This document shows positions 1 to 64,000 of a DNA stretch of 64,000 nt, one piece after another (the first letter of the stretch is position 1; the number at the start of each line of letters is the position of its first letter). Both the position numbers and the translations under genes were made by a program. The notes under the pieces are model-generated. The model saw nothing but the letters and a program-made list of their open reading frames with translations, had not been told where the DNA came from and searched no databases. This stretch comes from Actinomycetota bacterium (GTDB taxonomy: Bacteria > Actinomycetota > Nitriliruptoria > Nitriliruptorales > Nitriliruptoraceae), in contig JAHWKY010000022.1 of assembly GCA_019347575.1 (NCBI GenBank), positions 1-64,000 of the forward strand. Reading direction: 5' to 3'.

Positions 1-1
1 C

Positions 2-1333
2 GACTCGTCAGACGTGGCCACGGTGATCGAGGCGCTCGCCGACGCGGAGTGGAGCACCGACAGGGTCGGCATGTACGGCCTCAGCTTCCCCGGTTGGAGC
101 CAGATGCTCGCGCTCGCCAGCGACGACGCACCGTCGCTGAAGGCGGTCGTCCCGGTCAGCCCGGTCACCGACCTGTGGAGCCTGTTCACCGAGCAGGGCG
201 CGACGCTGGAGATCCTCGAGTTCCGGCCGCCGCTGTTCACTGCGCAGTTGGTGACCGGCGCTCGATCCGCGCGCGCCAACGAGACCGGTCGGCCGTTCGT
301 GCCCGACACCGAGCCCGGCCACGTCGCCTGCCCCCGCTACAGCGAGGAGATCGAGACGTCCCCGCCGGTGTGGAACGGCGATCGCACCGCTTACTTCCAG
401 GAGCGCGACCTACGCCCGCTGATCGACGGCACCAAGGTGGCGGTGTTCGCGACCGTGGGACTGCGGTGGGACGAGGGTGACCCGACGGGGGAGACCTGGG
501 ACCTCATGGTCGATCAGCTCGACGGGGTCTGGGATCTGCTCGGTCCGCACCGTCGCTTCATGCTGGGGCAGTGGGCTCACGGCTTCCCCACCCGCCCCGA
601 TTTCGACCAGATGGCGGTGGCGTGGCTCGACCGGTACCTGCGCACCTACGACCGCGACGATCCAGGCGCGATCAAGCCCGGTGTGGTGGAGTACGAGGAC
701 GACTCCGGCGTGTGGCACACCGCCAAGCGGTGGCCGCCCCGCGCCACCGACGCGACCCTGTGGCTCAGCGGCGACGACCTCGTCGCCGATCCCGGTGACG
801 TGGAAGCGTCGAGCCGCACCTTCCTCAGCTCCGACCGGGTGCCGTGCGCGGGGGTCTGCATGCGGCCGTTCGCTGGTCGTCTGCCCGGCTGCGTCGGTGA
901 CCACCTCGTCTACGTGTCCGAGCCGCTGACCGAGGAGGTCGTGATCGCCGGCCACTACACGGTCGACCTCACCATCGAGAGCGACCTACCCGACGGCACG
1001 CTGGCCTCGTTCCTCTACCACACCGACGCGGACGATCCCTGTGCGGTGGCTGACCACACCGAGTCGGGCCAGGCGATCGCCGACCTGCGCCACGTGTTCG
1101 TCGACGAGGGCGCGGACTTCCCGGTCAACACCCCGACCGACATCACCCTGACCAGCGTGCCGCTGGCCAGCCGCATCCCCGCGGGCCACCGGCTCGTACT
1201 CACGGTCGGCTCGGCCGGGTGGAACACCGTGCCCGACCCCTACCGACCACACCTCACGGTCACCACCGGTCCGGGCACCGTCAGCGCCCTGACTCTGCCG
1301 GTCGTCGAGGGCACGTTCGCCACGACCTCATGA
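2..1333 (+). CDS. CocE/NonD family serine hydrolase, 5' truncated by window edge
   Basis: About 443 C-terminal residues are visible; the frame is open to the left edge, so the true start lies outside. The segment GMYGLSFPG, about 27 codons in, is the G-x-S-x-x-G nucleophile elbow of the X-Pro dipeptidyl-peptidase/cocaine-esterase alpha/beta hydrolases. GQWAHGF about 165 codons later supplies a plausible catalytic histidine. The final 220 residues have the jelly-roll character of the CocE C-terminal domain ([13 protein letters not shown]). Such enzymes cleave ester or amide bonds; the substrate cannot be read here. A longer paralogue with a signal peptide lies at 27427. The stop codon overlaps the end of the convergent PIN gene by 6 bp. 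Confidence 0.85.
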
Positions 1334-1723
1334 CAGGCGCTCGACGTCGGGGTAGGCGTCGAAGCCCGCGTCGAAGCTGAGGATGCGACCGATGCCGTGG
1401 TCGGCCATGACGCCGAGGTGCAAGGCGTCGCGGGCCGACAGCCCGTAGCGGCCCAGCACGATGCGCTTGGCCTCCTGCACGTGATCCTCCAGGACGGGCA
1501 GGACCTCGTCCACCACGCCCAGGATCGCGTCGAACGCGGGCTGGATCGCATCGGGGCGGTCGATGGCGGTGTAGCGGTGCAGGATCTCCTGGAGTACCTC
1601 GACGTCGGTGACCAGGCGCTCCCCGGCGTCGATGAGGCGTTCGAGGACCCGCTGCGCACGGGTCTTGGAGGGGTGCTCGGCGCCGACGAGGTACATCGGG
1701 ATGTTCGAGTCGACCAGGATCAT
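1328..1723 (-). CDS. vapC: PIN-domain toxin (VapC-like ribonuclease)
   Basis: 131 residues, a normal VapC length. It begins [14 protein letters not shown], with the first PIN acidic residue in VDSN. It continues with a conserved Glu in [10 protein letters not shown] and the downstream acidic patch in [12 protein letters not shown] and ILSFDAGFD, which would make the metal site of a PIN endoribonuclease. The frame is open further upstream, but the ATG at 1723 is chosen because it gives a 4-bp ATGA overlap with the antitoxin gene and a standard PIN N-terminus. It forms a module with the ribbon-helix-helix gene that precedes it. The target RNA cannot be inferred. Confidence 0.88.
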
Positions 1724-1968
1724 CGCCCCAGGTACCCGGCCTCGATCTCGGTGAGCATCTGGTCGATGTCGGCGGTGGGGAAGTCGTGCCTCGCCGCGGC
1801 GCGGATCGCCGCGAGCTTGCGTGCGGCATCGGCCGACGGTCGCTCGCGCCGGGCACGGCGGAGGACCTGGCGGACCCACTCCGACACGGTCACTCCCTCC
1901 GCTGCCGCGACCTGGCGGATGGCGTCGAACTCGTGCTCATCGAGCAGTACCTGGAGCCGCTTACTCAT
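1720..1968 (-). CDS. vapB: Ribbon-helix-helix antitoxin of the VapC-like toxin
   Basis: 82 residues. The N-terminal 40 residues ([19 protein letters not shown], then [14 protein letters not shown]) match a ribbon-helix-helix DNA-binding fold: a beta strand, then two helices. The C-terminal half is charged and would wrap the toxin. The gene overlaps the PIN toxin by ATGA, so translation is coupled. There is no Shine-Dalgarno sequence. A perfect ACTCAT/ATGAGT palindrome covers the start codon and a TAGACT hexamer lies 6 nt upstream, which suggests leaderless, autoregulated transcription. Confidence 0.85.
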
Positions 1969-1980
1969 AGCATGAGTCTA
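1963..1980 (-). promoter_or_regulatory. Operator palindrome and -10 element of the RHH/PIN module
   Basis: ACTCATAGCATGAGT (1963-1977) is a 6-bp perfect inverted repeat with a 3-nt centre that includes the antitoxin start codon. On the minus strand TAGACT (1980-1975) fits an actinobacterial TAnnnT -10 box, 6 nt before the ATG. Overlap of operator, promoter and start is typical of RHH autoregulation. No clear -35 is visible. Confidence 0.5.
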
Positions 1981-2041
1981 ACGTACTACGGGAGGAGTAG
2001 AGAGTCGTTCTGCGCGTGCTGGCGGGGTCCAGGCGCGTCAA

Positions 2042-2060
2042 GTATCACGCGTGATACGAT
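2042..2060 (+). promoter_or_regulatory. Perfect 16-bp palindrome and -10 element of the Phd/PIN module
   Basis: GTATCACGCGTGATAC at 2042-2057 is a perfect palindrome. TACGAT at 2055-2060 fits a TAnnnT -10 box and ends 6 nt before the ATG at 2067. No Shine-Dalgarno precedes that ATG, so a leaderless transcript repressed by Phd binding to the palindrome is the simplest reading (inference). Confidence 0.6.
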
Positions 2061-2066
2061 GGTGTC

Positions 2067-2303
2067 ATGGCTGAGGTGAGCATGCGTGATCTGCGCAACC
2101 ACGGGGGCGACATCGTGGACCGGGTGCAGCGGGGCGAGCATCTGACCGTCACGCGCTCGGGACGGCCGGTCGCCCAGCTGGTCCCGGTGCGACGGCCCGC
2201 ACTGAAGGCCACCGTGCTGCTCGACCGGTGGCGTGGACTGCCGGCCGTCGAGCCCGAGGCTCTGCGACGCGATCTCGCCTCGGCAGTCGACGCGAGCCTG
2301 TGA
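2067..2303 (+). CDS. Phd/YefM-type antitoxin
   Basis: 78 residues. The N-terminus has the Phd/YefM pattern (MAEVSMRDLRNHGGDIVDRV, then GEHLTVTRSGRPVAQLVPV), a small alpha/beta DNA-binding domain with the usual R-x-G-x-P-V strand. The tail (DRWRGLPAVEPEALRRDL) is the toxin-binding segment. It overlaps the downstream PIN gene by GTGA. It is divergent from the RHH/PIN module, so the two toxin-antitoxin systems sit back to back across about 100 bp. Confidence 0.9.
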   Translation: MAEVSMRDLRNHGGDIVDRVQRGEHLTVTRSGRPVAQLVPVRRPALKATVLLDRWRGLPAVEPEALRRDLASAVDASL

Positions 2304-2728
2304 GCAACGGTGAGCGCCCGATCCACGGGTTGCTCGACACGAGCACGCTGATCGTGCTGCGCGAACTGGACGACGCTTCGCAGCTACCGGACGAGCCGTT
2401 GATCTCCGCGATCACGCTCGCGGAGCTGTCGGTAGGTCCGCTCGTGGCGGCTACTCCCCAGGAGCGCCAAGCACGGCAGGCCCACCTTCAACAGGCCGAA
2501 GCCGACTTCGACCCGTTGCCGTTCGACGACGCGGCGGCTCGAGCGTTCGGGCAGGTCGCGGCCTCTCTCCGGCGCGCGGGTCGCAAGACCGCTACACGGG
2601 CCTACGACGCGATGATCGCCGCGATCGCCATCGCCAACGGCCTGGCCGTCTACACGTGCAACCCCCACGACTTCGTGGGCATCGACGGACTCGAGGTGGT
2701 ACCGATCGAGCTTCCATCGCGCGGGTAG
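2300..2728 (+). CDS. vapC: PIN-domain toxin paired with Phd antitoxin
   Basis: 142 residues from the GTG at 2300, chosen for the 4-bp overlap with the antitoxin stop; a longer upstream open frame is spurious. The N-terminus reads HGLLDTSTLIVLREL, with the PIN Asp in LLDTST. A conserved Glu follows in ITLAELSVGP, and the C-terminal acidic residues lie in RAYDAMIAAIAIANG and TCNPHDFVGIDGLEVV. These are the four acidic positions of the VapC metal site, so a ribonuclease toxin is likely. The partner is a Phd-type rather than a VapB-type antitoxin, a common exchange in actinobacteria. Confidence 0.9.
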   Translation: MSNGERPIHGLLDTSTLIVLRELDDASQLPDEPLISAITLAELSVGPLVAATPQERQARQAHLQQAEADFDPLPFDDAAARAFGQVAASLRRAGRKTATRAYDAMIAAIAIANGLAVYTCNPHDFVGIDGLEVVPIELPSRG

Positions 2729-2794
2729 CCGACCGGTCCGACCGTCGGTCGTCGTTCCACCAGCATCCTGATCCGTGACGGCTCGGAGCCGGGT

Positions 2795-2825
2795 GTTCCT
2801 CCCCGTGGAACGCCCCGTGCGTCGA
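2795..2825 (+). promoter_or_regulatory. 31-nt motif with GTTCC-N7-GGAAC inverted repeat, copy 1
   Basis: GTTCC (2795-2799), 7 nt, GGAAC (2807-2811), then a C-rich stretch ending GTCGA. The same 31-nt block occurs at 27378-27408 with 24 of 31 identical positions. Each copy lies about 20 nt before the start of a signal-peptide-bearing enzyme. It may be a shared operator or ECF-type promoter (GGAAC is a usual ECF -35 core); this is inference. Confidence 0.45.
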
Positions 2826-2846
2826 GGACCGACCGAGGACGGGAAG

Positions 2847-4259
2847 ATGCGCAGGTTCGTGACCACAGCCGTTGTGCTGCTGCTGGCGGCGACCGCAACG
2901 ACCGGGTTCGTGACGCCGGACGACTCGACCACCGACGCCTCCGCATCCACGGCGGAGTCGGAGTTCGTCGGGGAGCTCGGCCGGGGTGACGCCCTGTTCT
3001 GGGACGGCCCGTACATCGACAGCGTCGGGACGGGCACGCGCGTGGCCGACCCGGTGCTGTGCGACAGCCCGGTCGCCACCTACCTGTCGTGCATCGCCAC
3101 GGAGCGGTACCCGGCTTCGTCGCAGGTGAGTGCCATCAGTGCCCTCTTCGCAGGGATCGCGGGACCGTTGTGCGGGAGCGAGCATCGCTGCTTCAGCTAC
3201 GCCTTCGATGTCGTCGCTGGCGGGGAGGAACTGCGGGTCGCGTTCGACCAGCCGTCGCTGCGCGACAAGTTCGGGATGGCGGTCTACGACCCGAACGGTG
3301 ACCTGGTCGCACTCAGGGGATCGCCGCCCGGCGAGGTGCGCGTCTCCGATCCAGTCGAGGGACGTTGGGTCGTGCGCCTGGAGGCCTTCGATGTGCGTGA
3401 TAGCGCCTTCCGGATGCGTGCCGCGCTCGATCCCGAGGCGGCTGCCCCGGGCAAGGGCGGGCACGGGCACGGTCGGGATCGCAGCGGGAGAGGGCCTGCG
3501 GAGCTGCTGCCGAACCTGCAGGTGGTGCCGCCGTACGAGGTCGGCTTCGCCGCGTGCCAGCCGACCGAGGTCGTCGATTACGACGCCCAGCGTTGCCTGC
3601 GGTTCTCCGCCGGGCCGGCCAACGTCGGTGATGGTCCCCTGGACTTGTTCATCGCCGAGGACGGCGAGCTCGCAGGGCAGATGTACCAGCGCGTGCACCG
3701 CGACGACGGTGGCCACGACGTCCACGAGGCCGGCGACTTCGAGTGGCATCCACAGCACGTGCACTACCACCACGGTGCCCTGCAGTCCCTCGAGCTGTAC
3801 CGCGTGACCGACCCACGTCGCGGCGGACTGGAGCTGGCCGGCGTTGGCCCCAAGCTCGGGTTCTGCCTTGCGCCCTACCACATCGCCGAGTGGGACTCGT
3901 TCGCCCAGGACCCGCCGTACTCGGTCTACGGTGAGGAAGCCTGCACCTCGTTCGATCCGCCGGTCGCCACGCAGATGGCTCTCGCCCGGGGCTGGGTCGA
4001 CATCTACCAGTGGTGGGTCGAGGGCAACTTCGTGGAGTTCGGGGACAACCCCGACGGCCTCTACCTCATCCGCGCGCAGTCGGACCCCGATGGTGACGTC
4101 CTGGAGACCGACGATGGTGACAACACCGCCTACACCTACATCCGGGTCACCGGCGAGGAGATCGAGGTGCTCGAGCGCGGCATCGGCGACAGCCCCTGGG
4201 ATCGGCGCAAGACGCTCGTCGACGACACCCGCCGTCCGACACGCTGGACGGACGGGTGA
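2847..4259 (+). CDS. Secreted lysyl-oxidase-like copper amine oxidase
   Basis: 470 residues. An N-terminal signal peptide (MRRFVTTAVVLLLAATATTG) is followed by a 210-residue secreted domain of unknown type and then a lysyl oxidase domain (about 225-470). The copper-binding segment WHPQHVHYHH starts at residue 300 and gives the W-H-x-x-H-x-H pattern. K336 in GPKLGFCL and Y387 in GWVDIY match the lysine and tyrosine that form the lysine tyrosylquinone cofactor in animal enzymes (alignment from memory). It would oxidise primary amines or lysine side chains outside the membrane. The ATG at 2847 is preferred over an earlier in-frame GTG (2775) because it starts the signal peptide. Convergent with the response regulator by 13 bp. 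Confidence 0.85.
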   Translation: MRRFVTTAVVLLLAATATTGFVTPDDSTTDASASTAESEFVGELGRGDALFWDGPYIDSVGTGTRVADPVLCDSPVATYLSCIATERYPASSQVSAISALFAGIAGPLCGSEHRCFSYAFDVVAGGEELRVAFDQPSLRDKFGMAVYDPNGDLVALRGSPPGEVRVSDPVEGRWVVRLEAFDVRDSAFRMRAALDPEAAAPGKGGHGHGRDRSGRGPAELLPNLQVVPPYEVGFAACQPTEVVDYDAQRCLRFSAGPANVGDGPLDLFIAEDGELAGQMYQRVHRDDGGHDVHEAGDFEWHPQHVHYHHGALQSLELYRVTDPRRGGLELAGVGPKLGFCLAPYHIAEWDSFAQDPPYSVYGEEACTSFDPPVATQMALARGWVDIYQWWVEGNFVEFGDNPDGLYLIRAQSDPDGDVLETDDGDNTAYTYIRVTGEEIEVLERGIGDSPWDRRKTLVDDTRRPTRWTDG

Positions 4260-4272
4260 CCTCACGGACCGT

Positions 4273-4986
4273 TCACGCCCCGAGGTAGGCGAGCACGGCC
4301 AGGACGCGGCGGTTGTCGTCGGGCACGGGTTCGAGATCCAGCTTGGTGTAGATGCTGCGCACGTACGCCTCGACGCTCTTCGGAGCGACCGAGAGGGCCT
4401 CCGCGATGGCGCGGTTCGAGCGTCCCTCGGCGATGAGTTCGAGGACCTGACCTTCGCGGGGCGTCAACCGCTCCAGCGCCGGATGTTCACCCTCGTCTGC
4501 GAGGTCATCGGTGGGGTCGGCTCCCCGGAGCACCCCGAGAACGACCCCGGACAGCGTGGGGGGCAGGACGGCTTCACCCCGGTGGATGCGGTCGACCGCG
4601 TCGGTGAGCTGGGCCGGGGTCGCGGTCTTGAGCAGGTAGCCGGCGGCGCCGGCTCGGATCGTGGCGATCACCTGTGGAGGATCGTCGGAGGACGACAACG
4701 CGAGCACGCGCACGTCGGGATCGAACTCGACGATCGCCCGTGTCGCCTCGACCCCGTCGACGCCAGGGAGCGCGATGTCCATGATCACCACGTCCGGCCG
4801 CACGTCCCGGGCCCGCTCGATGGCTTCGGCCCCGTCGTTCGCCTCCGCGACGACCCGTGCGGCCCCGCCGTGCTCGAGCACCTTGCGGAGCGTGTCCCGC
4901 CACATCGGGTGATCGTCCACCAGCAGCAGCGTCACGACGTCCGCGTCGCCACGGCCCGACGGGTGCTTCCGCTCGGCCACGGTCAC
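4273..4986 (-). CDS. NarL/FixJ-type response regulator
   Basis: 237 residues: receiver domain (about 18-135, acidic pocket LLLVDDHP, phospho-acceptor D70 in VVIMDIALPG, switch Lys in YLLKTATP) and a C-terminal LuxR HTH (LTPREGQVLELIAEG, then RSNRAIAEALSVAPKSVEAYVR). The GTG start overlaps the stop of the kinase gene by 4 bp, making it the last gene of the propeller-kinase-regulator operon. The partner kinase is a HisKA type, whereas NarL-type regulators usually pair with HisKA_3 kinases. The C-terminal coding DNA (DDNRRVLAVLAYLG) has a near copy at 31322-31367. Confidence 0.92.
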   Translation of the reverse strand: MTVAERKHPSGRGDADVVTLLLVDDHPMWRDTLRKVLEHGGAARVVAEANDGAEAIERARDVRPDVVIMDIALPGVDGVEATRAIVEFDPDVRVLALSSSDDPPQVIATIRAGAAGYLLKTATPAQLTDAVDRIHRGEAVLPPTLSGVVLGVLRGADPTDDLADEGEHPALERLTPREGQVLELIAEGRSNRAIAEALSVAPKSVEAYVRSIYTKLDLEPVPDDNRRVLAVLAYLGA

Positions 4987-6884
4987 CCCGATGGTGCCGG
5001 TGCACGTCCGCGATCGAGCTCGGATGCGAGCGTCGCGGATCCCTGGCCGTCGACCGGCTCGGGAACGGCCGGCAGGGTGACGACGAAGGTCGACCCCTCC
5101 TCGGGCTGGCTGGTGAAGGCGATGGTGCCGCCCTGAGCCTCGATGAGTCGCTTCGACAACGCGAGTCCGAGTCCGCTCGACGCCTGGCCCCGCTGTGTGC
5201 GTGCCCCCGGCACGCGGTAGAACGGCTCGAAGATGCGCTCGCCCGCATCCTGTGGCATGCCGACGCCCGTGTCGGTCACGGCGATCCGGACCCGATCAGC
5301 GTCAGCGGTCACATCGATGGACACCGCGCCACCCGCGGGGGTGTACTTGACCGCGTTGTCGACGAGGTTGAGCAGGACCTCCCGCAGCCGTCGGTCGTCG
5401 GCGCGGACAGGAGGCAGCGGGTCGTCGATAGCGAGGGTGAGGGCCAGCTCGCTGGAGCGGGCGAGCGCCTCGATGGTCGGACGCAGATCGTCGATCACGT
5501 CGTGGACGTCGATGACCTCGAGGGCGACGTCGATACTGCCAGCCTCGGCTCGGACCAGCTCGAGGATGTCGTTCACGAGCGCGAGGAGCTGTTGCGCGGA
5601 ACCCTGGATGGTCTCGCCCGTCTCCCCGATCCACTGCGTGTTCTTGCGGAAGCTGGGGTCGAGCATCATCTCCGTCTCCAGCAGGATGGTCGCCAGCGGC
5701 GTGCGCAGCTCGTGGCTCAGCGAGGCGAAGATCTCGTTGCGCTCGCGCATCAGCCGCTCGACCTCCTCGGTGCGCTGCTGCACCCGCAGCTCGAGCGTCT
5801 CGCGCCCAGCCTCGAGCTCCTCGGCCATCTGGTTGACGCCGCTGGCGAGTTCGCCGAGCTCATCACGGCCGACCACGGGTGCACGGACGGAGAACTCACC
5901 GCGCCCGATCGCGCGGCTGGTCTCCAGCAGCTCCTTCACCCGGGACGTGGTCAAGCGCGAGATGAGCGCCCCGAGCACGACGATGCCCACCATCCCCGCC
6001 AGGACCAGCAACGCCAGCCGCCACCCCGCTCCGCGGACCGCTGCGAAGGCCGGAGCGGTCGGGACCGCGACCCCGACGGTGCCGATGACCTCTCCGCGGA
6101 CCTCCCAATCGGCGAAGAGCGTCGCGATCTCGACTCCGCCGACGGTGCTCGTGTGGCGCAGCAACCCCGACGCAGGTCGCTCGGGGACCTCGTTCGGGAT
6201 ACGCGTGCTCGCGGCCGACACGAGCCGACCGTCGGCGCCGTAGAGCGCCACGGTTCGTCCGTCGTCGGCACCGGCGTCCGTCAGCGAGGCCACGATCCGA
6301 TCCACGTCGATGCCGACGATGGCGACGCCGGTCGGGGCGCAGCCCTGCGGGTCGGAGCACACCGCACCGGCCACGCTCAGGTACGTGCGGTCGTCGACGG
6401 TCACCGAGCCCGCGTACTTGGACCCGGTGGGGTCAGCGATCGCGTCACGGACGAGGACGTCGCCGCGCCAGTCCAAGTCCAGTCGCACCGCTTCCGTCCC
6501 GCCCTCGCGTGGGGTGAAGGCGAGGAACGTCTGCCCGTCCGGGTCGGCCACGACGAGCAGGTCCAGGTCGCTCTTCAGCGCGATCACCGAACGCAGCAGC
6601 CGTGTCGCGTCCTCGGCATCGCGCGCCTCCAGCGCGGTCGCCATGCCGGCGAGGTTGGCCGAGAAGCTGGCCGACTCCACCAGGTACAGCTCCCGATCGC
6701 GCAGCAGCGAGCGCGCCTCGAGCGAGTTGCGGGCCAGGGTCTCGTCGAGCTCGGCCTCGGCCCGCTTCACGAGGTCACGCACGACCACGAACGTGCCGAG
6801 CGTGCCGAGCACGACGACCAGGCCCAGGAACGGCAGCAGGAACTTGCCGAACAGCGGCAGGTCGCGGAAGCGCAGTCGGTTCAT
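4983..6884 (-). CDS. Membrane sensor histidine kinase with extracytoplasmic domain and HAMP
   Basis: 633 residues from the ATG at 6884, chosen for the ATGA overlap with the upstream gene and a GGAG 6 nt before; an ATG 12 nt earlier is possible. Order: TM1 (about 11-35), a 250-residue extracytoplasmic double-Cache-like sensor region, TM2 (about 289-309), HAMP (about 310-362), a short coiled coil, HisKA with H391 in SLSHELRTPL, and HATPase_c with the N box (NLVDNAVKYTP) and G boxes (DTGVGMP, SSGLGLALSK). It should autophosphorylate H391 and pass phosphate to the regulator encoded next. The beta-propeller protein upstream may be a sensory partner (inference). Confidence 0.93.
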   Translation of the reverse strand: MNRLRFRDLPLFGKFLLPFLGLVVVLGTLGTFVVVRDLVKRAEAELDETLARNSLEARSLLRDRELYLVESASFSANLAGMATALEARDAEDATRLLRSVIALKSDLDLLVVADPDGQTFLAFTPREGGTEAVRLDLDWRGDVLVRDAIADPTGSKYAGSVTVDDRTYLSVAGAVCSDPQGCAPTGVAIVGIDVDRIVASLTDAGADDGRTVALYGADGRLVSAASTRIPNEVPERPASGLLRHTSTVGGVEIATLFADWEVRGEVIGTVGVAVPTAPAFAAVRGAGWRLALLVLAGMVGIVVLGALISRLTTSRVKELLETSRAIGRGEFSVRAPVVGRDELGELASGVNQMAEELEAGRETLELRVQQRTEEVERLMRERNEIFASLSHELRTPLATILLETEMMLDPSFRKNTQWIGETGETIQGSAQQLLALVNDILELVRAEAGSIDVALEVIDVHDVIDDLRPTIEALARSSELALTLAIDDPLPPVRADDRRLREVLLNLVDNAVKYTPAGGAVSIDVTADADRVRIAVTDTGVGMPQDAGERIFEPFYRVPGARTQRGQASSGLGLALSKRLIEAQGGTIAFTSQPEEGSTFVVTLPAVPEPVDGQGSATLASELDRGRAPAPSG

Positions 6885-8815
6885 AGGCCTCTCCATCGGT
6901 ACACGCGGACGCTGCCCTTGAGCGGATAGGGGTTGGTGATCCTGGTCTCGTAGGCGACGAACGACGCTCCCGAGGACAGGGCAGGCGCATCGAGGACGTC
7001 GTGGGACATCGCCAGCTCGCCGTCCTCGAACCCGAGCTGACCCGGTCGGCCTCTCAGGTCGACCCTCGTCAGCCGGCCCCGGGAGATATCGAAGATGAAC
7101 ACGTCGTGGGGGTGGCCCCCGTCATCGAGCAGTGGGTAGCCGTCGGTGGGCCAGTTCCGCTCTGGGCCGGGGTCGTCCGGGGTGAGCCCCGCCTGTGAGA
7201 GGAAGGCGACGAAGTTGCCATCCGGCGACAACGTCGGGTTCCACGCCACCCAGTGGTCCTGCGTGTCACCCTCGAACGGCAACCTCGGCCTGTCCGCCGG
7301 TGGACTCTCGGCCTGGGTGCCGTCGGCCTTCACGCTCACCCGCCGGGTCGTGTCGGTGGCCCGATCACGCAGGAAGATGTCCCACTGCTCGTTGGTGTCG
7401 TCCTCGACCAGGTTGGTCGAGTTCGACGAGAACAGGACGTAGCGTCCGTCGTTCGACACGCAGTGGCTGGCGGCTCGGGGTTGGTGGCTGTCGCCGAAGG
7501 CCCCCCAGGCGTGCCCATCCCCCTGCTCACCCGAGGAGGACACGCTCACGATCTCGGTGCGTCCGGTCACGCGGTCACGCAGGAACAGGTCGGGTCCGTC
7601 GTTGAGGTCACCCGGTACGAGGGTGGACACGCGCGATCGGAACGCCACGTAGCGGCCGTTGGGCGCCATACACGGCACCGCAGAGACGGTGGTGCGGAAC
7701 TCCACGCGCTCTTGGTTGTCGCTGCGCACGTCCTCACGCGGGGGCGGCTCTCCGGTCCACGTCACGGACACCCGCTCGGTGGTGCCGGCCAGACGGTCGC
7801 GGACGAACACATCCACGCTCTGGGGGGTGTCGCCTTCGACGAGATCGTCGGCGGCCGACTCGAACAGCACGTACCGGCCGTCGTGGGAGATCGACGCGAT
7901 CTCGGCCGCCACGCTGCCGAGCACGTCGGGGACGTCCTGGCGCGCTGGGTAGCCGAGCTGCTCCGGGTAGTCCTGGGGCGGCCGACGGATCGGTCCACCG
8001 TGGATCGACACCGAGACCAGATCGGTCCGGCCCGCGACCAGGTCGCGCACGAAGATGTCGGTGACATCGTTGGTGTCCCCGACCACCACGTTCGACGCGG
8101 CAGTCGAGAACACGACGACCCGCCCGTCGCCCGAGAGCATGTAGTTGTGCACCGGCGCGTTCGCGAGCTCGCCTGACTGCCCGATCGACGCGATCGTCGT
8201 CTCGCCGGTGCGAAGGTCGTACACCACGACCTGGTCGCACGGACCGGGATCGGGTGGTGGGCTGCTCAGGTTCCCGCGGCTGATCCAGTACAACGCCGAG
8301 ACGGCCGTCAGCCCGGGTGGCTGCGCCGCACACGGCGTGGGATCCATGCCCGCGATGCGTGTGTCGGTCGAGGCGAAGGCCACCTGCCCGCCATCCGCGG
8401 AGATGCTCGCTCCCTGGCTGCGCCAGGGCTCGACCGCCCGCAGATCGTCGGGGGTCCGCTCGGGGGTCAGGGTGCGTTGGCCACCGACCGGCAGTTCCTC
8501 CAGCGGGTCCGGATCGACCCCGGGTGGGGACGTGGCTGAGGGTCGCGCGACCGTGCCTGGAGCGAGGCTGCCGTCTGGCGTCGACGACGCCACCGCCGCG
8601 GGATCGGGGCCGAGGATCTGACGCAGGTAGTCCTCGCTCAGGGTGTCGAACCCGGTGGCGAAGCGGCTGCTGTAGTCCGCGTCTGCGGCGGGAGGCAGGT
8701 CCGGCAGGACCCGCTGCGATGGGACCTGGAGTCCCATCACGAGCGCGACGACGACCGGGATGATCGCCCCGGGCGTGACCGCGGCGACGACCGCGTTGCG
8801 GGGTCCACGCCTCAC
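6881..8815 (-). CDS. Membrane-anchored or secreted PD40/TolB-type beta-propeller protein
   Basis: 644 residues. The GTG at 8815 is preferred because AAGGGGGAA lies 6-7 nt upstream; longer in-frame starts lack this. An N-terminal hydrophobic segment (about 8-30) serves as signal or anchor. About seven WD40-like/PD40 blades follow, each with the pattern S-x-D-G-R-Y-V-x-F-x-S and a strand such as DIFVRDLVAGRTDLVSV. This family forms extracytoplasmic propellers that bind proteins or glycans and has no catalytic signature here. It heads a three-gene operon: its stop overlaps the kinase start by ATGA. That context suggests a role in sensing, though a structural surface protein is also possible. Confidence 0.82.
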   Translation of the reverse strand: MRRGPRNAVVAAVTPGAIIPVVVALVMGLQVPSQRVLPDLPPAADADYSSRFATGFDTLSEDYLRQILGPDPAAVASSTPDGSLAPGTVARPSATSPPGVDPDPLEELPVGGQRTLTPERTPDDLRAVEPWRSQGASISADGGQVAFASTDTRIAGMDPTPCAAQPPGLTAVSALYWISRGNLSSPPPDPGPCDQVVVYDLRTGETTIASIGQSGELANAPVHNYMLSGDGRVVVFSTAASNVVVGDTNDVTDIFVRDLVAGRTDLVSVSIHGGPIRRPPQDYPEQLGYPARQDVPDVLGSVAAEIASISHDGRYVLFESAADDLVEGDTPQSVDVFVRDRLAGTTERVSVTWTGEPPPREDVRSDNQERVEFRTTVSAVPCMAPNGRYVAFRSRVSTLVPGDLNDGPDLFLRDRVTGRTEIVSVSSSGEQGDGHAWGAFGDSHQPRAASHCVSNDGRYVLFSSNSTNLVEDDTNEQWDIFLRDRATDTTRRVSVKADGTQAESPPADRPRLPFEGDTQDHWVAWNPTLSPDGNFVAFLSQAGLTPDDPGPERNWPTDGYPLLDDGGHPHDVFIFDISRGRLTRVDLRGRPGQLGFEDGELAMSHDVLDAPALSSGASFVAYETRITNPYPLKGSVRVYRWRGL

Positions 8816-9247
8816 GGTGGTTCCCCCTTCCCGCATCGCTCGGTCGCGGGCTCTCCGCCAGGATGTTGGCACCTGGGCGTCTCGCTGTCACCAGTGACAG
8901 CCCTGAACCGCTTCCCGTCGTGTCAGGGTTCTCCCTACGGGGTCGTGACTCCTGCCTCGGGCTCGCCGCGGCGGCACGTTCCTGCGATACGGCGGTCGAT
9001 GTACCGCTGTGCTCGGCCCCGGTGGACCGGCTGAGACGACGGCGTGATGGCGCCACGGTTTCAGGCTGGTCGTGCCGTCAGCCGCGATCGCTGGTGGCGC
9101 CACCGGGTGCCGGGATCTCTCCCGGCCGTTCGGTCGAAGGGGTCGGCGGCGAGGTCGCCCCGCTGAACCTACGGTGACGCCGACGTCACACGCGGAGAAA
9201 CGGCCCGGAGCAGCAAGCTGGATACCGCAACAGGCAGGCTGCGTGAC
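8816..9247. promoter_or_regulatory. 432-bp divergent intergenic region with inverted repeats
   Basis: This region separates the propeller operon (minus) from the ATPase-BTAD gene (plus). CTGTCAC/GTGACAG at 8885-8900 is a 7-bp inverted repeat with a 2-nt centre, a possible operator. CCCTGA/TCAGGG arms follow immediately. TACGGT at 9170-9175 could be a -10 for the plus-strand gene. A 104-codon open frame across the region has no family features and is not taken as a gene. Confidence 0.35.
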
Positions 9248-11668
9248 GTGCTGGACTCGCTGGAACGACGGCTCTTCGTGGGACGCGAAAGCGAGCTGGC
9301 CACGTTCCGGGGCGCTCTCACGGGCTCCCCGCCGCCACTACTGCTGGTCCTCGGCAGCGGAGGATCAGGCAAGAGCACCCTCCTGCGGGCCTTCGCGCGG
9401 TTGGCCCGGGAGGAGGACCGTACGGTCGTCGAGATCGATGGCGGCTCCATCGCTCCGAGTCCGGATGCGCTGCTGCGTGCGCTAGGCGGCACCCACATCC
9501 AGGACACCGTCGAGGGGCTCAACCGTGCTCGCACGGTGTTGCTCATCGACGACTTCGTCTCCTTGCGACCAGTGTCACGCTTCCTCTTCGACATGCTGCT
9601 CCCGGAGCTCGAGCCGGGTTGTCGCGTCGTCATCGCCAGCCGCCTCGAGTTGCCTCCCGACCCTTGGGTGCGTCTCTGGCGCCCGATCATCCGCACGCTG
9701 CGCCTGGCTCCTTTCACACCTGCTGAGATGAACGAGTACCTCACGCGCCGGGGCATCGACGGAGCCGGGTTCGTGGATAGCGTTGCCGCGGCCACCGGTG
9801 GCCTACCTCTCGCTGTTGCCTTGGCGGCCGATCTCGCGGAGGAGATGGGAACCCACGACCTCGCCACCGTCGGTGGCTGGAACGTCGCCGTCCGCACGAG
9901 CGCCGAGCGACTCCTGCGTGATGTCGACGATCCGGATCTCCGCGAGCTGCTCGAAGCCGCCACGGTGGTGCATACCTTCGACGAGCCGCTCCTGCGCACG
10001 ATGACGGACCACGACGTCGCCGCACCACTCGCACGCCTCGCACACCTGTCGATCGTCGCCCCGGTTCCAGGCGGGCTCCGACTCCACGAGCACGTCCGGG
10101 CCGTGCTGGCGCAGGATCTCCGGTGGCGCGATCCTGATCGCCACACGATCTACCGCGTGCGTGCTGCGAGTCACCTGGCGGAGAGGATGCGCGACGCGAC
10201 CGGGGACGACCTGGCGTGGCTCGTCGAACAACGGCTGTACCTGTGGCAGAACGCCCTGGTGAAGACGCTCCTGTTCGACGAAGCGGACGTCGCCGTGGCC
10301 AACCTCACCCCGTTGCGAGTCGAGGACCGCGACGGGGTCCTCGACTTCTGGCGCCGGTTCGTTCCGCGCTCAGACGAGGAGGCCACACCCGGCGATGAGC
10401 TCGCGATCGAGGTCCTCGCTCGTCTCGTCGACCACCCCGGCGAGGAGATCATGGTCGCCCGTGACCGTGACGGCCGCATCGTCGCCGTTGCCGTTCTCGC
10501 GCGGGTGGCATCCGACTCGCTCGACGCGCTGCCAGCAGACGTGGTCGGGCTCGCTGAGACGTGGCTCGGACCCAGCCTGCCCGAACGATGTAGCACCAGC
10601 GACGTGTACTACGTCGGACCGATCGTGGCGGACCCGCGTGACGCCCTCACGACGACGCCTGCGCTCCGACGCCACGTGCTCTCGGTCTTGACCCGTGGCG
10701 GGCGGTTCCTGACGGTGACACGCCGACCTATGATCGCGTCACTCCTCGAACTGCTCGGGTTCCACCCACACGACACAGCTCTTGCTGACCACGAAGGCAG
10801 ACGATCGTTCGTCCTTCGGTTGGCACCCCACGAGGTCGTCGACTGGGTCGAAGCGGTCATCTCCCGGATCCCGGTGTCCACCACCACGCCACGGCAAGGC
10901 CCTCTGTCGGAGGTCGCATCCGGACCGGAACTGGCCGAGCCAGCTGTCAGCGGCGAGGTAACGGTCCGTGTCCTCGGCGGGCTTCAGGTCCGGCGGGGGG
11001 ACGCTGACGTCACCCCCCCGGCCGGCGTCCCGGCTCAAGCCGTGAAGATCCTCGCGGTCTCGGGCGGACAGCTGCACGTCGAGCAGCTCGCCGAGAGGCT
11101 CTGGCCCGACGTTGACGCCGATCGAGGCCGTCGGCGGATGCGTAACGTGGTGGCGCGCGTCCGTGAGTCCTGCGGAGACATCGTGGTGCGGGACGGCGAC
11201 GTGATCTCGTTCCGGGAACACGTCGTCATCGATCTGGTGGAGATCGAGCGTGACGTCAGAGCGGCGCTCGCAGCGGCAGCAGGCAGCCGGCCGCCGGAAG
11301 CCCGGACGCTGGCCCAACGCGCCGTGGACCGCTACGCCGGTGAGCTACTCCCCGCGGATCCCTACGATGCGTGGACGGTCGCGCCCCGCGAGCGGGCGCG
11401 CCGTTGGCTCGTGATAGCCCTCGATCTCCTCGCGGATGCTGCGCGGGACGAGGGTCGGATCGACGACGCCGTCGCGTTGCTGGAGGAGGGCATCGAGGCC
11501 GACCCCTACGACGAGACCCGGTACGTGCGAGCCGTGAGGGTTCTGCTCGCTGCGGGACGTCACGCGCGTGCCGCGACCGTACTCGCCCGTGCGCGGCGAC
11601 ACCTCGCAGAGCTCGGACTCGAGCCGTCGGCGGAGCTGGCCAGCCTCGAGCTCAGGCTCCGGGACTAG
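9248..11668 (+). CDS. ATPase with C-terminal winged-helix and BTAD domains, likely transcriptional regulator
   Basis: 806 residues. The N-terminus is an AAA/STAND-like NTPase: Walker A GSGGSGKS at 36-43 and Walker B VLLIDD at 97-102. A helical region and a sensor-like segment follow to about 340. Residues about 340-545 look like a degenerate GNAT acyltransferase (VYYVGPIVADP, then RRHVLSVLTRGGRFLTVTRR). From about 568 an OmpR/SARP-like winged helix (GEVTVRVLGGLQVRRGD, LWPDVDADRGRRRMRNVVARVRE) leads into a BTAD helical repeat (about 655-800, ending LGLEPSAELASLELRLRD). In ordinary SARP or AfsR-type regulators the DNA-binding and BTAD parts come first; here the order is reversed. The 67-aa and HYR genes that follow on the same strand may be its targets (inference). 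Confidence 0.8.
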   Translation: MLDSLERRLFVGRESELATFRGALTGSPPPLLLVLGSGGSGKSTLLRAFARLAREEDRTVVEIDGGSIAPSPDALLRALGGTHIQDTVEGLNRARTVLLIDDFVSLRPVSRFLFDMLLPELEPGCRVVIASRLELPPDPWVRLWRPIIRTLRLAPFTPAEMNEYLTRRGIDGAGFVDSVAAATGGLPLAVALAADLAEEMGTHDLATVGGWNVAVRTSAERLLRDVDDPDLRELLEAATVVHTFDEPLLRTMTDHDVAAPLARLAHLSIVAPVPGGLRLHEHVRAVLAQDLRWRDPDRHTIYRVRAASHLAERMRDATGDDLAWLVEQRLYLWQNALVKTLLFDEADVAVANLTPLRVEDRDGVLDFWRRFVPRSDEEATPGDELAIEVLARLVDHPGEEIMVARDRDGRIVAVAVLARVASDSLDALPADVVGLAETWLGPSLPERCSTSDVYYVGPIVADPRDALTTTPALRRHVLSVLTRGGRFLTVTRRPMIASLLELLGFHPHDTALADHEGRRSFVLRLAPHEVVDWVEAVISRIPVSTTTPRQGPLSEVASGPELAEPAVSGEVTVRVLGGLQVRRGDADVTPPAGVPAQAVKILAVSGGQLHVEQLAERLWPDVDADRGRRRMRNVVARVRESCGDIVVRDGDVISFREHVVIDLVEIERDVRAALAAAAGSRPPEARTLAQRAVDRYAGELLPADPYDAWTVAPRERARRWLVIALDLLADAARDEGRIDDAVALLEEGIEADPYDETRYVRAVRVLLAAGRHARAATVLARARRHLAELGLEPSAELASLELRLRD

Positions 11669-11748
11669 ACCGGAGCGGCCAGACGGTTACGCCCCGGTGA
11701 GGGACACCGTGGGGACGACCATGGGACCGGGCCGGGACGCGTGTCTCG

Positions 11749-11754
11749 TAGCGT
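11749..11754 (+). promoter_or_regulatory. Candidate -10 box (TAGCGT) for a leaderless transcript
   Basis: TAGCGT ends 7 nt before the ATG at 11762 and no Shine-Dalgarno precedes that ATG. The spacing would place transcription start at the ATG, as for several other genes in the window. No -35 could be assigned. Confidence 0.35.
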
Positions 11755-11761
11755 CGGGCCC

Positions 11762-11965
11762 ATGACCATCTCCTTCGTCCTCCGCCTGGTTCCCGACGCG
11801 CTCGCCGACGGGTCCATCGTGGGCGAGCTCGAAGCCATCGAAACGGGTACGCGCACGGCCATCCGTGACGCGAACGGCCTCATCTCCGCTCTGTTCGACG
11901 TGTCCGTCCGAGCAGGAACCGGCGCAACAGCCGGCAACCACGATCCAGAAGGACTCCGCCCATGA
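11762..11965 (+). CDS. Small protein of unknown function (67 aa)
   Basis: Begins MTISFVLRLVPDALADG and continues with GELEAIETGTRTAIRDANGLIS. It resembles short actinobacterial proteins that share the MTISFVLRLVP start and a following two-strand region, but no function is known to me. It has no signal peptide or membrane segment. The ATGA overlap with the HYR-repeat gene means the two are co-translated. The tail after about residue 50 is rich in Gly, Ala and Thr and probably disordered. An in-frame GTG 21 nt upstream is an alternative start. Confidence 0.6.
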   Translation: MTISFVLRLVPDALADGSIVGELEAIETGTRTAIRDANGLISALFDVSVRAGTGATAGNHDPEGLRP

Positions 11966-14900
11966 ACGCCGTTCCTGTGTCCGCCCGCGCCTGGTCGCTT
12001 CGACGGATGGCCGCACTCTTGGCCGTGGTCGTGCTCACCTCCCTGCTCGTGCCCGGCACTGCCAGCGCGAGTTCGTTGGAGCAGCTCGACCAGGAGGCAT
12101 CGCCCAGCTCCAACGGCTGGTACACCGTGATCGACCCCAGCTACAACCAAGCGGTGTTCCAGACCTTCACGGCCGGGACGACCGGTTCGCTCACGCGCGC
12201 CGACGCCTACCTGCTCGGGGACGCTGGGGCCGGGGACGTGACGGTCGAGATCATCGAGCTCGACGCGCACGGCCTTCCGACGGGCACCGTGATCGGGTCC
12301 GGGAGCGCACCCGCCACACTGTCGGCGTGGAGTCCTGGGTGGGCGGAGGTGGCGTTGAACCAGCCTGCCCCGGTGATCGCAGGCACCACCTACGCGGTGG
12401 GCGTGTCCGGACCCGGCTACCGCTGGATGTACGCCAACAGCTACGCGGGCGGGAACGGCATCGTCCGGGACCAGTACGGCACCTGGATGCAGCAGTCGAG
12501 CGCCGACTACGCCTTCCGGACCTACGTCACGCCACCGAGTCTGATCAACGGCAGCTTCGAGGATGGTCTGAACGCTTGGGTCGTCGCGAACGGCACGGTG
12601 GCGAACGCCACCAGCTACGCCAGCCTGGGCCCGGTCGATGGCGCATCGTTCGCCGTCCTGCACGCCGGCGCCGTGAACGTCTACACGACCCTCAGCCAAG
12701 AGGTGTGGGTCCCCGCCGGCGCGACGCTGTGCGGCTCGGCTTTCTTCAAGGCCAACGACTACCTGCCGTACAACGACGACGGCGCGGTCGTCACCATCGA
12801 GGGTGGGAGTTCGACCACGACCTTGTTCTCCGCGTCCGTGTCCACGGTCGGTGACTACGGCGCGACGCCGTGGACCCCGTTCGGCTTCAGCTTCCCCGCG
12901 AGCGGCAGCTACACGATCGAGGCGCGGGTGCGCAACGTCAGCGACAGCGGCTTCTCGAGCGCGCTGGGGATCGATCACCTCCGCATCTCCACCGGCAGCT
13001 GCAACGCGCCTCACGTGAGCGTGACCGGCGTCGCCCACGGCGCGACCTACGAGTTCGGTACCGTCCCGGTTGCGCAGTGCCAGATCTCCGACGTCGAGGA
13101 CGGCACGCTGTCGGAGCTCGCGGCGCTTTCCCCGATCACCGGCCCCAACGCCGCCAGCGGGCTGGGAGCCCAGACCGCGTCGTGCTCGTACACCGACAGT
13201 GACGGGCTGAGCGCGAGCGCCAGCGTCACCTACACGATCTCCGACACCGCCGCGCCCGACGTCAGCGTGCCCCCCGACGTCGTGGCCGAGGCGACCGGTC
13301 CGGACGGTGCCGTCGTCACCTACCCGCCCGCGACCGCACTGGACGCGGTCGAGGGTGCGATCACCCCCTCCTGTGCGCCGGCCGCAGGCCAGCTGTTCAC
13401 GCTCGGGACGACCACGGTCACGTGCACCGCGACCGACGCCTCCGGCAACACCGGGACGGGATCGTTCACCGTCACGGTGCTCGATACGGCAGGGCCGGTG
13501 CTCGACCTGCCCGCCGGGATGGTCGTCGAGGCGACGTCCGCCAGCGGCGCGATGGTGACCTTCGACGTCGCCGATGCCACAGATGTCGTCGACGGCGCGG
13601 TCGCCACCGTGTGCAACCCCGGGCCCGGGAGCCAGCTCCCCCTCGGGACCACCCAGATCGGATGCACCGCGACCGACGCCAGCGGCAACATCTCCACGGG
13701 CTCATTCGCGATCACGGTGCAGGACTCCACCGCCCCGGTCGTGGCTGTGCCGGCCAACCTCATCATCGAGGCGACAGGACCCACCGGCGCCACCACGACG
13801 TGGTCAGGCGTGTCGGCCGACGACGCCGTGGACGGCAGCCTTCCCGTCGTGTGCGATCCGGCGAGCGGCTCGACGTTCCCTCTGGGGATGCACGCCGTCT
13901 CGTGTTCGGCGGTCGACGCCGCAGGCAACGAGGGCAGCAACAGCTTCTGGATCGAGGTCCAGGACACGACCGCCCCCGTGCTCGAACCGCCCATCGACCT
14001 CACCGTCGAGGCCACCTCCTCGCTCGGCGCCAACGTCGCGTTCGACGCACCTACCGCCACCGACCAGGTGGATGGCACCGTGACGCCGCTCTGCGACTGG
14101 ACGAGCGGTGAGACGTTCTCTCTGGGCACCACCACGGTGACGTGCTCCGCCACGGACGCGGCAGGCAACAGCGCCAGCGTGAGCTTCCAGGTCACGGTGC
14201 ACGACACCACGGCACCGGAGTTCGACGCCCCGTCGGACGTGGTCACCGAGGCCGCCTCCGCCGGCGGCGCGACCGTGGCGTACCCGGGCAGCTCGGCGAC
14301 GGACCTCGTCGACGGGACCGTCGCCGTCGTCTGTGACCCCGGATCAGGAGCGACCTACCCGCTGGGTACGACCACGGTGACGTGCTCCGCCGCCGACGCA
14401 GCCGGCAACCTCGCGACCCGTTCGTTCACCGTCACGGTGCAGGACACCACGCCGCCGCAGGTGCTGGTACCGGCCAACATCGTGGCAGCAGCGATCGACG
14501 CATCGGGTGCCCCCGTGTCGTACACGGGTGCGAGCGCGACCGACACCGTGTCCGGTGTCGTCCCCGTGTCGTGCACCCCGGAGGCGGGAGCCACCTTCCC
14601 GCTCGGGACCACGACCGTGGTGTGCTCGTCCACAGATGGAGCTGGCAACGCGGGATCGGCGAGCTTCACGGTGACGGTGCAGGACGAGACCGCCCCCGTG
14701 GTGACGGTCCCGGCGGATGTCGTGACCGAGGCGACCGGACCCGATGGCGCGACGGTGACCTACGACCCAGCCACGGCGGAGGACAACGTCGACGGCCAGC
14801 TCAGCGCGACGTGCGATCCCGCGTCGGGAACCGTCTACCCGCTCGGGGACACCGCGGTCGGGTGCACCGCGACGGACGCCGCCGGCAACACCGGCATGGG

Positions 14901-15510
14901 CGGCTTCACGGTCACCGTCCGCGACACCACCGCACCAGAGGTCACCGTGTCTGGCAACCTCACGGTCACCGCGACGTCATCGGCCGGCGCCACGGTCAGC
15001 TACGACAGCGCTGCGGCCCTCGACCTCGTCGACGGCGTCCTGACACCGGCCTGCACCAGCGCATCCGGCACGACCTTCCCGCTCGGGGTCACGACCGTGA
15101 CGTGCTCGGCCACGGATGCTGCCGGCAACACCGGCAGCAAGAGCTTCACGGTCACGGTGGCCTACAGCTGGTCGGGGGTGCTGTCACCCCTGTCGACCGA
15201 CACCACACCGGTGTTCCGGCTCGGCCGCGTCGTGCCGGTCAAGTTCGAGCTCACCGGCGCGAGCGCCGGCATCACGGACGCGACCGCCAAGCTGCTGGTC
15301 ACCAAGATCGGCGACAGCACGACAGCAGACGAGGAGGCGGCGGTCTCGGTTTCCAGCGCCGACGCGGGCAACACCTTCCGCTACGACCCGATCGAGGAGC
15401 AGTACGTGTTCAACCTCAGCACCAAGCAGCTCAACGAGGGCACGTGGCGGCTGCGGATCGACCTCGGTGACGGGACGACGAACAGCGTGCTGATCTCGTT
15501 GCGGGGATAG
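11962..15510 (+). CDS. Secreted surface protein with eight HYR repeats and C-terminal PxKF-type domain
   Basis: 1182 residues. A signal peptide (about 1-36, ending GTASAS) is followed by a jelly-roll-like domain (about 40-195) and a carbohydrate-binding-like domain (about 195-350, SLINGSFEDGLNAW). A divergent Ig-like segment comes next, then eight HYR (hyalin-like Ig) repeats, each exactly 80 residues. The C-terminal domain contains RVVPVKFELTG, the hallmark of PxKF-type C-terminal modules. No catalytic motif and no LPxTG sorting signal were seen. HYR repeats usually act in adhesion or as rigid spacers, so an extracellular adhesin or matrix protein is likely. Paired cysteines in each repeat (for example CDPASG and VTCSATD) could form disulphides. 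Confidence 0.85.
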   Translation: MNAVPVSARAWSLRRMAALLAVVVLTSLLVPGTASASSLEQLDQEASPSSNGWYTVIDPSYNQAVFQTFTAGTTGSLTRADAYLLGDAGAGDVTVEIIELDAHGLPTGTVIGSGSAPATLSAWSPGWAEVALNQPAPVIAGTTYAVGVSGPGYRWMYANSYAGGNGIVRDQYGTWMQQSSADYAFRTYVTPPSLINGSFEDGLNAWVVANGTVANATSYASLGPVDGASFAVLHAGAVNVYTTLSQEVWVPAGATLCGSAFFKANDYLPYNDDGAVVTIEGGSSTTTLFSASVSTVGDYGATPWTPFGFSFPASGSYTIEARVRNVSDSGFSSALGIDHLRISTGSCNAPHVSVTGVAHGATYEFGTVPVAQCQISDVEDGTLSELAALSPITGPNAASGLGAQTASCSYTDSDGLSASASVTYTISDTAAPDVSVPPDVVAEATGPDGAVVTYPPATALDAVEGAITPSCAPAAGQLFTLGTTTVTCTATDASGNTGTGSFTVTVLDTAGPVLDLPAGMVVEATSASGAMVTFDVADATDVVDGAVATVCNPGPGSQLPLGTTQIGCTATDASGNISTGSFAITVQDSTAPVVAVPANLIIEATGPTGATTTWSGVSADDAVDGSLPVVCDPASGSTFPLGMHAVSCSAVDAAGNEGSNSFWIEVQDTTAPVLEPPIDLTVEATSSLGANVAFDAPTATDQVDGTVTPLCDWTSGETFSLGTTTVTCSATDAAGNSASVSFQVTVHDTTAPEFDAPSDVVTEAASAGGATVAYPGSSATDLVDGTVAVVCDPGSGATYPLGTTTVTCSAADAAGNLATRSFTVTVQDTTPPQVLVPANIVAAAIDASGAPVSYTGASATDTVSGVVPVSCTPEAGATFPLGTTTVVCSSTDGAGNAGSASFTVTVQDETAPVVTVPADVVTEATGPDGATVTYDPATAEDNVDGQLSATCDPASGTVYPLGDTAVGCTATDAAGNTGMGGFTVTVRDTTAPEVTVSGNLTVTATSSAGATVSYDSAAALDLVDGVLTPACTSASGTTFPLGVTTVTCSATDAAGNTGSKSFTVTVAYSWSGVLSPLSTDTTPVFRLGRVVPVKFELTGASAGITDATAKLLVTKIGDSTTADEEAAVSVSSADAGNTFRYDPIEEQYVFNLSTKQLNEGTWRLRIDLGDGTTNSVLISLRG
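13243..15162 (+). repeat. Eight tandem in-frame 240-bp repeats (HYR domains)
   Basis: Units begin at 13243, 13483, 13723, 13963, 14203, 14443, 14683 and 14923, each opening with a codon for Asp in the D-x-(T/A)-(A/P/G)-P motif. All are exactly 240 bp with no indels, yet they differ clearly in sequence. The register is therefore maintained by selection rather than by very recent duplication. Confidence 0.95.
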
Positions 15511-15602
15511 CTCAAGCGAGCATCGCAGGTACGCGCCGTACGACCGCTCGCGCGGGCGACGGCCCCGGTGGGGCGTCTGACGACGCCCCGCCGGCGAGCC
15601 GC

Positions 15603-15662
15603 TAGCCTGGGTCGCGGCGAGCCGGGAAGCCTGGTCGGCACAGGTAGATGAACGCCGACCGG
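15603..15662 (+). promoter_or_regulatory. Candidate promoter and structured leader of the Mrp operon
   Basis: TAGCCT at 15603-15608 is a possible -10. The leader can form a hairpin: CTGGTCGGC (15631-15639) pairs with GCCGACCGG (15654-15662) over nine positions with one T-G pair and a 14-nt loop. Alternatively, GCCG at 15621-15624 can pair with CGGC at 15636-15639 around GGAAGCCTGGT, which would compete with the first hairpin. Two exclusive folds just before the GTG of a cation-antiporter operon suggest a riboswitch-like leader (inference). I cannot assign it to a named class by eye. Confidence 0.35.
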
Positions 15663-15672
15663 AACGGACGAC

Positions 15673-16356
15673 GTGACGCCCGTTGCTACCCGCGACCTCC
15701 CCGAGCACCTCTCCGCCACCGTGGACGGGGCGCTGGGAGGGGCCGCGAACCTCGCGGTCGTGAGCACGCCGCTCCAGGCTGCGATCTTCGGCCTCGGGTG
15801 GGTGGTGTGCGGCCTCGCCGCTGCTCTGGTCCTGCGTCGGAGAGGGCACGACCTGCGTTCCGTCGTCGGTCTCGCCGTCGTGCTCGGTCCGCTGTTCATC
15901 CCGTTGGCGGTCGACCTCGCGCGTCGTGAGGCGGGGACCCATCCCATACAGATCGTGCCTTCAGCCGATCGCGAGGGACCGCAGGCCATCGTCGTCCTGC
16001 TCGGCGACGCGGAGGATGTCGTGCCTGCCCGCCCGGTCCTGGAGTCGATCGAGGGCCTGGGCAGCGTCTGCCTCGTCGCGTCGGTCGACTACGAGTCGGC
16101 GCAGCGCGCGTCCTGGGACGATGCCAAGGTGAACGCGGAGGGCCGTCTGCGCCGCGCGGCGGAGCTGCTCGATGAGTTCGAGCCGGGAAGCGTCCTCGTG
16201 GCGGGGCCACCCGAGCATGGCCTGCACGACCTCGTCTCCGGCAGCCAGGACGTGATCGTCCTCACGGGCGCCAGCGACCGCATCCCCGTGGATCGCATCA
16301 GCGCGAGCACCAAGCTCCCGGTGGTGGTGGTTCCCTCCGCCGCGGACAGCGTCTGA
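15673..16356 (+). CDS. Membrane protein with C-terminal USP-like domain, first gene of the Mrp operon
   Basis: 227 residues from a GTG at 15673. Two hydrophobic segments (about 33-52 and 60-82) are followed by a 140-residue cytoplasmic domain. That domain has alternating strand and helix and the pattern AIVVLLGDAEDVVPARPVLESIEGLG and SVLVAGPPEHGLHDLV. It resembles a divergent universal stress/Rossmann-like fold, although no G-2x-G-9x-G-S/T nucleotide loop is obvious. It ends 1 bp before mrpA on the same strand, so it is probably part of that operon and might modulate the antiporter. The family is not otherwise recognised. Confidence 0.7.
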   Translation: MTPVATRDLPEHLSATVDGALGGAANLAVVSTPLQAAIFGLGWVVCGLAAALVLRRRGHDLRSVVGLAVVLGPLFIPLAVDLARREAGTHPIQIVPSADREGPQAIVVLLGDAEDVVPARPVLESIEGLGSVCLVASVDYESAQRASWDDAKVNAEGRLRRAAELLDEFEPGSVLVAGPPEHGLHDLVSGSQDVIVLTGASDRIPVDRISASTKLPVVVVPSAADSV

Positions 16357-16357
16357 G

Positions 16358-18679
16358 GTGGGGCTCGCCCTCGTTCTGGTCATCCACGCCCTGCTGGCAC
16401 TCGTCACCGGGCTCGTGGGCCGTCGGCTCGGACGCAACGTGCTCGTGCTGGGTGCGCTGGCTCCGGCCGCGGCGGTCGTCTACCTCATCGCCCGGACGCC
16501 TTCGGTCATCGAGGGTGAGGTCATCGAGGCCTCGGTGCCGTGGGTCCCCGACCTGGGACTCATGCTCGACCTGCGTCTCGACGGGTTCGGGCTGCTGTTC
16601 TGGTGGCTGATCGCTGGCATCGGCGTGCTCGTCTTCCTGTACGGGGCGCGGTACTTCGACCAGCGTGACGACCTCGGCCGCTTCACCGCGATGCTCGTGC
16701 TGTTCGCCGGGTCGATGCTGCTGCTGACGTCGGCGGACAACATCCTGCTCCTCTTCGTCGGCTGGGAGCTGACGTCGGTCACGTCCTACCTGCTGATCGG
16801 CTTCGAGGACGACCGCGCGCCCGCCAGAGCCGCCGCACTCCAAGCGCTGCTCGTGACGGGCCTCGGCGGTCTCGTCCTGCTGGCGGGGCTGGTGTTCCTG
16901 GGACTCGCGGGTGAGACGTACTCGCTCGCGGCGCTGCTGGAGTCCCCGCCGACGGGCGGCACCGCCACCGCTGGCCTCGTCCTCGTCCTCATCGGCGCGA
17001 TGACCAAGTCGGCGCAGGCACCGTTCCACTTCTGGCTGCCCGGGGCGATGGCGGCACCGACGCCGGTCTCCGCCTACCTGCACTCCGCCACGATGGTGAA
17101 GGCGGGCATCTACCTGGTGGCCCGGGTCGGCCCCGCCTTCGCGCCCGTCGCGGACTGGTGGACGCCGACGCTGTTGACCGTCGGGGCGGTGTCGATGCTG
17201 GTCGGCGGGTACCGGGCGCTCAAGTCCACGGACCTCAAGGAGCTGCTGGCGTACGGAACCGTGTCGCAGCTAGGCCTCATCTTCCTCCTCGTCGGCGCCG
17301 GCGATCACGAGCTGCTCCACGCCGGTGTCGCTGTTCTCCTGGCGCACGCGCTGTTCAAGGCCGCCCTGTTCCTCTGCGCCGGTGTGGTGGACCACCAGGC
17401 CCACACCCGGGACCTGCGTCGCCTCGACGGCATCGGCCGCAAGCTCCCCGTCACCGCGACGGCTCTGGTCGTGGCGACCGCGTCGATGGCTGGGGTCCCG
17501 CCGCTGCTCGGCTTCGTGGCTAAGGAGGCAGCGCTCGACTCGAGCCTGCACGCGGCGCTCGGGCGGGGCGCGGTGGTGGTCGCGATCGTGGCCGGGGCCG
17601 TGCTCACGGCGGCCTACGGACTGCGGCTGATCTGGGGTGCGCTGGCGGGCAAGTCGGACGACGTGCTCGTCGACGATCCCGTCACGGCCGACGAGGTCCA
17701 ACGCCCGCGGCTGACCCTCGAGCTGCCCGCGGTCGTCCTCGTGGTCGCCAGCGTCGTGTTCGGCGTGTGGGTCGCCCCGGCGGACGCTCTGGTCGAGGCG
17801 GCGTCGGCGTCGCTCGACGAAGCTGCCGCTGGTCTCCACCTCGCGCTGTGGCACGGGTTCGGCGCCCCGCTCGCGCTCTCGGTCACCGCGCTCGCGGTCG
17901 GCACCCTCGCGTTCCTGCGTCCGCGGTGGGTGGACCGGACCACCCGTCTCACCGGACGCTCTCCCGACACCACCGACGTGTACCGCCGCTCGCTGTTCGG
18001 ACTCAACCGCCTCGCCGACCGGGTGACCGCGTTCGTGCAGCCCGGGTCGTTGCCGGTCTACCTCGGCATGGTCCTCGGCACCGCCGTGCTGTTGCCCGGT
18101 CACCTGCTCGTCCGCAGTGCGGCAGGTCCCGGATCGCTGACGTTCGCACGCTCCGGGCTGCAGGTCGCCGTCGGAGCGCTCGTGATCGGGGCGGCCATCG
18201 GCACCGCGCTCGTACGCCACCGGCTGTCGGCGGTTCTGCTGCTCGGGGCGGTCGGCTACGGCGTCGCGGTGCTGTTCGTCATCCAGGGCGCGCCCGACCT
18301 CGCACTGACCCAGCTCCTGGTCGAGACGCTCGCCCTCGGCATCTTCGTGCTCGTGCTCCGACGGCTCCCCGAGCGTTTCGAGCAGTCCTCGTGGCGACTC
18401 GGACGCGGGCTTCGCATCCTCGTCTCGGTCTCCGTGGGCGTGTTCGTGGCGATCTTCGCCGTCATCGCAGCCTCGGCCCGTCGCTTCGACACCTCCGCTG
18501 CCGACTACCTCGCGCGTGCCAAGCCCGAAGGTGGCGGCAGCAACGTCGTCAACGTGATCCTGACCGACTTCCGGGCCCTCGACACCGTCGGCGAGATCAC
18601 CGTCGTCGTGGTCGCGGTCATCGGCGTCGCGTCGCTGGTGCGCGCGCACCTGCGTCGTGATGAAGCGGAGGAGCGCTGA
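16358..18679 (+). CDS. mrpA: Mrp Na+/H+ antiporter subunit A
   Basis: 773 residues, GTG start, highly hydrophobic. The N-terminal two thirds are a NuoL/ND5-like proton-translocating module (LLLFVGWELTSVTSYLLIGF, STDLKELLAYGTVSQLG, LAHALFKAALFL) with the conserved Lys and Glu of antiporter helices. The C-terminal part holds the DUF4040-type region (GAPDLALTQLLVETLALGIF) and the MbhE-like end (NVILTDFRALDTVGEITVVV). The length matches MrpA subunits that are separate from MrpB. With MrpB to MrpG it forms the membrane complex that expels Na+ in exchange for H+ and supports growth at high pH or salt. Confidence 0.96.
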   Translation: MGLALVLVIHALLALVTGLVGRRLGRNVLVLGALAPAAAVVYLIARTPSVIEGEVIEASVPWVPDLGLMLDLRLDGFGLLFWWLIAGIGVLVFLYGARYFDQRDDLGRFTAMLVLFAGSMLLLTSADNILLLFVGWELTSVTSYLLIGFEDDRAPARAAALQALLVTGLGGLVLLAGLVFLGLAGETYSLAALLESPPTGGTATAGLVLVLIGAMTKSAQAPFHFWLPGAMAAPTPVSAYLHSATMVKAGIYLVARVGPAFAPVADWWTPTLLTVGAVSMLVGGYRALKSTDLKELLAYGTVSQLGLIFLLVGAGDHELLHAGVAVLLAHALFKAALFLCAGVVDHQAHTRDLRRLDGIGRKLPVTATALVVATASMAGVPPLLGFVAKEAALDSSLHAALGRGAVVVAIVAGAVLTAAYGLRLIWGALAGKSDDVLVDDPVTADEVQRPRLTLELPAVVLVVASVVFGVWVAPADALVEAASASLDEAAAGLHLALWHGFGAPLALSVTALAVGTLAFLRPRWVDRTTRLTGRSPDTTDVYRRSLFGLNRLADRVTAFVQPGSLPVYLGMVLGTAVLLPGHLLVRSAAGPGSLTFARSGLQVAVGALVIGAAIGTALVRHRLSAVLLLGAVGYGVAVLFVIQGAPDLALTQLLVETLALGIFVLVLRRLPERFEQSSWRLGRGLRILVSVSVGVFVAIFAVIAASARRFDTSAADYLARAKPEGGGSNVVNVILTDFRALDTVGEITVVVVAVIGVASLVRAHLRRDEAEER

Positions 18680-19119
18680 TGCCGCGCTCGTCGCTGATCC
18701 TCGACACGGTCCTCGACGTCATCTTCCGCACGGCACTGCTGTTCTCGGTGTTCCTGCTGTTCGCCGGCCACAACGCTCCCGGCGGGGGCTTCGTCGGCGG
18801 CCTCGTGGCCGGCGCCGCTCTCGTGCTCCGCTACGTCGCCGAAGGCACAGACGGGGTCGACCGCATCCTGCCACTGCCCTCGTCGCGACTTCTCGGGGCG
18901 GGTCTCCTCCTGGCGGTGCTCACCGGAGCGGGCGGTTGGATCTGGGACGACGCGTTCCTCGCCAGCACCGAACTCGAGCTGCACGTGCCGGTCCTGGGGA
19001 CCCTGAAGGCGACCACGGCGCTGCCCTTCGACATCGGGGTCTACACGGTCGTGATCGGCCTGGTCCTCGTGGTGCTACGGACCCTGGGCCGGGAAGGCGA
19101 CGCGGAGGACGCAACGTGA
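18679..19119 (+). CDS. mrpB: Mrp antiporter subunit B
   Basis: 146 residues with about four transmembrane helices. It shows the MnhB signature (LLFSVFLLFAGHNAPGGGFVGGLVAGAALVLRYV shortened here to NAPGGGFVGGL as the key motif) and the membrane-terminal PFDIGVYTVVIG. It starts at a TGATG junction with mrpA and ends in a GTGA overlap with mrpC. It carries no catalytic residue of its own and acts as a structural part of the Mrp complex. Confidence 0.95.
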   Translation: MPRSSLILDTVLDVIFRTALLFSVFLLFAGHNAPGGGFVGGLVAGAALVLRYVAEGTDGVDRILPLPSSRLLGAGLLLAVLTGAGGWIWDDAFLASTELELHVPVLGTLKATTALPFDIGVYTVVIGLVLVVLRTLGREGDAEDAT

Positions 19120-19546
19120 TCCTCCTCCTCGCGCTGACGGTCGGGGTGCTGTACGCCGTGGGTGCCTACCTCGTGCTCCAGCGGAGCCTGTCGCGCATCG
19201 TCATCGGACTCGCCGTTCTCGGTCACGGCGCCAACCTGCTGCTGCTCTCCGCCGGAGGGGACCCCGGCGCTCCACCGTTCGCCGGCGCACATCCGGCGAC
19301 GACCTCCGACCCGCTCCCACAGGCCCTCGCGCTCACTGCCATCGTCATCACCTTCGCGGTCAGCGCGTTCCTGCTCGCGCTCGCCTACCGCAGCTGGCTC
19401 CAGAGACGCGACGACGAGGTCGAGGACGACATCGAGGACCGTCGCATCGCCGAGATGCGGCGACGGCTCGATGCATCGCGGGTGGAGGACGCGGGCCACG
19501 ACGAGGACGAGGTCGCCGTCGATTACCGCACCGGTGCCGAGCCCTG

Positions 19547-19547
<1 letters not shown>
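19116..19547 (+). CDS. mrpC: Mrp antiporter subunit C
   Basis: 143 residues from the GTG at 19116. The first 95 residues are a NuoK/MnhC-like three-helix protein (LGHGANLLLLSAGGDP, ALALTAIVITFAVSAFLLAL). The last 45 residues form a strongly charged cytoplasmic tail (RRDDEVEDDIEDRRIAEMRR, then an acidic stretch) that is longer than in typical MrpC proteins of about 110 residues. It overlaps mrpB (GTGA) and mrpD (TGATG). Confidence 0.95.
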
Positions 19548-21036
<1,489 letters not shown>

Positions 21037-21040
<4 letters not shown>

Positions 21041-21570
21041 CGGAGCGGCGCGTACCGAAGCGGCTGGTGATCACGCTGGTGTGGTCGGTCGTCGTGTGGA
21101 CCGCGCTCTGGGGCGAGGTGTCCGTCGCCAACGCGCTCGGCGGACTCGTCGTCGGAGCGCTGACGCTCTGGCTGGTGCCGGTGCGGTGGCAGCCCGAGCG
21201 GGTCCGGATCCGACCGATGGCCGCGTTGCGGTTCCTGGGCTTCTTCGCGTGGGGACTGCTGCGTGCGTCCGCGGTCGTCGCCTGGGAGGTGGTCACGCCC
21301 AGCAACCGCATCCACCAGGCGATCGTAGAGGTGCCGGTCCACACGACCACGCCCGGGGTCGTGACGCTGATCGCCAACGCCATCTCGCTCATCCCTGGCA
21401 CGCTCACGCTGGAGGTGCGGCGCGACCCTCCGACGCTGTACGTCCACGTGCTGCACCTGCAGACGATCGAGGAGACCCGCGCCGAACTGGGCGACCTCGT
21501 CGACCGCGCGGTGAACGCGTTCCCCGATGCCGAACCGGCGTCCGACGACGAGGTGGAGGCACCATCGTGA
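21037..21570 (+). CDS. mrpE: Mrp antiporter subunit E
   Basis: 177 residues. Two or three N-terminal membrane helices precede a cytoplasmic domain with the MnhE motif (VVHTTTP-like PVHTTTPGVVTLIANAIS, LIPGTLTLEV, LYVHVLHLQ). The GTG start overlaps mrpD and the stop overlaps mrpF (GTGA). MrpE supports assembly and activity of the antiporter complex. Confidence 0.95.
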
Positions 21571-21830
21571 CGATGCTGACCAACGTGCTGCTCGGGTTGC
21601 TCGCCGCCGCCGCGGGGTTGTGCCTCCTCCGGATGCTGCGAGGCGGCTCGCTCCCCGATCGCGTGGTCGCGCTCGAGACGCTTCTGGTCACGGTGGTGTG
21701 CGGCATCGCCGTCCTCGCTGCACGGACCGGCAGCGGCCTCTTCCTCGACGTCCTCGTCGTCGTCGCACTGCTGGGCTTCACCGGGACCGCCCTTGTGGCG
21801 CGGTTCATCGAGCGGAGGGGGGCGCGGTGA
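21567..21830 (+). CDS. mrpF: Mrp antiporter subunit F
   Basis: 87 residues with three transmembrane helices and the MnhF core LRGGSLPDRVVALETLLV followed by FLDVLVVVALLGFTGTALVARFIERR. The GTG at 21567 is chosen because it overlaps the mrpE stop (GTGA); an ATG 6 nt later is possible. The stop overlaps the mrpG start. Confidence 0.94.
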   Translation: MTMLTNVLLGLLAAAAGLCLLRMLRGGSLPDRVVALETLLVTVVCGIAVLAARTGSGLFLDVLVVVALLGFTGTALVARFIERRGAR

Positions 21831-22159
21831 CCACCATCGTCGCAGGTACCGCGATGACCGTCGGCGTGCTCCTCGCGGTCGTCGCGAGCATCGGCCTCCA
21901 GCGTTTCCCCGACGTGTTCGCGCGGATGCACGCCGCCACCAAGCCCGCCACCCTCGGCCTCGCGCTCGTGCTGGGCGGGGCGGCGCTGGTCATGGACGAC
22001 GCGGGGAGCGTGGTGAAGCTGCTACTGGTCGTGGCCCTGCAGTTCGTGACCGCCCCGGTGGGGAGCCACCTCGTGGGGCGCGCGGCCTACCGTGCTGGCA
22101 CCGAGCTGGACGAGTCGACCGCTGTCGACGAGTTGGCGGGGATCGATCCCGACGCCTGA
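21827..22159 (+). CDS. mrpG: Mrp antiporter subunit G
   Basis: 110 residues with about three transmembrane helices and the MnhG signature GLQRFPDVFARMHAATKPAT. A later strand of helix (VALQFVTAPVGSHLVGRAAY) is typical of the family. It is the last gene of a seven-gene Mrp operon in the order A-B-C-D-E-F-G. Convergent with the CPA2 antiporter gene; the 27 bp between them hold no obvious terminator. Confidence 0.94.
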   Translation: MTTIVAGTAMTVGVLLAVVASIGLQRFPDVFARMHAATKPATLGLALVLGGAALVMDDAGSVVKLLLVVALQFVTAPVGSHLVGRAAYRAGTELDESTAVDELAGIDPDA

Positions 22160-22186
22160 GAAGGGCGCCCCGCGGTCGGATCCTTA

Positions 22187-24415
22187 TCAGGTCGCGACTA
22201 GGACGGGGCAGGGGGCGTAGCGCAGGACGTGGTCGACGCGGTGGCCGAGGAAGGCCCGCTGGCTGACGGGGCGCACGCCGCCACTCATCACCACGAGGTC
22301 GATCGCGAGGGACTCGCAGAGCGCGATGACCGATCGTTCCGGTAGATCGCCGACCACGAGCCGGGTCCGGACCGCCGTTCCCATCTGATGCCCCAGCGTC
22401 GCGGTCGCGGCGAGCAGCTCCTCGCCGAGGGCGACCGACTGCCGGCCGGTGCCGTACGCAGCCGGGTTGTGGTGATCGCGATCCTGTCGGTCGTCGACCA
22501 CGTGGACGATCTCGACCACCGCATCCGAGCTCCGCCCGATCCGGAACGCTATCTCCGCCGCGTGGCGAGTCGTCTCCGTCCCGGTCGTCGGGAGCAGGAT
22601 CCGACGCAGGTTCAGCGGTGGGAGCTGCTCCGGTCGGTCACCGGAAGGGGTGTTGCTGACGATGACGGTCGGGCACGGCGCCTCCTGGATGAGGCGGTCG
22701 ACGACGCTGCTGAACATCGGTCCACCGTTGCCGGAAGGACGCTGCGGTTCGCTCGCTCCCAGCACGAGGAGGTCGTAGCCACGCCCGAGCTCGGTGACCA
22801 CCGCCGCGATGATGTCGGGACTCTGCTCGTCGACGATGCGGCGCCGGTCACCGCTGGGTACCGAGGCCAGCTGACGCTCCAGACGCTCGAGGTGAACGGT
22901 CGGGTTGGCCGCCACCGCGACCCCGCCGGACACCGGGTCGGCCGCGGCGCGTCGCACAGTGCTTTCCGGAGACGCCGTCGCCACGAACATGGTCGTGACT
23001 TCGACGTCGGACTGACCCTCGAACAGACGGGCGACGAGCTGCGCCGCGAGCTGCGAGTTCTCCCCGCCCCGACTCGGGAGCAGGACCCGGTGGAGGTTCT
23101 CCACGAAGCTGACGCGCTGCCGCTCCTCGGCCTCGAGCCGGGCGCGCTCCTCGTCGCTCATCGGGATGTGTCGGAGCGTCCACCTCAGGATCGGAGGGGC
23201 CATGAGGGAGGTGACGATCGCCACCATCAGGATGATGGAGTACATCTCGGGCGTGAGCACTCCCAGGCTGAGCCCCACGGTCGCGACGATTATCTCCAGC
23301 GCGCCCCGCGCGTTCATCCCCGCCCCGAGCGACAGCGCCTCCCACCGGCGCAGGCCCGACGCCTTCGCGCCGAGCGCTGCGCCCACGAACTTCCCGAAGA
23401 TGGCCACCGCGAGCACGATGAGCCCGATGGCGAGGTTCGTCGGCTTCAACAGCAGCTCGAGGTCGACCCGCAGGCCGGATGCCGCGAAGAAGATCGGGGC
23501 GAAGACGCCGAGCGCCACGGTCTCGAACACGTGTCGGGTCTTGTGGTCGACGCGCTTGACCTGTCCCACGAGGATGCCGGCGAGGAAGGCACCCAGGACG
23601 GCTTCGATGCCCAGCGCGTGCGTGACCGAGCCGAACCCGAGGGCGAGGATCATGAGCAGGCTGATCCGACCCTTGTCTCCCGGGATGCGGTTGTCGACCG
23701 CGCGGAACAGCATCGGAACTAGCTTGCGTCCGGCGGTGAAGGCCAGGCCCACGACCACGACCACGGACAGGACCGACTGCATCACGGCGGGCAGATCGAC
23801 CGCTCCACTGCGAGCCAGGCCCGCGACCACCGACAGCAGGATCCAGCCGATGGTGTCGTCGATCATCCCCGCGGCCAGCGTGATCTGACCGATGTCGCGC
23901 CGTACGACGTTCATCTCGATCAGCACCTTGGCGATGACCGGGATGGCCGAGATGCTCATCGCCGTGGCGATGAAGAGGCTGAAGACGAGCCGTTTCTCGG
24001 CGTCGACGAGGAAGGACTCGGGCAGCAGCTGGCCCAGCGCGAACCCGGTCACGAACGGGACGACGATGCCGCCGAGCGAGATGGCTGCTGCCGACCGGCC
24101 CTTACGCAGGATCAGCCCGACATCGGTCTCGAGGCCGGTGACGACCAGGAGCATCAGCACGCCGAGGAACGACACGACCTCCAGCAGGTGGAACTGCGCC
24201 GGATCGGCAGGGACCAGGAACTCGAAGACCCCCGGGGCGATGGTCCCGAGGATGGACGGTCCGAGCACGATCCCGGCCAGCAGCTCGCCGACGACCGAGG
24301 GGAGGTCGAAGCGCACGGCGACCTCGCCGAGGAAGCGCGCGACGAGCAGCAGCATCGCCAGCTGGAGCAGCAGGACGACGATCTCGTGCTCGCCGAGGGG
24401 CTGGATCGCTGTCAC
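22187..24415 (-). CDS. CPA2 cation/proton antiporter with two C-terminal USP domains
   Basis: 742 residues from the GTG at 24415, which overlaps the upstream stop (GTGA). About 12 membrane helices occupy residues 1-400 (FLGEVAVRFDLPSVVGELLAGIVLG, GAGMNARGALEIIVATVG). The ion-binding helix carries AAGMIDDTIGW, the DD motif of electrogenic CPA2 antiporters. Residues about 440-740 hold two tandem universal-stress-protein domains (LVLGASEPQRPSGNGG, LRRILLPTTGTETTRHAAEIAF), probably nucleotide-sensing. It probably exchanges Na+ or K+ for H+. Convergent with the Mrp operon, so this locus concentrates cation homeostasis. Confidence 0.9.
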   Translation of the reverse strand: MTAIQPLGEHEIVVLLLQLAMLLLVARFLGEVAVRFDLPSVVGELLAGIVLGPSILGTIAPGVFEFLVPADPAQFHLLEVVSFLGVLMLLVVTGLETDVGLILRKGRSAAAISLGGIVVPFVTGFALGQLLPESFLVDAEKRLVFSLFIATAMSISAIPVIAKVLIEMNVVRRDIGQITLAAGMIDDTIGWILLSVVAGLARSGAVDLPAVMQSVLSVVVVVGLAFTAGRKLVPMLFRAVDNRIPGDKGRISLLMILALGFGSVTHALGIEAVLGAFLAGILVGQVKRVDHKTRHVFETVALGVFAPIFFAASGLRVDLELLLKPTNLAIGLIVLAVAIFGKFVGAALGAKASGLRRWEALSLGAGMNARGALEIIVATVGLSLGVLTPEMYSIILMVAIVTSLMAPPILRWTLRHIPMSDEERARLEAEERQRVSFVENLHRVLLPSRGGENSQLAAQLVARLFEGQSDVEVTTMFVATASPESTVRRAAADPVSGGVAVAANPTVHLERLERQLASVPSGDRRRIVDEQSPDIIAAVVTELGRGYDLLVLGASEPQRPSGNGGPMFSSVVDRLIQEAPCPTVIVSNTPSGDRPEQLPPLNLRRILLPTTGTETTRHAAEIAFRIGRSSDAVVEIVHVVDDRQDRDHHNPAAYGTGRQSVALGEELLAATATLGHQMGTAVRTRLVVGDLPERSVIALCESLAIDLVVMSGGVRPVSQRAFLGHRVDHVLRYAPCPVLVAT

Positions 24416-24858
24416 GTGCGCTCGACCACGCGACGGCGATCGGACGCGGTTCGCACCTGCGGCTCGGTGGGGCGCGGTCGGCTCGCGACGACCCACGAGG
24501 CGAACTGGATGAGCGCGATGATCGCCGCCGCCTTCACGCCGGCGCCGGCGCCAGGCGAGGCGAGGGACAGCGGACCGAGAGCTGACCACCACGCCGCGGT
24601 CCATGTGGGGGCCGCCAGGACCAGCAGCAGCGCGGCCGGCTCACCATCCGTCGGCGGCCAGACCCGTCTGTGCCACGCACGCACGACGAGGAGCCGTGCG
24701 GTGCCCTCCACACACAGGAGCGATCCCGCGGCGATGATGAACGCCCACTTGGCCGCGACCGCGTCCGCAGTCAGCCCCACCCCCACCGCGGTCACCATCG
24801 GCGGCACGATCGTCAGCGGGTGGGCGCAGACGACCCTCGGAGCGACACGGGAACGCAT
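24412..24858 (-). CDS. Small membrane protein upstream of the CPA2 antiporter
   Basis: 148 residues with about four hydrophobic segments (PLTIVPPMVTAVGVGLTADA, KWAFIIAAGSLLCVEGTARL, EPAALLLVLAAPTWTAAWW, AAIIALIQFASWVVAS). No family recognised. The GTGA overlap with the antiporter start indicates an operon, and it may be an accessory subunit or simply co-regulated. Its own ATG follows a 7-bp inverted repeat at 24865-24884. Confidence 0.7.
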   Translation of the reverse strand: MRSRVAPRVVCAHPLTIVPPMVTAVGVGLTADAVAAKWAFIIAAGSLLCVEGTARLLVVRAWHRRVWPPTDGEPAALLLVLAAPTWTAAWWSALGPLSLASPGAGAGVKAAAIIALIQFASWVVASRPRPTEPQVRTASDRRRVVERT

Positions 24859-24864
24859 GCGATC

Positions 24865-24884
24865 ATCGTCGCTCGCCCGACGAT
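24865..24884 (-). promoter_or_regulatory. Inverted repeat upstream of the antiporter operon
   Basis: ATCGTCG (24865-24871) and CGACGAT (24878-24884) are perfect 7-bp arms around 6 nt, starting 7 bp before the start codon of the small membrane protein. It could be an operator or a 5' hairpin. Confidence 0.35.
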
Positions 24885-24915
24885 CGAGGCGGTACCCGCG
24901 CGCCCGTAGCCTCGC

Positions 24916-25623
24916 CTACCCGGATCCAGGTAGGCGGCGCCGTGGTCCTTCGACCAGGCCGAGACGCAGCGCGAGCGCGACCGCTTCGAGCCGGGTCCGC
25001 ACGTCGAGCTTGCCCATCAGGTTGCGCACGTGCGTCTGGACCGTCTCGGGACTGATCCCCAGCTCCGTAGCCATCGCCTGGTTCGTGTGCCCGTCGGCGA
25101 GGAGCTGGAGCACCTCCCGCTCACGGGGCGAGAGGCTGTTGCCCAGCAGCTCGCCGTGCCACGCGTCGGCGCGCGACGACGACAGCGCCGTGAGGAAACG
25201 TGCCGTCGACTCCGGAGGCAGCAGCGTCGCTCCTCGGGCGACGTCGCGGATGGCGTCGAGCAACACCCCGATGTCGACCGACTTGTGGACGAGAGCCGCT
25301 GCCCCGGCCTCGATGGCGCGGCCCAGCTCGACCTCGTCGCGCAGCGCGGTGAGCACCATGCAGGTCGTCGTCGGACTCGCCTCGCGGATGAGGCGGATCG
25401 CGTCCACGCCGGTGCCGCCGGGCAGGTCGAGATCCACCACGGCGACATCCGGCTCCGATCGCCTGGCGAGATCGGCTGCGGTCTCGCCGCGGTCGGTCTG
25501 CGCCACGATCTCGAGGTCGGCCTCGAGGGCGACGACCGCTTCGAGTGCCTGCCGGAAGCTCGCGCGGTCCTCCACGAGCAGGAGGCGAACGATCCCGTCG
25601 CCGCCGTGCCGGGTGGGTGTCAC
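24916..25623 (-). CDS. NarL/FixJ-type response regulator
   Basis: 235 residues: receiver domain (about 11-130; RLLLVEDRASFRQAL, phospho-acceptor in VAVVDLDLPGG, switch Lys in ALVHKSVD) and LuxR HTH (LSPREREVLQLLADGHTNQAMATE, with SPETVQTHVRNLMGKL). The GTG start overlaps the kinase stop by 4 bp. The last residues are encoded within a GCCTACC/GGTAGGC inverted repeat (24914-24935) that may act as a terminator stem, though no T-run follows. Paired with the HisKA kinase upstream. Confidence 0.92.
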   Translation of the reverse strand: MTPTRHGGDGIVRLLLVEDRASFRQALEAVVALEADLEIVAQTDRGETAADLARRSEPDVAVVDLDLPGGTGVDAIRLIREASPTTTCMVLTALRDEVELGRAIEAGAAALVHKSVDIGVLLDAIRDVARGATLLPPESTARFLTALSSSRADAWHGELLGNSLSPREREVLQLLADGHTNQAMATELGISPETVQTHVRNLMGKLDVRTRLEAVALALRLGLVEGPRRRLPGSG

Positions 25624-27260
25624 CGCAGCACCTCGAGCTCGAAGGTGACGCGGGTGCCGCCGTCTGGACCGTCCTCGATGACCAGCGTGCTCCCGTGCGT
25701 CTCGGCGATACGGGTGGCGAGGTAGAGGCCCAGGCCCCTGCCCTCCGTCCCTCGCGCGGTGCTCCCGCGAGCGTAACGACGTCGCACCCGCCGTCGCTCG
25801 GCGGGCGGGATACCCGGACCCCGGTCGGTGATGGCGATCCCGACCCGCTCCCCGCGGTGGATCGCCGCGATGGAGATCGACGTGCCGTCGGGGGAGTAGC
25901 GGACCGCGTTCACCAGGACGTTGCGCAGCGCCTGCCCGAGCCGAAGGGGATCGGCAGCGACACGTGCGTCGGTCGTGCGCAGCATCACCGGGTGCGTGCC
26001 GGGCAGGCCGCGCACGAACGCGGCCGCGTCCTCGAGGACGGGGCGCAGCATCACCGGACGCAGATCGCAGTGGAACGCGGACAGCTCGAGGTCGCGGAGC
26101 TCGTCCATCCGGTCCACCAACTCCAGGAGCCGGCGGGATTCGCTGTCGATACCCGCCACGGCTCGCCGCAGATCCGGAGGCGAGGATGCGTCGAGCCGTG
26201 ACCCCAGCACGTGCGCGAAGGCCCGGATCGTGGCGACGGGGGTGGCCAGTTCGTGCGACACCAGCGTGCGGAAGTCGTGCTCCCTCTCGGCGAAGTCTCG
26301 GAGCTCGTCGACCAGCTCCTCGCGTGCACGCAGGTCACGCTGCTGGGTGCGGACCGCGAGGCTGCGGTTGCGGTACAGGTAGGCCAGCTGGTGGACCGCA
26401 CCGAGGAGCAGCAGCAGGAAGGCGACCAGGCGGAACGCGTCCGCGCTCGTGACCACGGGCCCGAGGAACGCCGGTGCGAAGGTCTCGTGGAGCTGTGCGA
26501 ACACCTGCACGAGCAGCGCCACCGAAAGCCACAGGTACGCGGGGGCCGTGCTGCGCACGTGCAGACGCCCCGCCAGCCACGCCCCGAGCGCGAACTGCCC
26601 GGCGGGGATGGCCTGGAGCGCCACGTGGGTCGGTACGGAGACGATGCGGACGTGCCTGTCATCACCCACGCCCACGACCTCGACCGGCACCGGTAGATCT
26701 CCCGGCAGAGCGACGAGGAACAGGTCGACGGTGGCGAGCAGCGCCAGTGCAGCCGCGAGGTAGGTGGCCAACCGCAGGCGGGGCCACTCGGTGCCAGCCG
26801 CGATGAACAGCACACCGGCCACGTACCTCGCAGCCAACCAGGGGTAGTAGCCGAGGCCCTGGTCGAGCGGCAACCGCGTGTCGCGGATGGCGGGCCACAC
26901 GGTGAAGACCGCGTTCGAGATGGCCAGGACCGCCAGGCCGCACACGAGGGCGTTCCGTGCGGGGCGGACGTCGGCCTCGCCGGGCAACGCCAGGATGACC
27001 GCGGCGAACAGGGCGGCGCACAGTCCCAGCACCTCGAGCGCGAGCCGGGCATCCGGTGCGACGACCGACCGGCTCGCACCGGGGAGGACCAGCCCGATCG
27101 TGGCGAGCGTGGCGAGCACGACGACCGCCAACTGAGCGCGTCGAAGACGAGCGACCTCGCGCGATAGCGTTGCGGTGTCCGACTCGGCCGCCGGATCTGC
27201 AGCGGCCAGGCTCGCTCCCGCACGTGGTCGCCCACCGGTGGACCGCAGCTTCACGCGCAC
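25620..27260 (-). CDS. Sensor histidine kinase with multi-helix membrane input domain
   Basis: 546 residues. A short cytoplasmic N-terminus precedes about eight membrane helices (residues 43-295), a MASE/7TM-like input module without a large external domain. A coiled segment leads to HisKA with H336 in LVSHELATPVATI; Ala replaces the usual Arg of SHELRTP. HATPase_c has NVLVNAVRYSPDG, DRGPGIPP and GRGLGLYLATR. It overlaps the regulator gene by 4 bp. The input fold suggests sensing of a membrane or small-molecule signal. The next gene upstream is divergent. Confidence 0.9.
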   Translation of the reverse strand: MRVKLRSTGGRPRAGASLAAADPAAESDTATLSREVARLRRAQLAVVVLATLATIGLVLPGASRSVVAPDARLALEVLGLCAALFAAVILALPGEADVRPARNALVCGLAVLAISNAVFTVWPAIRDTRLPLDQGLGYYPWLAARYVAGVLFIAAGTEWPRLRLATYLAAALALLATVDLFLVALPGDLPVPVEVVGVGDDRHVRIVSVPTHVALQAIPAGQFALGAWLAGRLHVRSTAPAYLWLSVALLVQVFAQLHETFAPAFLGPVVTSADAFRLVAFLLLLLGAVHQLAYLYRNRSLAVRTQQRDLRAREELVDELRDFAEREHDFRTLVSHELATPVATIRAFAHVLGSRLDASSPPDLRRAVAGIDSESRRLLELVDRMDELRDLELSAFHCDLRPVMLRPVLEDAAAFVRGLPGTHPVMLRTTDARVAADPLRLGQALRNVLVNAVRYSPDGTSISIAAIHRGERVGIAITDRGPGIPPAERRRVRRRYARGSTARGTEGRGLGLYLATRIAETHGSTLVIEDGPDGGTRVTFELEVLR

Positions 27261-27377
27261 GACACCAAGCTACCTCCGCGGGACAACCACCCGGTGGGCC
27301 GGGTGATCGCGGGACCGTCGCAGGACGCCGGGGTCGTTCCTCGCCGCGGACCCTTTCGTGCCGACCGTCGTCGTCCC

Positions 27378-27408
27378 GTTCCTCCCGATGGAACGACCCC
27401 GTGGTCGA
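27378..27408 (+). promoter_or_regulatory. 31-nt motif with GTTCC-N7-GGAAC inverted repeat, copy 2
   Basis: GTTCC (27378-27382) and GGAAC (27390-27394) around 7 nt, followed by a C-rich stretch ending GTCGA. It matches the block at 2795-2825 in 24 of 31 positions. It ends 18 nt before the GTG start of the secreted hydrolase. Confidence 0.45.
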
Positions 27409-27426
27409 ACATCCAAGGGGATGACC

Positions 27427-29475
27427 GTGCGAACGATCCGGTTCCTGACCGTCCTGCTGCTGCTCGTCACCGGCTCCGCGGTGACCACAGCTGCGGCGAG
27501 CGCCGACGGGGACGTCTTCGGCGAGTACTTCGAGGAGTACGTCACCTCGCTGGACGGCACGTCGCTGTGGGCCCAGGTGTGGCGCCCCGCCGGGGTCGAG
27601 CGCGACGAGCGCACGCCCGTCGTCGTCGTGATGACGCCGTACGCGGCGGCGTCGGGTGTGATCACCGGCAACGTGGAACCTGGGGCAGCCGAGGCGTTCC
27701 TGGCACAGGGCTGGACGCTCGCCGTCGTGTCGCTGCGCGGGTTCGGCCAGTCGGGAGGTTGCTCGGAGTTGCGGGGTCCCGGCGAGCAGATGGACGCCGT
27801 CGCGATCATCGAGTGGGCCGACTCCGCTCCTTGGTCCAACGGGCGGGTCGGCGCCTACGGGCTGAGCTACGACGGGGCTACGCCACTGATGGCGATCGCG
27901 GGCGGGGCGCCGCTCGACGCCGCCGTGATCATCGCCGGCCCGACCAGCGTGTACAGCGCCCTCTACGACAACGGCGTCCACTACGGGGCGGACTGGCGTG
28001 GCCTGGCCTTCTTCTACGCGTTCCTGCAGCTCTTCGCGATCACCCCGGTGCCTGGTGTCGGCAACTTCCCCACGCCGTGGCTCGCTGAGGACCCCCTCGA
28101 CACGGTGCCCCACTGCTACCTCAACGCGCAGGCCGCGGACCTGCTCGAAGACGACCGCGACGCGCGGTTCTGGGCCGAGCGCGAGTACGGGGCCCGCGTC
28201 GCCGGCACCGACGTGCCGATCCTGTGGAGCCAGGGCTTCGCCGACACCCAGGTCAAGCCCGATCAGTTCCTGCCGGTGTGGTCCACGCTGACCGGCGACT
28301 CCCACGGCGTGTTCGGCCAGGCCGGGCACAACTTCGGCACCCGCGCCGACCGCATCACCCAGACCGTGGCGTTCCTGGCCCACCACCTCGAGGACGTGCC
28401 GGCACGCGATGAGCCGGTCGTGAAGGTGCAGGACAACGACGGTCGTTGGCGAGGCGAGGAGGCGTGGCCCCCTGCGGATGCCGAGCCGTACACGTTCGCG
28501 CTGCGATCGGGTAGTTACCTCGACCGCCCCGGCAGCAGCTACGCCGACGTCGACCACGCCGCCGCGCTGTGGACCTTCACCGCCCCACTTTCCTCCGACA
28601 GCCACATCGCCGGAGCCGGCAACGTGACGGTCGACGTCGACATCGACCAGCGCATCGACGAGCCGCGCATGGTCGTCAGCGTCTACGACGTCGCCCCCGA
28701 CGACACCGCCACCCTCATCACCCGCGGAGCCAAACTGCTCCGCGGTGACGGGGTCGCCGCGATCGACCTGTACCCCCAGGACTGGATCGTTCGCGCCGGC
28801 CACCGCCTCGGCGTCGCCGTCACCGGTTCGGACGAGGCGTGGTACGAGCGGGGCGTCTCCGTCGCCCCGGTGATCGTGCGGCACGCCGAGGTCACGCTGC
28901 CGCTGCTGACCTGGAGCCGGAACCGGTTCATCGACGACGGCGTCCCGCACGGCACGATCACAGCCCGCCCCGCGACCGTGCCCGGCGGTCTGGTGGTCAC
29001 CCGCACGCTGCCGATCGACCTGCCCGGCACGACGACGCACCCGTGCACGGCAGCCCCGACCCCCGCGGCGTGCCCGCCGTGGCTGCGGGGCGCGCCTCCA
29101 GCCGAGGGTGAGGTCGTCCGGCTCGTCGACACCGAGGTCCAACTGGGACCGGGACGCACGCTCGGCCTGATCCAGATGTACCCGGTGATCACGGTGCCGA
29201 TCGAGGTGCCGGAGGCCGCGGGAACGCGTGACCTGACCGTCCACGTGGATCCCGACCGTCTCACAGGCATGTACCTCGGTCTGCGCGACGACACCGGCGC
29301 CACGGTCGGCTTCGACAACGGCAGCGATCTGTGGCGCCACGGGATCGTGTTCCCGGAGGTCGAGCCCGGGACGTACCACCTCGCGATCTACAACAACGGA
29401 CCCGCGCTCGAGAACGCCTTCGGCGCCGAGCTGCTACCGATCGTGCGGGTCACCGCCGTCCTCCACACGGACTGA
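27427..29475 (+). CDS. Secreted CocE/NonD family serine hydrolase
   Basis: 682 residues from the GTG at 27427; AAGGGG lies 6 nt upstream, which favours this start over an ATG at 27421 that abuts the same sequence. A signal peptide (about 1-27, ending AAASAD) leads into the X-Pro dipeptidyl-peptidase type alpha/beta hydrolase. S147 in AYGLSYDG is the nucleophile, an Asp near 265 in QGFADTQVKPD and H301 in GQAGHNFG complete a likely triad. A CocE C-terminal jelly roll (about 350-540) follows. About 130 further residues form an extra beta-rich domain resembling pre-peptidase C-terminal domains (LTVHVDPDRLTGMYLGLRDD). The substrate is unknown. Confidence 0.87.
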   Translation: MRTIRFLTVLLLLVTGSAVTTAAASADGDVFGEYFEEYVTSLDGTSLWAQVWRPAGVERDERTPVVVVMTPYAAASGVITGNVEPGAAEAFLAQGWTLAVVSLRGFGQSGGCSELRGPGEQMDAVAIIEWADSAPWSNGRVGAYGLSYDGATPLMAIAGGAPLDAAVIIAGPTSVYSALYDNGVHYGADWRGLAFFYAFLQLFAITPVPGVGNFPTPWLAEDPLDTVPHCYLNAQAADLLEDDRDARFWAEREYGARVAGTDVPILWSQGFADTQVKPDQFLPVWSTLTGDSHGVFGQAGHNFGTRADRITQTVAFLAHHLEDVPARDEPVVKVQDNDGRWRGEEAWPPADAEPYTFALRSGSYLDRPGSSYADVDHAAALWTFTAPLSSDSHIAGAGNVTVDVDIDQRIDEPRMVVSVYDVAPDDTATLITRGAKLLRGDGVAAIDLYPQDWIVRAGHRLGVAVTGSDEAWYERGVSVAPVIVRHAEVTLPLLTWSRNRFIDDGVPHGTITARPATVPGGLVVTRTLPIDLPGTTTHPCTAAPTPAACPPWLRGAPPAEGEVVRLVDTEVQLGPGRTLGLIQMYPVITVPIEVPEAAGTRDLTVHVDPDRLTGMYLGLRDDTGATVGFDNGSDLWRHGIVFPEVEPGTYHLAIYNNGPALENAFGAELLPIVRVTAVLHTD

Positions 29476-29580
29476 CCGTGTTCGATACACCGGCAGGGAG
29501 CGACGCGGGACGAACGCGCCCCGCCTTCCGCCCCGACCCGTATGGGGTGCGATGCTCCGAGGCACCCGATCCCGGGGACG

Positions 29581-31308
29581 ATGGTGAACGACCACCCGTT
29601 GCGCGAGCGCCTGGAGTCCATCGATGGGCGTGACTACGGCGCGTACCGGTCGCTACGGGGCGTGCACCGCTTCGAGCGCTTCGACCTCGATATCGATCGC
29701 GTACCCAGCGATCCCTACGCCCCGCCCGGCACCGGGGTGTTCCGCGTGCGGGTCCCCAACGCCGGGGTCGGCCTCACCGAGGACGACCTCGCCACCCCGG
29801 CGCGGGACGTGGCGGTCCGTGACCACCTGTGCCGCCGCTTCCACGCCGCCGCCGAGCGTCTGAGCGGCGGCCGACGCGGGACCGGCTGGTCCGGGGTCAT
29901 CACCGTCGCCAGACCGGGACAGGCCGTGCTCGACCGCAACGCGGTCCTGATCGCGCACGGTGTCGTCGAGCTGCGCGCGTTCGTCGGGCTGCCTGCCCGC
30001 GGTCGCCGGATCGACGCGGACCTCGCCGCGACGGTGCTGCTCGAGGAGCTGCCTACCATCGTCGCGGCCAGCCTGTCCGCCGACACGCTCGACCGCGGCC
30101 AGCTCGAGCGGCACGTGCGGACCGTCGAGGATGCCCGGTCGCTGCGGGCGCAGCTCACGGACGCTGGGCTCGTGGCGTTCCTCGCCGACGAGGCCGTGCT
30201 GCCCCGGGCGAGCGGGGTGGACGATCGGCCGCTCGGGGACGGCGCGATCCCGTTGGCCTCCCCGGACGCGCTCCGCATGACCCTGGAGGCTCCCCACGCG
30301 GGCGCCGTGACCGGCATCGGGATCCGGCGGGGCGTCACCGTGATCGTCGGTGGCGGGTACCACGGCAAGTCCACGCTCCTGGCTGCGCTCGGCGCCGGGG
30401 TGTACGACCACATCGCGGGGGACGGGCGCGAGCGCTGCGTGAGCCTGCCCGAGACGTTCCCCGCCCGTGCCGCGCCGGGGCGGTCGGTCGCCGGCGTCGA
30501 CATCTCGGCGTTCATCCAAGGGCTGCCGGACGGTCGTGACACGACCCGGTTCACCACCCCGAACGCCAGCGGCTCGACCTCGCAGGCCGCCGCCATCAGC
30601 GAGGCGATCGAGGCAGGGGCGCAGGTGCTGCTGGTCGACGAGGACAGCTCCGCGACGAACCTGCTCGTGCGCGACGCCCGCATGCAGGCGTTGGTGGCGC
30701 GCGAGGACGAGCCCATCACCGTGCTCCTCGATCGCGTCCGCGACCTGCACGACCAGCTCGGCGTCTCGACCGTCCTGGTGCTCGGCGGGGCGGGCGACTA
30801 CCTCGACGTCGCCGACCACGTCATCCAGATGGTCGGGTTCGCGCCCCGCGAGGTCACGCAACGGGCGCGCGAGGTCGCCGCGGCGCTCCCATCCCGGCGA
30901 CGGGCCGAGGCCGCGACGTCTCTACGTCCCCCGCGTTCCCGCATCCCCGCCCCGGGCACCATCGAGACGCACAACGAGCACGGCAAGCGCCGGGTCCGCC
31001 CCGTCGCTCGCGACCGGATCGTGATCGGGAGCGGCGAGCTCGATCTTCGCGACGTCGCGGATCAGCTCACCGAGCCGGCCCAGACCGCCACGGTCGCGGC
31101 AGCGATCGAGCGGCTCGCGGACGCGTTGGACGGGAGCACGACGGTGGTCGATGCCGTCGGTGAGCTCTTCGCGGAGGTGTCGTCCGACGGGCTCGATGCG
31201 CTCGATGAGCATCGTCGGGGTCGCCTCGCCGAGGTACGGGCGCTCGACATCGCCGCGGCTCTCAACCGCCTCCGCACCCTGGGGCTGACCGCCCCGTCCT
31301 CGCAGTGA
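29581..31308 (+). CDS. ABC-class ATPase (PF09818-type)
   Basis: 575 residues. An N-terminal 260-residue region (FERFDLDIDRVPSDPYAPPGTG) precedes the P-loop GVTVIVGGGYHGKSTLLAALG (Walker A GGGYHGKST). Further motifs are SGSTSQAAAISEAIEAGAQVL, a signature-like segment, and the Walker B LLVDEDSSATNLLVRD. This arrangement matches the family annotated as predicted ATPase of the ABC class, whose members are single soluble proteins with no transporter partner. The cellular role is not known; links to nucleic acids have been proposed from its fold only. The ATG at 29581 is chosen over an earlier frame start because the N-terminal homology begins there. Confidence 0.85.
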   Translation: MVNDHPLRERLESIDGRDYGAYRSLRGVHRFERFDLDIDRVPSDPYAPPGTGVFRVRVPNAGVGLTEDDLATPARDVAVRDHLCRRFHAAAERLSGGRRGTGWSGVITVARPGQAVLDRNAVLIAHGVVELRAFVGLPARGRRIDADLAATVLLEELPTIVAASLSADTLDRGQLERHVRTVEDARSLRAQLTDAGLVAFLADEAVLPRASGVDDRPLGDGAIPLASPDALRMTLEAPHAGAVTGIGIRRGVTVIVGGGYHGKSTLLAALGAGVYDHIAGDGRERCVSLPETFPARAAPGRSVAGVDISAFIQGLPDGRDTTRFTTPNASGSTSQAAAISEAIEAGAQVLLVDEDSSATNLLVRDARMQALVAREDEPITVLLDRVRDLHDQLGVSTVLVLGGAGDYLDVADHVIQMVGFAPREVTQRAREVAAALPSRRRAEAATSLRPPRSRIPAPGTIETHNEHGKRRVRPVARDRIVIGSGELDLRDVADQLTEPAQTATVAAAIERLADALDGSTTVVDAVGELFAEVSSDGLDALDEHRRGRLAEVRALDIAAALNRLRTLGLTAPSSQ

Positions 31309-31321
31309 GTAGGTGTTGGGG

Positions 31322-31367
31322 TCAGCCGAGGTAGGCCAGGACGGCAAGGACGCGGCGGTTGTCGTCG
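31322..31367 (-). pseudogene. Relic of a response-regulator 3' end (DDNRRVLAVLAYLG-stop)
   Basis: Read on the minus strand, 31366-31322 encodes DDNRRVLAVLAYLG and a stop. These are the same residues as the C-terminus of the response regulator at 4273 (which has one further Ala), and the DNA differs at only about 3 of 43 positions. The frame ends upstream exactly where the 62-bp repeat array begins, so the rest of the gene is missing. The other regulator in the window (24916) does not share this tail. Confidence 0.75.
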
Positions 31368-31519
31368 GAAACGCGCGTGGATGCGTGTTCCCGTCCGGCC
31401 GACGTGCCCAGGCCGCGCTGCCGATGACGGAAACGCGCGTGGATGCGTGTTCGCGTCCGGCCGACATGCCCAGGCCGCGCTGCCGGTGACGGAAACGCGC
31501 GTGGATGCGTGTTGCCGTC
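31364..31519. repeat. Array of three 32-nt palindromic elements at 62-bp spacing
   Basis: Palindromes at 31364-31395, 31426-31457 and 31488-31519 share GACGGAAACGCGC (GTCGG at the first), a GTGGAT loop and a GCGTGTT-x-x-CGTC arm. The two 30-nt spacers are almost identical (2 differences), so the true unit is 62 bp. Copies of the same unit lie at 61628-61721. The array lies between convergent genes. CRISPR is excluded by the identical spacers. Confidence 0.9.
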
Positions 31520-31552
31520 ACGATTTCGGGCAGCACGACCTCCGCCTCGTCC

Positions 31553-33007
31553 TCACCCCTCGGGGACGTAGAGGATGCGGATGTCGGCGAGGATGATCGT
31601 GTCGCGGTACGACACGAACGTGGCGTCGTACGCCGGCGTCGCACCCAACGCGAAGACCTGGGGGACCGGTAGCGCCAGGGTGGTCTCCGGGCCGGTACCC
31701 GCCTCGCTGCAGGGGTAGTCGGCGTTCTCCAGCGTGAAGCGGGGCACCCAGTCGGTGGTGGGGTTGGGCGAGTCCCAGTCGAGGCGCGCCCGCACGGCGG
31801 TCGCTGCCGAGGTCAGGGGGATGAGCTCGGAGACGGCCGGGCAGTTGGCCACCACGACGGCACGCATGGCTGGTTGACGCACGGAGTGGCCGGGTGTGAA
31901 CGCGACCTGGATCCGCTCCAGCGTGCGCTGCCCGTAGACGACCAGCAGGTACGCGGTGTAGCTCGAGGTCTGTCCCGCCTCGGTGGGTGCCACCTCGAGC
32001 CCCAGCTCGCCAGCCGGCAGGTCCGTGGCCGCGACCACGTCGGTGCCGCGACCACCGGCGATGCTCCCGGGGTTGGTGCCGCTGTCGACCTCGGCCCCGC
32101 CGTGCAGCAGGCGCAGGTGTGGGGCCTCCGTGATCCGCTCGGCGTGTAGCTCGCCGTCCCGGGCCGCCGTGTAGACGACGGGTTGGCCGAAGGCCTCGAC
32201 CCAGCCGATCACGGCGGCGGCTGGACGGTCGGTGGTGTGGGTCAGCGTGGCGGCCTCGGCGAGCGTGCCCTCCATCGTGACGACCTCCCAGTCGTCGTCG
32301 GAGAACCACAGCGAGCGCACCGGCGTCGAGAACGTCCGTGGCGCCTCGGAGAGGGGGCTCTGGCGCCACAGGTCGGTGGTCGACCAGCCGGCGACCGGCT
32401 GTGGCAGCTCGATCCAGGACGTCCCGTCCACGCCTAAGCGCACCGTGGCGTGGCCCTCACCAGCGAACCGCAGCTGGACTCCGAACAGCTCGTAACCCTG
32501 CTCGGACAGCGCACCGGGGATGTCGAGCTCACCCTCCCACACGCCCGGCTCCACCTCAGTGGCCGGTGCCGACGAGTTCACCCCGCCCGCCCGAGGTGAG
32601 TGCACCAGGTGGACGTCGAAATCCGGCACGGGCGTGTCCACGTCGAGGGCGAGGCGGAAGCGCAGCGGTGCCTCGGCGTTCCAGGCGACCGGCTCCGCGA
32701 CGCGGCTGCGGGGGTGGAACCACAACGTGAACGACCGGTCGGTGCCCGACCGCCCCGCTAGGCAAGGCGCACCGTCCGGGACGCCTCCCTGGCTGGGACA
32801 CGTACGGGTCACGAGCTGGCGGTCGGCGCTCTCCTCGTGGGGCGCGAAGCTCCACCACAGGTACTCGCCCGTGTCCGCGTGCAGGTGGATGCGCTGGTAC
32901 GGGCGGGACCCGTCGGACCCCGTGCTCGCCGGTGCCATCGCCACCACCCCGGCGGTGAGCACCGCCAGCCACAGCCACGCCAACGAGCGTCCGGAACGCC
33001 ATCCCAC
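31553..33007 (-). CDS. Secreted protein of unknown function
   Basis: 484 residues, GTG start with GAGGGGG upstream. An N-terminal signal peptide or anchor (about 5-27, LAWLWLAVLTAGVVAMAP) is followed by an all-beta sequence with many Thr, Val and Pro residues. Possible immunoglobulin or jelly-roll modules include YQRIHLHADTGEYLWWSF and LSEQGYELFGVQLRFAGEG. Four scattered cysteines (CPSQGGVPDGAPC, and ANCP with YPCSE) could form two disulphides. No enzymatic motif recognised. It follows the repeat array and is transcribed toward it. Confidence 0.75.
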   Translation of the reverse strand: MGWRSGRSLAWLWLAVLTAGVVAMAPASTGSDGSRPYQRIHLHADTGEYLWWSFAPHEESADRQLVTRTCPSQGGVPDGAPCLAGRSGTDRSFTLWFHPRSRVAEPVAWNAEAPLRFRLALDVDTPVPDFDVHLVHSPRAGGVNSSAPATEVEPGVWEGELDIPGALSEQGYELFGVQLRFAGEGHATVRLGVDGTSWIELPQPVAGWSTTDLWRQSPLSEAPRTFSTPVRSLWFSDDDWEVVTMEGTLAEAATLTHTTDRPAAAVIGWVEAFGQPVVYTAARDGELHAERITEAPHLRLLHGGAEVDSGTNPGSIAGGRGTDVVAATDLPAGELGLEVAPTEAGQTSSYTAYLLVVYGQRTLERIQVAFTPGHSVRQPAMRAVVVANCPAVSELIPLTSAATAVRARLDWDSPNPTTDWVPRFTLENADYPCSEAGTGPETTLALPVPQVFALGATPAYDATFVSYRDTIILADIRILYVPEG

Positions 33008-33136
33008 GCGCCACCCCCTCAGCGGACGTACCGCGGTTCTTCGCCGTGCGCGCGCGCCGTTCCTGCCTGGGCTGGAGCCGCGTTCGTACTGGAAGATCGG
33101 AACCCGTCAGCCCGGTTCAGCGGTTCAACCTTCTGG

Positions 33137-33346
33137 TCACGGGGCGGGGAGGCCACGGTCGGGGTGGAGGTCGTGATCGTGCTCGATGCCCTCGACCTCG
33201 ACCAGGAACCGGGCGATGGCTTCCACGGTGGCGGTCTCCTCGGGGTGGCGGTCGGCGAAGTCGAAGAGGTGGTCGGCGATCTCGGAGAAGGTCACGTGCT
33301 GCGCCCCGCGCTCCGCACGCAACTGCCTGATCCCATCGGGGTCCAC
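33137..33346 (-). CDS. Small conserved-type protein (69 aa, DUF6104-like)
   Basis: The GTG at 33346 is preceded by AGGTGGCCG. The protein reads VDPDGIRQLRAERGAQHVTF, then a helix (SEIADHLFDFADRHPEE) and ARFLVEVEGIEHDHD. The layout (x-G-I-x-x-L-x-x-R, V-T-F, D-x-x-P-E, W/F-L) resembles short actinobacterial DUF6104 proteins of similar length, whose function is unknown. It is soluble and acidic, with no signal peptide. It is hidden inside a longer spurious frame. The 50-bp palindromic element lies 75 bp upstream. Confidence 0.55.
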   Translation of the reverse strand: MDPDGIRQLRAERGAQHVTFSEIADHLFDFADRHPEETATVEAIARFLVEVEGIEHDHDLHPDRGLPAP

Positions 33347-33404
33347 CGGCCACCTCCGAGCGGTCGCATCCTGGCACAGCGGTCCCAGCGGTGCCCGCAT
33401 CCTC

Positions 33405-33470
33405 CGAACTTGGATACCTCCGAACCTGAATACCTGGGTACATCTGAGTGCTCCCAAGTATTCAAGTTCG
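33405..33470. repeat. 50-bp palindromic element, copy 1, preceded by a half-copy
   Basis: The element at 33421-33470 has ends CGAACCTGAATACCTGGG and CCCAAGTATTCAAGTTCG, complementary at 16 of 18 positions. A degenerate left arm (CGAACTTGGATACCTC) directly precedes it at 33405-33420. An equal-length copy at 48327-48376 matches 40 of 50 positions. It lies just downstream of the HxlR gene and upstream of the 69-aa gene, so it could serve as terminator, operator or REP-like element. Confidence 0.85.
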
Positions 33471-33482
33471 TGGGGGATCGGA

Positions 33483-33941
33483 TCAGAGGTGATCGAGGTC
33501 GCTGACCGAGTCCTCGTCGACGGCCGCCTCGCAGGTCGGGCACCACCAGCGGGCCTCCACGGGGGTCCCGCACGCGGCGTGGCGCAGGCCGTGACGGCCG
33601 GCGTGCTCCGCGCCCCACTGCGCGAGCAGCCGCAGCGCACCGGCGAGGCCCCGCCCCGTCGCCGACAGCTCGTAGGTGAACCGCGGAGGGCGCTCGCTGT
33701 AGGGCGTGGCCACCACCAACCCCTCGACCTCGAGCTGCTTCAACCGCTGGCTGAGCACGTTGGGGGAGATCCCGGGCACGGTGCGCTCGAGGTCGCCGAA
33801 GCGCTGCGGGGCGTCGAGCAGCGCGTGGACCAGCAGCAGGGTCCAGCGATCGCCGACGCGCTCGACCGCGTGCGCCAGCGCGGCCGTAGGGTCCAGGACC
33901 GGCTCGGAAAGCTCCTGCGGGGGTTCAGCGGGGTTCGCCAC
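33483..33941 (-). CDS. HxlR-family transcriptional regulator
   Basis: 152 residues from the GTG at 33941; GTG at 33950 is an alternative. It is a winged helix of the HxlR type: AHAVERVGDRWTLLLVHALL, QRFGDLERTVPGISPNVLSQRLKQLEVEGLV and a wing PRFTYELSATGRGL. The C-terminal 40 residues contain CGTP and CPTC, two Cys pairs that may form a small zinc or redox site (HxlR members can be thiol-based sensors). It is divergent from the HtrA-like pair across a 92-bp region holding an inverted repeat, so it probably controls its own gene and those proteases. Confidence 0.9.
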   Translation of the reverse strand: MANPAEPPQELSEPVLDPTAALAHAVERVGDRWTLLLVHALLDAPQRFGDLERTVPGISPNVLSQRLKQLEVEGLVVATPYSERPPRFTYELSATGRGLAGALRLLAQWGAEHAGRHGLRHAACGTPVEARWWCPTCEAAVDEDSVSDLDHL

Positions 33942-33972
33942 GGAGCCCACCCTACCCCTTGCGCCCTGGTCT

Positions 33973-34001
33973 CTAGTAACTATCATGTTGCAAGTCACTA
34001 G
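33973..34001. promoter_or_regulatory. Likely HxlR operator in divergent promoter region
   Basis: CTAGTAACT (33973-33981) and AGTCACTAG (33993-34001) are 9-bp arms with one mismatch around 11 nt. The region is AT-rich compared with its surroundings and lies between the HxlR gene and the protease operon. TATCAT at 33981-33986 could be a plus-strand -10. Confidence 0.6.
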
Positions 34002-34033
34002 TGACCGGGGAGACCACAGCGAGGAGGACGGAC

Positions 34034-34903
34034 GTGACGGTTCTGCAGGAGGTGACCGCGACGGTCTCGGCCATCGCGGATCGGATCGGGGCCAGCGTCG
34101 TCGCGCTGCGCGGAGGCGGGCGAGGTAGCGGAGTCGTCGTCGCCGAGGGCCGCGTGGCCACCAACGCGCACAACATCCGCGGCGAGACCGTCGAGGTGCG
34201 CTTCGCGGATGGCCGCGTGGTGACCGGCCAGGTGGCGGGCTTCGACGTCGATGCCGACCTTGCCGTCGTGACCGTCGACACCGGTGCCGCCCCGCCGATC
34301 GCGTTCGCCGATGCCTCGCCCGCACCGGGAACGGTGGTCTTCGCGCTCGCGCCCAACCGCATCACGGTCGGGTTCGTGTCGTCGGTCAGCCAGTCGTTCC
34401 GCGGGCCGCGTGGCCGACGCATCTCGGAGGCCATCGAGCACACCGCTCCGCTCGTGCGTGGGTCCTCGGGTGGCCCGATCGTCGATGCCGATGGTCGCCT
34501 GCTCGGGATCAACACCCACCGTCGGGGCGGCGGCTTCTACCTCGCCCTTCCCGCGAGCGCGGACCTGCGCAGCGCGCTCGAGCGGCTCGGCCGCGGCGAT
34601 GCCGAGCCGCCGGTGCGCCTCGGGATCGCGGTCGCCCCCCCGCACGTCGCGCACCGGTTGCGCTCAGCGGTCGGTCTGACCGAGCGCGACGGGCTCCTCG
34701 TGCGCGATGTCGACGAGGCGGGGGCGGCAGCTGCCGCGGGCGTGCGGCGTGGCGACCTGATCGTGGGCGCGGGCGGACGCGACGTGGGATCCAGCGACGA
34801 TCTGTTCGCCCTGCTCGACGACGCGCCCCGCGAACTGTCCCTGACGCTCGTGCGCGGCGACGAAGAGGTGGAGCTGACCGTGACCCTCGGAGGGACGCCG
34901 TGA
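34034..34903 (+). CDS. HtrA-like S1C serine protease with PDZ domain, no export signal
   Basis: 289 residues from the GTG at 34034, with GAGGAGG about 9 nt upstream; an earlier in-frame GTG would add non-homologous residues. The trypsin-like domain (about 10-190) shows His in ATNAHNI, Asp in DVDADLAVV and Ser in VRGSSGGPIV. A C-terminal PDZ domain (about 195-285, GLLVRDVDEAGAAAAAGVRRGDLI) follows. There is no signal peptide or membrane helix, unlike most actinobacterial HtrA proteins, so a cytoplasmic location is likely. It overlaps a second HtrA-like gene by GTGA. Confidence 0.88.
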   Translation: MTVLQEVTATVSAIADRIGASVVALRGGGRGSGVVVAEGRVATNAHNIRGETVEVRFADGRVVTGQVAGFDVDADLAVVTVDTGAAPPIAFADASPAPGTVVFALAPNRITVGFVSSVSQSFRGPRGRRISEAIEHTAPLVRGSSGGPIVDADGRLLGINTHRRGGGFYLALPASADLRSALERLGRGDAEPPVRLGIAVAPPHVAHRLRSAVGLTERDGLLVRDVDEAGAAAAAGVRRGDLIVGAGGRDVGSSDDLFALLDDAPRELSLTLVRGDEEVELTVTLGGTP

Positions 34904-35898
34904 CCGCCCCGACCGCCGTGCCCCCGCTCGATCCCGCCGTCGCCGACGACGGCGACGTCCTCGACGTCTACTCGCGCACCGTCGCCGGTGTCGCGGAACG
35001 ACTCCTGCCGTCGGTGGCCAGCCTCGAGGTACGGCGCCGCATCCGTGGGCGCTGGCAGCGTGCCGGTGCCGGCTCGGCGGTCGTGCTCACCCCGGACGGG
35101 TTCCTCGTCACGTCCGCGCACGTGGTCGATGGCGCCACGGGCGGCGTGGCCGAGTTCGCCGACGGGACCCGCGCGGACCTCGAGGTCGTCGGCACCGACC
35201 GGCTCTCGGACCTCGCGGTCGTGCGCGTGGCCGCAACCGACCTACCGGCCGTGACCCTGGGCGATGCGGCGCAGCTCCGCGTCGGCCAGCTGGTCGTGGC
35301 CATCGGCAACCCGCTGGGCTACGCCGGCTCGGTCAGCGCCGGCGTCGTCAGTGCCGTGGGCCGCTCGCTGACCGCGGCGACCCCCCGCACCGCTCGTCTG
35401 ATCGAGAACGTCATCCAGACCGACGCGGCGCTGCATCCCGGCAACTCCGGCGGGGCGTTGGCCGACAGCGCCGGACGGGTGGTCGGCATCAACACCGCAC
35501 TCGTGGGGCCCGGGCTCGGTCAGGGGCTTGGCATGGCCATCCCCATCGACGCCGGCACGCGGACGATCGTCGGAGCGTTGCTGCGCGACGGACGCGTCCG
35601 TCGCGCCTACCTCGGGATCGGCGGCGGTGTCCGGCCGCTGCCTCCCCGCGCCGCCGCATCACTGGGACGGTCGCGCGGCGTGGAGATCACGACCGTGGAG
35701 GACGACGGTCCCGCGGCCCTCGCCGGCCTGCGCCCCGAGGACATCATCGTCTCGGTCGACGGAGTGGCGATCGAGACGGTCGGGGCGCTGCAGGCCCACC
35801 TGACCGACGCTGCGGTCGATCGGGAGGTCGAGCTCCGCATCATCCGCAGCGGTCAGCTGACCTCCATCCCGGCGCGTCCCGCCGAGCTGCAGGAGTGA
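34900..35898 (+). CDS. HtrA-like S1C serine protease with PDZ domain, tandem partner
   Basis: 332 residues, GTG start overlapping the preceding stop. The triad is visible as His in LVTSAHVVDG, Asp in TDRLSDLAVV and Ser in HPGNSGGALAD, all closer to the DegP/HtrA consensus than in the upstream copy. PDZ domain about 235-325 (GVEITTVEDDGPAALAGLRPEDIIVSVDG). It also lacks a signal peptide and membrane helix. The two proteases may form a mixed assembly that degrades or refolds damaged proteins (inference). A Ser/Thr kinase gene follows after about 100 bp. Confidence 0.9.
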   Translation: MTAPTAVPPLDPAVADDGDVLDVYSRTVAGVAERLLPSVASLEVRRRIRGRWQRAGAGSAVVLTPDGFLVTSAHVVDGATGGVAEFADGTRADLEVVGTDRLSDLAVVRVAATDLPAVTLGDAAQLRVGQLVVAIGNPLGYAGSVSAGVVSAVGRSLTAATPRTARLIENVIQTDAALHPGNSGGALADSAGRVVGINTALVGPGLGQGLGMAIPIDAGTRTIVGALLRDGRVRRAYLGIGGGVRPLPPRAAASLGRSRGVEITTVEDDGPAALAGLRPEDIIVSVDGVAIETVGALQAHLTDAAVDREVELRIIRSGQLTSIPARPAELQE

Positions 35899-35995
35899 GA
35901 CCAACCACCGTCCACGCGGCCGGGGTCCCCCCCGGATGTGGAGTTCACGCTGGGTAACGTGGCGGCACACCACAGCCACGCGCGGAGGTTCCGCC

Positions 35996-37639
35996 TTGGG
36001 GCAGGGACGAACGCTGTCCGGGCGCTACGAGCTCGTACAGCTCATCGCCCGGGGCGGTATGGCGCAGGTCTACGAGGCCCGTGACCACGCGCTCGACCGC
36101 CGCGTCGCGGTGAAGGCGCTCGATCCCGCGTTGGCCACCGACGAGGACGCCGTCTCACGGTTCCGCCGAGAGGCGCGTCAGGCCGCTGGACTCACCCACC
36201 CCCACGTCGTATCGGTGTTCGACCACGGCAGCCACGAGGGCACGCACTACATCGTCATGGAGCACGTCGGAGGCGGGACCCTCGCCGATCTCATCGAGGA
36301 CGAGGCACCGCTCGATCCCGCCCGGGTCGTCCAGATCATGGCGCAGGTCTGCGAGGGACTCGGGGCGGCTCACGACATTGGGATCATCCACCGCGACGTC
36401 AAGCCCGCGAACATCATGTTCGACGAGCACGGACGCGCGAAGGTCGCCGATTTCGGCATCGCCCGCGCCCTCACCGACGTCACCATCACCCGCACCGGCA
36501 CGCTGCTGGGCTCCGCCGCGTACCTGTCGCCGGAACAGGCTGCCGGCAAGCCGATCGATACCCGCGCCGACATCTACGCGCTGGGGTGTGTCGTCTACGA
36601 GATGCTGACCGGCAAGCCGCCCTTCCACGGCGGATCGCCCATCACCATCGCCACCCACCATCTACGCACCCAGCCGACGCCACCCCTCGCGATCCGCGAC
36701 GACCTCCCGTCCCGGCTCTCTGCGGTCGTCCTCGAAGCGCTCGCCAAGGATCCCGACGACCGCCCCCCCACCGCACGCGAACTGTGGGTTCGCCTCGAGG
36801 GCGCCCTTCCCGAGGCGGCACGCACCGAGACCCTCGCCCTCGTCGGCTCCGGTGCCGCGGACGAGACCGTCGCGATCGCTGGCACCGGACTGGGCCGCGA
36901 TACGGCATCGTTCGATCGCGCCGCGTTCGACGACCCGCCATCCGCCGTGGCGGCGCCTCCGTCGTCCCCCGCGTCGACCCCGCCGCGGCCCCACACCGGA
37001 GAGATGACGAGTGGCCCCGCCGAGCACCCCTCGTCTCGCCGGGACCGCGGCGACCGCTCGTCCGTGTTCGGTGCCGTCGCGGTCCTCGTCGGTGTCCTCG
37101 TCGCGGCGTTCGCGCTCGTGGGTCTCCTGACCGGCGACGACGCTCCGTCATCTGCAACCGGTTCGAACCCCTCCGAGGCGGACGCGCTGGCGCCGGTCGT
37201 CGCCGCAGGCGATGCGATGAAGGCCGCGCTCGATGCCGCCGTGGCCGACGGATGGCTGCCCGACGACTCGGCGTCCGCGTTCCACCGTGGCACGAACCGA
37301 GCCGTGGAGACCTTCGTCGCGGGCGACACCGCCGCCGCCATGGGCTACCTGGGTGAGCTGCGCGCCGGCATCGAGGCCCTCAGCAGAGAGGAGGTCATCT
37401 CCGGTCAGCAGGCGCTCGACCTGCTCGAACCGCTCGCCGAACTCGAGGAGCAGATGCGCGCGCTCCGGCCCGTCGAGATCGAGGAGATCCTGGACGAGGA
37501 CGCCCCCGACGAACCGCCGGCGCAGCCGACCGACGACGGAGGGGAGGACGAGGACGACGACGGGGAGGGTGACGATGGGAAGGGTGAGGGGAACGACAAG
37601 GGGAAGGGGAAGGGGAACGGGAAGGGCAAGGACGACTGA
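35996..37639 (+). CDS. Transmembrane Ser/Thr protein kinase (Pkn type)
   Basis: 547 residues. The TTG at 35996 is preferred because GGAGG lies 7 nt upstream at 35984-35988, and the protein then starts just before the kinase domain. Kinase domain about 10-275: glycine loop IARGGMAQVYEA, K40 in VAVKAL, HRDVKPAN at 132-139, DFG at 152-154, and the APE-like SPEQAAG. A Pro/Thr-rich linker, one membrane helix (about 355-378) and an extracytoplasmic helical domain follow. The C-terminal tail is acidic and then Lys/Gly-rich (KGKGKGNGKGKDD), encoded by a purine tract. No PASTA repeats, so the ligand is unlikely to be peptidoglycan through PASTA. Confidence 0.92.
   Translation: MGQGRTLSGRYELVQLIARGGMAQVYEARDHALDRRVAVKALDPALATDEDAVSRFRREARQAAGLTHPHVVSVFDHGSHEGTHYIVMEHVGGGTLADLIEDEAPLDPARVVQIMAQVCEGLGAAHDIGIIHRDVKPANIMFDEHGRAKVADFGIARALTDVTITRTGTLLGSAAYLSPEQAAGKPIDTRADIYALGCVVYEMLTGKPPFHGGSPITIATHHLRTQPTPPLAIRDDLPSRLSAVVLEALAKDPDDRPPTARELWVRLEGALPEAARTETLALVGSGAADETVAIAGTGLGRDTASFDRAAFDDPPSAVAAPPSSPASTPPRPHTGEMTSGPAEHPSSRRDRGDRSSVFGAVAVLVGVLVAAFALVGLLTGDDAPSSATGSNPSEADALAPVVAAGDAMKAALDAAVADGWLPDDSASAFHRGTNRAVETFVAGDTAAAMGYLGELRAGIEALSREEVISGQQALDLLEPLAELEEQMRALRPVEIEEILDEDAPDEPPAQPTDDGGEDEDDDGEGDDGKGEGNDKGKGKGNGKGKDD
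37562..37634 (+). repeat. Purine-rich low-complexity tract at the kinase 3' end
   Basis: The coding strand consists largely of GGGAAG and GGGGAA units (for example GACAAGGGGAAGGGGAAGG) for about 70 nt and encodes alternating Lys and Gly. Many runs of three or four G suggest possible G-quadruplex or strand-slippage behaviour. Confidence 0.8.
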
Positions 37640-37652
37640 CGGGTCGTGCCGT

Positions 37653-37658
37653 TACGGT
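37653..37658 (+). promoter_or_regulatory. Candidate -10 box (TACGGT) for a leaderless transcript
   Basis: TACGGT ends 7 nt before the GTG at 37666, and the intervening CGCGCCC has no Shine-Dalgarno. This is the same geometry as at 2055-2060 and 11749-11754. Confidence 0.4.
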
Positions 37659-37665
37659 CGCGCCC

Positions 37666-38610
37666 GTGGAGCCCATCACCGCTGACGCCATCAACGCCGC
37701 CCACGCGCGTATCGCCCCGCACGTTCGACGCACCCCCGTCCTCGACGTCGAGCCGGCGGCGTTCGGCACGCCGGGGCCGGTGGCCCTGAAGCTCGAACTG
37801 CTCCAGCACACCGGCTCGTTCAAACCGCGGGGCGCGTTCAACCGGCTGCTGAGTCATCCCGCGTCCGGAGCCGGCGTCGTCGCAGCGAGCGGAGGCAACC
37901 ACGGCCTCGGCGTCGCTCACGCCGCACGCACTCTCGGCCTGGCCGCGACCATCTTCGTGCCGACGACGACGCCCGAGGTCAAGGTGTCGCGGTTGCGCGC
38001 GCTCGGGGCCGTCGTGCGTCTGGTCGGGGACCACTACGCCGAGGCGCTCGAGGCCAGCGCGAGCTTCGCCGAGGGTTCCGGGGCGCTCGTCGCCCACGCG
38101 TACGACCAGCCCGAGATCGTCGCGGGGCAGGGGACCGTCGCGCTGGAGCTGCAGCAGCAGCGCCCCGACCTCGACACGCTGCTGGTCGCCGTGGGCGGCG
38201 GCGGGCTCATCGCGGGGGTGGCGGGGTGGTACGGCGGAAGCGTGCGGGTCGTCGCCGTCGAGGCGCACGGGACCGCTACCTACGCGGCGGCGCTCGAGGC
38301 TGGCGGACCGGTCGACATCGAGGTCGGAGGCCTGACCGCCGATTCGCTCGGGGCGCGCCGACTGGGGGACCACGCGTGGGCGGCGCGGCCTTGGATCGCG
38401 GGCTCCGTGGTGGTCGCGGACGAGGACGTCCGCGCCGCGCAGAGGGCGCTGCTGCGCGAGGTCCGGCTGATCACGGAGCCAGGAGGCGCCACGGCGATGG
38501 CCGCGCTGCTGGGTGGTCACTACCGTCCGCAGGGCGACGAGCGCGTCGGCGTGCTGGTGTGCGGGGCCAACACCGACCCGCTGTCGATCGACGGAGAGGA
38601 GGCGGCGTGA
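37666..38610 (+). CDS. PLP-dependent threonine/serine dehydratase-like enzyme
   Basis: 314 residues, a fold-type II PLP enzyme. KLELLQHTGSFKPRGAFNRL contains the PLP lysine in the SFKPRGA motif, ASGGNHGLGVAHAA is the substrate-binding loop, and VAVGGGGLIAGVAGW is the glycine loop that holds the PLP phosphate. The sequence lacks a C-terminal ACT regulatory domain, so it fits the short catabolic threonine dehydratase or serine racemase/dehydratase type. Likely reaction: threonine or serine to the 2-oxo acid plus ammonia. Overlaps the next gene by GTGA. Confidence 0.87.
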   Translation: MEPITADAINAAHARIAPHVRRTPVLDVEPAAFGTPGPVALKLELLQHTGSFKPRGAFNRLLSHPASGAGVVAASGGNHGLGVAHAARTLGLAATIFVPTTTPEVKVSRLRALGAVVRLVGDHYAEALEASASFAEGSGALVAHAYDQPEIVAGQGTVALELQQQRPDLDTLLVAVGGGGLIAGVAGWYGGSVRVVAVEAHGTATYAAALEAGGPVDIEVGGLTADSLGARRLGDHAWAARPWIAGSVVVADEDVRAAQRALLREVRLITEPGGATAMAALLGGHYRPQGDERVGVLVCGANTDPLSIDGEEAA

Positions 38611-39059
38611 TCGCCGGAGAGGGCACCGAGATCATCGACCGGCCGGTCGAGGAGTGCTGGGCGTTCGTGCTCGATTTCGAGCGCTACATGCAGGCCGATA
38701 CCAAGATCGCGCGCGTCGACTGGATCCGGTGGGACGGCGACCGAGCCGAGATCCGCTACGCCGGCAAGCTCCGTGGCCTGCCTGCCGCCACGACGGTGCA
38801 GGTCATCGACGTCGAACCTCACCGGCGCATCGACGTCCGTTCGAAGCCAGGCACCCCGCAGCACGCCGCGTGCCGCTTCCACGGTTGGTTCACCTTCGAG
38901 GATCTCGGCGACGGCCGCACCCGCGTCACCCACCGGGAGGAGTTCGACTTCCGACCTCCTCTGCGGTGGCTGGTCGAGCCGCGCTTGCGGGACTGGCTCG
39001 CCGAGGACACCCGTCACGAGGTGGCGCGGATGAAGGAACTGCTCGAAGCCGACGCCTGA
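38607..39059 (+). CDS. SRPBCC (START-like) family protein
   Basis: 150 residues from the GTG at 38607, overlapping the dehydratase stop. The sequence follows the polyketide cyclase/dehydrase and lipid-transport fold: GTEIIDRPVEECWAFVLDFE, a central sheet (TTVQVIDVEPHRRIDVRS) and a long C-terminal helix (DTRHEVARMKELLEAD). These form a hydrophobic cavity for a small ligand. No catalytic residue can be assigned. Translational coupling with the dehydratase may only reflect shared expression. Ends 10 bp from the convergent thioesterase gene. Confidence 0.82.
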   Translation: MIAGEGTEIIDRPVEECWAFVLDFERYMQADTKIARVDWIRWDGDRAEIRYAGKLRGLPAATTVQVIDVEPHRRIDVRSKPGTPQHAACRFHGWFTFEDLGDGRTRVTHREEFDFRPPLRWLVEPRLRDWLAEDTRHEVARMKELLEADA

Positions 39060-39069
39060 GCGTGGGCGC

Positions 39070-39579
39070 TCAGCCGGCGGGCTGCTGGTCCGGCATCCAC
39101 GCCCCGAGGCGCTCGATCCGTTCCTTGCGTACCTGCCGTCGGATGAGTGCCTGTGCGTGACGGTGGCGCTCCTCCTCCGTCTCGCAGATGAGTGGGGGAA
39201 CGGGTGCGGGGCGTCCGTCCTCGGCCAACGCCACGAACACGAGGTAGGCGCTCGTGGTGTGGCGTCGCGTCCCGCCGCCGGAGGGCTCGGCCTCGACCCG
39301 CACCCCGATCTCGAGCGACGTGCTGCCCACCGCGTTCACCTGTGCCGTCACGTAGAGCAGGTCACCGACGTGGACCGGCTCGAGGAAGCTCAACTCGTCG
39401 ATGGCGGCGGTGACGCACGGACGACCCGCGTGGCGGGTCGCCGCGGTTCCTGCGGCGTTGTCCACCTCGCGCATGATCACACCACCGTGCACGTTCCCCA
39501 GCGAGTTGGCATCGAGCATGCTCATGACCCGCACGAGCGTCACCTGGCTGTGGCGGACGGGGCGCGGGGCGAGCGACAT
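39070..39579 (-). CDS. Acyl-CoA thioesterase, hotdog fold (YciA/BACH type)
   Basis: 169 residues. The ATG at 39579 gives MSLAPRPVRHSQVTLVRVMS, the usual N-terminus of this family; longer upstream frames are non-homologous. The catalytic loop NSLGNVHGGVIMREVDNAAG has the Asp and the H-G-G motif of hexameric acyl-CoA hydrolases, followed by VHVGDLLYVTAQVN and TSAYLVFVALAEDGRP. It should hydrolyse fatty acyl-CoA to free acid and CoA in the cytoplasm. The C-terminal 30 residues are basic. Confidence 0.9.
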   Translation of the reverse strand: MSLAPRPVRHSQVTLVRVMSMLDANSLGNVHGGVIMREVDNAAGTAATRHAGRPCVTAAIDELSFLEPVHVGDLLYVTAQVNAVGSTSLEIGVRVEAEPSGGGTRRHTTSAYLVFVALAEDGRPAPVPPLICETEEERHRHAQALIRRQVRKERIERLGAWMPDQQPAG

Positions 39580-39641
39580 GGCAGCAGGATGCCACGGGGC
39601 CGACGTGCAACACTTCCGCGTTCCCCTGCGTCCCACGCGAT

Positions 39642-40961
39642 GTGCCCGACCCCAGCGAGCAACACGTGAGCATCGATCACCGTCCCGCCCCCGCACCCGC
39701 CCCGGCCGGAGACGGTTGGGGCCGCGTGGCACGCGGCGGCCGCCGCCGCAGGGTCATGTGGCGGCGTATCGCCATAACGACCGTGGTCGTGCTCGCGCTC
39801 CTGCTCGTCGGCACCGCCGGACTGGTGGTGTGGGCCAACGGCCAGATCGAGCGGATCGCCGTCGCTGGCCTTCAGGCGGCAGAGGGACCCACCCACGTGC
39901 TCGTCGTCGGTTCCGACAGCCGCGAGGGACTGACCGCCGAGGAGCAGGTCGAGCTCACGACCGGGTTCGTCGAGGGCGAACGCACCGACACGATCTTCGT
40001 CATGTCGATCCAGGGCGGTCGCGTCGCCCTCCTCGCGTTCCCACGGGATCTGTGGGTGACGCGCTGTGACGGCACGGCGGGTCGCATCAACGCCGCCTTC
40101 GGTATCGGTGGTCCTGACTGCCTGGTCCAGACCGTGTCTCAGGTCTCCGGGCTGCCGATCCAGCACTACCTCGAGGTCAACTTCGGCGGCTTCCGCAGGA
40201 TCGTCGACGCGGTCGGGGGTGTGGAGCTGTGCCTCGAGCGGGCCATGCAGGATCCGTTCGCGGGCGTCGACCTCCCCGCGGGGTGCCAGTTGCTCGACGG
40301 ACGCCAGGCCCTCGGGTTCGTGCGCACGCGCAAGATCGACAACGACCTCGAACGGATCAAGCGTCAACAGGAGTTCCTGCGCGCGCTGGCCTCCAAGCTG
40401 GCGTCACCCGGGCGGGTGCTGAACCCGTTCGAACTCGTCCCCCTGACCCGGGCGGTCGGTGCCGCTCTCACCGCTGACGAGGGCATGGGCCCGATCGACC
40501 TGCTGCGTCTGGGGCTTGGTTTGCGCGGTCTCGCTGGCGGGGCAGCGGTGACGCACACGGTGCCGGTGACCGGTGCGAACCGGGGCGGGGCAGCGGTCCT
40601 CGTCCCGGTCGAGGCTGAGGCCGAGGCGTTGTTCCAGCGCTTCCGCAACGGATCCATCCTGGACGACGCCGTAGCCGGCTTGCAGCCCAACGAGGTGGAG
40701 GTGTCGGTGCAGAACGGCGCTGGCACACCCGGGCTCGCTGCGGCCACGCGCGATCTGCTCACCGGGCTGGGGTTCGTCGTGACCGACATCGCCGACGCGC
40801 CCGAACCGGTGACCGTCACGACCGTTCGCTACCCCCCGGGCCAGCGCGAGGCCGCGGAGCTGCTCGCCGACCGGATCCCCGTCACACCCCAGCTCGTCGA
40901 GGACGCCGAGGTCGCGCGCGTGACGCTGATCGCCGGACCCGATCTCGCCGCCGCCGGCTGA
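39642..40961 (+). CDS. LytR-CpsA-Psr (LCP) family wall-polymer transferase
   Basis: 439 residues, GTG start (a GTG 24 nt later is possible). A basic cytoplasmic N-terminus precedes one membrane helix (about 43-67). The LCP catalytic domain (about 88-270) has HVLVVGSDSR, GERTDTIFVMSI, LLAFPRDLWV, GRINAAFGIGG and the Arg-rich GFVRTRKIDNDLERIKRQQEFL that binds the polyprenyl-phosphate. A C-terminal LytR_C domain (about 345-435) follows. LCP enzymes attach anionic polymers or arabinogalactan-like glycans to peptidoglycan on the outer face of the membrane. Convergent with the F420-type gene. Confidence 0.93.
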   Translation: MPDPSEQHVSIDHRPAPAPAPAGDGWGRVARGGRRRRVMWRRIAITTVVVLALLLVGTAGLVVWANGQIERIAVAGLQAAEGPTHVLVVGSDSREGLTAEEQVELTTGFVEGERTDTIFVMSIQGGRVALLAFPRDLWVTRCDGTAGRINAAFGIGGPDCLVQTVSQVSGLPIQHYLEVNFGGFRRIVDAVGGVELCLERAMQDPFAGVDLPAGCQLLDGRQALGFVRTRKIDNDLERIKRQQEFLRALASKLASPGRVLNPFELVPLTRAVGAALTADEGMGPIDLLRLGLGLRGLAGGAAVTHTVPVTGANRGGAAVLVPVEAEAEALFQRFRNGSILDDAVAGLQPNEVEVSVQNGAGTPGLAAATRDLLTGLGFVVTDIADAPEPVTVTTVRYPPGQREAAELLADRIPVTPQLVEDAEVARVTLIAGPDLAAAG

Positions 40962-41015
40962 CGGAGCTGTGCTCGGCTCCGCGTCCGTGCGCGATCCCGT
41001 CGTTCCGCGAGGCCT

Positions 41016-41513
41016 TCAGTCGGCGACTTCGATCGGCTGGTCCGGTGTGAGCACGAACAGTCGGATCTGACGGTCGCCGGCACGCTCGACGTAGGTGTCG
41101 TAGGCCGGCCACACCGACGTGAGGCGTTCCCACAGCTCAGCGCGCTCGTCCGGATCGGTCACGGGTCGAGCCGTCACGGGCACGTGTCGGCCCTTCATCT
41201 CGATCGCGACCTGGGGGTTAGCGAGCAGGTTGTGGGTCCAGGCGGGATGGTGCTGCTGGCCCCAGTTCGACCCGACGATCACGTACCCCTCGTCGTGCGG
41301 CAGGTACGCCAGCGGGGTCTGGTAGTCGCGTCCGCTCTTGCGCCCGGTGTGGATGAGGATCAGCGTCGGCAGGAACGCGTCGCTGAGCTGGACCTTCCCG
41401 CGGCTCACCCGGTGGACGAAACGGTCGAGATGCGGGGCGACGCGCTTGCCGACGGCCGCGAACCAGCGCTTGTGGCCGAGTCGCTGAACGAGCCGGCGCA
41501 ATGCACGGTTCAC
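41016..41513 (-). CDS. Deazaflavin (F420)-dependent nitroreductase family protein
   Basis: 165 residues, ATG start. The split-barrel DUF385/Ddn-type fold is indicated by ILIHTGRKSGRDYQTPLAYL, GYVIVGSNWGQQHHPAWTHNLLANPQVAIEM and a C-terminal RQIRLFVLTP. Proteins of this family bind F420 and reduce or detoxify a variety of substrates. The N-terminal 40 residues are basic and amphipathic and may associate with the membrane, as in Ddn. It is one of two F420-related genes in the window, supporting an F420-producing host. Confidence 0.88.
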   Translation of the reverse strand: MNRALRRLVQRLGHKRWFAAVGKRVAPHLDRFVHRVSRGKVQLSDAFLPTLILIHTGRKSGRDYQTPLAYLPHDEGYVIVGSNWGQQHHPAWTHNLLANPQVAIEMKGRHVPVTARPVTDPDERAELWERLTSVWPAYDTYVERAGDRQIRLFVLTPDQPIEVAD

Positions 41514-41554
41514 GGGGGCCCTCCGGTCGTCCGAGCCTGTCGGCTAGCGGCACC

Positions 41555-42208
41555 CTACGGGGCGAGGCGTTCGATGGACCACCCGTCCCCCGAGGGGTGG
41601 TAGCGGAAACGGTCGTGGAGTCGGTCGCGCCGTCCCTGCCAGAACTCGGCCTCGATGGGTTCGAGCAAGTATCCGCCCCAGTGGTCGGGGCGTGGGACGT
41701 CTCCGGTGGGGTAGATCGTCGCGAGCCCACGCATCGCCTGCTCGACCGCATCGCGGTCCGGGATCGGCTCGCTCTGCGGTGACGCCGCCGCAGCCAGCCG
41801 CGAGGACGGCGGTCGTGTCGTCCAGTAGGCGTCCGACTCGGCGGCGGAGATGTGGCTCACGTGACCGGTCAGACGCACCTGCCGGTGCAGACCGTGCCAC
41901 ACCGCGCACAGAGCAGCCACGGGGTTGGACGCCAGCTCGCGGCCCTTGCGGCTGGAGTAGTTGGTGAAGAACACGGCGCCCCGCTCGTCCACGCGCTTGA
42001 CGAGGATCGTTCGGGCCGAGGGCAGTCCGTCGAGCGTCGTGGTGGCGAGCACGGCAGCCTCGGGCTGGGGTTCCTCGGCAGCGTCGGCATCATCCAGCCA
42101 CCGCCGGTACATCTCGAGGGGGTCCGGGGCGAGGTCGCTGCGGTCCAGCGCCAGCTCGTCGTCCGGACCGGGACGGCGGGGCCGCCACGGAGCTTCGCTT
42201 CGATCCAC
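41555..42208 (-). CDS. pdxH: Pyridoxamine 5'-phosphate oxidase
   Basis: 217 residues, the usual PdxH length. The GTG at 42208 is preceded by AAGGGGAGCGG; a longer open frame upstream is non-homologous. FMN-binding features include SARTILVKRVDERGAVFFTNYSSRKGRELASNP and LHRQVRLTGHV. The C-terminal signature WGGYLLEPIEAEFWQGRRDRLHDRFRY (key W-G-G-Y and E-F-W-Q-G) is characteristic. It oxidises pyridoxamine or pyridoxine 5'-phosphate to PLP with FMN and oxygen. It is divergent from a VOC-fold gene over 60 bp. Confidence 0.93.
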   Translation of the reverse strand: MDRSEAPWRPRRPGPDDELALDRSDLAPDPLEMYRRWLDDADAAEEPQPEAAVLATTTLDGLPSARTILVKRVDERGAVFFTNYSSRKGRELASNPVAALCAVWHGLHRQVRLTGHVSHISAAESDAYWTTRPPSSRLAAAASPQSEPIPDRDAVEQAMRGLATIYPTGDVPRPDHWGGYLLEPIEAEFWQGRRDRLHDRFRYHPSGDGWSIERLAP

Positions 42209-42268
42209 CCGCTCCCCTTCACCACGCGGACCCCGCAGCGTAGGGTGGGTGAGGACAGGAGGAACGAC

Positions 42269-42652
42269 GTGATCGTTAACGATGCACCGGTGTACGCCAC
42301 GATCGCCGCCGAAGACCTCGAGCGCGCCAAGGCCTGGTACTCCCAGAAGCTCGATCTGCACCCGTCCGTCGAGACGATGGGCGGGGCGATGTACGAGGTC
42401 GGCGGCAGCCGCTTCTTCCTCTTCCCCACCCCCGCGGCGGGGACCGCGCAGAACACGGTGATGAGCTGGATCGTCGACGACGTCGCGGCGCTGGTACGTG
42501 AGCTCAGCGAGCGCGGGGTCGAGTTCGAGACCTTCGAGGCGCCCGGTCTGGAGTGGGACGGTGTGGTCGCCACGATGCCAACCGGCGAGAAGGGCGTTTG
42601 GTTCAAGGACAGCGAGGGCAACGTCCTCGGTGCCGGCGAGTTCGCGCTCTAA
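42269..42652 (+). CDS. VOC/glyoxalase-like metalloprotein
   Basis: 127 residues, GTG start with AGGAGG 6-7 nt upstream. The two beta-alpha-beta-beta-beta modules are visible: VYATIAAEDLERAKAWYSQKL and GGAMYEVGGSRFFLFPTP in the first, MSWIVDDVAALVRELSERGVEFE and WFKDSEGNVLGAGEF in the second. Family members bind a metal or act as resistance or isomerase proteins; the usual His/Glu metal ligands are only partly evident. The specific reaction is unknown. Confidence 0.87.
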   Translation: MIVNDAPVYATIAAEDLERAKAWYSQKLDLHPSVETMGGAMYEVGGSRFFLFPTPAAGTAQNTVMSWIVDDVAALVRELSERGVEFETFEAPGLEWDGVVATMPTGEKGVWFKDSEGNVLGAGEFAL

Positions 42653-42720
42653 CGCGTCGGTGCCGGACCAGCGCGGTGGTCAAGCGCGCGCGTGAGGGGC
42701 CGTGACGGCGGTGGCTCGAT

Positions 42721-42773
42721 GTTCCCCGGCCGCGGTCGTGGACGGGGGGGCCACGGGTCCGCGGCCGGGGAAC
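42721..42773. repeat. Large hairpin with perfect 15-bp arms in a 342-bp gap
   Basis: GTTCCCCGGCCGCGG (42721-42735) and CCGCGGCCGGGGAAC (42759-42773) are perfectly complementary; GTGG/CCAC inside the loop can add four pairs. It lies 68 bp after the VOC gene in the 42653-42994 interval, where I see no convincing gene. No T-run follows, so it may be a factor-independent stem, an mRNA-end stabiliser or a protein-binding site. Confidence 0.7.
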
Positions 42774-42940
42774 TGGTGGGTCCCGTCCGTCGCTGCGCGG
42801 GACAGCGCGAGCGCATCGTCGGCCGAGACCGCGATCGAGCGGTCGCCGGGTCGGCGGACCAGCCGCATCCGGCGGGGTAGTCGCCTACCGTTCGAACCGG
42901 TCACAGGTCCTCCGAGGAGGGTAACGGTACCGAGCAGTAC

Positions 42941-42962
42941 TCGGATACTAATCGGTATCCGA
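42941..42962. promoter_or_regulatory. Perfect 8-bp-arm inverted repeat, likely TetR operator
   Basis: TCGGATAC (42941-42948) and GTATCCGA (42955-42962) around 6 nt, 32 bp before the TetR start. A related half-site pair (GGTACCGAG, then CTCGGATAC) precedes it. The position and symmetry fit autoregulation. Confidence 0.65.
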
Positions 42963-42994
42963 ACAGGTACAGGTGCGGACATGGGCGTCACCGC

Positions 42995-43600
42995 ATGGAG
43001 GAGCAGCCGGAGCAGACGAGGGATCGTCGCCGTGAGAAGACGCGACGCGCCCTGATCGAGGCCGCCGCTCAGGTCTTCGCCCGGTCGGGGTTCGACGGGG
43101 CGTCGGTGGATGCGATCGCGGAGGCCGCGGGGTTCACGAAGGGCGCGGTCTACTCCAACTTCGACAGCAAGGAGGAGCTGTTCTTCGAGGTCGTCGATGC
43201 GCGGCTCGCGGATGTCCTCGAGGGCTTCTCGGCCAACGTCGGCGAGGATGCGATCGCGGTCGACCTGCTGCCGGCCGCGATCGATTCGCTCAGCACGGTC
43301 TACGCCGACCCCGACTGGGTGCTCCTCGAGGTCGAGGTCCTGCTCTACGCGCAGCGCCATCCGGGCGCACGCCAGCGGCTCGCCGAGTTCCGCCGGGAGC
43401 AGCTCGACCGTATCGAGGGGTTCATCGAGGGCCTGCTCGCAGAGGGCGAGGTGCGGCTGCCCCGGACGCCTCGCGAGGTGGCGGCGCTGGTCACGGCGGC
43501 CACGATCGGCATCGCCCACCTCGAGCTCGCCGATCCCAGCGGCGATCACCACTCGCTGTACGCCTCGTTCCTCTCGCTCCTCGCCGACGCGACCCGCTGA
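42995..43600 (+). CDS. TetR-family transcriptional regulator
   Basis: 201 residues. An N-terminal HTH (RRALIEAAAQVFARSGFDGASVDAIAEAAGFTKGAVYSNFDSKEELFFEV; key recognition helix TKGAVYSNF) is followed by an all-helical ligand domain. The Y-S-N-F-x-S-K-E-E-L signature is typical of TetR proteins controlling lipid or xenobiotic genes. The symmetric site at 42941-42962 is a probable operator. It faces the MaoC gene, so its targets may include the acyl-CoA cluster to the right (inference). Confidence 0.92.
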   Translation: MEEQPEQTRDRRREKTRRALIEAAAQVFARSGFDGASVDAIAEAAGFTKGAVYSNFDSKEELFFEVVDARLADVLEGFSANVGEDAIAVDLLPAAIDSLSTVYADPDWVLLEVEVLLYAQRHPGARQRLAEFRREQLDRIEGFIEGLLAEGEVRLPRTPREVAALVTAATIGIAHLELADPSGDHHSLYASFLSLLADATR

Positions 43601-43608
43601 CGACGATC

Positions 43609-43734
43609 GACGGCGCGGAGGCGCCGTCACCCAGGAGAGCGGGTCCGGGTCCCCCCACCTACCGAGCGGCCGAGACCGCGCTCTCGGCCGCGGGCGCGCG
43701 GGGACACGTCTATTGACGGCGCGGATGTGCCGTC
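43609..43734. repeat. Two direct copies of a short hairpin flanking a third hairpin
   Basis: GACGGCGC-GGAG-GCGCCGTC at 43609-43628 is a perfect 8-bp stem with a 4-nt loop. GACGGCGC-GGAT-GTGCCGTC at 43715-43734 is the second copy; including the following ACCC, the two match 22 of 24 positions. Between them GCGGCCGAGA/TCTCGGCCGC at 43666-43691 forms a 10-bp stem. The group fills the gap between convergent TetR and MaoC genes and may be a bidirectional terminator. Confidence 0.75.
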
Positions 43735-44197
43735 ACCCGAGAAAGAAGAGGGAGAGGACCTCGGCGATGAGGGCGGGCTTGTCCTCGCCCTCGATCTCGA
43801 CCGTGACCTCGTTCTTGATCAGCATCTGACCGCTCGCCTTCTCCTTGACGTCCAGCAGCGTGACGCGACCGCGGACACGGCTGCCGACCTTGACCGGGGC
43901 GAGGAAGCGGACCTTGTCGGAGCCGTAGTTCATCGCCATGACCAGGCCCTCGGGCAGCAAGGTGGCCTGGCTCATGAAGTGGGGGAGCAGCGACAGCGTG
44001 AGGTAGCCGTGCGCGATCGTGCCGCCGAACGGGGTCTGCTTGGCCGCTTCGGGATCGACGTGGATGAACTGGTGGTCGTTGGTCACGTCGGCGAAGGCGT
44101 CGATCCGGTCCTGGTCGATCTGCACCCAGTCGCTGGTGCCGATCTCCGCGCCGATCCGTGACTTCAGCTCGTCGAGGGGGACGACTTCGAGGCTCAC
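43733..44197 (-). CDS. MaoC-family (R)-specific enoyl-CoA hydratase
   Basis: 154 residues, GTG start with AGGAG upstream. It is a single hotdog domain with the hydratase motif DRIDAFADVTNDHQFIHVDPEAA (Asp and His of the catalytic pair), TPFGGTIAHGYLTLSLLP and VRFLAPVKVGSRVRGRVTL. It should hydrate trans-2-enoyl-CoA. It follows the F420-type oxidoreductase gene by 22 bp on the same strand and is divergent from two acyl-CoA dehydrogenases, consistent with beta-oxidation of an unusual acyl group. Confidence 0.93.
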   Translation of the reverse strand: MSLEVVPLDELKSRIGAEIGTSDWVQIDQDRIDAFADVTNDHQFIHVDPEAAKQTPFGGTIAHGYLTLSLLPHFMSQATLLPEGLVMAMNYGSDKVRFLAPVKVGSRVRGRVTLLDVKEKASGQMLIKNEVTVEIEGEDKPALIAEVLSLFFLG

Positions 44198-44219
44198 GGT
44201 GGTACTCCTGGCTCGGGGG

Positions 44220-45209
44220 TCAGCGGCCGAAACGCCGGCCGATGTTCTGCAGGGTCTGCCGGGCGGGTTCGGTACCCGGGGCCAGCGGCGCGATGACCGG
44301 CACGGTAACGCCCGCGTCCACGTACTCGTGGACCCGATCGGTGACCGCGTCAGCGTCCCCCACGACGAACAGCTCGTCGAGCATCCGGTCGCTGTAGGCC
44401 GCCACCATCGCCTCCTTGTCGTCGGCCTCGGCTGCGGCGGCGATCGCGTCAGCCTCCTCGACGTAGCCGAGCCAGCGGAAGAAGCGGTTGTAGCCGCTCG
44501 TCGCGGCGTACGGCGCGAACACCTGGCGCAGCAGGCCCTTGACACCCGCCACGTCGTCGGTGATCGCGCAGAACAGCCGCGCCACCACGGGGAAGTCGTC
44601 GGGGAGCTCGCGCCCCGCAGCCTCCGCGCCCGCGCGCACCTCCGCCAGCATCGTGGGGACGTGACTGGGCGCGAACTGGTTGATGCACAGCCCGTCGCCG
44701 ACCTCGCCGCACAGCCGCAGGGACGCGGGGTTGAGCGACCCGAGGTAGATGGGGACCGGCTCGACCGGCAGGGGGTACTTGTACCCGCCGATGTCGATGA
44801 ACTCGCCATGGAAGGTGCTCCGCTCGCCCTGCAGGATCGGCCTGATCGCCTCGACCGTCTCGCGCACGTAGGTCAACGGCTTGACGTACGGCTCGCCCGC
44901 GAAGCGCGACACCAGCACCTCGGACGACGCCCCGATCCCCAGTCGGAACCCGCCAGCGGCCAGCTCCTGGACCGTCAGCGCGGCGCGTGCGAGCACGAAG
45001 GCGGACCGCGTTTGCACCGGTGTGACGGCGAGTCCCACCTCGAGGTCGGTGTGGCTGGCGATCGCACCGAGGAGGGTGAAGCACTCCTGCTCGGCCACCT
45101 CGGCGCCCCATACGGCGCCGTAGCCCCAGTCGGCGACGTCCCGGGCGATGGCGACCGCGTCGCGGGCCCCCACCCCGGTGAAGTGTCCGTTGGCCGCGAG
45201 CGTCGCCAT
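44220..45209 (-). CDS. LLM-class, probably F420-dependent oxidoreductase
   Basis: 329 residues. The ATG at 45209 is preceded by GGGGGGAGG. The bacterial-luciferase-like TIM barrel shows WGYGAVWGAEVAEQECFTLL, EVGLAVTPVQTRSAFVLARAA, FRLGIGASSEVLV and PVPIYLGSLNPASLRLCGEVGDGL. The spacing and GIGAS motif resemble F420-dependent members rather than FMN luciferases. It probably reduces or oxidises a CoA-linked or steroid-like substrate, given the MaoC partner and the divergent acyl-CoA dehydrogenases. Confidence 0.9.
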   Translation of the reverse strand: MATLAANGHFTGVGARDAVAIARDVADWGYGAVWGAEVAEQECFTLLGAIASHTDLEVGLAVTPVQTRSAFVLARAALTVQELAAGGFRLGIGASSEVLVSRFAGEPYVKPLTYVRETVEAIRPILQGERSTFHGEFIDIGGYKYPLPVEPVPIYLGSLNPASLRLCGEVGDGLCINQFAPSHVPTMLAEVRAGAEAAGRELPDDFPVVARLFCAITDDVAGVKGLLRQVFAPYAATSGYNRFFRWLGYVEEADAIAAAAEADDKEAMVAAYSDRMLDELFVVGDADAVTDRVHEYVDAGVTVPVIAPLAPGTEPARQTLQNIGRRFGR

Positions 45210-45234
45210 GGGTGGTACCTCCCCCCTGATCCTC

Positions 45235-45278
45235 GACGGTTCTCCCCCGACCGTCCGAGGGCGGTAAGGTGAACCGTC
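45235..45278. promoter_or_regulatory. Divergent promoter region with 8-bp inverted repeat
   Basis: GACGGTTC (45235-45242) and GAACCGTC (45271-45278) are perfect 8-bp arms with a 28-nt spacer between the oxidoreductase and acyl-CoA dehydrogenase genes. TAAGGT at 45265-45270 is a candidate plus-strand -10. One of the two TetR proteins may bind here (inference). Confidence 0.45.
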
Positions 45279-45319
45279 GCTAACATCCGGTGCCCGCACC
45301 CTAGTCGTTGGGGAAGCGC

Positions 45320-46567
45320 ATGAGCGAGACCACCACGCCCGACGCCGGTCCTTCGGCCGGCCCCGACAGCCAGCTGGTCGAGAGCCGCCTGCGCCAGCTG
45401 CTCGACGAGCACCCTCCGGCCACGAGCGAGGCGCCGGAGTTCTGGGGTGCGCAGTTCGATCTCGGCCTCGCCTGGGTCGACTTCCCCGAGGGCCTGGGTG
45501 GGCTGGGGCTCAGCCCCAAGCTGCGCGAGCTGGTCGACCGGCGGCTGCGCGAGGCCGACGCGCCGATGTGGAACAAGCGCCTCAACGTCATCGGCATCGG
45601 CATGGGGGCCGGCACGATCATGGCGCACGGCACGGACGAGCAGAAACAGCGCTACCTGCGCCCGATGTTCACCACCGAGGAGATCTGGTGCCAGCTGTTC
45701 AGCGAGCCCGGGGCTGGCTCCGACCTGGCGGGCCTGTCGACGACCGCCGTGAAGGAGGGCGACGAGTGGGTCGTCAACGGTCAGAAGGTCTGGACCACGC
45801 TGGCGCACCTGTCGAAGTGGGGGCTGCTGGTCACCCGGACGGACGCCGATGTGCCCAAGCACAAGGGCCTGACCTACTTCATCGTGGACATGGAGGCCGA
45901 CGGCGTCGACGTGCGTCCGCTGTACCAGATCACCGGTGAAGCGGAGTTCAACGAGGTCTACTTCACCGACGTCCACATCCCCGACAGCCTGCGCCTCGAC
46001 GAGGTCGGGGCGGGCTGGTCGGTCGCGATGACCACGCTGATGAACGAGCGTGTGGCCATCGGGGCCGCCACGGTGCCGCGGGGCTCCGGGGCGATCGGCC
46101 TCGCCGTGCGCACCTGGAAGGAGCACGGATCGGCCGACCCGGTCGCGCGCGACGAGCTCGCACGGCTGTGGGCCGAGGCGGAGGCAGCGCGGCTCACGGT
46201 CATGCGCGCGTCCGAGAACCGGGAGGCCGGCACGCCCGGCCCCGAGGGCTCGACGGCCAAGCTCGCCTGGGCCGACCTGAACAAAGAGATCACCGCGTAC
46301 GCGGTGGAGCTGATGGGGCACGAGGGCACGCTGATGCCTGGCGGGTACGAGTTCACGCGGACCGACGTGGATCCGCACACTGGTCCCGGGGTCGAGGCCG
46401 CATCGGGTGCGTCGCCCCAGCGTGCGTTCCTCCGTGCTCGTGCGAACTCGATCGAGGGCGGCACCTCCGAGATCATGAAGAACATCCTCGGCGAACGGGT
46501 CCTGGGCCTGCCTGGCGAGCCGCGCGTCGACAAGGACGTGCCCTGGAAGGACGTCCCCCGAAGCTGA
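45320..46567 (+). CDS. Acyl-CoA dehydrogenase, subunit 1 of a probable pair
   Basis: 415 residues; the ATG at 45320 follows GGGGA. FAD/acyl-CoA dehydrogenase fold with WCQLFSEPGAGSDLAGLST (flavin and substrate loop), VNGQKVWTTLAHLSKWGLLVTRT and the C-terminal RANSIEGGTSEIMKNILGERVLGLPGEPR. No Glu in the usual catalytic place is evident, as in one subunit of the alpha2beta2 dehydrogenases of actinobacterial steroid side-chain degradation. The companion gene follows by 25 bp. It would take part in alpha,beta-dehydrogenation of an acyl-CoA. Confidence 0.92.
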   Translation: MSETTTPDAGPSAGPDSQLVESRLRQLLDEHPPATSEAPEFWGAQFDLGLAWVDFPEGLGGLGLSPKLRELVDRRLREADAPMWNKRLNVIGIGMGAGTIMAHGTDEQKQRYLRPMFTTEEIWCQLFSEPGAGSDLAGLSTTAVKEGDEWVVNGQKVWTTLAHLSKWGLLVTRTDADVPKHKGLTYFIVDMEADGVDVRPLYQITGEAEFNEVYFTDVHIPDSLRLDEVGAGWSVAMTTLMNERVAIGAATVPRGSGAIGLAVRTWKEHGSADPVARDELARLWAEAEAARLTVMRASENREAGTPGPEGSTAKLAWADLNKEITAYAVELMGHEGTLMPGGYEFTRTDVDPHTGPGVEAASGASPQRAFLRARANSIEGGTSEIMKNILGERVLGLPGEPRVDKDVPWKDVPRS

Positions 46568-46592
46568 CTGCGACCGAACCGAGGAGCCCGCC

Positions 46593-47690
46593 ATGACGCA
46601 GGTCGACTACACGCTCACCGAGGAGCAGGAGCTGCTCCGCAAGACCGCTCGCCGCTTCCTCACCGACCGGGTGGGCAGCGAGAAGGTCCGTGAGCTGATG
46701 GGCACCGACAGCGCCCACGACGCGGACCTGTGGCGTGAGGCCGCCGGCATGGGCTGGCACGGCCTGGCCATCCCCGAGGAGCTCGGCGGGGCGGGATACG
46801 GGTTCGCCGAGCTGTCGATCGTGCTCGAGGAGCAAGGCCGCGCCGTGTACCCGGGCCCGTTCCTGTCGACGGTCGTGCTCGGCGCGAACGCACTGCTCCT
46901 CGGAGGCAGCGACGAGCAGAAGAAGGAGCACCTGCCGGCGATCGCGGCGGGGGAGCTCACCGCCGCCCTCGCGCTGCTCGAGTCCGCGCACGGGCTCACC
47001 GCCGACACGGTCGAGCTCACGGTCACCGACGGCGTGCTGAACGGCCGCAAGCGCTACGTGCTCGACGGGCACACCGCCGATCTCGTCATCGTGGCAGCTC
47101 GGGACGACACCGACGTGAACCTGTTCCTCGTCGACGGGCATGCCGACGGAGTGACCCGCGAGCTCACCTCCACGCTCGACGCCACCCGCAAGCAGGCGAC
47201 CCTGACGTTCGAGAACGTCGCCGCGCAACCGATGCCCGGTGGCTGGGACGTGGTCGAGCAGGTCCAGCGGCTGGCCGCTGCCGCCCTCGCGTGCGAGCTC
47301 GTCGGCGTGGCTCAGCGCAGCCTCGAGATGGCGCTGGAGTACGCGCGCGGCCGCTACCAGTTCGGCCGTCCCATCGGCTCGTTCCAGGCCATCAAACACC
47401 GACTCGCGGACATGCTCGTCCGCACCGAGCACAGCCGCTCGGCCGCTTACCACGCCGCACGCACCAGCGACGACCCCGATGAGTTCCCCATCGCCTCCGC
47501 GCTCGCCAAGGCGATCGCTTCCGAGACGGCGACGTGGGTCACGGGCGAAGCCATCCAGGTCCACGGCGGCATCGGGTTCACCTGGGAGCACGACGCCCAC
47601 CTGTACTTCAAGCGCGCCAAGGCAGCGTCGCTACTGTTCGGCGACGCCCGCCACCACCGCGCGCTGCTCGCGGACGCGCTCGGGCTGTAG
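46593..47690 (+). CDS. Acyl-CoA dehydrogenase, subunit 2 of a probable pair
   Basis: 365 residues, ATG start. The N-terminal helical domain (YTLTEEQELLRKTARRFLTD), beta-domain (shortened) and C-terminal helical domain (ARGRYQFGRPIGSFQAIKHRLADMLV) are complete. GEAIQVHGGIGFTWEHDAHLYFKRA contains the FTWEHD Glu, the catalytic base position of the short subunit in heteromeric acyl-CoA dehydrogenases. The differing lengths (415 and 365) and adjacency support a two-subunit enzyme. The TetR gene starts directly after the stop codon. Confidence 0.93.
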   Translation: MTQVDYTLTEEQELLRKTARRFLTDRVGSEKVRELMGTDSAHDADLWREAAGMGWHGLAIPEELGGAGYGFAELSIVLEEQGRAVYPGPFLSTVVLGANALLLGGSDEQKKEHLPAIAAGELTAALALLESAHGLTADTVELTVTDGVLNGRKRYVLDGHTADLVIVAARDDTDVNLFLVDGHADGVTRELTSTLDATRKQATLTFENVAAQPMPGGWDVVEQVQRLAAAALACELVGVAQRSLEMALEYARGRYQFGRPIGSFQAIKHRLADMLVRTEHSRSAAYHAARTSDDPDEFPIASALAKAIASETATWVTGEAIQVHGGIGFTWEHDAHLYFKRAKAASLLFGDARHHRALLADALGL

Positions 47691-48287
47691 GTGTCGCTCG
47701 AGGTCGCCGACCAGCCATCAGCGCCGACCGAACGCGGTCAGCGTCGGCGCGACGCCATCGTCGACGCCGCCACCGCTCTGTTCGCCCGTCAGGGCTACCA
47801 CCCCACCGGCATCGACGAGATCGGTGAGGCGGCCGGTATCACAGGCCCGGGCATCTACCGCCACTTCCCGTCGAAGGAGGATCTGCTCATCGCGGCGCTC
47901 GACCGCATCTGGGAGGCGCTGCGAGCCGCGCTCGAGGAGGCGCCCGCGTTGGAGCCGCCGGCGGCGTTCGACCTGCTCGCCACGGTCCACGCACGGCTCG
48001 GCATCGAGCACCCCGACGCGGTCATCGTGCTGCTGCGCGAGCTGCGGCACGCCCCGGCCTGGTACCGGCGCGCGGCGGCTCGCAACGAGGCGAGCTACCT
48101 CGACGCGTGGGCGGAGGTCATCGGCGCGCTGCGGGGCGCCCCAGCCGAGGAGGCACGGGTCGCTGCGCGCGTCGTCACGACCGCGATCTGGTCGTCAGCG
48201 GCCGAGCTTGTGGAGCGACGCATCGACGCCGCGCGCTACCTCGACCTACTCGTGGCTATGGCGCGCGAGTCGCTCGGGGCGCTGTGA
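47691..48287 (+). CDS. TetR-family transcriptional regulator
   Basis: 198 residues. The GTG start abuts the stop of the acyl-CoA dehydrogenase, so it belongs to that operon. HTH: RDAIVDAATALFARQGYHPTGIDEIGEAAG, with recognition helix TGPGIYRHFPSKEDLL. The helical C-terminal domain resembles regulators of fatty acid or steroid degradation operons, which usually respond to an acyl-CoA. It probably represses its own operon through the divergent region near 45235-45278 (inference). Confidence 0.92.
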   Translation: MSLEVADQPSAPTERGQRRRDAIVDAATALFARQGYHPTGIDEIGEAAGITGPGIYRHFPSKEDLLIAALDRIWEALRAALEEAPALEPPAAFDLLATVHARLGIEHPDAVIVLLRELRHAPAWYRRAAARNEASYLDAWAEVIGALRGAPAEEARVAARVVTTAIWSSAAELVERRIDAARYLDLLVAMARESLGAL

Positions 48288-48326
48288 CATGGCGGGCGCG
48301 CCCCGCCCCGCCGCGTCTGTTCACGC

Positions 48327-48376
48327 CGAACTTGAATACCTGGGGGCACGTGACTGCATCCAACCATTCAAGTTCG
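48327..48376. repeat. 50-bp palindromic element, copy 2
   Basis: It begins CGAACTTGAATACCTGGG and ends ATTCAAGTTCG; the outer 11 bp are perfectly complementary. It has the same length as the element at 33421-33470 and matches 40 of 50 positions, with differences concentrated in the centre and right arm. It fills the gap between the convergent TetR and phospholipase D-type genes. Confidence 0.85.
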
Positions 48377-48379
48377 GGG

Positions 48380-49687
48380 TCAGAGCTCCTGCTGGAGGGC
48401 GGAGCTGACACGCTCCTTGAGTCGTGGCAGCGCGCCCCGCGCCCGCCATCGCTCGAGGTCGATCTCCTCGCTTCGGTCGCGGTCGTCATCGAAGTGCCGG
48501 TCGAGGACGCCCGCCACGCCTCCGTCGGAGACCGATGCGTTGAGCTCGTCGTTGAGCGCGAACGAGCGATGATCGAGGTTGACCGAGCCGACCGACGACC
48601 AGCGGCCGTCCACGGTCAACACCTTGGCGTGCAGCAACGTCGGCGTGTACTCGAAGACGCGCACGCCCGCTTCCAGCAGGGCCTCGTACCGCCGCTGGCC
48701 CGCCTGTCGCACGACCTCCGACTTGGCGTTGCGGCCGTTCGTCAGGATCTGGATGTCCACCCCCCGCTCCGCCGCCTGGATGAGGCCATCCACGAACGAG
48801 CGGTCGGGAGCGAAGTACGCGGTCGTGAGGCGGATGCGCTCGCGGGCACAGGCGATGGCGGCGTGGAAGACGTGCTGGATCTCGCTGGTGCCGTGGCGTG
48901 CGGAGCTACGCGCCACGTGCACCGCGACGCCGTCGGAGTAGGGCTCGATGTCGGGGACGTTCGCGCCACCGAGGAGTTCGCGCGTGGCTTCGGCCCAGTT
49001 CTCCTGGAACCCCGCGACCAACCCGCGCGCGGACGGTCCGTCGATGCGCAGGTGGGTGTCGCGCCAGTGATCGGGGTCCTGGGCGTCGCCGGTCCACTGC
49101 TCCGCGATGCCGACGCCGCCGGTGAAGGCGACCCGTCCGTCGCACACCAGGATCTTGCGGTGCGTGCGGTTGTCGAACCGGTGGATGGTGTGCCACTTCG
49201 GGGGCCGGAACCACTCGATCCGGCAGCCGGCGGAGCCCATCTGACGAGCCAGCCCGTCGCGCATCCGCGACGCTCCGACCGCATCGAGCAGCACACGCAC
49301 CTCGACGCCTTCCCGTGAACGTGAGGACAACACGTCGGCGAAACGGCGTGCGATCTCGCCACGCCAGTAGATGTAGGTCGCGAAGAGGATGGATCGCTCC
49401 GCCTGCGCGATCGCCTCCAACATGGCCGGGAAGATCTCCCGACCGTTGCGGTAGACCTCGACCCGGTTGCCCGGCCGTACTGGCTCGCCCGTCATCCCTT
49501 CGAGGAAGTGGTCGAACTCGGGACTGCCGGGCTCGGGCTCGTCGTCGAGGTGGAACGGGGCGGTGGCTTCGTACCGTTGCTTGAGCGCGCGCAGGCCGTA
49601 CCCCGTGGCGAGCGTCGCCACGGCCAGCGGACCCGCGGCACGTCTGAGGGCGGCCGACAGCGGGATGTGCTGCTCCTCCCTGCTCAT
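48380..49687 (-). CDS. Phospholipase D-type cardiolipin synthase-like protein
   Basis: 435 residues from the ATG at 49687 (GGGAGGAGCA is internal; the upstream frame is non-homologous). A hydrophobic N-terminal stretch (about 11-32) is a likely anchor. Two HKD active-site motifs are present: NRTHRKILVCDGRVAFTGG near residue 180 and LLHAKVLTVDGRWSSVGS near 365 (H-x-K-x-x-x-x-D). The order and spacing match cardiolipin synthases, which condense phosphatidylglycerol, although other phosphatidyl transfers are possible. Convergent with the TetR gene. Confidence 0.88.
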   Translation of the reverse strand: MSREEQHIPLSAALRRAAGPLAVATLATGYGLRALKQRYEATAPFHLDDEPEPGSPEFDHFLEGMTGEPVRPGNRVEVYRNGREIFPAMLEAIAQAERSILFATYIYWRGEIARRFADVLSSRSREGVEVRVLLDAVGASRMRDGLARQMGSAGCRIEWFRPPKWHTIHRFDNRTHRKILVCDGRVAFTGGVGIAEQWTGDAQDPDHWRDTHLRIDGPSARGLVAGFQENWAEATRELLGGANVPDIEPYSDGVAVHVARSSARHGTSEIQHVFHAAIACARERIRLTTAYFAPDRSFVDGLIQAAERGVDIQILTNGRNAKSEVVRQAGQRRYEALLEAGVRVFEYTPTLLHAKVLTVDGRWSSVGSVNLDHRSFALNDELNASVSDGGVAGVLDRHFDDDRDRSEEIDLERWRARGALPRLKERVSSALQQEL

Positions 49688-49804
49688 CGGATGGGCGTCC
49701 TGACTGGGACCGGCATTCCCCGGTCCGCTCCCTAGGCTGCCTCGCCCGCCGCCTCCAGCGCGAGTCGGACCCCGGCCGAGCGTGCAGCGACCACGGAGCC
49801 CGAT

Positions 49805-50221
49805 GTGTTCTCGTTCCCGATCCGCGTCCGCTACGCCGAGGTCGACCAGCAGGGCGTGGTGTTCAACGCCCACTGGCTCACCTACTTCGACGACGCGATG
49901 ACCCGGTACGTCGAGACGCTGGGCTTCCCCGCGAAGGAGACGTGGCTGGGCGGCCACTTCGACGTCCAGCTCGTCAAGGCGGTCATCGAGTGGGTCGGCT
50001 CGGCCGGGTTCGACGACGAGATCCTCATCACGGTCTTGCCGACTCGACTCGGCACGTCGTCGTTCGACCTGAGGTTCACCGCGACGGTCGCCGACCGGCA
50101 CTGTGTGACGTGTGTGACCACCTACGTGACCATCGATCCGTCCGAGGGCCGCTCGCGACCGATGCCCGACGAACTCCGACTTGCGTTGGAGTCCGACCTC
50201 GCCGCCAACGCGCGCACGTAG
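49805..50221 (+). CDS. Acyl-CoA thioesterase (4-hydroxybenzoyl-CoA thioesterase type)
   Basis: 138 residues, GTG start. Hotdog fold with the signature FPIRVRYAEVDQQGVVFNAHWLTYFDDAM, which holds the catalytic Asp of the YbgC/4HBT family (Y-x-E-V-D-x-x-G-V-V). A central strand ITVLPTRLGTSSFDLRF and a C-terminal TYVTIDP follow. It hydrolyses acyl-CoA thioesters. A single gene on the plus strand, ending 1 bp before the convergent FNT gene. Confidence 0.9.
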   Translation: MFSFPIRVRYAEVDQQGVVFNAHWLTYFDDAMTRYVETLGFPAKETWLGGHFDVQLVKAVIEWVGSAGFDDEILITVLPTRLGTSSFDLRFTATVADRHCVTCVTTYVTIDPSEGRSRPMPDELRLALESDLAANART

Positions 50222-50222
50222 G

Positions 50223-51002
50223 TCAGTCGTTGTCCTCGGGATCGTGGTCGGACTCCTTCGCCGACCCGCCCTGGACCTGGAACAGCCGCAGCATCGTCAC
50301 CAGTCCGAGCCCCCCGACCAGGTTCCCCAATGCGGCCCAGCCGAACACCGCGAGCCAGTCGAGGTAGCCGAACGGCGCCCCGTACTGAAGTGCAGCGAAC
50401 ATCTCGATCGACGCGACGATCACGTGGTTCAGCTCGCCGTACGCGAGGGCCCACCCGGCGGCGACCGCCGCGACGATGTGACCGGATGTTGACTCGTGGT
50501 TGTGCTCCATCCAGGTCATGAGCGTGATGATGACACCGGCCAGCAACGCCATGGCGAACGACCGCCACCCGATCCCGAGCTCGGTGAAGTGGGTGCCGAT
50601 GTCGACCGCGTCGCGCTCGAGCTGCGGGAAGCCGGTCACCACCACCGCCGCGATCACGAAGCCCCCAGCGAGGTTGCCGGCCAGCGAGCCGATCCACAGT
50701 CGGGCCACCGACGGCCACTCACGTTTCCCGGCCGTGACGGCCGCCACGGGCACCAGGAAGTTCTCGGTGAACAGCTCACTGCGCCCCAGCGTCAGCGCGA
50801 GGAACCCGATGGAGAAGAACAGCGAGGCGAGGAGGTGGTTGCCGGTCTGCTCGGTGACGATGAAGAGCGCGAAGACCCCCACGCCGACGTCGATGCCCCC
50901 GACGGCTCCGGTCGCCAGGAGCTGCGACGGTGTGCGTCCGAGTCGGACCTCGCCCTCGTCGACCGCACGTTGGAACGCCGCCCCGATGCCCTTGGTCGCC
51001 AC
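50223..51002 (-). CDS. Formate/nitrite transporter (FNT) family channel
   Basis: 259 residues with six to seven membrane helices. GIDVGVGVFALFIV, RSELFTENFLVPV (the FNT signature around the asparagine), WIGSLAGNLAGGFVIAAVVV, MALLAGVIITLMTWM and GYLDWLAVFGWAALGNLVGG match the FNT fold, including the pore region. Members pass formate, nitrite, hydrosulphide or lactate. The central HNHESTSGH segment is unusual. The C-terminus is short and acidic. Confidence 0.87.
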   Translation of the reverse strand: MATKGIGAAFQRAVDEGEVRLGRTPSQLLATGAVGGIDVGVGVFALFIVTEQTGNHLLASLFFSIGFLALTLGRSELFTENFLVPVAAVTAGKREWPSVARLWIGSLAGNLAGGFVIAAVVVTGFPQLERDAVDIGTHFTELGIGWRSFAMALLAGVIITLMTWMEHNHESTSGHIVAAVAAGWALAYGELNHVIVASIEMFAALQYGAPFGYLDWLAVFGWAALGNLVGGLGLVTMLRLFQVQGGSAKESDHDPEDND

Positions 51003-51171
51003 GCCGCCCCCTCCACCGGATCGGGAGCAGGAACCTGCCCGATGATCGCCGCGATGCGAAGGACCGATACCCGGACGAGGGGAGGGGACCGGTGCGACTA
51101 CCGTCGAGGCTGCGGTGTGCGATGGATCGGCGAGGTCTCGAGCAGTGCAGCCGCGAAGGAGGAGTGAAGCC

Positions 51172-51795
51172 GTGAACGACGTGCTCGACCGCGCCTGGGT
51201 CGCACTGTTCGATCGTGCGGCAGCGCTGGTCGACCGTGGTGACGGCTACCGGCTGCGCCACCAACTCGTGGCCCCTGCGACGGGTCGCGTCCTCGAGGTC
51301 GGGGCGGGCACGGGCCGCAACCTGGCGCTCTACCGCGACGCCGACGAGGTCGTCGCGCTCGAGCCCGATCGCGTCGCCCGTGGGTACGCCGAGCAACGCG
51401 CACGGCTCGCGCCGGTGCCGGTCACGCTGGTCGACGGCGATGCCCAGGCGTTGCCGTTCGATGACGACACGTTCGACACGGTCATCGCCAGCCTCGTGCT
51501 CTGCACCATCCCCGACCTCGATCGCGGCCTGCACGAGCTGCGTCGGGTGCTCCGCCCGGAGGGCAGGTTGCGGTTCTGGGAGCACGTCCGCAGCGACGAC
51601 CCGCGCCTCGCCCGCTGGCAGGATCGCCTCGAGGGACCGTGGGGTTGGATCGGTCGCGGCTGCAGACCCAACCGCGACACCACGGCCGAGCTCCACCGAG
51701 CGTGGTTCGAGATCGTCGACCTGGACGCCTACGAGGCGCCCGGGTACCCGCCGATCGTGCGTCCCCACGTCATCGGGGTCGCCACGCCCGTGTGA
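51172..51795 (+). CDS. Class I SAM-dependent methyltransferase
   Basis: 207 residues from the GTG at 51172 (AAGGAGGAG upstream); an earlier GTG adds unrelated residues. Motif I is GRVLEVGAGTGRNLALY, motif II the acidic VVALEPDRVARG, and motif III ASLVLCTIPDLDRGLHELRRVLRPEGRLRFWEHV, which matches UbiE/Coq5-like methyltransferases. Gly-x-Gly-x-Gly binds S-adenosylmethionine. The end GCRPNRDT suggests a Cys-containing substrate loop. The methyl acceptor is unknown. Confidence 0.9.
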   Translation: MNDVLDRAWVALFDRAAALVDRGDGYRLRHQLVAPATGRVLEVGAGTGRNLALYRDADEVVALEPDRVARGYAEQRARLAPVPVTLVDGDAQALPFDDDTFDTVIASLVLCTIPDLDRGLHELRRVLRPEGRLRFWEHVRSDDPRLARWQDRLEGPWGWIGRGCRPNRDTTAELHRAWFEIVDLDAYEAPGYPPIVRPHVIGVATPV

Positions 51796-51920
51796 GGGGT
51801 GGGGCGGCGGGCGGAGCCGCGGAGGTCGTGCGAGAGGGCAGCGACGCCCGCCGCCACGGCGCACCGCGCGCCGTCGGCCGGAAGAGGCGGCATCCGAGCG
51901 GGCGTTAACAACGGACGAGT

Positions 51921-51946
51921 CGGACGTGGCCTCATGGCCACATCCG
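51921..51946. promoter_or_regulatory. Inverted repeat upstream of the sigma factor
   Basis: CGGACGTGGCC (51921-51931) and GGCCACATCCG (51936-51946), 11-bp arms with one mismatch and a TCAT loop, 119 bp before the sigma gene. TAGGGT at 51976-51981 is a possible -10. The rest of the 51796-52064 interval shows no gene. Confidence 0.4.
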
Positions 51947-52064
51947 TGCGCTCGGCGCGCACATGGCCCGGTGCTAGGGTCCACGCGCTAACGCAGCGGG
52001 ACCCACTCGCACTCCCCTCCGAGAGGGTCCGGCGGCCGGTCGCTGCCGGGCAGGAGGGGAAGAC

Positions 52065-53180
52065 ATGACCACCGCACGAGCCACCGGCGCGACGGCTCGC
52101 CGGATGCGCCGTCGCGAGCTCGATCCGCTCGACAGCTACCGTCATGCGTCCGACGAGGTCCTTGTCGCGTCCGCGTCCGCCGGTGACGGCGCGGCGTTCA
52201 ACGCGCTGATCGAGCGCTACGGGTCGATGATCCGCTCGGTCTGTCGTCGTCGGCTGCGCAACGAGCACGACGTCGAGGACGCGGTCCAAGAGACCCTGGC
52301 GCGGGCCGTGGCCGCGCTGCCCACGCTCCGGGACGGTCGCTGTGTCGGAGGCTGGCTGCGCACCATCGCGTCGCGCTGCGCCATCGACCAGTGCCGGCGG
52401 AGCGTCATCGCCGTCGATGAACTCGATGACCTCGTGGACGAGGGTGCACGCCCCGAGGATCGGGTGCTCCTCGACGATGACGCCAAGGAGCTGCACGCCC
52501 ACCTCGCCGGCCTGTCCGACCGGGACCGCGGGGCGCTGTGGCTGCGCGACGCCGAGGGGGCACCGGTCGCGGACGTCGCCCACTTCCTCGGTGTCACCGA
52601 GGGCTCGGCGCGCGTGGCACTGACCCGGGCGCGGCACAAGCTGCGAGCCGCCTACGGCAACCTCGTTCTGACGCCGCTGTTCGCGCTGCGCGACTGGACC
52701 CGTCGCTTCCGTCACCCCGTCGGATCCGAGACGGCCGTGACCGCCGCGATCGCCCAGGCCGGTCTCGCCGTCGCGTTGGTGGTCATGCCCGGGTCGAGCG
52801 CGGGCGGATCGGGACCGGGTGCCGTCGATCTGAGCGACACGGTGCACCTGCTGGCGAGCCACGAGGTAGCGACGGCCCCAGCCCTGTCCACGCCGACCGA
52901 CGGCTCCGTCGTACGACTACCCGCCGAGGCCCTGTCCGCAGGTCGGGTCACCGCCCCGGACAGCTCCAGCGTCGAACCGCCCACCATGGACGCCCCGTGG
53001 GCGGATACCGAACTCGGACCTCTGGTCGTCGACGATCGGCCACCGGGAGGAACCGACACCGAACGTGTCGACGTCGAGGACGGTTCCGATGTGGTCAGCC
53101 TCACGGTCGAGCTCCACCTCGAGGCCACGACTCCTGACGTCCTCGCCGACGCTCCCCTGCAGATCGGAGGTACATCGTGA
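52065..53180 (+). CDS. ECF-like sigma factor with C-terminal membrane helix and extracytoplasmic tail
   Basis: 371 residues. The ATG follows AGGAGGGG. Sigma region 2 (about 42-112) reads AFNALIERYGSMIRSVCRRRL and DVEDAVQETLARAVAALPTL. Region 4 (about 148-198) has SDRDRGALWLRDAEG and VTEGSARVALTRARHKL. After a 20-residue linker comes a hydrophobic helix (about 222-241, AVTAAIAQAGLAVALVV) and about 130 Pro/Thr/Asp-rich residues that would lie outside the membrane. Most ECF factors are about 180-200 residues and soluble. The tail may sense an external signal or hold the factor inactive until cleaved, doing the work of an anti-sigma factor in cis (inference). Overlaps the next gene by GTGA. Confidence 0.88.
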   Translation: MTTARATGATARRMRRRELDPLDSYRHASDEVLVASASAGDGAAFNALIERYGSMIRSVCRRRLRNEHDVEDAVQETLARAVAALPTLRDGRCVGGWLRTIASRCAIDQCRRSVIAVDELDDLVDEGARPEDRVLLDDDAKELHAHLAGLSDRDRGALWLRDAEGAPVADVAHFLGVTEGSARVALTRARHKLRAAYGNLVLTPLFALRDWTRRFRHPVGSETAVTAAIAQAGLAVALVVMPGSSAGGSGPGAVDLSDTVHLLASHEVATAPALSTPTDGSVVRLPAEALSAGRVTAPDSSSVEPPTMDAPWADTELGPLVVDDRPPGGTDTERVDVEDGSDVVSLTVELHLEATTPDVLADAPLQIGGTS

Positions 53181-53383
53181 CCAGCCGCTGGATCGTCTAC
53201 CTGGTCCTCGCGTTCGCGGCGTTCGCGAGCCTGGCCTTCACCCCGACCGATGACGTCCGCGCCGCGGCGCAGCTCGACGTCAGGTTCGACGACCGCATCG
53301 GGGTCGGAGCGTGCGCCAAGGCCCACGTGATGTGGGTCAAGGTCGACCGCACGTGCGTGTGGGTCGGCTGGCCTCCGGGCTGA
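53177..53383 (+). CDS. Small exported protein coupled to the sigma factor (68 aa)
   Basis: The GTG start overlaps the sigma factor stop. A signal peptide or anchor (about 1-30, WIVYLVLAFAAFASLAF, then VRAAA) is followed by about 38 residues, QLDVRFDDRIGVGACAKAHV and MWVKVDRTCVWVGWPPG, with two cysteines that could form a disulphide. No family recognised. Translational coupling suggests it is a partner or product of the membrane-tailed sigma factor. Confidence 0.7.
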   Translation: MTSRWIVYLVLAFAAFASLAFTPTDDVRAAAQLDVRFDDRIGVGACAKAHVMWVKVDRTCVWVGWPPG

Positions 53384-53450
53384 GACTCCGACGGGAAGCG
53401 CTCGCCACGAAGTCCTCGGGGCGGTGACGTAGTCTCCCCGCCGCGGGCGT

Positions 53451-53474
53451 GATCGTGGCGCGTCCGTCACGATC
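53451..53474. promoter_or_regulatory. Inverted repeat upstream of the metzincin gene
   Basis: GATCGTG (53451-53457) and CACGATC (53468-53474), perfect 7-bp arms with a 10-nt spacer, 20 bp before the GTG start. TAGTCT at 53430-53435 could be a -10. A candidate operator or 5' hairpin. Confidence 0.4.
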
Positions 53475-53494
53475 CGACCGGCGAGGGCTCCTGC

Positions 53495-56400
53495 GTGCGA
53501 CTCCGCATCGTCGTCACCGTCCTGGCTCTGCTGAGCGCTGCGCTCATGGTCCCCTCCGCCGGAGCCGCGCCGGGGCACGAACCCACCGACCTCGCCCGGC
53601 GCCCCGCCTCGCCCAACCCGTTCCTCGCGCTGCTGCCCACCTCGCAGGAGCCCGACGTCAAGTCGTGGTCCGCGTACAGCGCGGAGCACGGCCGGCGAGC
53701 CCACGTCAGCGAGCCGGATCCAGGGACCGGGTCGGTGCAGGTCGTCGCTAGCGACGAGTCGGAACCCAACGACACCTACGCGACCGGTGACACGGTCGCT
53801 GGGTTCGGGACCGCGATCGGGGAGGACAACGAGGCGCAGCTGTCGGGGCACCTGGAGCCCCTCCCCGCTGCGCCGAGCGGTGTGTACGGGGGCGAGGACG
53901 ACGGCGCCCGCGGTACGGCGACCGTCACCGGCCTGACGTTCGGGACGGCGGTCAGCTACAGCGCCGAGATCGGCGACGGGCCGCACGGCTCCAGCGGCAG
54001 CGGCAGCGGCGACCTCGATTACTACCGGGTCGAGGCCGAGCCCGGCGAGCACATCGTCGTGGACGTCGATGCCTCCGAGGTCGGTTCGAGTCTCGATCCG
54101 ACGGTGGCGATCTTCACCGGGTCCCAGCCGGCGACGGGCTCCGACGGTGAGCTGCCGCAGTGGGTGGCGTTCAACGACGACGCAGGTGGGACGCTCGACA
54201 GCTTCCTGGACTTCACTGTCGAGGACGCTGACACCTACTACGTGCTGGTAACCGGGTTCGGTACCAAACCGAAGAACCTCGATGACTCCGCCAGCGGGAC
54301 CGGTGCTGAGAGCGAGGGCCCGTATGAGGTCACGATCGCCCGCACGGTGCCCGACATCGACTTCTACAGCTTCTCGCTCGACGCGGGGGACGTCCTGGGT
54401 GCGACGATCACCTCGGGCGACGTCAACCGGGTCGCCATCCACGGACCCGGTGGGACGCTGCTGATGGCCTCGAACCACGATCCGGTGTTCGGGGCGTACC
54501 CCGGTCAGTCGCCGCTGGAAGGAGGGGGACCCCACGCCGCGATCGTCGCCCACTCCAGCGGTACCTACGCGGTCGCCGTGGGCGCGGGTGCAGGTCCGTA
54601 CGAGGTGTCGCTGCAGGCCTACCTGCCTGGCTCCGAGGGTGGCTTCGGCTCGGACCAGCAGGTCGTGTTCCTCGACTTCGACGGTGCGACCATCGCCGAC
54701 GCCGACCGGATCTGGGGCGGCAAGCCCGACGCCCGGCTGTCCCCGCTCCGTGACTTCCTCACCCGCTGGGGACTAGACGCATCGGACGAGGATGCGCTGA
54801 TCGACCGGATCGTCGCGGTCGTGCGCGAGAACGTCGACCGGGACCTTCGCGGCGGACTCAACGGTGACCGCGACACGAGCGGCACCCGTGGGAGCTTCGA
54901 CGTCGAGATCCTCAACAGCCGTGACCACCCCGACCCCGGTGACGGCAGGCTGGTGTCCCGGATCGTCATCGGCGGGACCATCGAAGAGCTGGGTGTCCCC
55001 ACTATCGGGATCGCCCAGTCCATCGACCTCGGCAACTACGACCTGTCGGAGATCGGGGTGGTCCTGCTCGACCTGCTGTCGACCCCCTCCAGCAACGCCA
55101 ACTCCTTCAACAGCGTCCCCCGCGGTTCGAGCGCGACGAAGCTGGAGCTGGTCGGCACCGGCGTGGGCAACATCGCGGCCCACGAACTGGGCCACGTCCT
55201 CGGTAGCTGGCACACCGACCCGTTGAACGCCGCCCCCCAGCTGATGGATCAGGGTGGGTTCCTGCCCAACCTCGTCGGAGTCGGCGACAACGGCGTCTTC
55301 GACGACGGCGGCGACGACACCGACGTCGACTTCGGCACTGACATCTACGTGGCCGAAGAGGGTTTCGTCGGCCTCGAACACACCGCGGCCCACACCGCAC
55401 ACGCGCTGTCGACCGGCACGCTCGACGTCGCACCGGACGCCTTCGGGGGTCTCCCGATCGGAGGCGATCTCGGCGTGAGCCCGAGCGACGGCGTCCTCGC
55501 CAACGACCGGGGTGGTCGCGCGGGAGAGCTGACGGCGAGCCTCGCACGCCCCGCCTGGCACGGCGACGTCACGCTCGCTCCGGACGGCAGCTTCCTGTAC
55601 AACCACGACGGTGGCTCGGGCGTCACCGACACGTTCAGCTACACGGCGACCGCCACCGGCCACCCGTCGCCAGCGACCACGGTGACGATCGAGGTGGGCG
55701 TGGACGAGACCTTCCGGCTGTGGGGTGACGACCGGATCCTGACCGCTGTGGACATCAGCCAGAGCAGCTTCCCCGCCAACGGGACCGGCGCCCTCGGGTT
55801 CGGATCGGCGAGTCAGGCCAAGGCCGTCGTGCTCGCGCGTTCCGACGACTTCGCCGACGGATTGACGGGGACGCCCTTCGCCCACGCGGTCGGCGCCCCG
55901 CTGCTGCTGACTCCCCCGGACGAGCTGTCCGTCGCCACACGAACGGAGATCCGACGACTGCTCGGCGGCGCCGGCACCGTCTACGTGCTCGGCGGCGAGG
56001 TGGCGGTCCACCCCGAGGTGGTGCTCGAGCTCCGAGCCGAGGGGCACGTCGTCGAGCGGATCTTCGGTCAGAACCGCTACGAGACCGCGGCCGCGATCGC
56101 CCGTGCCCTGGGCAGCGTCGACACCGTGATCGTCGCCCGAGCGACCGTCTTCGCCGACGCGCTCGCGGCAGGTCCCGCCGCGATCGCGAGCAACGGCGCT
56201 ATCGTCCTGTCGGCCGACGACCAGCCCCATCCCGTCACGACGGACTACCTGGACGAGGTCGGCGCTGCGACGGTGTTCGCCGCCGGTGGCCCGGCAGCCA
56301 CCGCGTATCCCGGCGCGGTTCCGCTCGTCGGCGGCACCAGGTTCGAGACCGCGGAACTCGTGGCGGCTGAGTTCTTCGACCGTCCGCCGACTGTCGGCGT

Positions 56401-56617
56401 CGCCCGCTCCGACGTCTTCGCCGACGCGCTCACGGGCGGCGTTCACGCCGGGAAGGCCGGCGGACCGATCCTCCTCACCGAGACGCACACGCTGCACGCC
56501 ACGACGGCGCGCTACCTGCTCCACCACGCGGCCGACCTGCGGGTGGCGTGGGTCTACGGCGGAGAGGCCGCGGTCGCCGAGCCCGTCGTGGCAGCGGTCG
56601 GCGCCGCCATCGGCTGA
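53495..56617 (+). CDS. Secreted metzincin-type metalloprotease with cell-wall-binding repeats
   Basis: 1040 residues. Signal peptide (about 1-25, ending GAAPG). Two beta-rich pre-peptidase-C-like regions (about 85-270 and 280-380) precede the protease domain (about 385-640), which carries HELGHVLGSWH at 563-573, the H-E-x-x-H-x-x-G-x-x-H zinc site, and LMDQGG about 10 residues later as a Met-turn candidate. A cadherin-like Ig module (about 660-735) follows, then three cell-wall-binding type 2 repeats (about 740-1040; VYVLGGEVAVHPEV, RYETAAAIARALG, VIVARATVFADALA). It probably remains attached to the wall and degrades or processes extracellular proteins. Confidence 0.9.
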   Translation: MRLRIVVTVLALLSAALMVPSAGAAPGHEPTDLARRPASPNPFLALLPTSQEPDVKSWSAYSAEHGRRAHVSEPDPGTGSVQVVASDESEPNDTYATGDTVAGFGTAIGEDNEAQLSGHLEPLPAAPSGVYGGEDDGARGTATVTGLTFGTAVSYSAEIGDGPHGSSGSGSGDLDYYRVEAEPGEHIVVDVDASEVGSSLDPTVAIFTGSQPATGSDGELPQWVAFNDDAGGTLDSFLDFTVEDADTYYVLVTGFGTKPKNLDDSASGTGAESEGPYEVTIARTVPDIDFYSFSLDAGDVLGATITSGDVNRVAIHGPGGTLLMASNHDPVFGAYPGQSPLEGGGPHAAIVAHSSGTYAVAVGAGAGPYEVSLQAYLPGSEGGFGSDQQVVFLDFDGATIADADRIWGGKPDARLSPLRDFLTRWGLDASDEDALIDRIVAVVRENVDRDLRGGLNGDRDTSGTRGSFDVEILNSRDHPDPGDGRLVSRIVIGGTIEELGVPTIGIAQSIDLGNYDLSEIGVVLLDLLSTPSSNANSFNSVPRGSSATKLELVGTGVGNIAAHELGHVLGSWHTDPLNAAPQLMDQGGFLPNLVGVGDNGVFDDGGDDTDVDFGTDIYVAEEGFVGLEHTAAHTAHALSTGTLDVAPDAFGGLPIGGDLGVSPSDGVLANDRGGRAGELTASLARPAWHGDVTLAPDGSFLYNHDGGSGVTDTFSYTATATGHPSPATTVTIEVGVDETFRLWGDDRILTAVDISQSSFPANGTGALGFGSASQAKAVVLARSDDFADGLTGTPFAHAVGAPLLLTPPDELSVATRTEIRRLLGGAGTVYVLGGEVAVHPEVVLELRAEGHVVERIFGQNRYETAAAIARALGSVDTVIVARATVFADALAAGPAAIASNGAIVLSADDQPHPVTTDYLDEVGAATVFAAGGPAATAYPGAVPLVGGTRFETAELVAAEFFDRPPTVGVARSDVFADALTGGVHAGKAGGPILLTETHTLHATTARYLLHHAADLRVAWVYGGEAAVAEPVVAAVGAAIG

Positions 56618-56677
56618 GGTTCAAGGTGCACATCGGGCGTACCGACCATCGAGGTACGCGACACACGAGGTGCACGG

Positions 56678-57886
56678 TTGTCGGATCGGGCGGTGGGGGA
56701 GGCGGGGCTGCCATCGGTCGTCGGCAGCGTGCTGCACCACGCCCGCGAACACCTCGGCGTCGATGCCGCCTACCTGACCGAGTTCCGGGGCGACAGCCAG
56801 GTCGTCCGCGCGGTCGTCGGTGAGGGCGAGCGTTTCGGGGCGGCCCTGGGGACGCAACTCGCGCTGAACCGCAGCTACTGCGTGCGGATGCTGGCTGGGA
56901 TGGTGTCCAACGTGGTCCCCGACGTCGGCGCCGACCCGAACGCTGGACGCCTCGCCCGCCGCATCGGGCTGCCCCTGGGCGCCTACGCCGGCGTCGCCGT
57001 CAGGCTGCCTTCGGGCCTGCCCTACGGCTCGCTGTGCTGCGTATCCGCTCGGCCGCGGCCCACGTTCGGCCCCCACGACGCGCAGTTCCTGCACGTCCTC
57101 GCCGGGATCGTGGCCGACGAGCTGCAGCGTGAGCGTGACGAGCTCGACGGCGACGTCGCCACGGTGGAGCGCATCCGCGCGGCGGTACGGGGCGAAGGTC
57201 TCGCGGTCGTCTTCCAACCGATCATCGACCTGACGTCGGGCGCCACCCGCGGTGTGGAGGCGCTCGCCCGGTTCGAGGGACCACCCGCGCGCCCGCCTGA
57301 CCTGTGGTTCGCCGAGGCACATCGCCTGGGCGTGGGTGTCGAGCTCGAGGCGACCGCCCTCGCCGCGGCCATCCGCGCCGGCGAGATGATCCGCCAGGAC
57401 TGGTACCTCAGCGTCAACGCCTCGCCCGCGCTGCTGCTCTCGGGACGGTTGGAGCGGCTGATCTCGGACCGCATCGATCCCACCCGCCTCGTCGTCGAGG
57501 TGACCGAGCACGTCGCCGTAGAGGACTACGACGCCCTTCGGGCCGCGATCGCGGGGCTCAGGGAGGCCGGGGCTCGGCTCGCGGTCGACGACGCCGGCGC
57601 CGGGTTCGCGAGCCTGCACCACATCGCCCGGCTGCGTCCCGACATCATCAAGCTCGACGCGTCACTCACGCGCTACGTCGGGCAGGACGTCCACTACGAC
57701 GCCGTCACCGAGGCGCTCGTTCGGCTCGCCGAGCGCTCCGGAGCGGTCATCGTCGCCGAGGCGGTCGAGGCGCCGCACACGCTGGATGCGCTGCGTGGTC
57801 ACGGGCTGGCGTCGGGCCAGGGCTACCTGTTCGCCGCCCCGGCCCCCGTCGTCGACCTCCGCGAGTCCTACCCGGTCGCGGTCTGA
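56678..57886 (+). CDS. GAF-EAL protein, probable cyclic-di-GMP phosphodiesterase
   Basis: 402 residues from a TTG. An N-terminal GAF-like domain (about 5-150, SVLHHAREHLGVDAAYLTEF, SYCVRMLAGMV, GLPYGSLCCVSARP) is followed by an EAL domain (about 165-400). Catalytic features are intact: GVEALAR (the EAL Glu), SVNAS, EVTEHV, VDDAGAGFAS, IIKLDAS, AEAVE and GQGYLFA. It should hydrolyse cyclic-di-GMP under control of the GAF sensor. No membrane segment. No GGDEF domain is present in the window. Confidence 0.92.
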   Translation: MSDRAVGEAGLPSVVGSVLHHAREHLGVDAAYLTEFRGDSQVVRAVVGEGERFGAALGTQLALNRSYCVRMLAGMVSNVVPDVGADPNAGRLARRIGLPLGAYAGVAVRLPSGLPYGSLCCVSARPRPTFGPHDAQFLHVLAGIVADELQRERDELDGDVATVERIRAAVRGEGLAVVFQPIIDLTSGATRGVEALARFEGPPARPPDLWFAEAHRLGVGVELEATALAAAIRAGEMIRQDWYLSVNASPALLLSGRLERLISDRIDPTRLVVEVTEHVAVEDYDALRAAIAGLREAGARLAVDDAGAGFASLHHIARLRPDIIKLDASLTRYVGQDVHYDAVTEALVRLAERSGAVIVAEAVEAPHTLDALRGHGLASGQGYLFAAPAPVVDLRESYPVAV

Positions 57887-58045
57887 TCGCGGGTCGGCTC
57901 CACACGGTCGGGCGGGCGACTCGTGCGTTCCGCGTCCCAGGGCGTACCCTGGTGAAGTGCGGTGACGCGCCGCGCCCTCGGCGCCAGGCGGTCACCGACC
58001 GACAGCCTCTCCATAACCCCCCACAGCGAACTGAGGTGCACGCGT

Positions 58046-58426
58046 TTGATCACGGTTGGTGACATCGTCAAGGGAACCGTCGTCCGTCTCGAGGACTACG
58101 GCGCGTTCGTCGAGATCTCGCCTGCGGAGAACGCCCAGCCGATCACCGGCCTGGTCCACATCTCCGAGGTCGATCGCGACTTCGTCGAGAACATCTATGC
58201 CTACCTCACCGAGGGCCAGGAGGTCGAGGTCAAGATCGTCGGGCTCAAGGACGACGGCAAGGTCGACCTGTCCATCAAGCAGGCCGATCCTGAGTACGAG
58301 GACATCCCCGAGCCGCCCCGCCGCAGCAAGCTCGACAAGGACTTCGACAAGCGTCTGCGCAAGTTCATGCACTCCTCGCAGATGATCCAGGGTGAGGCCC
58401 GCCGCCAGAAGCGCGGCAAGCTGTAG
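58046..58426 (+). CDS. S1-domain RNA-binding protein (GSP13/YugI-like)
   Basis: 126 residues from the TTG at 58046, which has GAGGTG 7 nt upstream; a longer upstream frame is non-homologous. The S1 domain (about 4-80) reads VGDIVKGTVVRLEDYGAFVEIS, GLVHISEV and VKIVGLKDDGKVDLSIKQAD, the canonical OB-fold motifs. The C-terminus is basic and helical (KLDKDFDKRLRKFMHSSQ). Such proteins bind RNA or ribosomes and are often stress-linked. Cytoplasmic. Confidence 0.88.
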   Translation: MITVGDIVKGTVVRLEDYGAFVEISPAENAQPITGLVHISEVDRDFVENIYAYLTEGQEVEVKIVGLKDDGKVDLSIKQADPEYEDIPEPPRRSKLDKDFDKRLRKFMHSSQMIQGEARRQKRGKL

Positions 58427-58481
58427 CTACCGTGCGGGGCTAGTGTTCCACCGACGTCTCAGCTGCTCAGAGGTGACCCCG

Positions 58482-58724
58482 ATGAGAACGACCGAACGCC
58501 TGCGCTGGGTCCTCGCGCTCACCGTCGCCGCGTGGATGCTCGTCCTGCCGGCCGCCAACGCCTACATCGACGCGGGCTCTACCAGCTTCATCTTCGCGTG
58601 GGTCGTCGCCGCTCTCGCCACCATCGGGATGTTCGCCAAGGCCGGTTGGCACCGCATCCGGCGCGTCTTCTCGCGTGGTGGGGACCAGGACGCGGCCGAG
58701 CCGGTCGCTGCTGACCAGGAGTGA
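58482..58724 (+). CDS. Small membrane protein (80 aa)
   Basis: The ATG at 58482 follows GAGGTG. Two hydrophobic helices (RWVLALTVAAWMLVLPAANA and FIFAWVVAALATIGMFAKAG) precede a basic and then acidic tail (RRVFSRGGDQDAAEPV). No family recognised. The GTGA overlap with the methyltransferase gene indicates an operon with the two downstream genes, so it may be a membrane component of the same process. Confidence 0.75.
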   Translation: MRTTERLRWVLALTVAAWMLVLPAANAYIDAGSTSFIFAWVVAALATIGMFAKAGWHRIRRVFSRGGDQDAAEPVAADQE

Positions 58725-60118
58725 CCCCTCCGGCGCCCCGCTCGGACGTGGCGCCCGCCCGTCACCCGGCATCGTTCCGCGACCCCAGCGGGTTCCTGTT
58801 CGTCCGTGACGGGACCCTGTACCGCCAGGTCGACCGTCGCTTCGCCACCGAGTTCGACGCCTTCGTCGACAGCGGGGCGTACGCGGCCATGGTCGACGAG
58901 GGCCTGCTGATCGCGCACGAGGAGGTGGGGCTCGAGCTGAGCGTGGCCGCCGATGCCTACAAGGTCCTGCGCCCCGAACCGCTGTCGACCATCAGCTACC
59001 CCTACGAGTGGTGCCCGGCGCAGCGCCGCGACGCCGCCCTGCTGACCCTGCGGATCCAGAACGTCGCGCTCGATCACGGCCTGACCCTCCGCGACGCCTC
59101 CGCGTACAACGTGCAGTTCGACCGCGGTCGCGCCGTGTTCATCGACACCCTGAGCTTCGCCCCCTGGACCGAGGGTGAGCCCTGGGTCGCGTACCGCCAG
59201 TTCTGTCAACACTTCCTGGCCCCGCTCGCGCTCGAGACCATGGTCGACCCACGTCTCAGCGAGCTGCTGACCACCAACGTCGACGGCATCCCCGTCGACC
59301 TCGCCGCCGCCCTGCTGCCGTTGCGCAGCAAGCTGCGACCCGGACTGCTCGTCCACCTGCACGGGCAGGCGAAGGCCTCAGGCAAGCCGGTCGCGGCCGG
59401 GGAGCAGCGCCGCACCGCGCGTTTCTCGGGCCGGGCGATGCGCGGCCTCGTCGACAACCTGCGCGGGACCGTGTCCAAGCTCACCTGGGAGCCCCAGGGC
59501 ACCTGGACGGGGTACTACGAGGAGGCGTCGCACTACACCGACGCCGCGATGCAGCACAAGGTCGACGTCGTGTCCGCGTGGCTCGGTGACCTCGCACCCC
59601 GCACGGTCTGGGACCTCGGGGCGAACACGGGCCGGTTCGCGCGGCTCGCCGCCGACGCTGGCGCCCACGTCGTCGCGTGGGACATCGACCGGGGCGCGGT
59701 CCAGCGCGGATGGGAGTCGCTCCGCAACGGTGACGTCGACGTCCTGCCGCTCGTGCTCGACCTCGCCAACCCCTCGCCGGCGATCGGCTGGGCCAACGCC
59801 GAGCGCGGCGCGCTGCGCGACCGGGGGCCGGTCGACGTGGTGCTCGCCCTGGGACTGATCCACCACCTCGCGATCGCCAACAACGTCCCGCTGGACCAGG
59901 TCGCCGGCCTGCTCGCCGATCTCGGTGAGCACGCCATCGTCGAGTGGGTCCCTAAGGACGACGCGAAGGTCGGCACGCTGCTGGCCACGCGCGAGGACGT
60001 GTTCGATCGCTACACCGTCGCGGACTTCGAGGCGGCGTTCGCGACCCGCTTCGTCACCGATGCCGTCACCCCGGTGCCGGAGTCGGGGCGCGTGCTCTAC
60101 CGGTTCCGGCGCGCCTGA
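58721..60118 (+). CDS. SAM-dependent methyltransferase (nodulation/NoeA-like)
   Basis: 465 residues. The N-terminal 260 residues (ASFRDPSGFLFVRDGTLYRQVD, LIAHEEVGLEL) match the accessory region of large class I methyltransferases. The SAM site lies at TVWDLGANTGRFARLAADAG (D-x-G-x-x-x-G-x-x) with the next acidic VVAWDID. LALGLIHHLAIANNVPLDQ follows. Likely substrate: a cell-surface glycan or lipid, based on the adjacent sulfatase-like membrane protein; this is inference. The start overlaps the upstream gene by 4 bp. Confidence 0.87.
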   Translation: MTPPAPRSDVAPARHPASFRDPSGFLFVRDGTLYRQVDRRFATEFDAFVDSGAYAAMVDEGLLIAHEEVGLELSVAADAYKVLRPEPLSTISYPYEWCPAQRRDAALLTLRIQNVALDHGLTLRDASAYNVQFDRGRAVFIDTLSFAPWTEGEPWVAYRQFCQHFLAPLALETMVDPRLSELLTTNVDGIPVDLAAALLPLRSKLRPGLLVHLHGQAKASGKPVAAGEQRRTARFSGRAMRGLVDNLRGTVSKLTWEPQGTWTGYYEEASHYTDAAMQHKVDVVSAWLGDLAPRTVWDLGANTGRFARLAADAGAHVVAWDIDRGAVQRGWESLRNGDVDVLPLVLDLANPSPAIGWANAERGALRDRGPVDVVLALGLIHHLAIANNVPLDQVAGLLADLGEHAIVEWVPKDDAKVGTLLATREDVFDRYTVADFEAAFATRFVTDAVTPVPESGRVLYRFRRA

Positions 60119-60120
60119 AG

Positions 60121-61629
60121 TTGAGCCGGTTCCCCCTCCATCCCCTCCTGCTGGGATCGTTCCCGGTCCTGTTCCTGTGGTCGCAGAACGCCTCCGAGGT
60201 CCACCGCGGTGAGGTCCTTCCGATCCTCGCCGTCGTGGCCCTCGGTGTGGTCGTCCTCGCTGCGGTGGTCGCCCTGATCCTGCGCGACGCGCGGCGAGGA
60301 GCGCTCGCCGCATCGGTCGGCGCGGTCGTGCTGCTGTCGTACGGCCACATCGCCGCCGACCTCTCGCCGTGGCTGGGGATCGGCCTCGCCCTCGTGCTCG
60401 TCGTGGCAGCCACCCTCGTCGCGGTGAAGGCCACTGAGGCCCACCTCGCGGGGGCGACGCGGGGCGCCAACGTGATCGGGGTCGTCCTGGTGGCGACGAC
60501 GCTCGTGCCGCTCACGGGCGAGGCTCTGGCGTCCGCCCCGGCGAGCGCCGAGCTCGGCGACGGCGTCGAGATCCAACGTCCCGACGAGCCTCCGGACATC
60601 TTCTACATCGTCCCCGACCGCTACGCCCGGGGTGATGTGCTGCGCGAGATCTTCGACCACGACAACCGCGACTTCACCTCGGAGCTCGAGGCGCTGGGTT
60701 TCGACGTGCTCGACCAGAGCCTGGCGAACTACCCCAAGACGGCTCACTCGCTCGCGACGTCGCTGAACCTCGAGTACCTCGAGGAGCTCGAGCGGACCAT
60801 CCCCGCCAGCCGTGGGGGCGACTGGGGACCGGTCTACGCCCTGCTCCGCGATCACCGTCTGGGCGAGGCGCTCACCTCCATCGGTTACGACTACCTCCAC
60901 CTCGGGACGTGGTGGTCGCCCACGGCCACCTCGGTGCACGCGACGCACGTGCTGACCCGCAACCGCAGCTCCGAGTTCCGCCAGGTTTTCGAGTCGACCA
61001 CCGCGTGGCCTGCCCTGCGGTCGCTGTTCGGCGAGGACGAGCCGCTCACCCGGCGCGATGCGCACCGTGTGTTCGGCGAGCACCAGCTCGACACCCTCGA
61101 GGAGCTCGCCGGACAGGACGGTCCCGCGCCCCGATTCGTGTTCGCGCACCTGGCCCTGCCCCACGAGCCCTACGTGTTCGACGCCGATGGCTCGGTCGTC
61201 CTCGAGGGGGTCGAGAAGTCCCGGACCCGAGAGGACAACTACGTCCGCCAGCTCACCTACCTCAACCGGCGGCTACTGGCCATCGTGGAGCGGATCGTGG
61301 AGCACAACCGCGACGCGGTCGTGGTGATCCAAGCCGACGAGGGCCCACACCCGGTCCGGCGGCTCCGCCAGGGCCCGCCGTACCGGTGGCTGGAGGCGTC
61401 AGTGGGCGAGCTGGGGGAGAAGCTGGGGATCCTCAACGCCGTCCGGCTCCCGGGCGTGTCCGACGCGGCGCTGGCCGAGGACCTGACCCCGGTCAACACC
61501 TTCCGGCTCGTGCTCGACCGCTACTTCGGCGCGGACCTGCCCCCGCTGGGGGATCGCAGCTACGTCTTCCCCGACGAGGACCACCTCTACACCTTCGTGG
61601 AAGTCACCGACCGCCTCCGCGGTCGGTGA
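60121..61629 (+). CDS. Membrane-anchored sulfatase-like hydrolase/transferase
   Basis: 502 residues from a TTG two bases after the methyltransferase stop. About four N-terminal membrane helices (residues 1-140) precede an extracytoplasmic alkaline-phosphatase-like domain: PDIFYIVPDRYARGDVLREIF, LANYPKTAHSLATSLNLEYL (likely nucleophile Thr or Ser), RFVFAHLALPHEPYVFDADG and VVVIQADEGPHPVRRL. The family includes sulfatases and phosphoethanolamine or phosphoglycerol transferases acting on envelope polymers. With the methyltransferase it probably modifies a surface polysaccharide or lipid. Confidence 0.87.
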   Translation: MSRFPLHPLLLGSFPVLFLWSQNASEVHRGEVLPILAVVALGVVVLAAVVALILRDARRGALAASVGAVVLLSYGHIAADLSPWLGIGLALVLVVAATLVAVKATEAHLAGATRGANVIGVVLVATTLVPLTGEALASAPASAELGDGVEIQRPDEPPDIFYIVPDRYARGDVLREIFDHDNRDFTSELEALGFDVLDQSLANYPKTAHSLATSLNLEYLEELERTIPASRGGDWGPVYALLRDHRLGEALTSIGYDYLHLGTWWSPTATSVHATHVLTRNRSSEFRQVFESTTAWPALRSLFGEDEPLTRRDAHRVFGEHQLDTLEELAGQDGPAPRFVFAHLALPHEPYVFDADGSVVLEGVEKSRTREDNYVRQLTYLNRRLLAIVERIVEHNRDAVVVIQADEGPHPVRRLRQGPPYRWLEASVGELGEKLGILNAVRLPGVSDAALAEDLTPVNTFRLVLDRYFGADLPPLGDRSYVFPDEDHLYTFVEVTDRLRGR

Positions 61630-61721
61630 CGGAAACGCGCGTGGGTGCGTGTTCCCGTCCTGCTGACGCGCGCTGACCGCGATGGTGGTGACGGAAACGC
61701 GCGTGGATGCGCGTTTCCGTC
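61628..61721. repeat. Two 32-nt palindromic elements at 62-bp spacing (second locus)
   Basis: The copy at 61628-61659 begins inside the stop of the preceding gene. The copy at 61690-61721 is a perfect hairpin: GACGGAAACGCGC and GCGCGTTTCCGTC around GTGGAT. The 30-nt interval matches the spacers of the array at 31364-31519 in 21 of 30 positions, so the same 62-bp unit is present. It lies between convergent genes. Confidence 0.9.
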
Positions 61722-61731
61722 ATGATGCCGG

Positions 61732-63897
61732 TCAGCTTCGGGGATCTCGGTCCTCGGTCGCGTCCACGGTGCGGGTGGCCGGGAAGACGATGACGGCGAC
61801 AGTCTGGGTCGCGCGCGACAGGATGTACTCGACCCCGTGACCGAGGAAGGGGGCGTCGCCGTGGGCGCGCAGCTGGGTCGCGAGCACGATCAGGTCGGCG
61901 CCGCGCCCGTCGGCCGTCGCCACCAGCTCCCCGTACGCGGTCTGGCCCACCCGAACCAGCACCGAGGTGTGCTGCCGGAAGCGCCGGGCGACCTCTCGCG
62001 TCCGGGCGGCCTGGCTGCGGATCGCCGGTTGTGCCTTGGGCACCGCCCCGGGGTTGTCCTCGTCCTGGAGCACGACGTGGACGGCGTCGACCTCGGCACC
62101 ACAGCGCGCCGCCAGGGCGTAGCCGAGTTCCTCGGCTGCGTGCCCGGCCGTGGTCCCGGTGATGGGGACGATCAGGTGACGGAAGCGATGCTCGACGAGC
62201 GCTTCCGCGTCCCAGTCTCCACCGCCGCGGCGCACGAGCAACAGCGGGATGGTGGTGCGTGACAGCAGACCGGACAGGGCGGGGGAGAGGGTGTCCGCAC
62301 CGGTGTAGGGCTCGGTGAGGCCCACCGCCACCATGCCGTAGCCGAGGTCGCCCTCACGCAGGACGGCGGCGCCGATGTCCTCGGCCTCGGTCGTGCGGAG
62401 GTCCGCCTCGCGGTTGCGCAGGACCGGCAGGACGGACCGGCCGATCTGCGGATCGAGGGGTGCCCGTCCCTTCTGGTCGATCGTGAGGACGGTGACCCTG
62501 GCCTCGTCGCGTAGGGCGAGGTCGAGCACGTGCGCAGCCATCAACGAGTTCAGCCCCCCGCGCGTGGGGACCAACGCGTTGTCCACCCGGGCGATGACGC
62601 TGCGGCCGAGGAACTCCTCGCGTTCCATCCGCTCCGCCTCCTCCGGGGCGGCGACGATGCGGCGCAGGACGATGCGCAGCAGAGGCGGGGCGAGCAGCGA
62701 GGTCGCGATCGCCATCACCACGACCGCGGTGTACGAGGTCGGGTTGAGCACCCCGAGGCGCAAGCCGATGATCGCGACGACGATCTCGAGCGCCCCGCGG
62801 GCGTTGAGGCCGACACCGGCCGCTAGCCCCTCCATCCGGCTCAGACCGCTCAGCCGCGCCCCGGCCGCGGACCCCACCAGCTTGCTGATCGCGGCGACGG
62901 CGATCACAGCGATGGCCCACGGCAGCGCCTCGGCGGTGACGACCGCTCCGAGATCGACGTACAGACCCGCGGTGGCGAAGAACACGGGAGCGAAGATCGC
63001 GTTGGTCATCGACTCGATCGTCTCGCGCACATCCAGTCGCTGGTAGCGGGAACGGCCGAGCACGATGCCGGCCACGAACGCGCCGAGGACCGCCTCCACC
63101 CCGATCACCTGCGTGACCACACCCATCGCCAGGGCGATGAGGATGGTGACCGTGAGCACACCGCTGTAGCCACCGCTCGCACGCGCGGTGCGGAGCACGC
63201 TGTCGGTGGCGCGCTGGCCCACCGTCAGCGACGCGACGACGAAGGCGAGTACGAGCGCGATCGTCGTCCCGAGCGAGACGAGGTCGACGCCGCCGTGCGA
63301 CACGACCCCGGCGACGACACCGAGCAGGATCCAGCCCACCAGGTCGTTGGCCATGCCGGCCGCGAGCACGATCTGTCCCACGTTGCGGCGCAGCAGGCGC
63401 ATGTCGGCGAGGATCTTGGCCACGACCGGCAGCGCCGAGACGCTCAGCGCCACCGCGAGGAAGAGCGCGAACCCCAACTGGCTGCCCTGTTCGCCGTGGA
63501 AGGCGGCCGGGATGACCCAGCCGAGCCCGAAGCCGAACGCCAGGGGTACGACGAGGCTGCCAACCGAGACCGCGGCCGACTGCCGTGCGAGCCGCCGCAA
63601 CAGCCCGAGGTCGGTCTCGAAGCCGGTGACGACCAGCAGCAGCACGATGCCGATCCAGGCGACCGTCAGGATCGGGGCGCTGTCGATCTCGGTCCCGGGG
63701 AAGAGCCACGCCGCCTGGTCGGGCAGGATGCGGCCGAGCAGGGTCGGACCGACGAGCAGGCCGGCTCCGAGCTCACCGACGACAGCAGGTTGGCGTACGC
63801 GGGTCGCGAGCGCTCCCAGACCCCTGGCGACCGCCAGCAGCAACAGCAACTGGAGCCAGAACAGCAGGAGCGTGTGCTCGGTGAGGGGCGTCAGCAT
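61732..63897 (-). CDS. CPA2 cation/proton antiporter with C-terminal USP-like domains
   Basis: 721 residues from the ATG at 63897. About 12 membrane helices (RGLGALATRVRQPAVVGELGAGLLVG, GVGLNARGALEIVVAIIG) are followed by two USP-like domains. The ion-binding helix reads AAGMANDLVGW, with the ND pair characteristic of electroneutral antiporters, unlike the DD pair of the paralogue at 22187. In CPA antiporters the DD form moves two charges and ND one, so different pH behaviour is expected (inference). AGCGTA on the plus strand at 63951 (TACGCT on the minus) may be its -10. Confidence 0.88.
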   Translation of the reverse strand: MLTPLTEHTLLLFWLQLLLLLAVARGLGALATRVRQPAVVGELGAGLLVGPTLLGRILPDQAAWLFPGTEIDSAPILTVAWIGIVLLLVVTGFETDLGLLRRLARQSAAVSVGSLVVPLAFGFGLGWVIPAAFHGEQGSQLGFALFLAVALSVSALPVVAKILADMRLLRRNVGQIVLAAGMANDLVGWILLGVVAGVVSHGGVDLVSLGTTIALVLAFVVASLTVGQRATDSVLRTARASGGYSGVLTVTILIALAMGVVTQVIGVEAVLGAFVAGIVLGRSRYQRLDVRETIESMTNAIFAPVFFATAGLYVDLGAVVTAEALPWAIAVIAVAAISKLVGSAAGARLSGLSRMEGLAAGVGLNARGALEIVVAIIGLRLGVLNPTSYTAVVVMAIATSLLAPPLLRIVLRRIVAAPEEAERMEREEFLGRSVIARVDNALVPTRGGLNSLMAAHVLDLALRDEARVTVLTIDQKGRAPLDPQIGRSVLPVLRNREADLRTTEAEDIGAAVLREGDLGYGMVAVGLTEPYTGADTLSPALSGLLSRTTIPLLLVRRGGGDWDAEALVEHRFRHLIVPITGTTAGHAAEELGYALAARCGAEVDAVHVVLQDEDNPGAVPKAQPAIRSQAARTREVARRFRQHTSVLVRVGQTAYGELVATADGRGADLIVLATQLRAHGDAPFLGHGVEYILSRATQTVAVIVFPATRTVDATEDRDPRS

Positions 63898-63950
63898 CGG
63901 GACTCCGTGAGGTTCCGTCGCGGGGTGCCGACCGCGCGTCGAAGGGGCGG

Positions 63951-63956
63951 AGCGTA
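63951..63956 (-). promoter_or_regulatory. Candidate -10 box (TACGCT) for the second CPA2 antiporter
   Basis: On the minus strand TACGCT fits the TAnnnT pattern 53 nt before the ATG. The leader that follows contains CGCGGTCGGCACCCCGCG, a short self-complementary stretch. No -35 assigned. The last 100 bases of the window hold no gene. Confidence 0.35.
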
Positions 63957-64000
63957 ACCGCACCGCGTGGGGCCGACCTGGGTCCGCGCACGCTCGCCGC

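Follow-up and report, generated by a model that had tools for sequence, protein, structure and literature searches.

REP-like palindromes are common in bacteria. In the literature covered here, the sole REP enzyme described is the HUH-type RAYT (TnpA-REP), which forms REPtrons with REP or REPIN sequences. In these, the palindromes are dispersed and extragenic, near gene 3′ ends, the gene of the dedicated DNA-processing enzyme lies between its cognate repeats, which change along with the enzyme, and the target is a tagged hairpin of single-stranded DNA. The CGTC-tagged REPs, mostly of Alphaproteobacteria, are gene-end palindromes for which neither a dedicated transposase nor a flanked enzyme is known; they have stems of 8–9 bp with an unpaired CGTC tag and mostly form head-to-head dimers (PMC3733652). 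Two protein families are also relevant to what follows. AbiEi antitoxins of type IV AbiE systems (AbiEi of S. agalactiae, Rv2827c of M. tuberculosis) belong to a family that binds inverted repeats, and AbiEi does so cooperatively and bends the DNA (PMC7319586). Among the Vsr-fold EDxHD homing endonucleases, I-Bth0305I dimerizes on a DNA target almost 60 bp long (PMC3943268). The palindrome arrays analyzed here have a REPtron-like organization, and we consider it rather probable that they are the cognate sites of a protein combining an AbiEi-like half with a Vsr-type nuclease, which would maintain or spread them.

The window (the whole stretch of 64,000 nucleotides that was analyzed) contains two arrays of 32-bp palindromes, most of them imperfect (Table 1). 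The preliminary description had reported exact 62-bp steps, and these hold for the three units of array A and the two of array B; adjacent units of array A are identical at 58 of 62 positions. It had also singled out the second unit of array B as a perfect 13-bp stem with a 6-nt loop, and this is indeed the only perfect copy among the five, the other four having at least one mismatch. The first of the imperfect copies begins with GTCGG, and their 3′ arms read TTCCCGTC, TTCGCGTC, and TTGCCGTC. The linkers of the two loci are related, as had been noticed, but they share 20 of 30 positions and not 21. Both loci do lie between convergent genes, and the gene to the left of array B ends inside the adjoining palindrome, its stop codon overlapping the first base pairs. 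All gene calls were made within the analysis, those of the window from codon usage. No Rfam family matches the window at gathering thresholds.

Table 1. Palindromic units, linkers, and adjoining genes in the window (feature, positions, strand, remark)
Palindromic unit 1, array A (class 1)	31364..31395	+	differs from the genome consensus at 1 position
Linker 1 of array A, 30 nt	31396..31425	+	
Palindromic unit 2, array A	31426..31457	+	
Linker 2 of array A, 30 nt	31458..31487	+	
Palindromic unit 3, array A	31488..31519	+	
Palindromic unit 1, array B	61628..61659	+	overlaps the stop codon of the upstream gene
Linker of array B, 30 nt	61660..61689	+	20/30 identical to the array A linker
Palindromic unit 2, array B	61690..61721	+	perfect 13-bp arms, 6-nt center
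Convergent gene left of array A	29581..31308	+	codon-usage gene call
Convergent gene right of array A	31553..32983	-	codon-usage gene call
Convergent gene left of array B	60121..61629	+	codon-usage gene call
Convergent gene right of array B	61732..63897	-	codon-usage gene call

These repeats are not a product of chance, since the 32-mer pattern, with up to three mismatches, matches 27 places in the genome from which the window comes (G000), versus none for the reversed control. Searched with a covariance model as well as a dyad pattern, this genome yields 59 imperfect 32-bp palindromes of the same class (class 1) in 26 arrays; the preliminary description had named the absence of further copies as a refutation, and this is not borne out. 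The arrays have one to four units each, spaced by 61–62 bp and rarely by 59, 63, or 64 bp, and all are intergenic. There is a strong bias toward convergent junctions, which account for 14 of the 24 scored arrays versus 8 of 82 among the remaining junctions that measure 60 bp or more (p = 2e-6). Tandem genes border nine of the arrays and divergent genes three, and in four arrays the upstream gene's stop codon overlaps the first unit. Homology between loci ends at the array borders with one exception, the pair L086/L095: here, L086:3491-3535 and L095:2547-2591 have 44 further bases in common on the upstream side of the first palindrome (TGCCGCGCTAGCGCAG), which may go back to a duplication carrying flanking DNA. 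Weak model matches at C8:136791, C1:11502, C6:166188, and C47:2824 show no array by pattern, and in the region of another (C13:48755) the sole match is weak, isolated, and intragenic.

When an exact 19-mer was searched in the genomes of 84,980 species, the two matches, in unrelated bacteria, were due to chance, and the strict palindrome pattern, searched in 396 genomes of the phylum, was found only in G000 and at one isolated site. The loose pattern AACnCGC-N6-GCGnGTT with one mismatch matches everywhere, with a marked excess just in G000, G004, G005, G006, and G018.

Comparison of array neighbors across genomes reveals one gene that is flanked on both sides in G000 and G006 and is adjacent to an array in G018. 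In G000 it lies outside the window (C52:2472-3419), codes for a protein of ~315 amino acids, and has class 1 palindromes on both sides; its neighbors, read by eye, are NuoF-like and kgd-like. A paralog in the same genome (C8:84868-85794) is flanked on both sides by palindromes of an unrelated second class (GGAACCCCCGTATCCGGTGGTTCC), in steps of 61, 72, and 92 bp. This second class is also present at six other dispersed array loci of G000, in steps of 59, 62, and 71–73 bp. The same genome has a third tandem palindromic family (GTGCTCAAGTAGCGAAGCGGTAGCAC), unrelated to both classes, with a period of ~33 bp that is off their spacing ladder (L094:3915-4083, L089:226-326, L098:4477-4574, L102:6141-6248). 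A dispersed intergenic homology of ~55–75 bp (AACTTCATCACCC...GATCGGGGGACGAAGT) is found at L094:2090-2165, L106:3489-3561, and L087:6037-6090.

Homologs of the flanked gene are present in 19 of the 35 genomes of the taxonomic family. The tandem detector used first was strict, and a later version scored the flanks with controls (275 control stretches, maximum 44, 99th percentile 42). A clear array of its own palindrome accompanies 18 of the 20 family homologs, as judged by a flank score of at least 44 or a 72-bp repeat match. The score itself reaches 44 in 17 of the 20, among which L272 merely equals the control maximum, at 72 bp; the array of L273 is a 72-bp repeat with 22 of 30 bases matching. 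The homologs L263 and L264 of genus g6 have weaker pattern matches, ~50–52 bp apart. The flanking palindromes differ completely between most genera (e.g., CGAGAAGCAGC..., GGTTTCCGTC..., GAAGTCGGC..., AGTTCCTGGGC...). A kgd-like gene, an alpha/beta hydrolase gene, or both adjoin the homolog at most family loci, so the gene is mostly vertically inherited; homologs away from this locus (L276 and L259) are array-flanked too. Among more distant relatives, one class-level homolog (L293, in G038) is accompanied by a pair 82 bp apart and the one in G040 by no array, and the background homologs from elsewhere in the phylum (L294-L308, ~90–120 bits) have no flanking array by the strict first detector. 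G038 also has a palindrome pair 52 bp apart near position 4834 of L344 (TCGCGGGC...GCCCGCG), possibly within coding sequence. In G004, a draft genome that is 92% complete, arrays are present and no homolog was found. Viral contigs and plasmids gave no homologs.

The G000:C52 protein itself has no match in Pfam and no real match in NCBIfam. Among 18 homologs, Pfam gives only weak matches, to AbiEi_4 (PF13338) in four (best E = 2.9e-6), to REase_MTES_1575 in four (3.4e-4), and to DUF559 in three. An AlphaFold2 model was made from the 18-sequence alignment (mean pLDDT 90.7, pTM 0.69). Its residues 2–196 resemble AbiEi (6y8q, Z = 11.0) and residues 1–198 resemble Rv2827c (1zel, Z = 8.2), whereas residues 202–300 resemble the catalytic domain of I-Bth0305I (3r3p, Z = 12.6), an endonuclease-like protein of Neisseria (3hrl, Z = 12.2), and Vsr (1cw0, Z = 10.3). 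Invariant in the alignment are E205, D232, E243, G246, D249, H250, D259, and R262, of which the E/D/H set is putatively catalytic. Hence, the protein is predicted to consist of an AbiEi-like DNA-binding N-terminal half and a C-terminal endonuclease half of the Vsr/EDxHD type.

The arrays of relatives, built of other palindromes, have periods of 51, 61–63, 72, or 82 bp, that is, roughly whole helical turns. Within the same family, pairs in G004 are exactly 72 bp apart, and in G006, whose 10 arrays comprise 26 units, all intervals measure exactly 62 bp. In G005 and G018 (genus g6), intervals are mainly of 51–52 bp, and also of 61–62, 71–72, and 81 bp, with a few outliers. For every one of 21 lineages or classes, the modal value is 51, 61–62, 72, or 82 bp, with five changes of period class inferred on the protein tree, and linker lengths are kept although the linkers form 58 clusters of <70% identity. 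The lineage-level test for phasing gave 0 of 20,000. A test that weights each distinct length equally, including single outliers (59, 64, 75, 107, 109), does not reach significance (p = 0.37), and 11.15 bp is preferred when the fit to the full set of spacing values is left free. Because the claim rests on modal spacings, helical phasing of the units is likely but not proven. The relatives compared belong to other genera than the species of the window, and most of their genomes are drafts. Many contigs of G005 and G018 end in palindrome arrays (e.g., G018:C5, C47, C181, and C347; G005:C154 and C468), and several homolog genes likewise lie at contig ends. Arrays thus probably break short-read assemblies, and the true copy numbers in genus g6 are probably higher.

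One may ask whether the palindromes act in RNA or as DNA. Transcribed hairpins, serving in tandem and without a U tract as bidirectional terminators or as stabilizers of mRNA 3′ ends, would agree with the sites at gene 3′ ends and with the folding of single units at −14 to −24 kcal/mol. Yet there is a T-rich tract beside none of 126 unit ends and no terminator-like site at array A, so that the bidirectional terminator proposed in the preliminary description finds no support in its canonical intrinsic form. The column counts also speak against hairpins. The half-sites are nearly invariant, with a variable base inside the arm (AAC-n-CGC/GCG-n-GTT), and a hairpin under selection should show compensatory changes at such positions. 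None are seen in either genome examined: pairing of the variable stem pairs of G000 is below that of 497 of 500 shuffles, and the variable inner position of G006 is paired in 8 of 26 units, versus 10.2 expected by chance. As variable positions are not kept paired, sequence comparison argues for dyad-symmetric protein sites in double-stranded DNA rather than RNA hairpins. The protein-binding array that had been suggested as a third option gains support from this unpaired dyad motif as well as from the helical spacing. Transcribed hairpins further leave unexplained the sequence identity of dispersed copies, the whole-turn spacing, and the flanked nuclease gene, and we find this explanation very improbable. 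Neither do we think it likely that the arrays are passive relics, i.e., non-autonomous miniature elements of another transposase for which the surroundings of the AbiEi-Vsr gene are a frequent insertion neighborhood. The repeats are short, dispersed in several contexts, and without coding capacity, and insertions could be especially frequent at the locus next to the kgd-like gene. However, every homolog has its own palindrome class, including the two paralogs at different loci of G000 and the two of G006. One would also not expect relics to keep their linker lengths while linker sequences diverge, nor homologs away from the kgd/hydrolase locus to be flanked.

The main rival, which we hold to be unlikely, is that the arrays are domesticated binding sites with an architectural or roadblock role. 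Bound by the protein or by another host factor, phased arrays would stop RNA polymerase, insulate or end transcription between convergent genes, or hold supercoils, and the nuclease half would be unused for spreading. The convergent bias is what such a role would lead one to expect, and whole-turn spacing suits cooperative binding. The gene occupies a conserved chromosomal locus, and arrays lie beside orthologous genes in two congeneric species, with five array-flanking genes in common, so the arrays may be old and static. On the other hand, a role between convergent genes does not account for the arrays of G000 in tandem and divergent contexts, and the nuclease-type residues are invariant. 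Moreover, that a single genome has two classes, each with an enzyme of its own, fits selfish spread better than one shared role.

If the arrays are instead the cognate sites of the AbiEi-Vsr nuclease, as we favor, the AbiEi half would place a dimer of the protein on each palindrome, recognized as double-stranded DNA through its dyad symmetry. With spacings of mostly 5, 6, 7, or 8 helical turns, neighboring dimers would come to lie on the same face of the DNA, where they may contact each other or jointly present their nuclease domains. These domains would then cut or nick at the array, and repair copying could amplify the units in tandem and occasionally seed new arrays elsewhere, which would be kept mainly just 3′ of genes, where insertion does least harm. 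Binding, cooperativity, cleavage, and mobility or dispersal are the steps that we infer here; the repeat family, its place at gene ends, the type of motif, the association of each gene with its cognate palindromes across genera, the modal spacings, the conserved residues, and the predicted fold are results of computation. The fuller proposition, that an AbiEi-Vsr endonuclease coevolves with whole-turn duplex arrays and spreads them at gene ends, with classes coexisting without cross-talk, we regard as about evenly balanced between true and false.

The resemblance to REPtrons lies in the organization. The palindromes are dispersed, at 3′ ends and convergent junctions, a dedicated enzyme gene is flanked by its cognate repeats, and both change together. 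To this extent, the earlier suggestion of a REP-like element stands, but the RAYT that it would entail is missing: a RAYT-like transposase was sought in G000 and none was found, the HUH domain Y1_Tnp (PF01797) having no match in this genome while matching the positive-control genomes. An unpaired GTAG or CGTC end tag is also absent from the column counts, where the outer GAC/GTC are part of the dyad, no GTAG occurs, and the flanks vary. With neither an HUH transposase nor either of these tags, and with hairpins showing no trace of selection, the arrays are not classed here as a REP/RAYT REPtron. The enzyme is of AbiEi and Vsr/EDxHD type instead of HUH, the target behaves as a duplex dyad, and units stand head-to-tail in tandem, mostly at whole-turn spacing. 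The CGTC-tagged REPs differ in their shorter stems, tag, and head-to-head dimers, and in having no known flanked enzyme. With EDxHD homing endonucleases the protein shares the predicted C-terminal fold, and the ~60-bp target of the I-Bth0305I dimer is a further point of likeness; it differs from them in its AbiEi-like N-terminal half and dispersed palindromic array sites, and it was not seen in an intron or intein. With AbiEi antitoxins it shares the N-terminal fold, but it has a nuclease-type C-terminal half and sites all over the chromosome rather than at one promoter, and no toxin was recognized by eye among the neighbor genes read.

Two other known types of repeat were considered. CRISPR arrays also combine a palindromic repeat of ~30 bp with a spacer of ~30 bp, and the preliminary description rightly confined the likeness to spacing. 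There are no unique spacers here, the linkers being near-identical within arrays and differing in length between lineages by about one helical turn, and CRISPR is rejected. The boxes of integron attC sites (RYYYAAC/GTTRRRY) are absent too, as purines (GGA or GGG) precede AAC and mostly pyrimidines follow GTT. We rate the system as categorically new, since no tested family fits and its parts are unrelated to those of REP/RAYT, even if the organization is still REPtron-like. The open-access literature, to which our search was confined, yielded no description of a nuclease flanked by palindrome arrays, or of such arrays in Actinobacteria.

In conclusion, a Vsr-fold nuclease with an AbiEi-like half, unrelated to RAYT, appears to fill the RAYT niche, each enzyme having one cognate palindrome class, and two such enzyme-palindrome classes occur together in a single genome. 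Given the whole-turn spacing, a half-turn shift between two sites is predicted to abolish whatever activity the protein has. If the proposal is true, it would constitute a second route to the origin of extragenic palindromes and provide many natural pairs of protein and palindrome from which AbiEi-type recognition could be learned, and it may also account for breaks at gene ends in the assemblies of some of these genomes.
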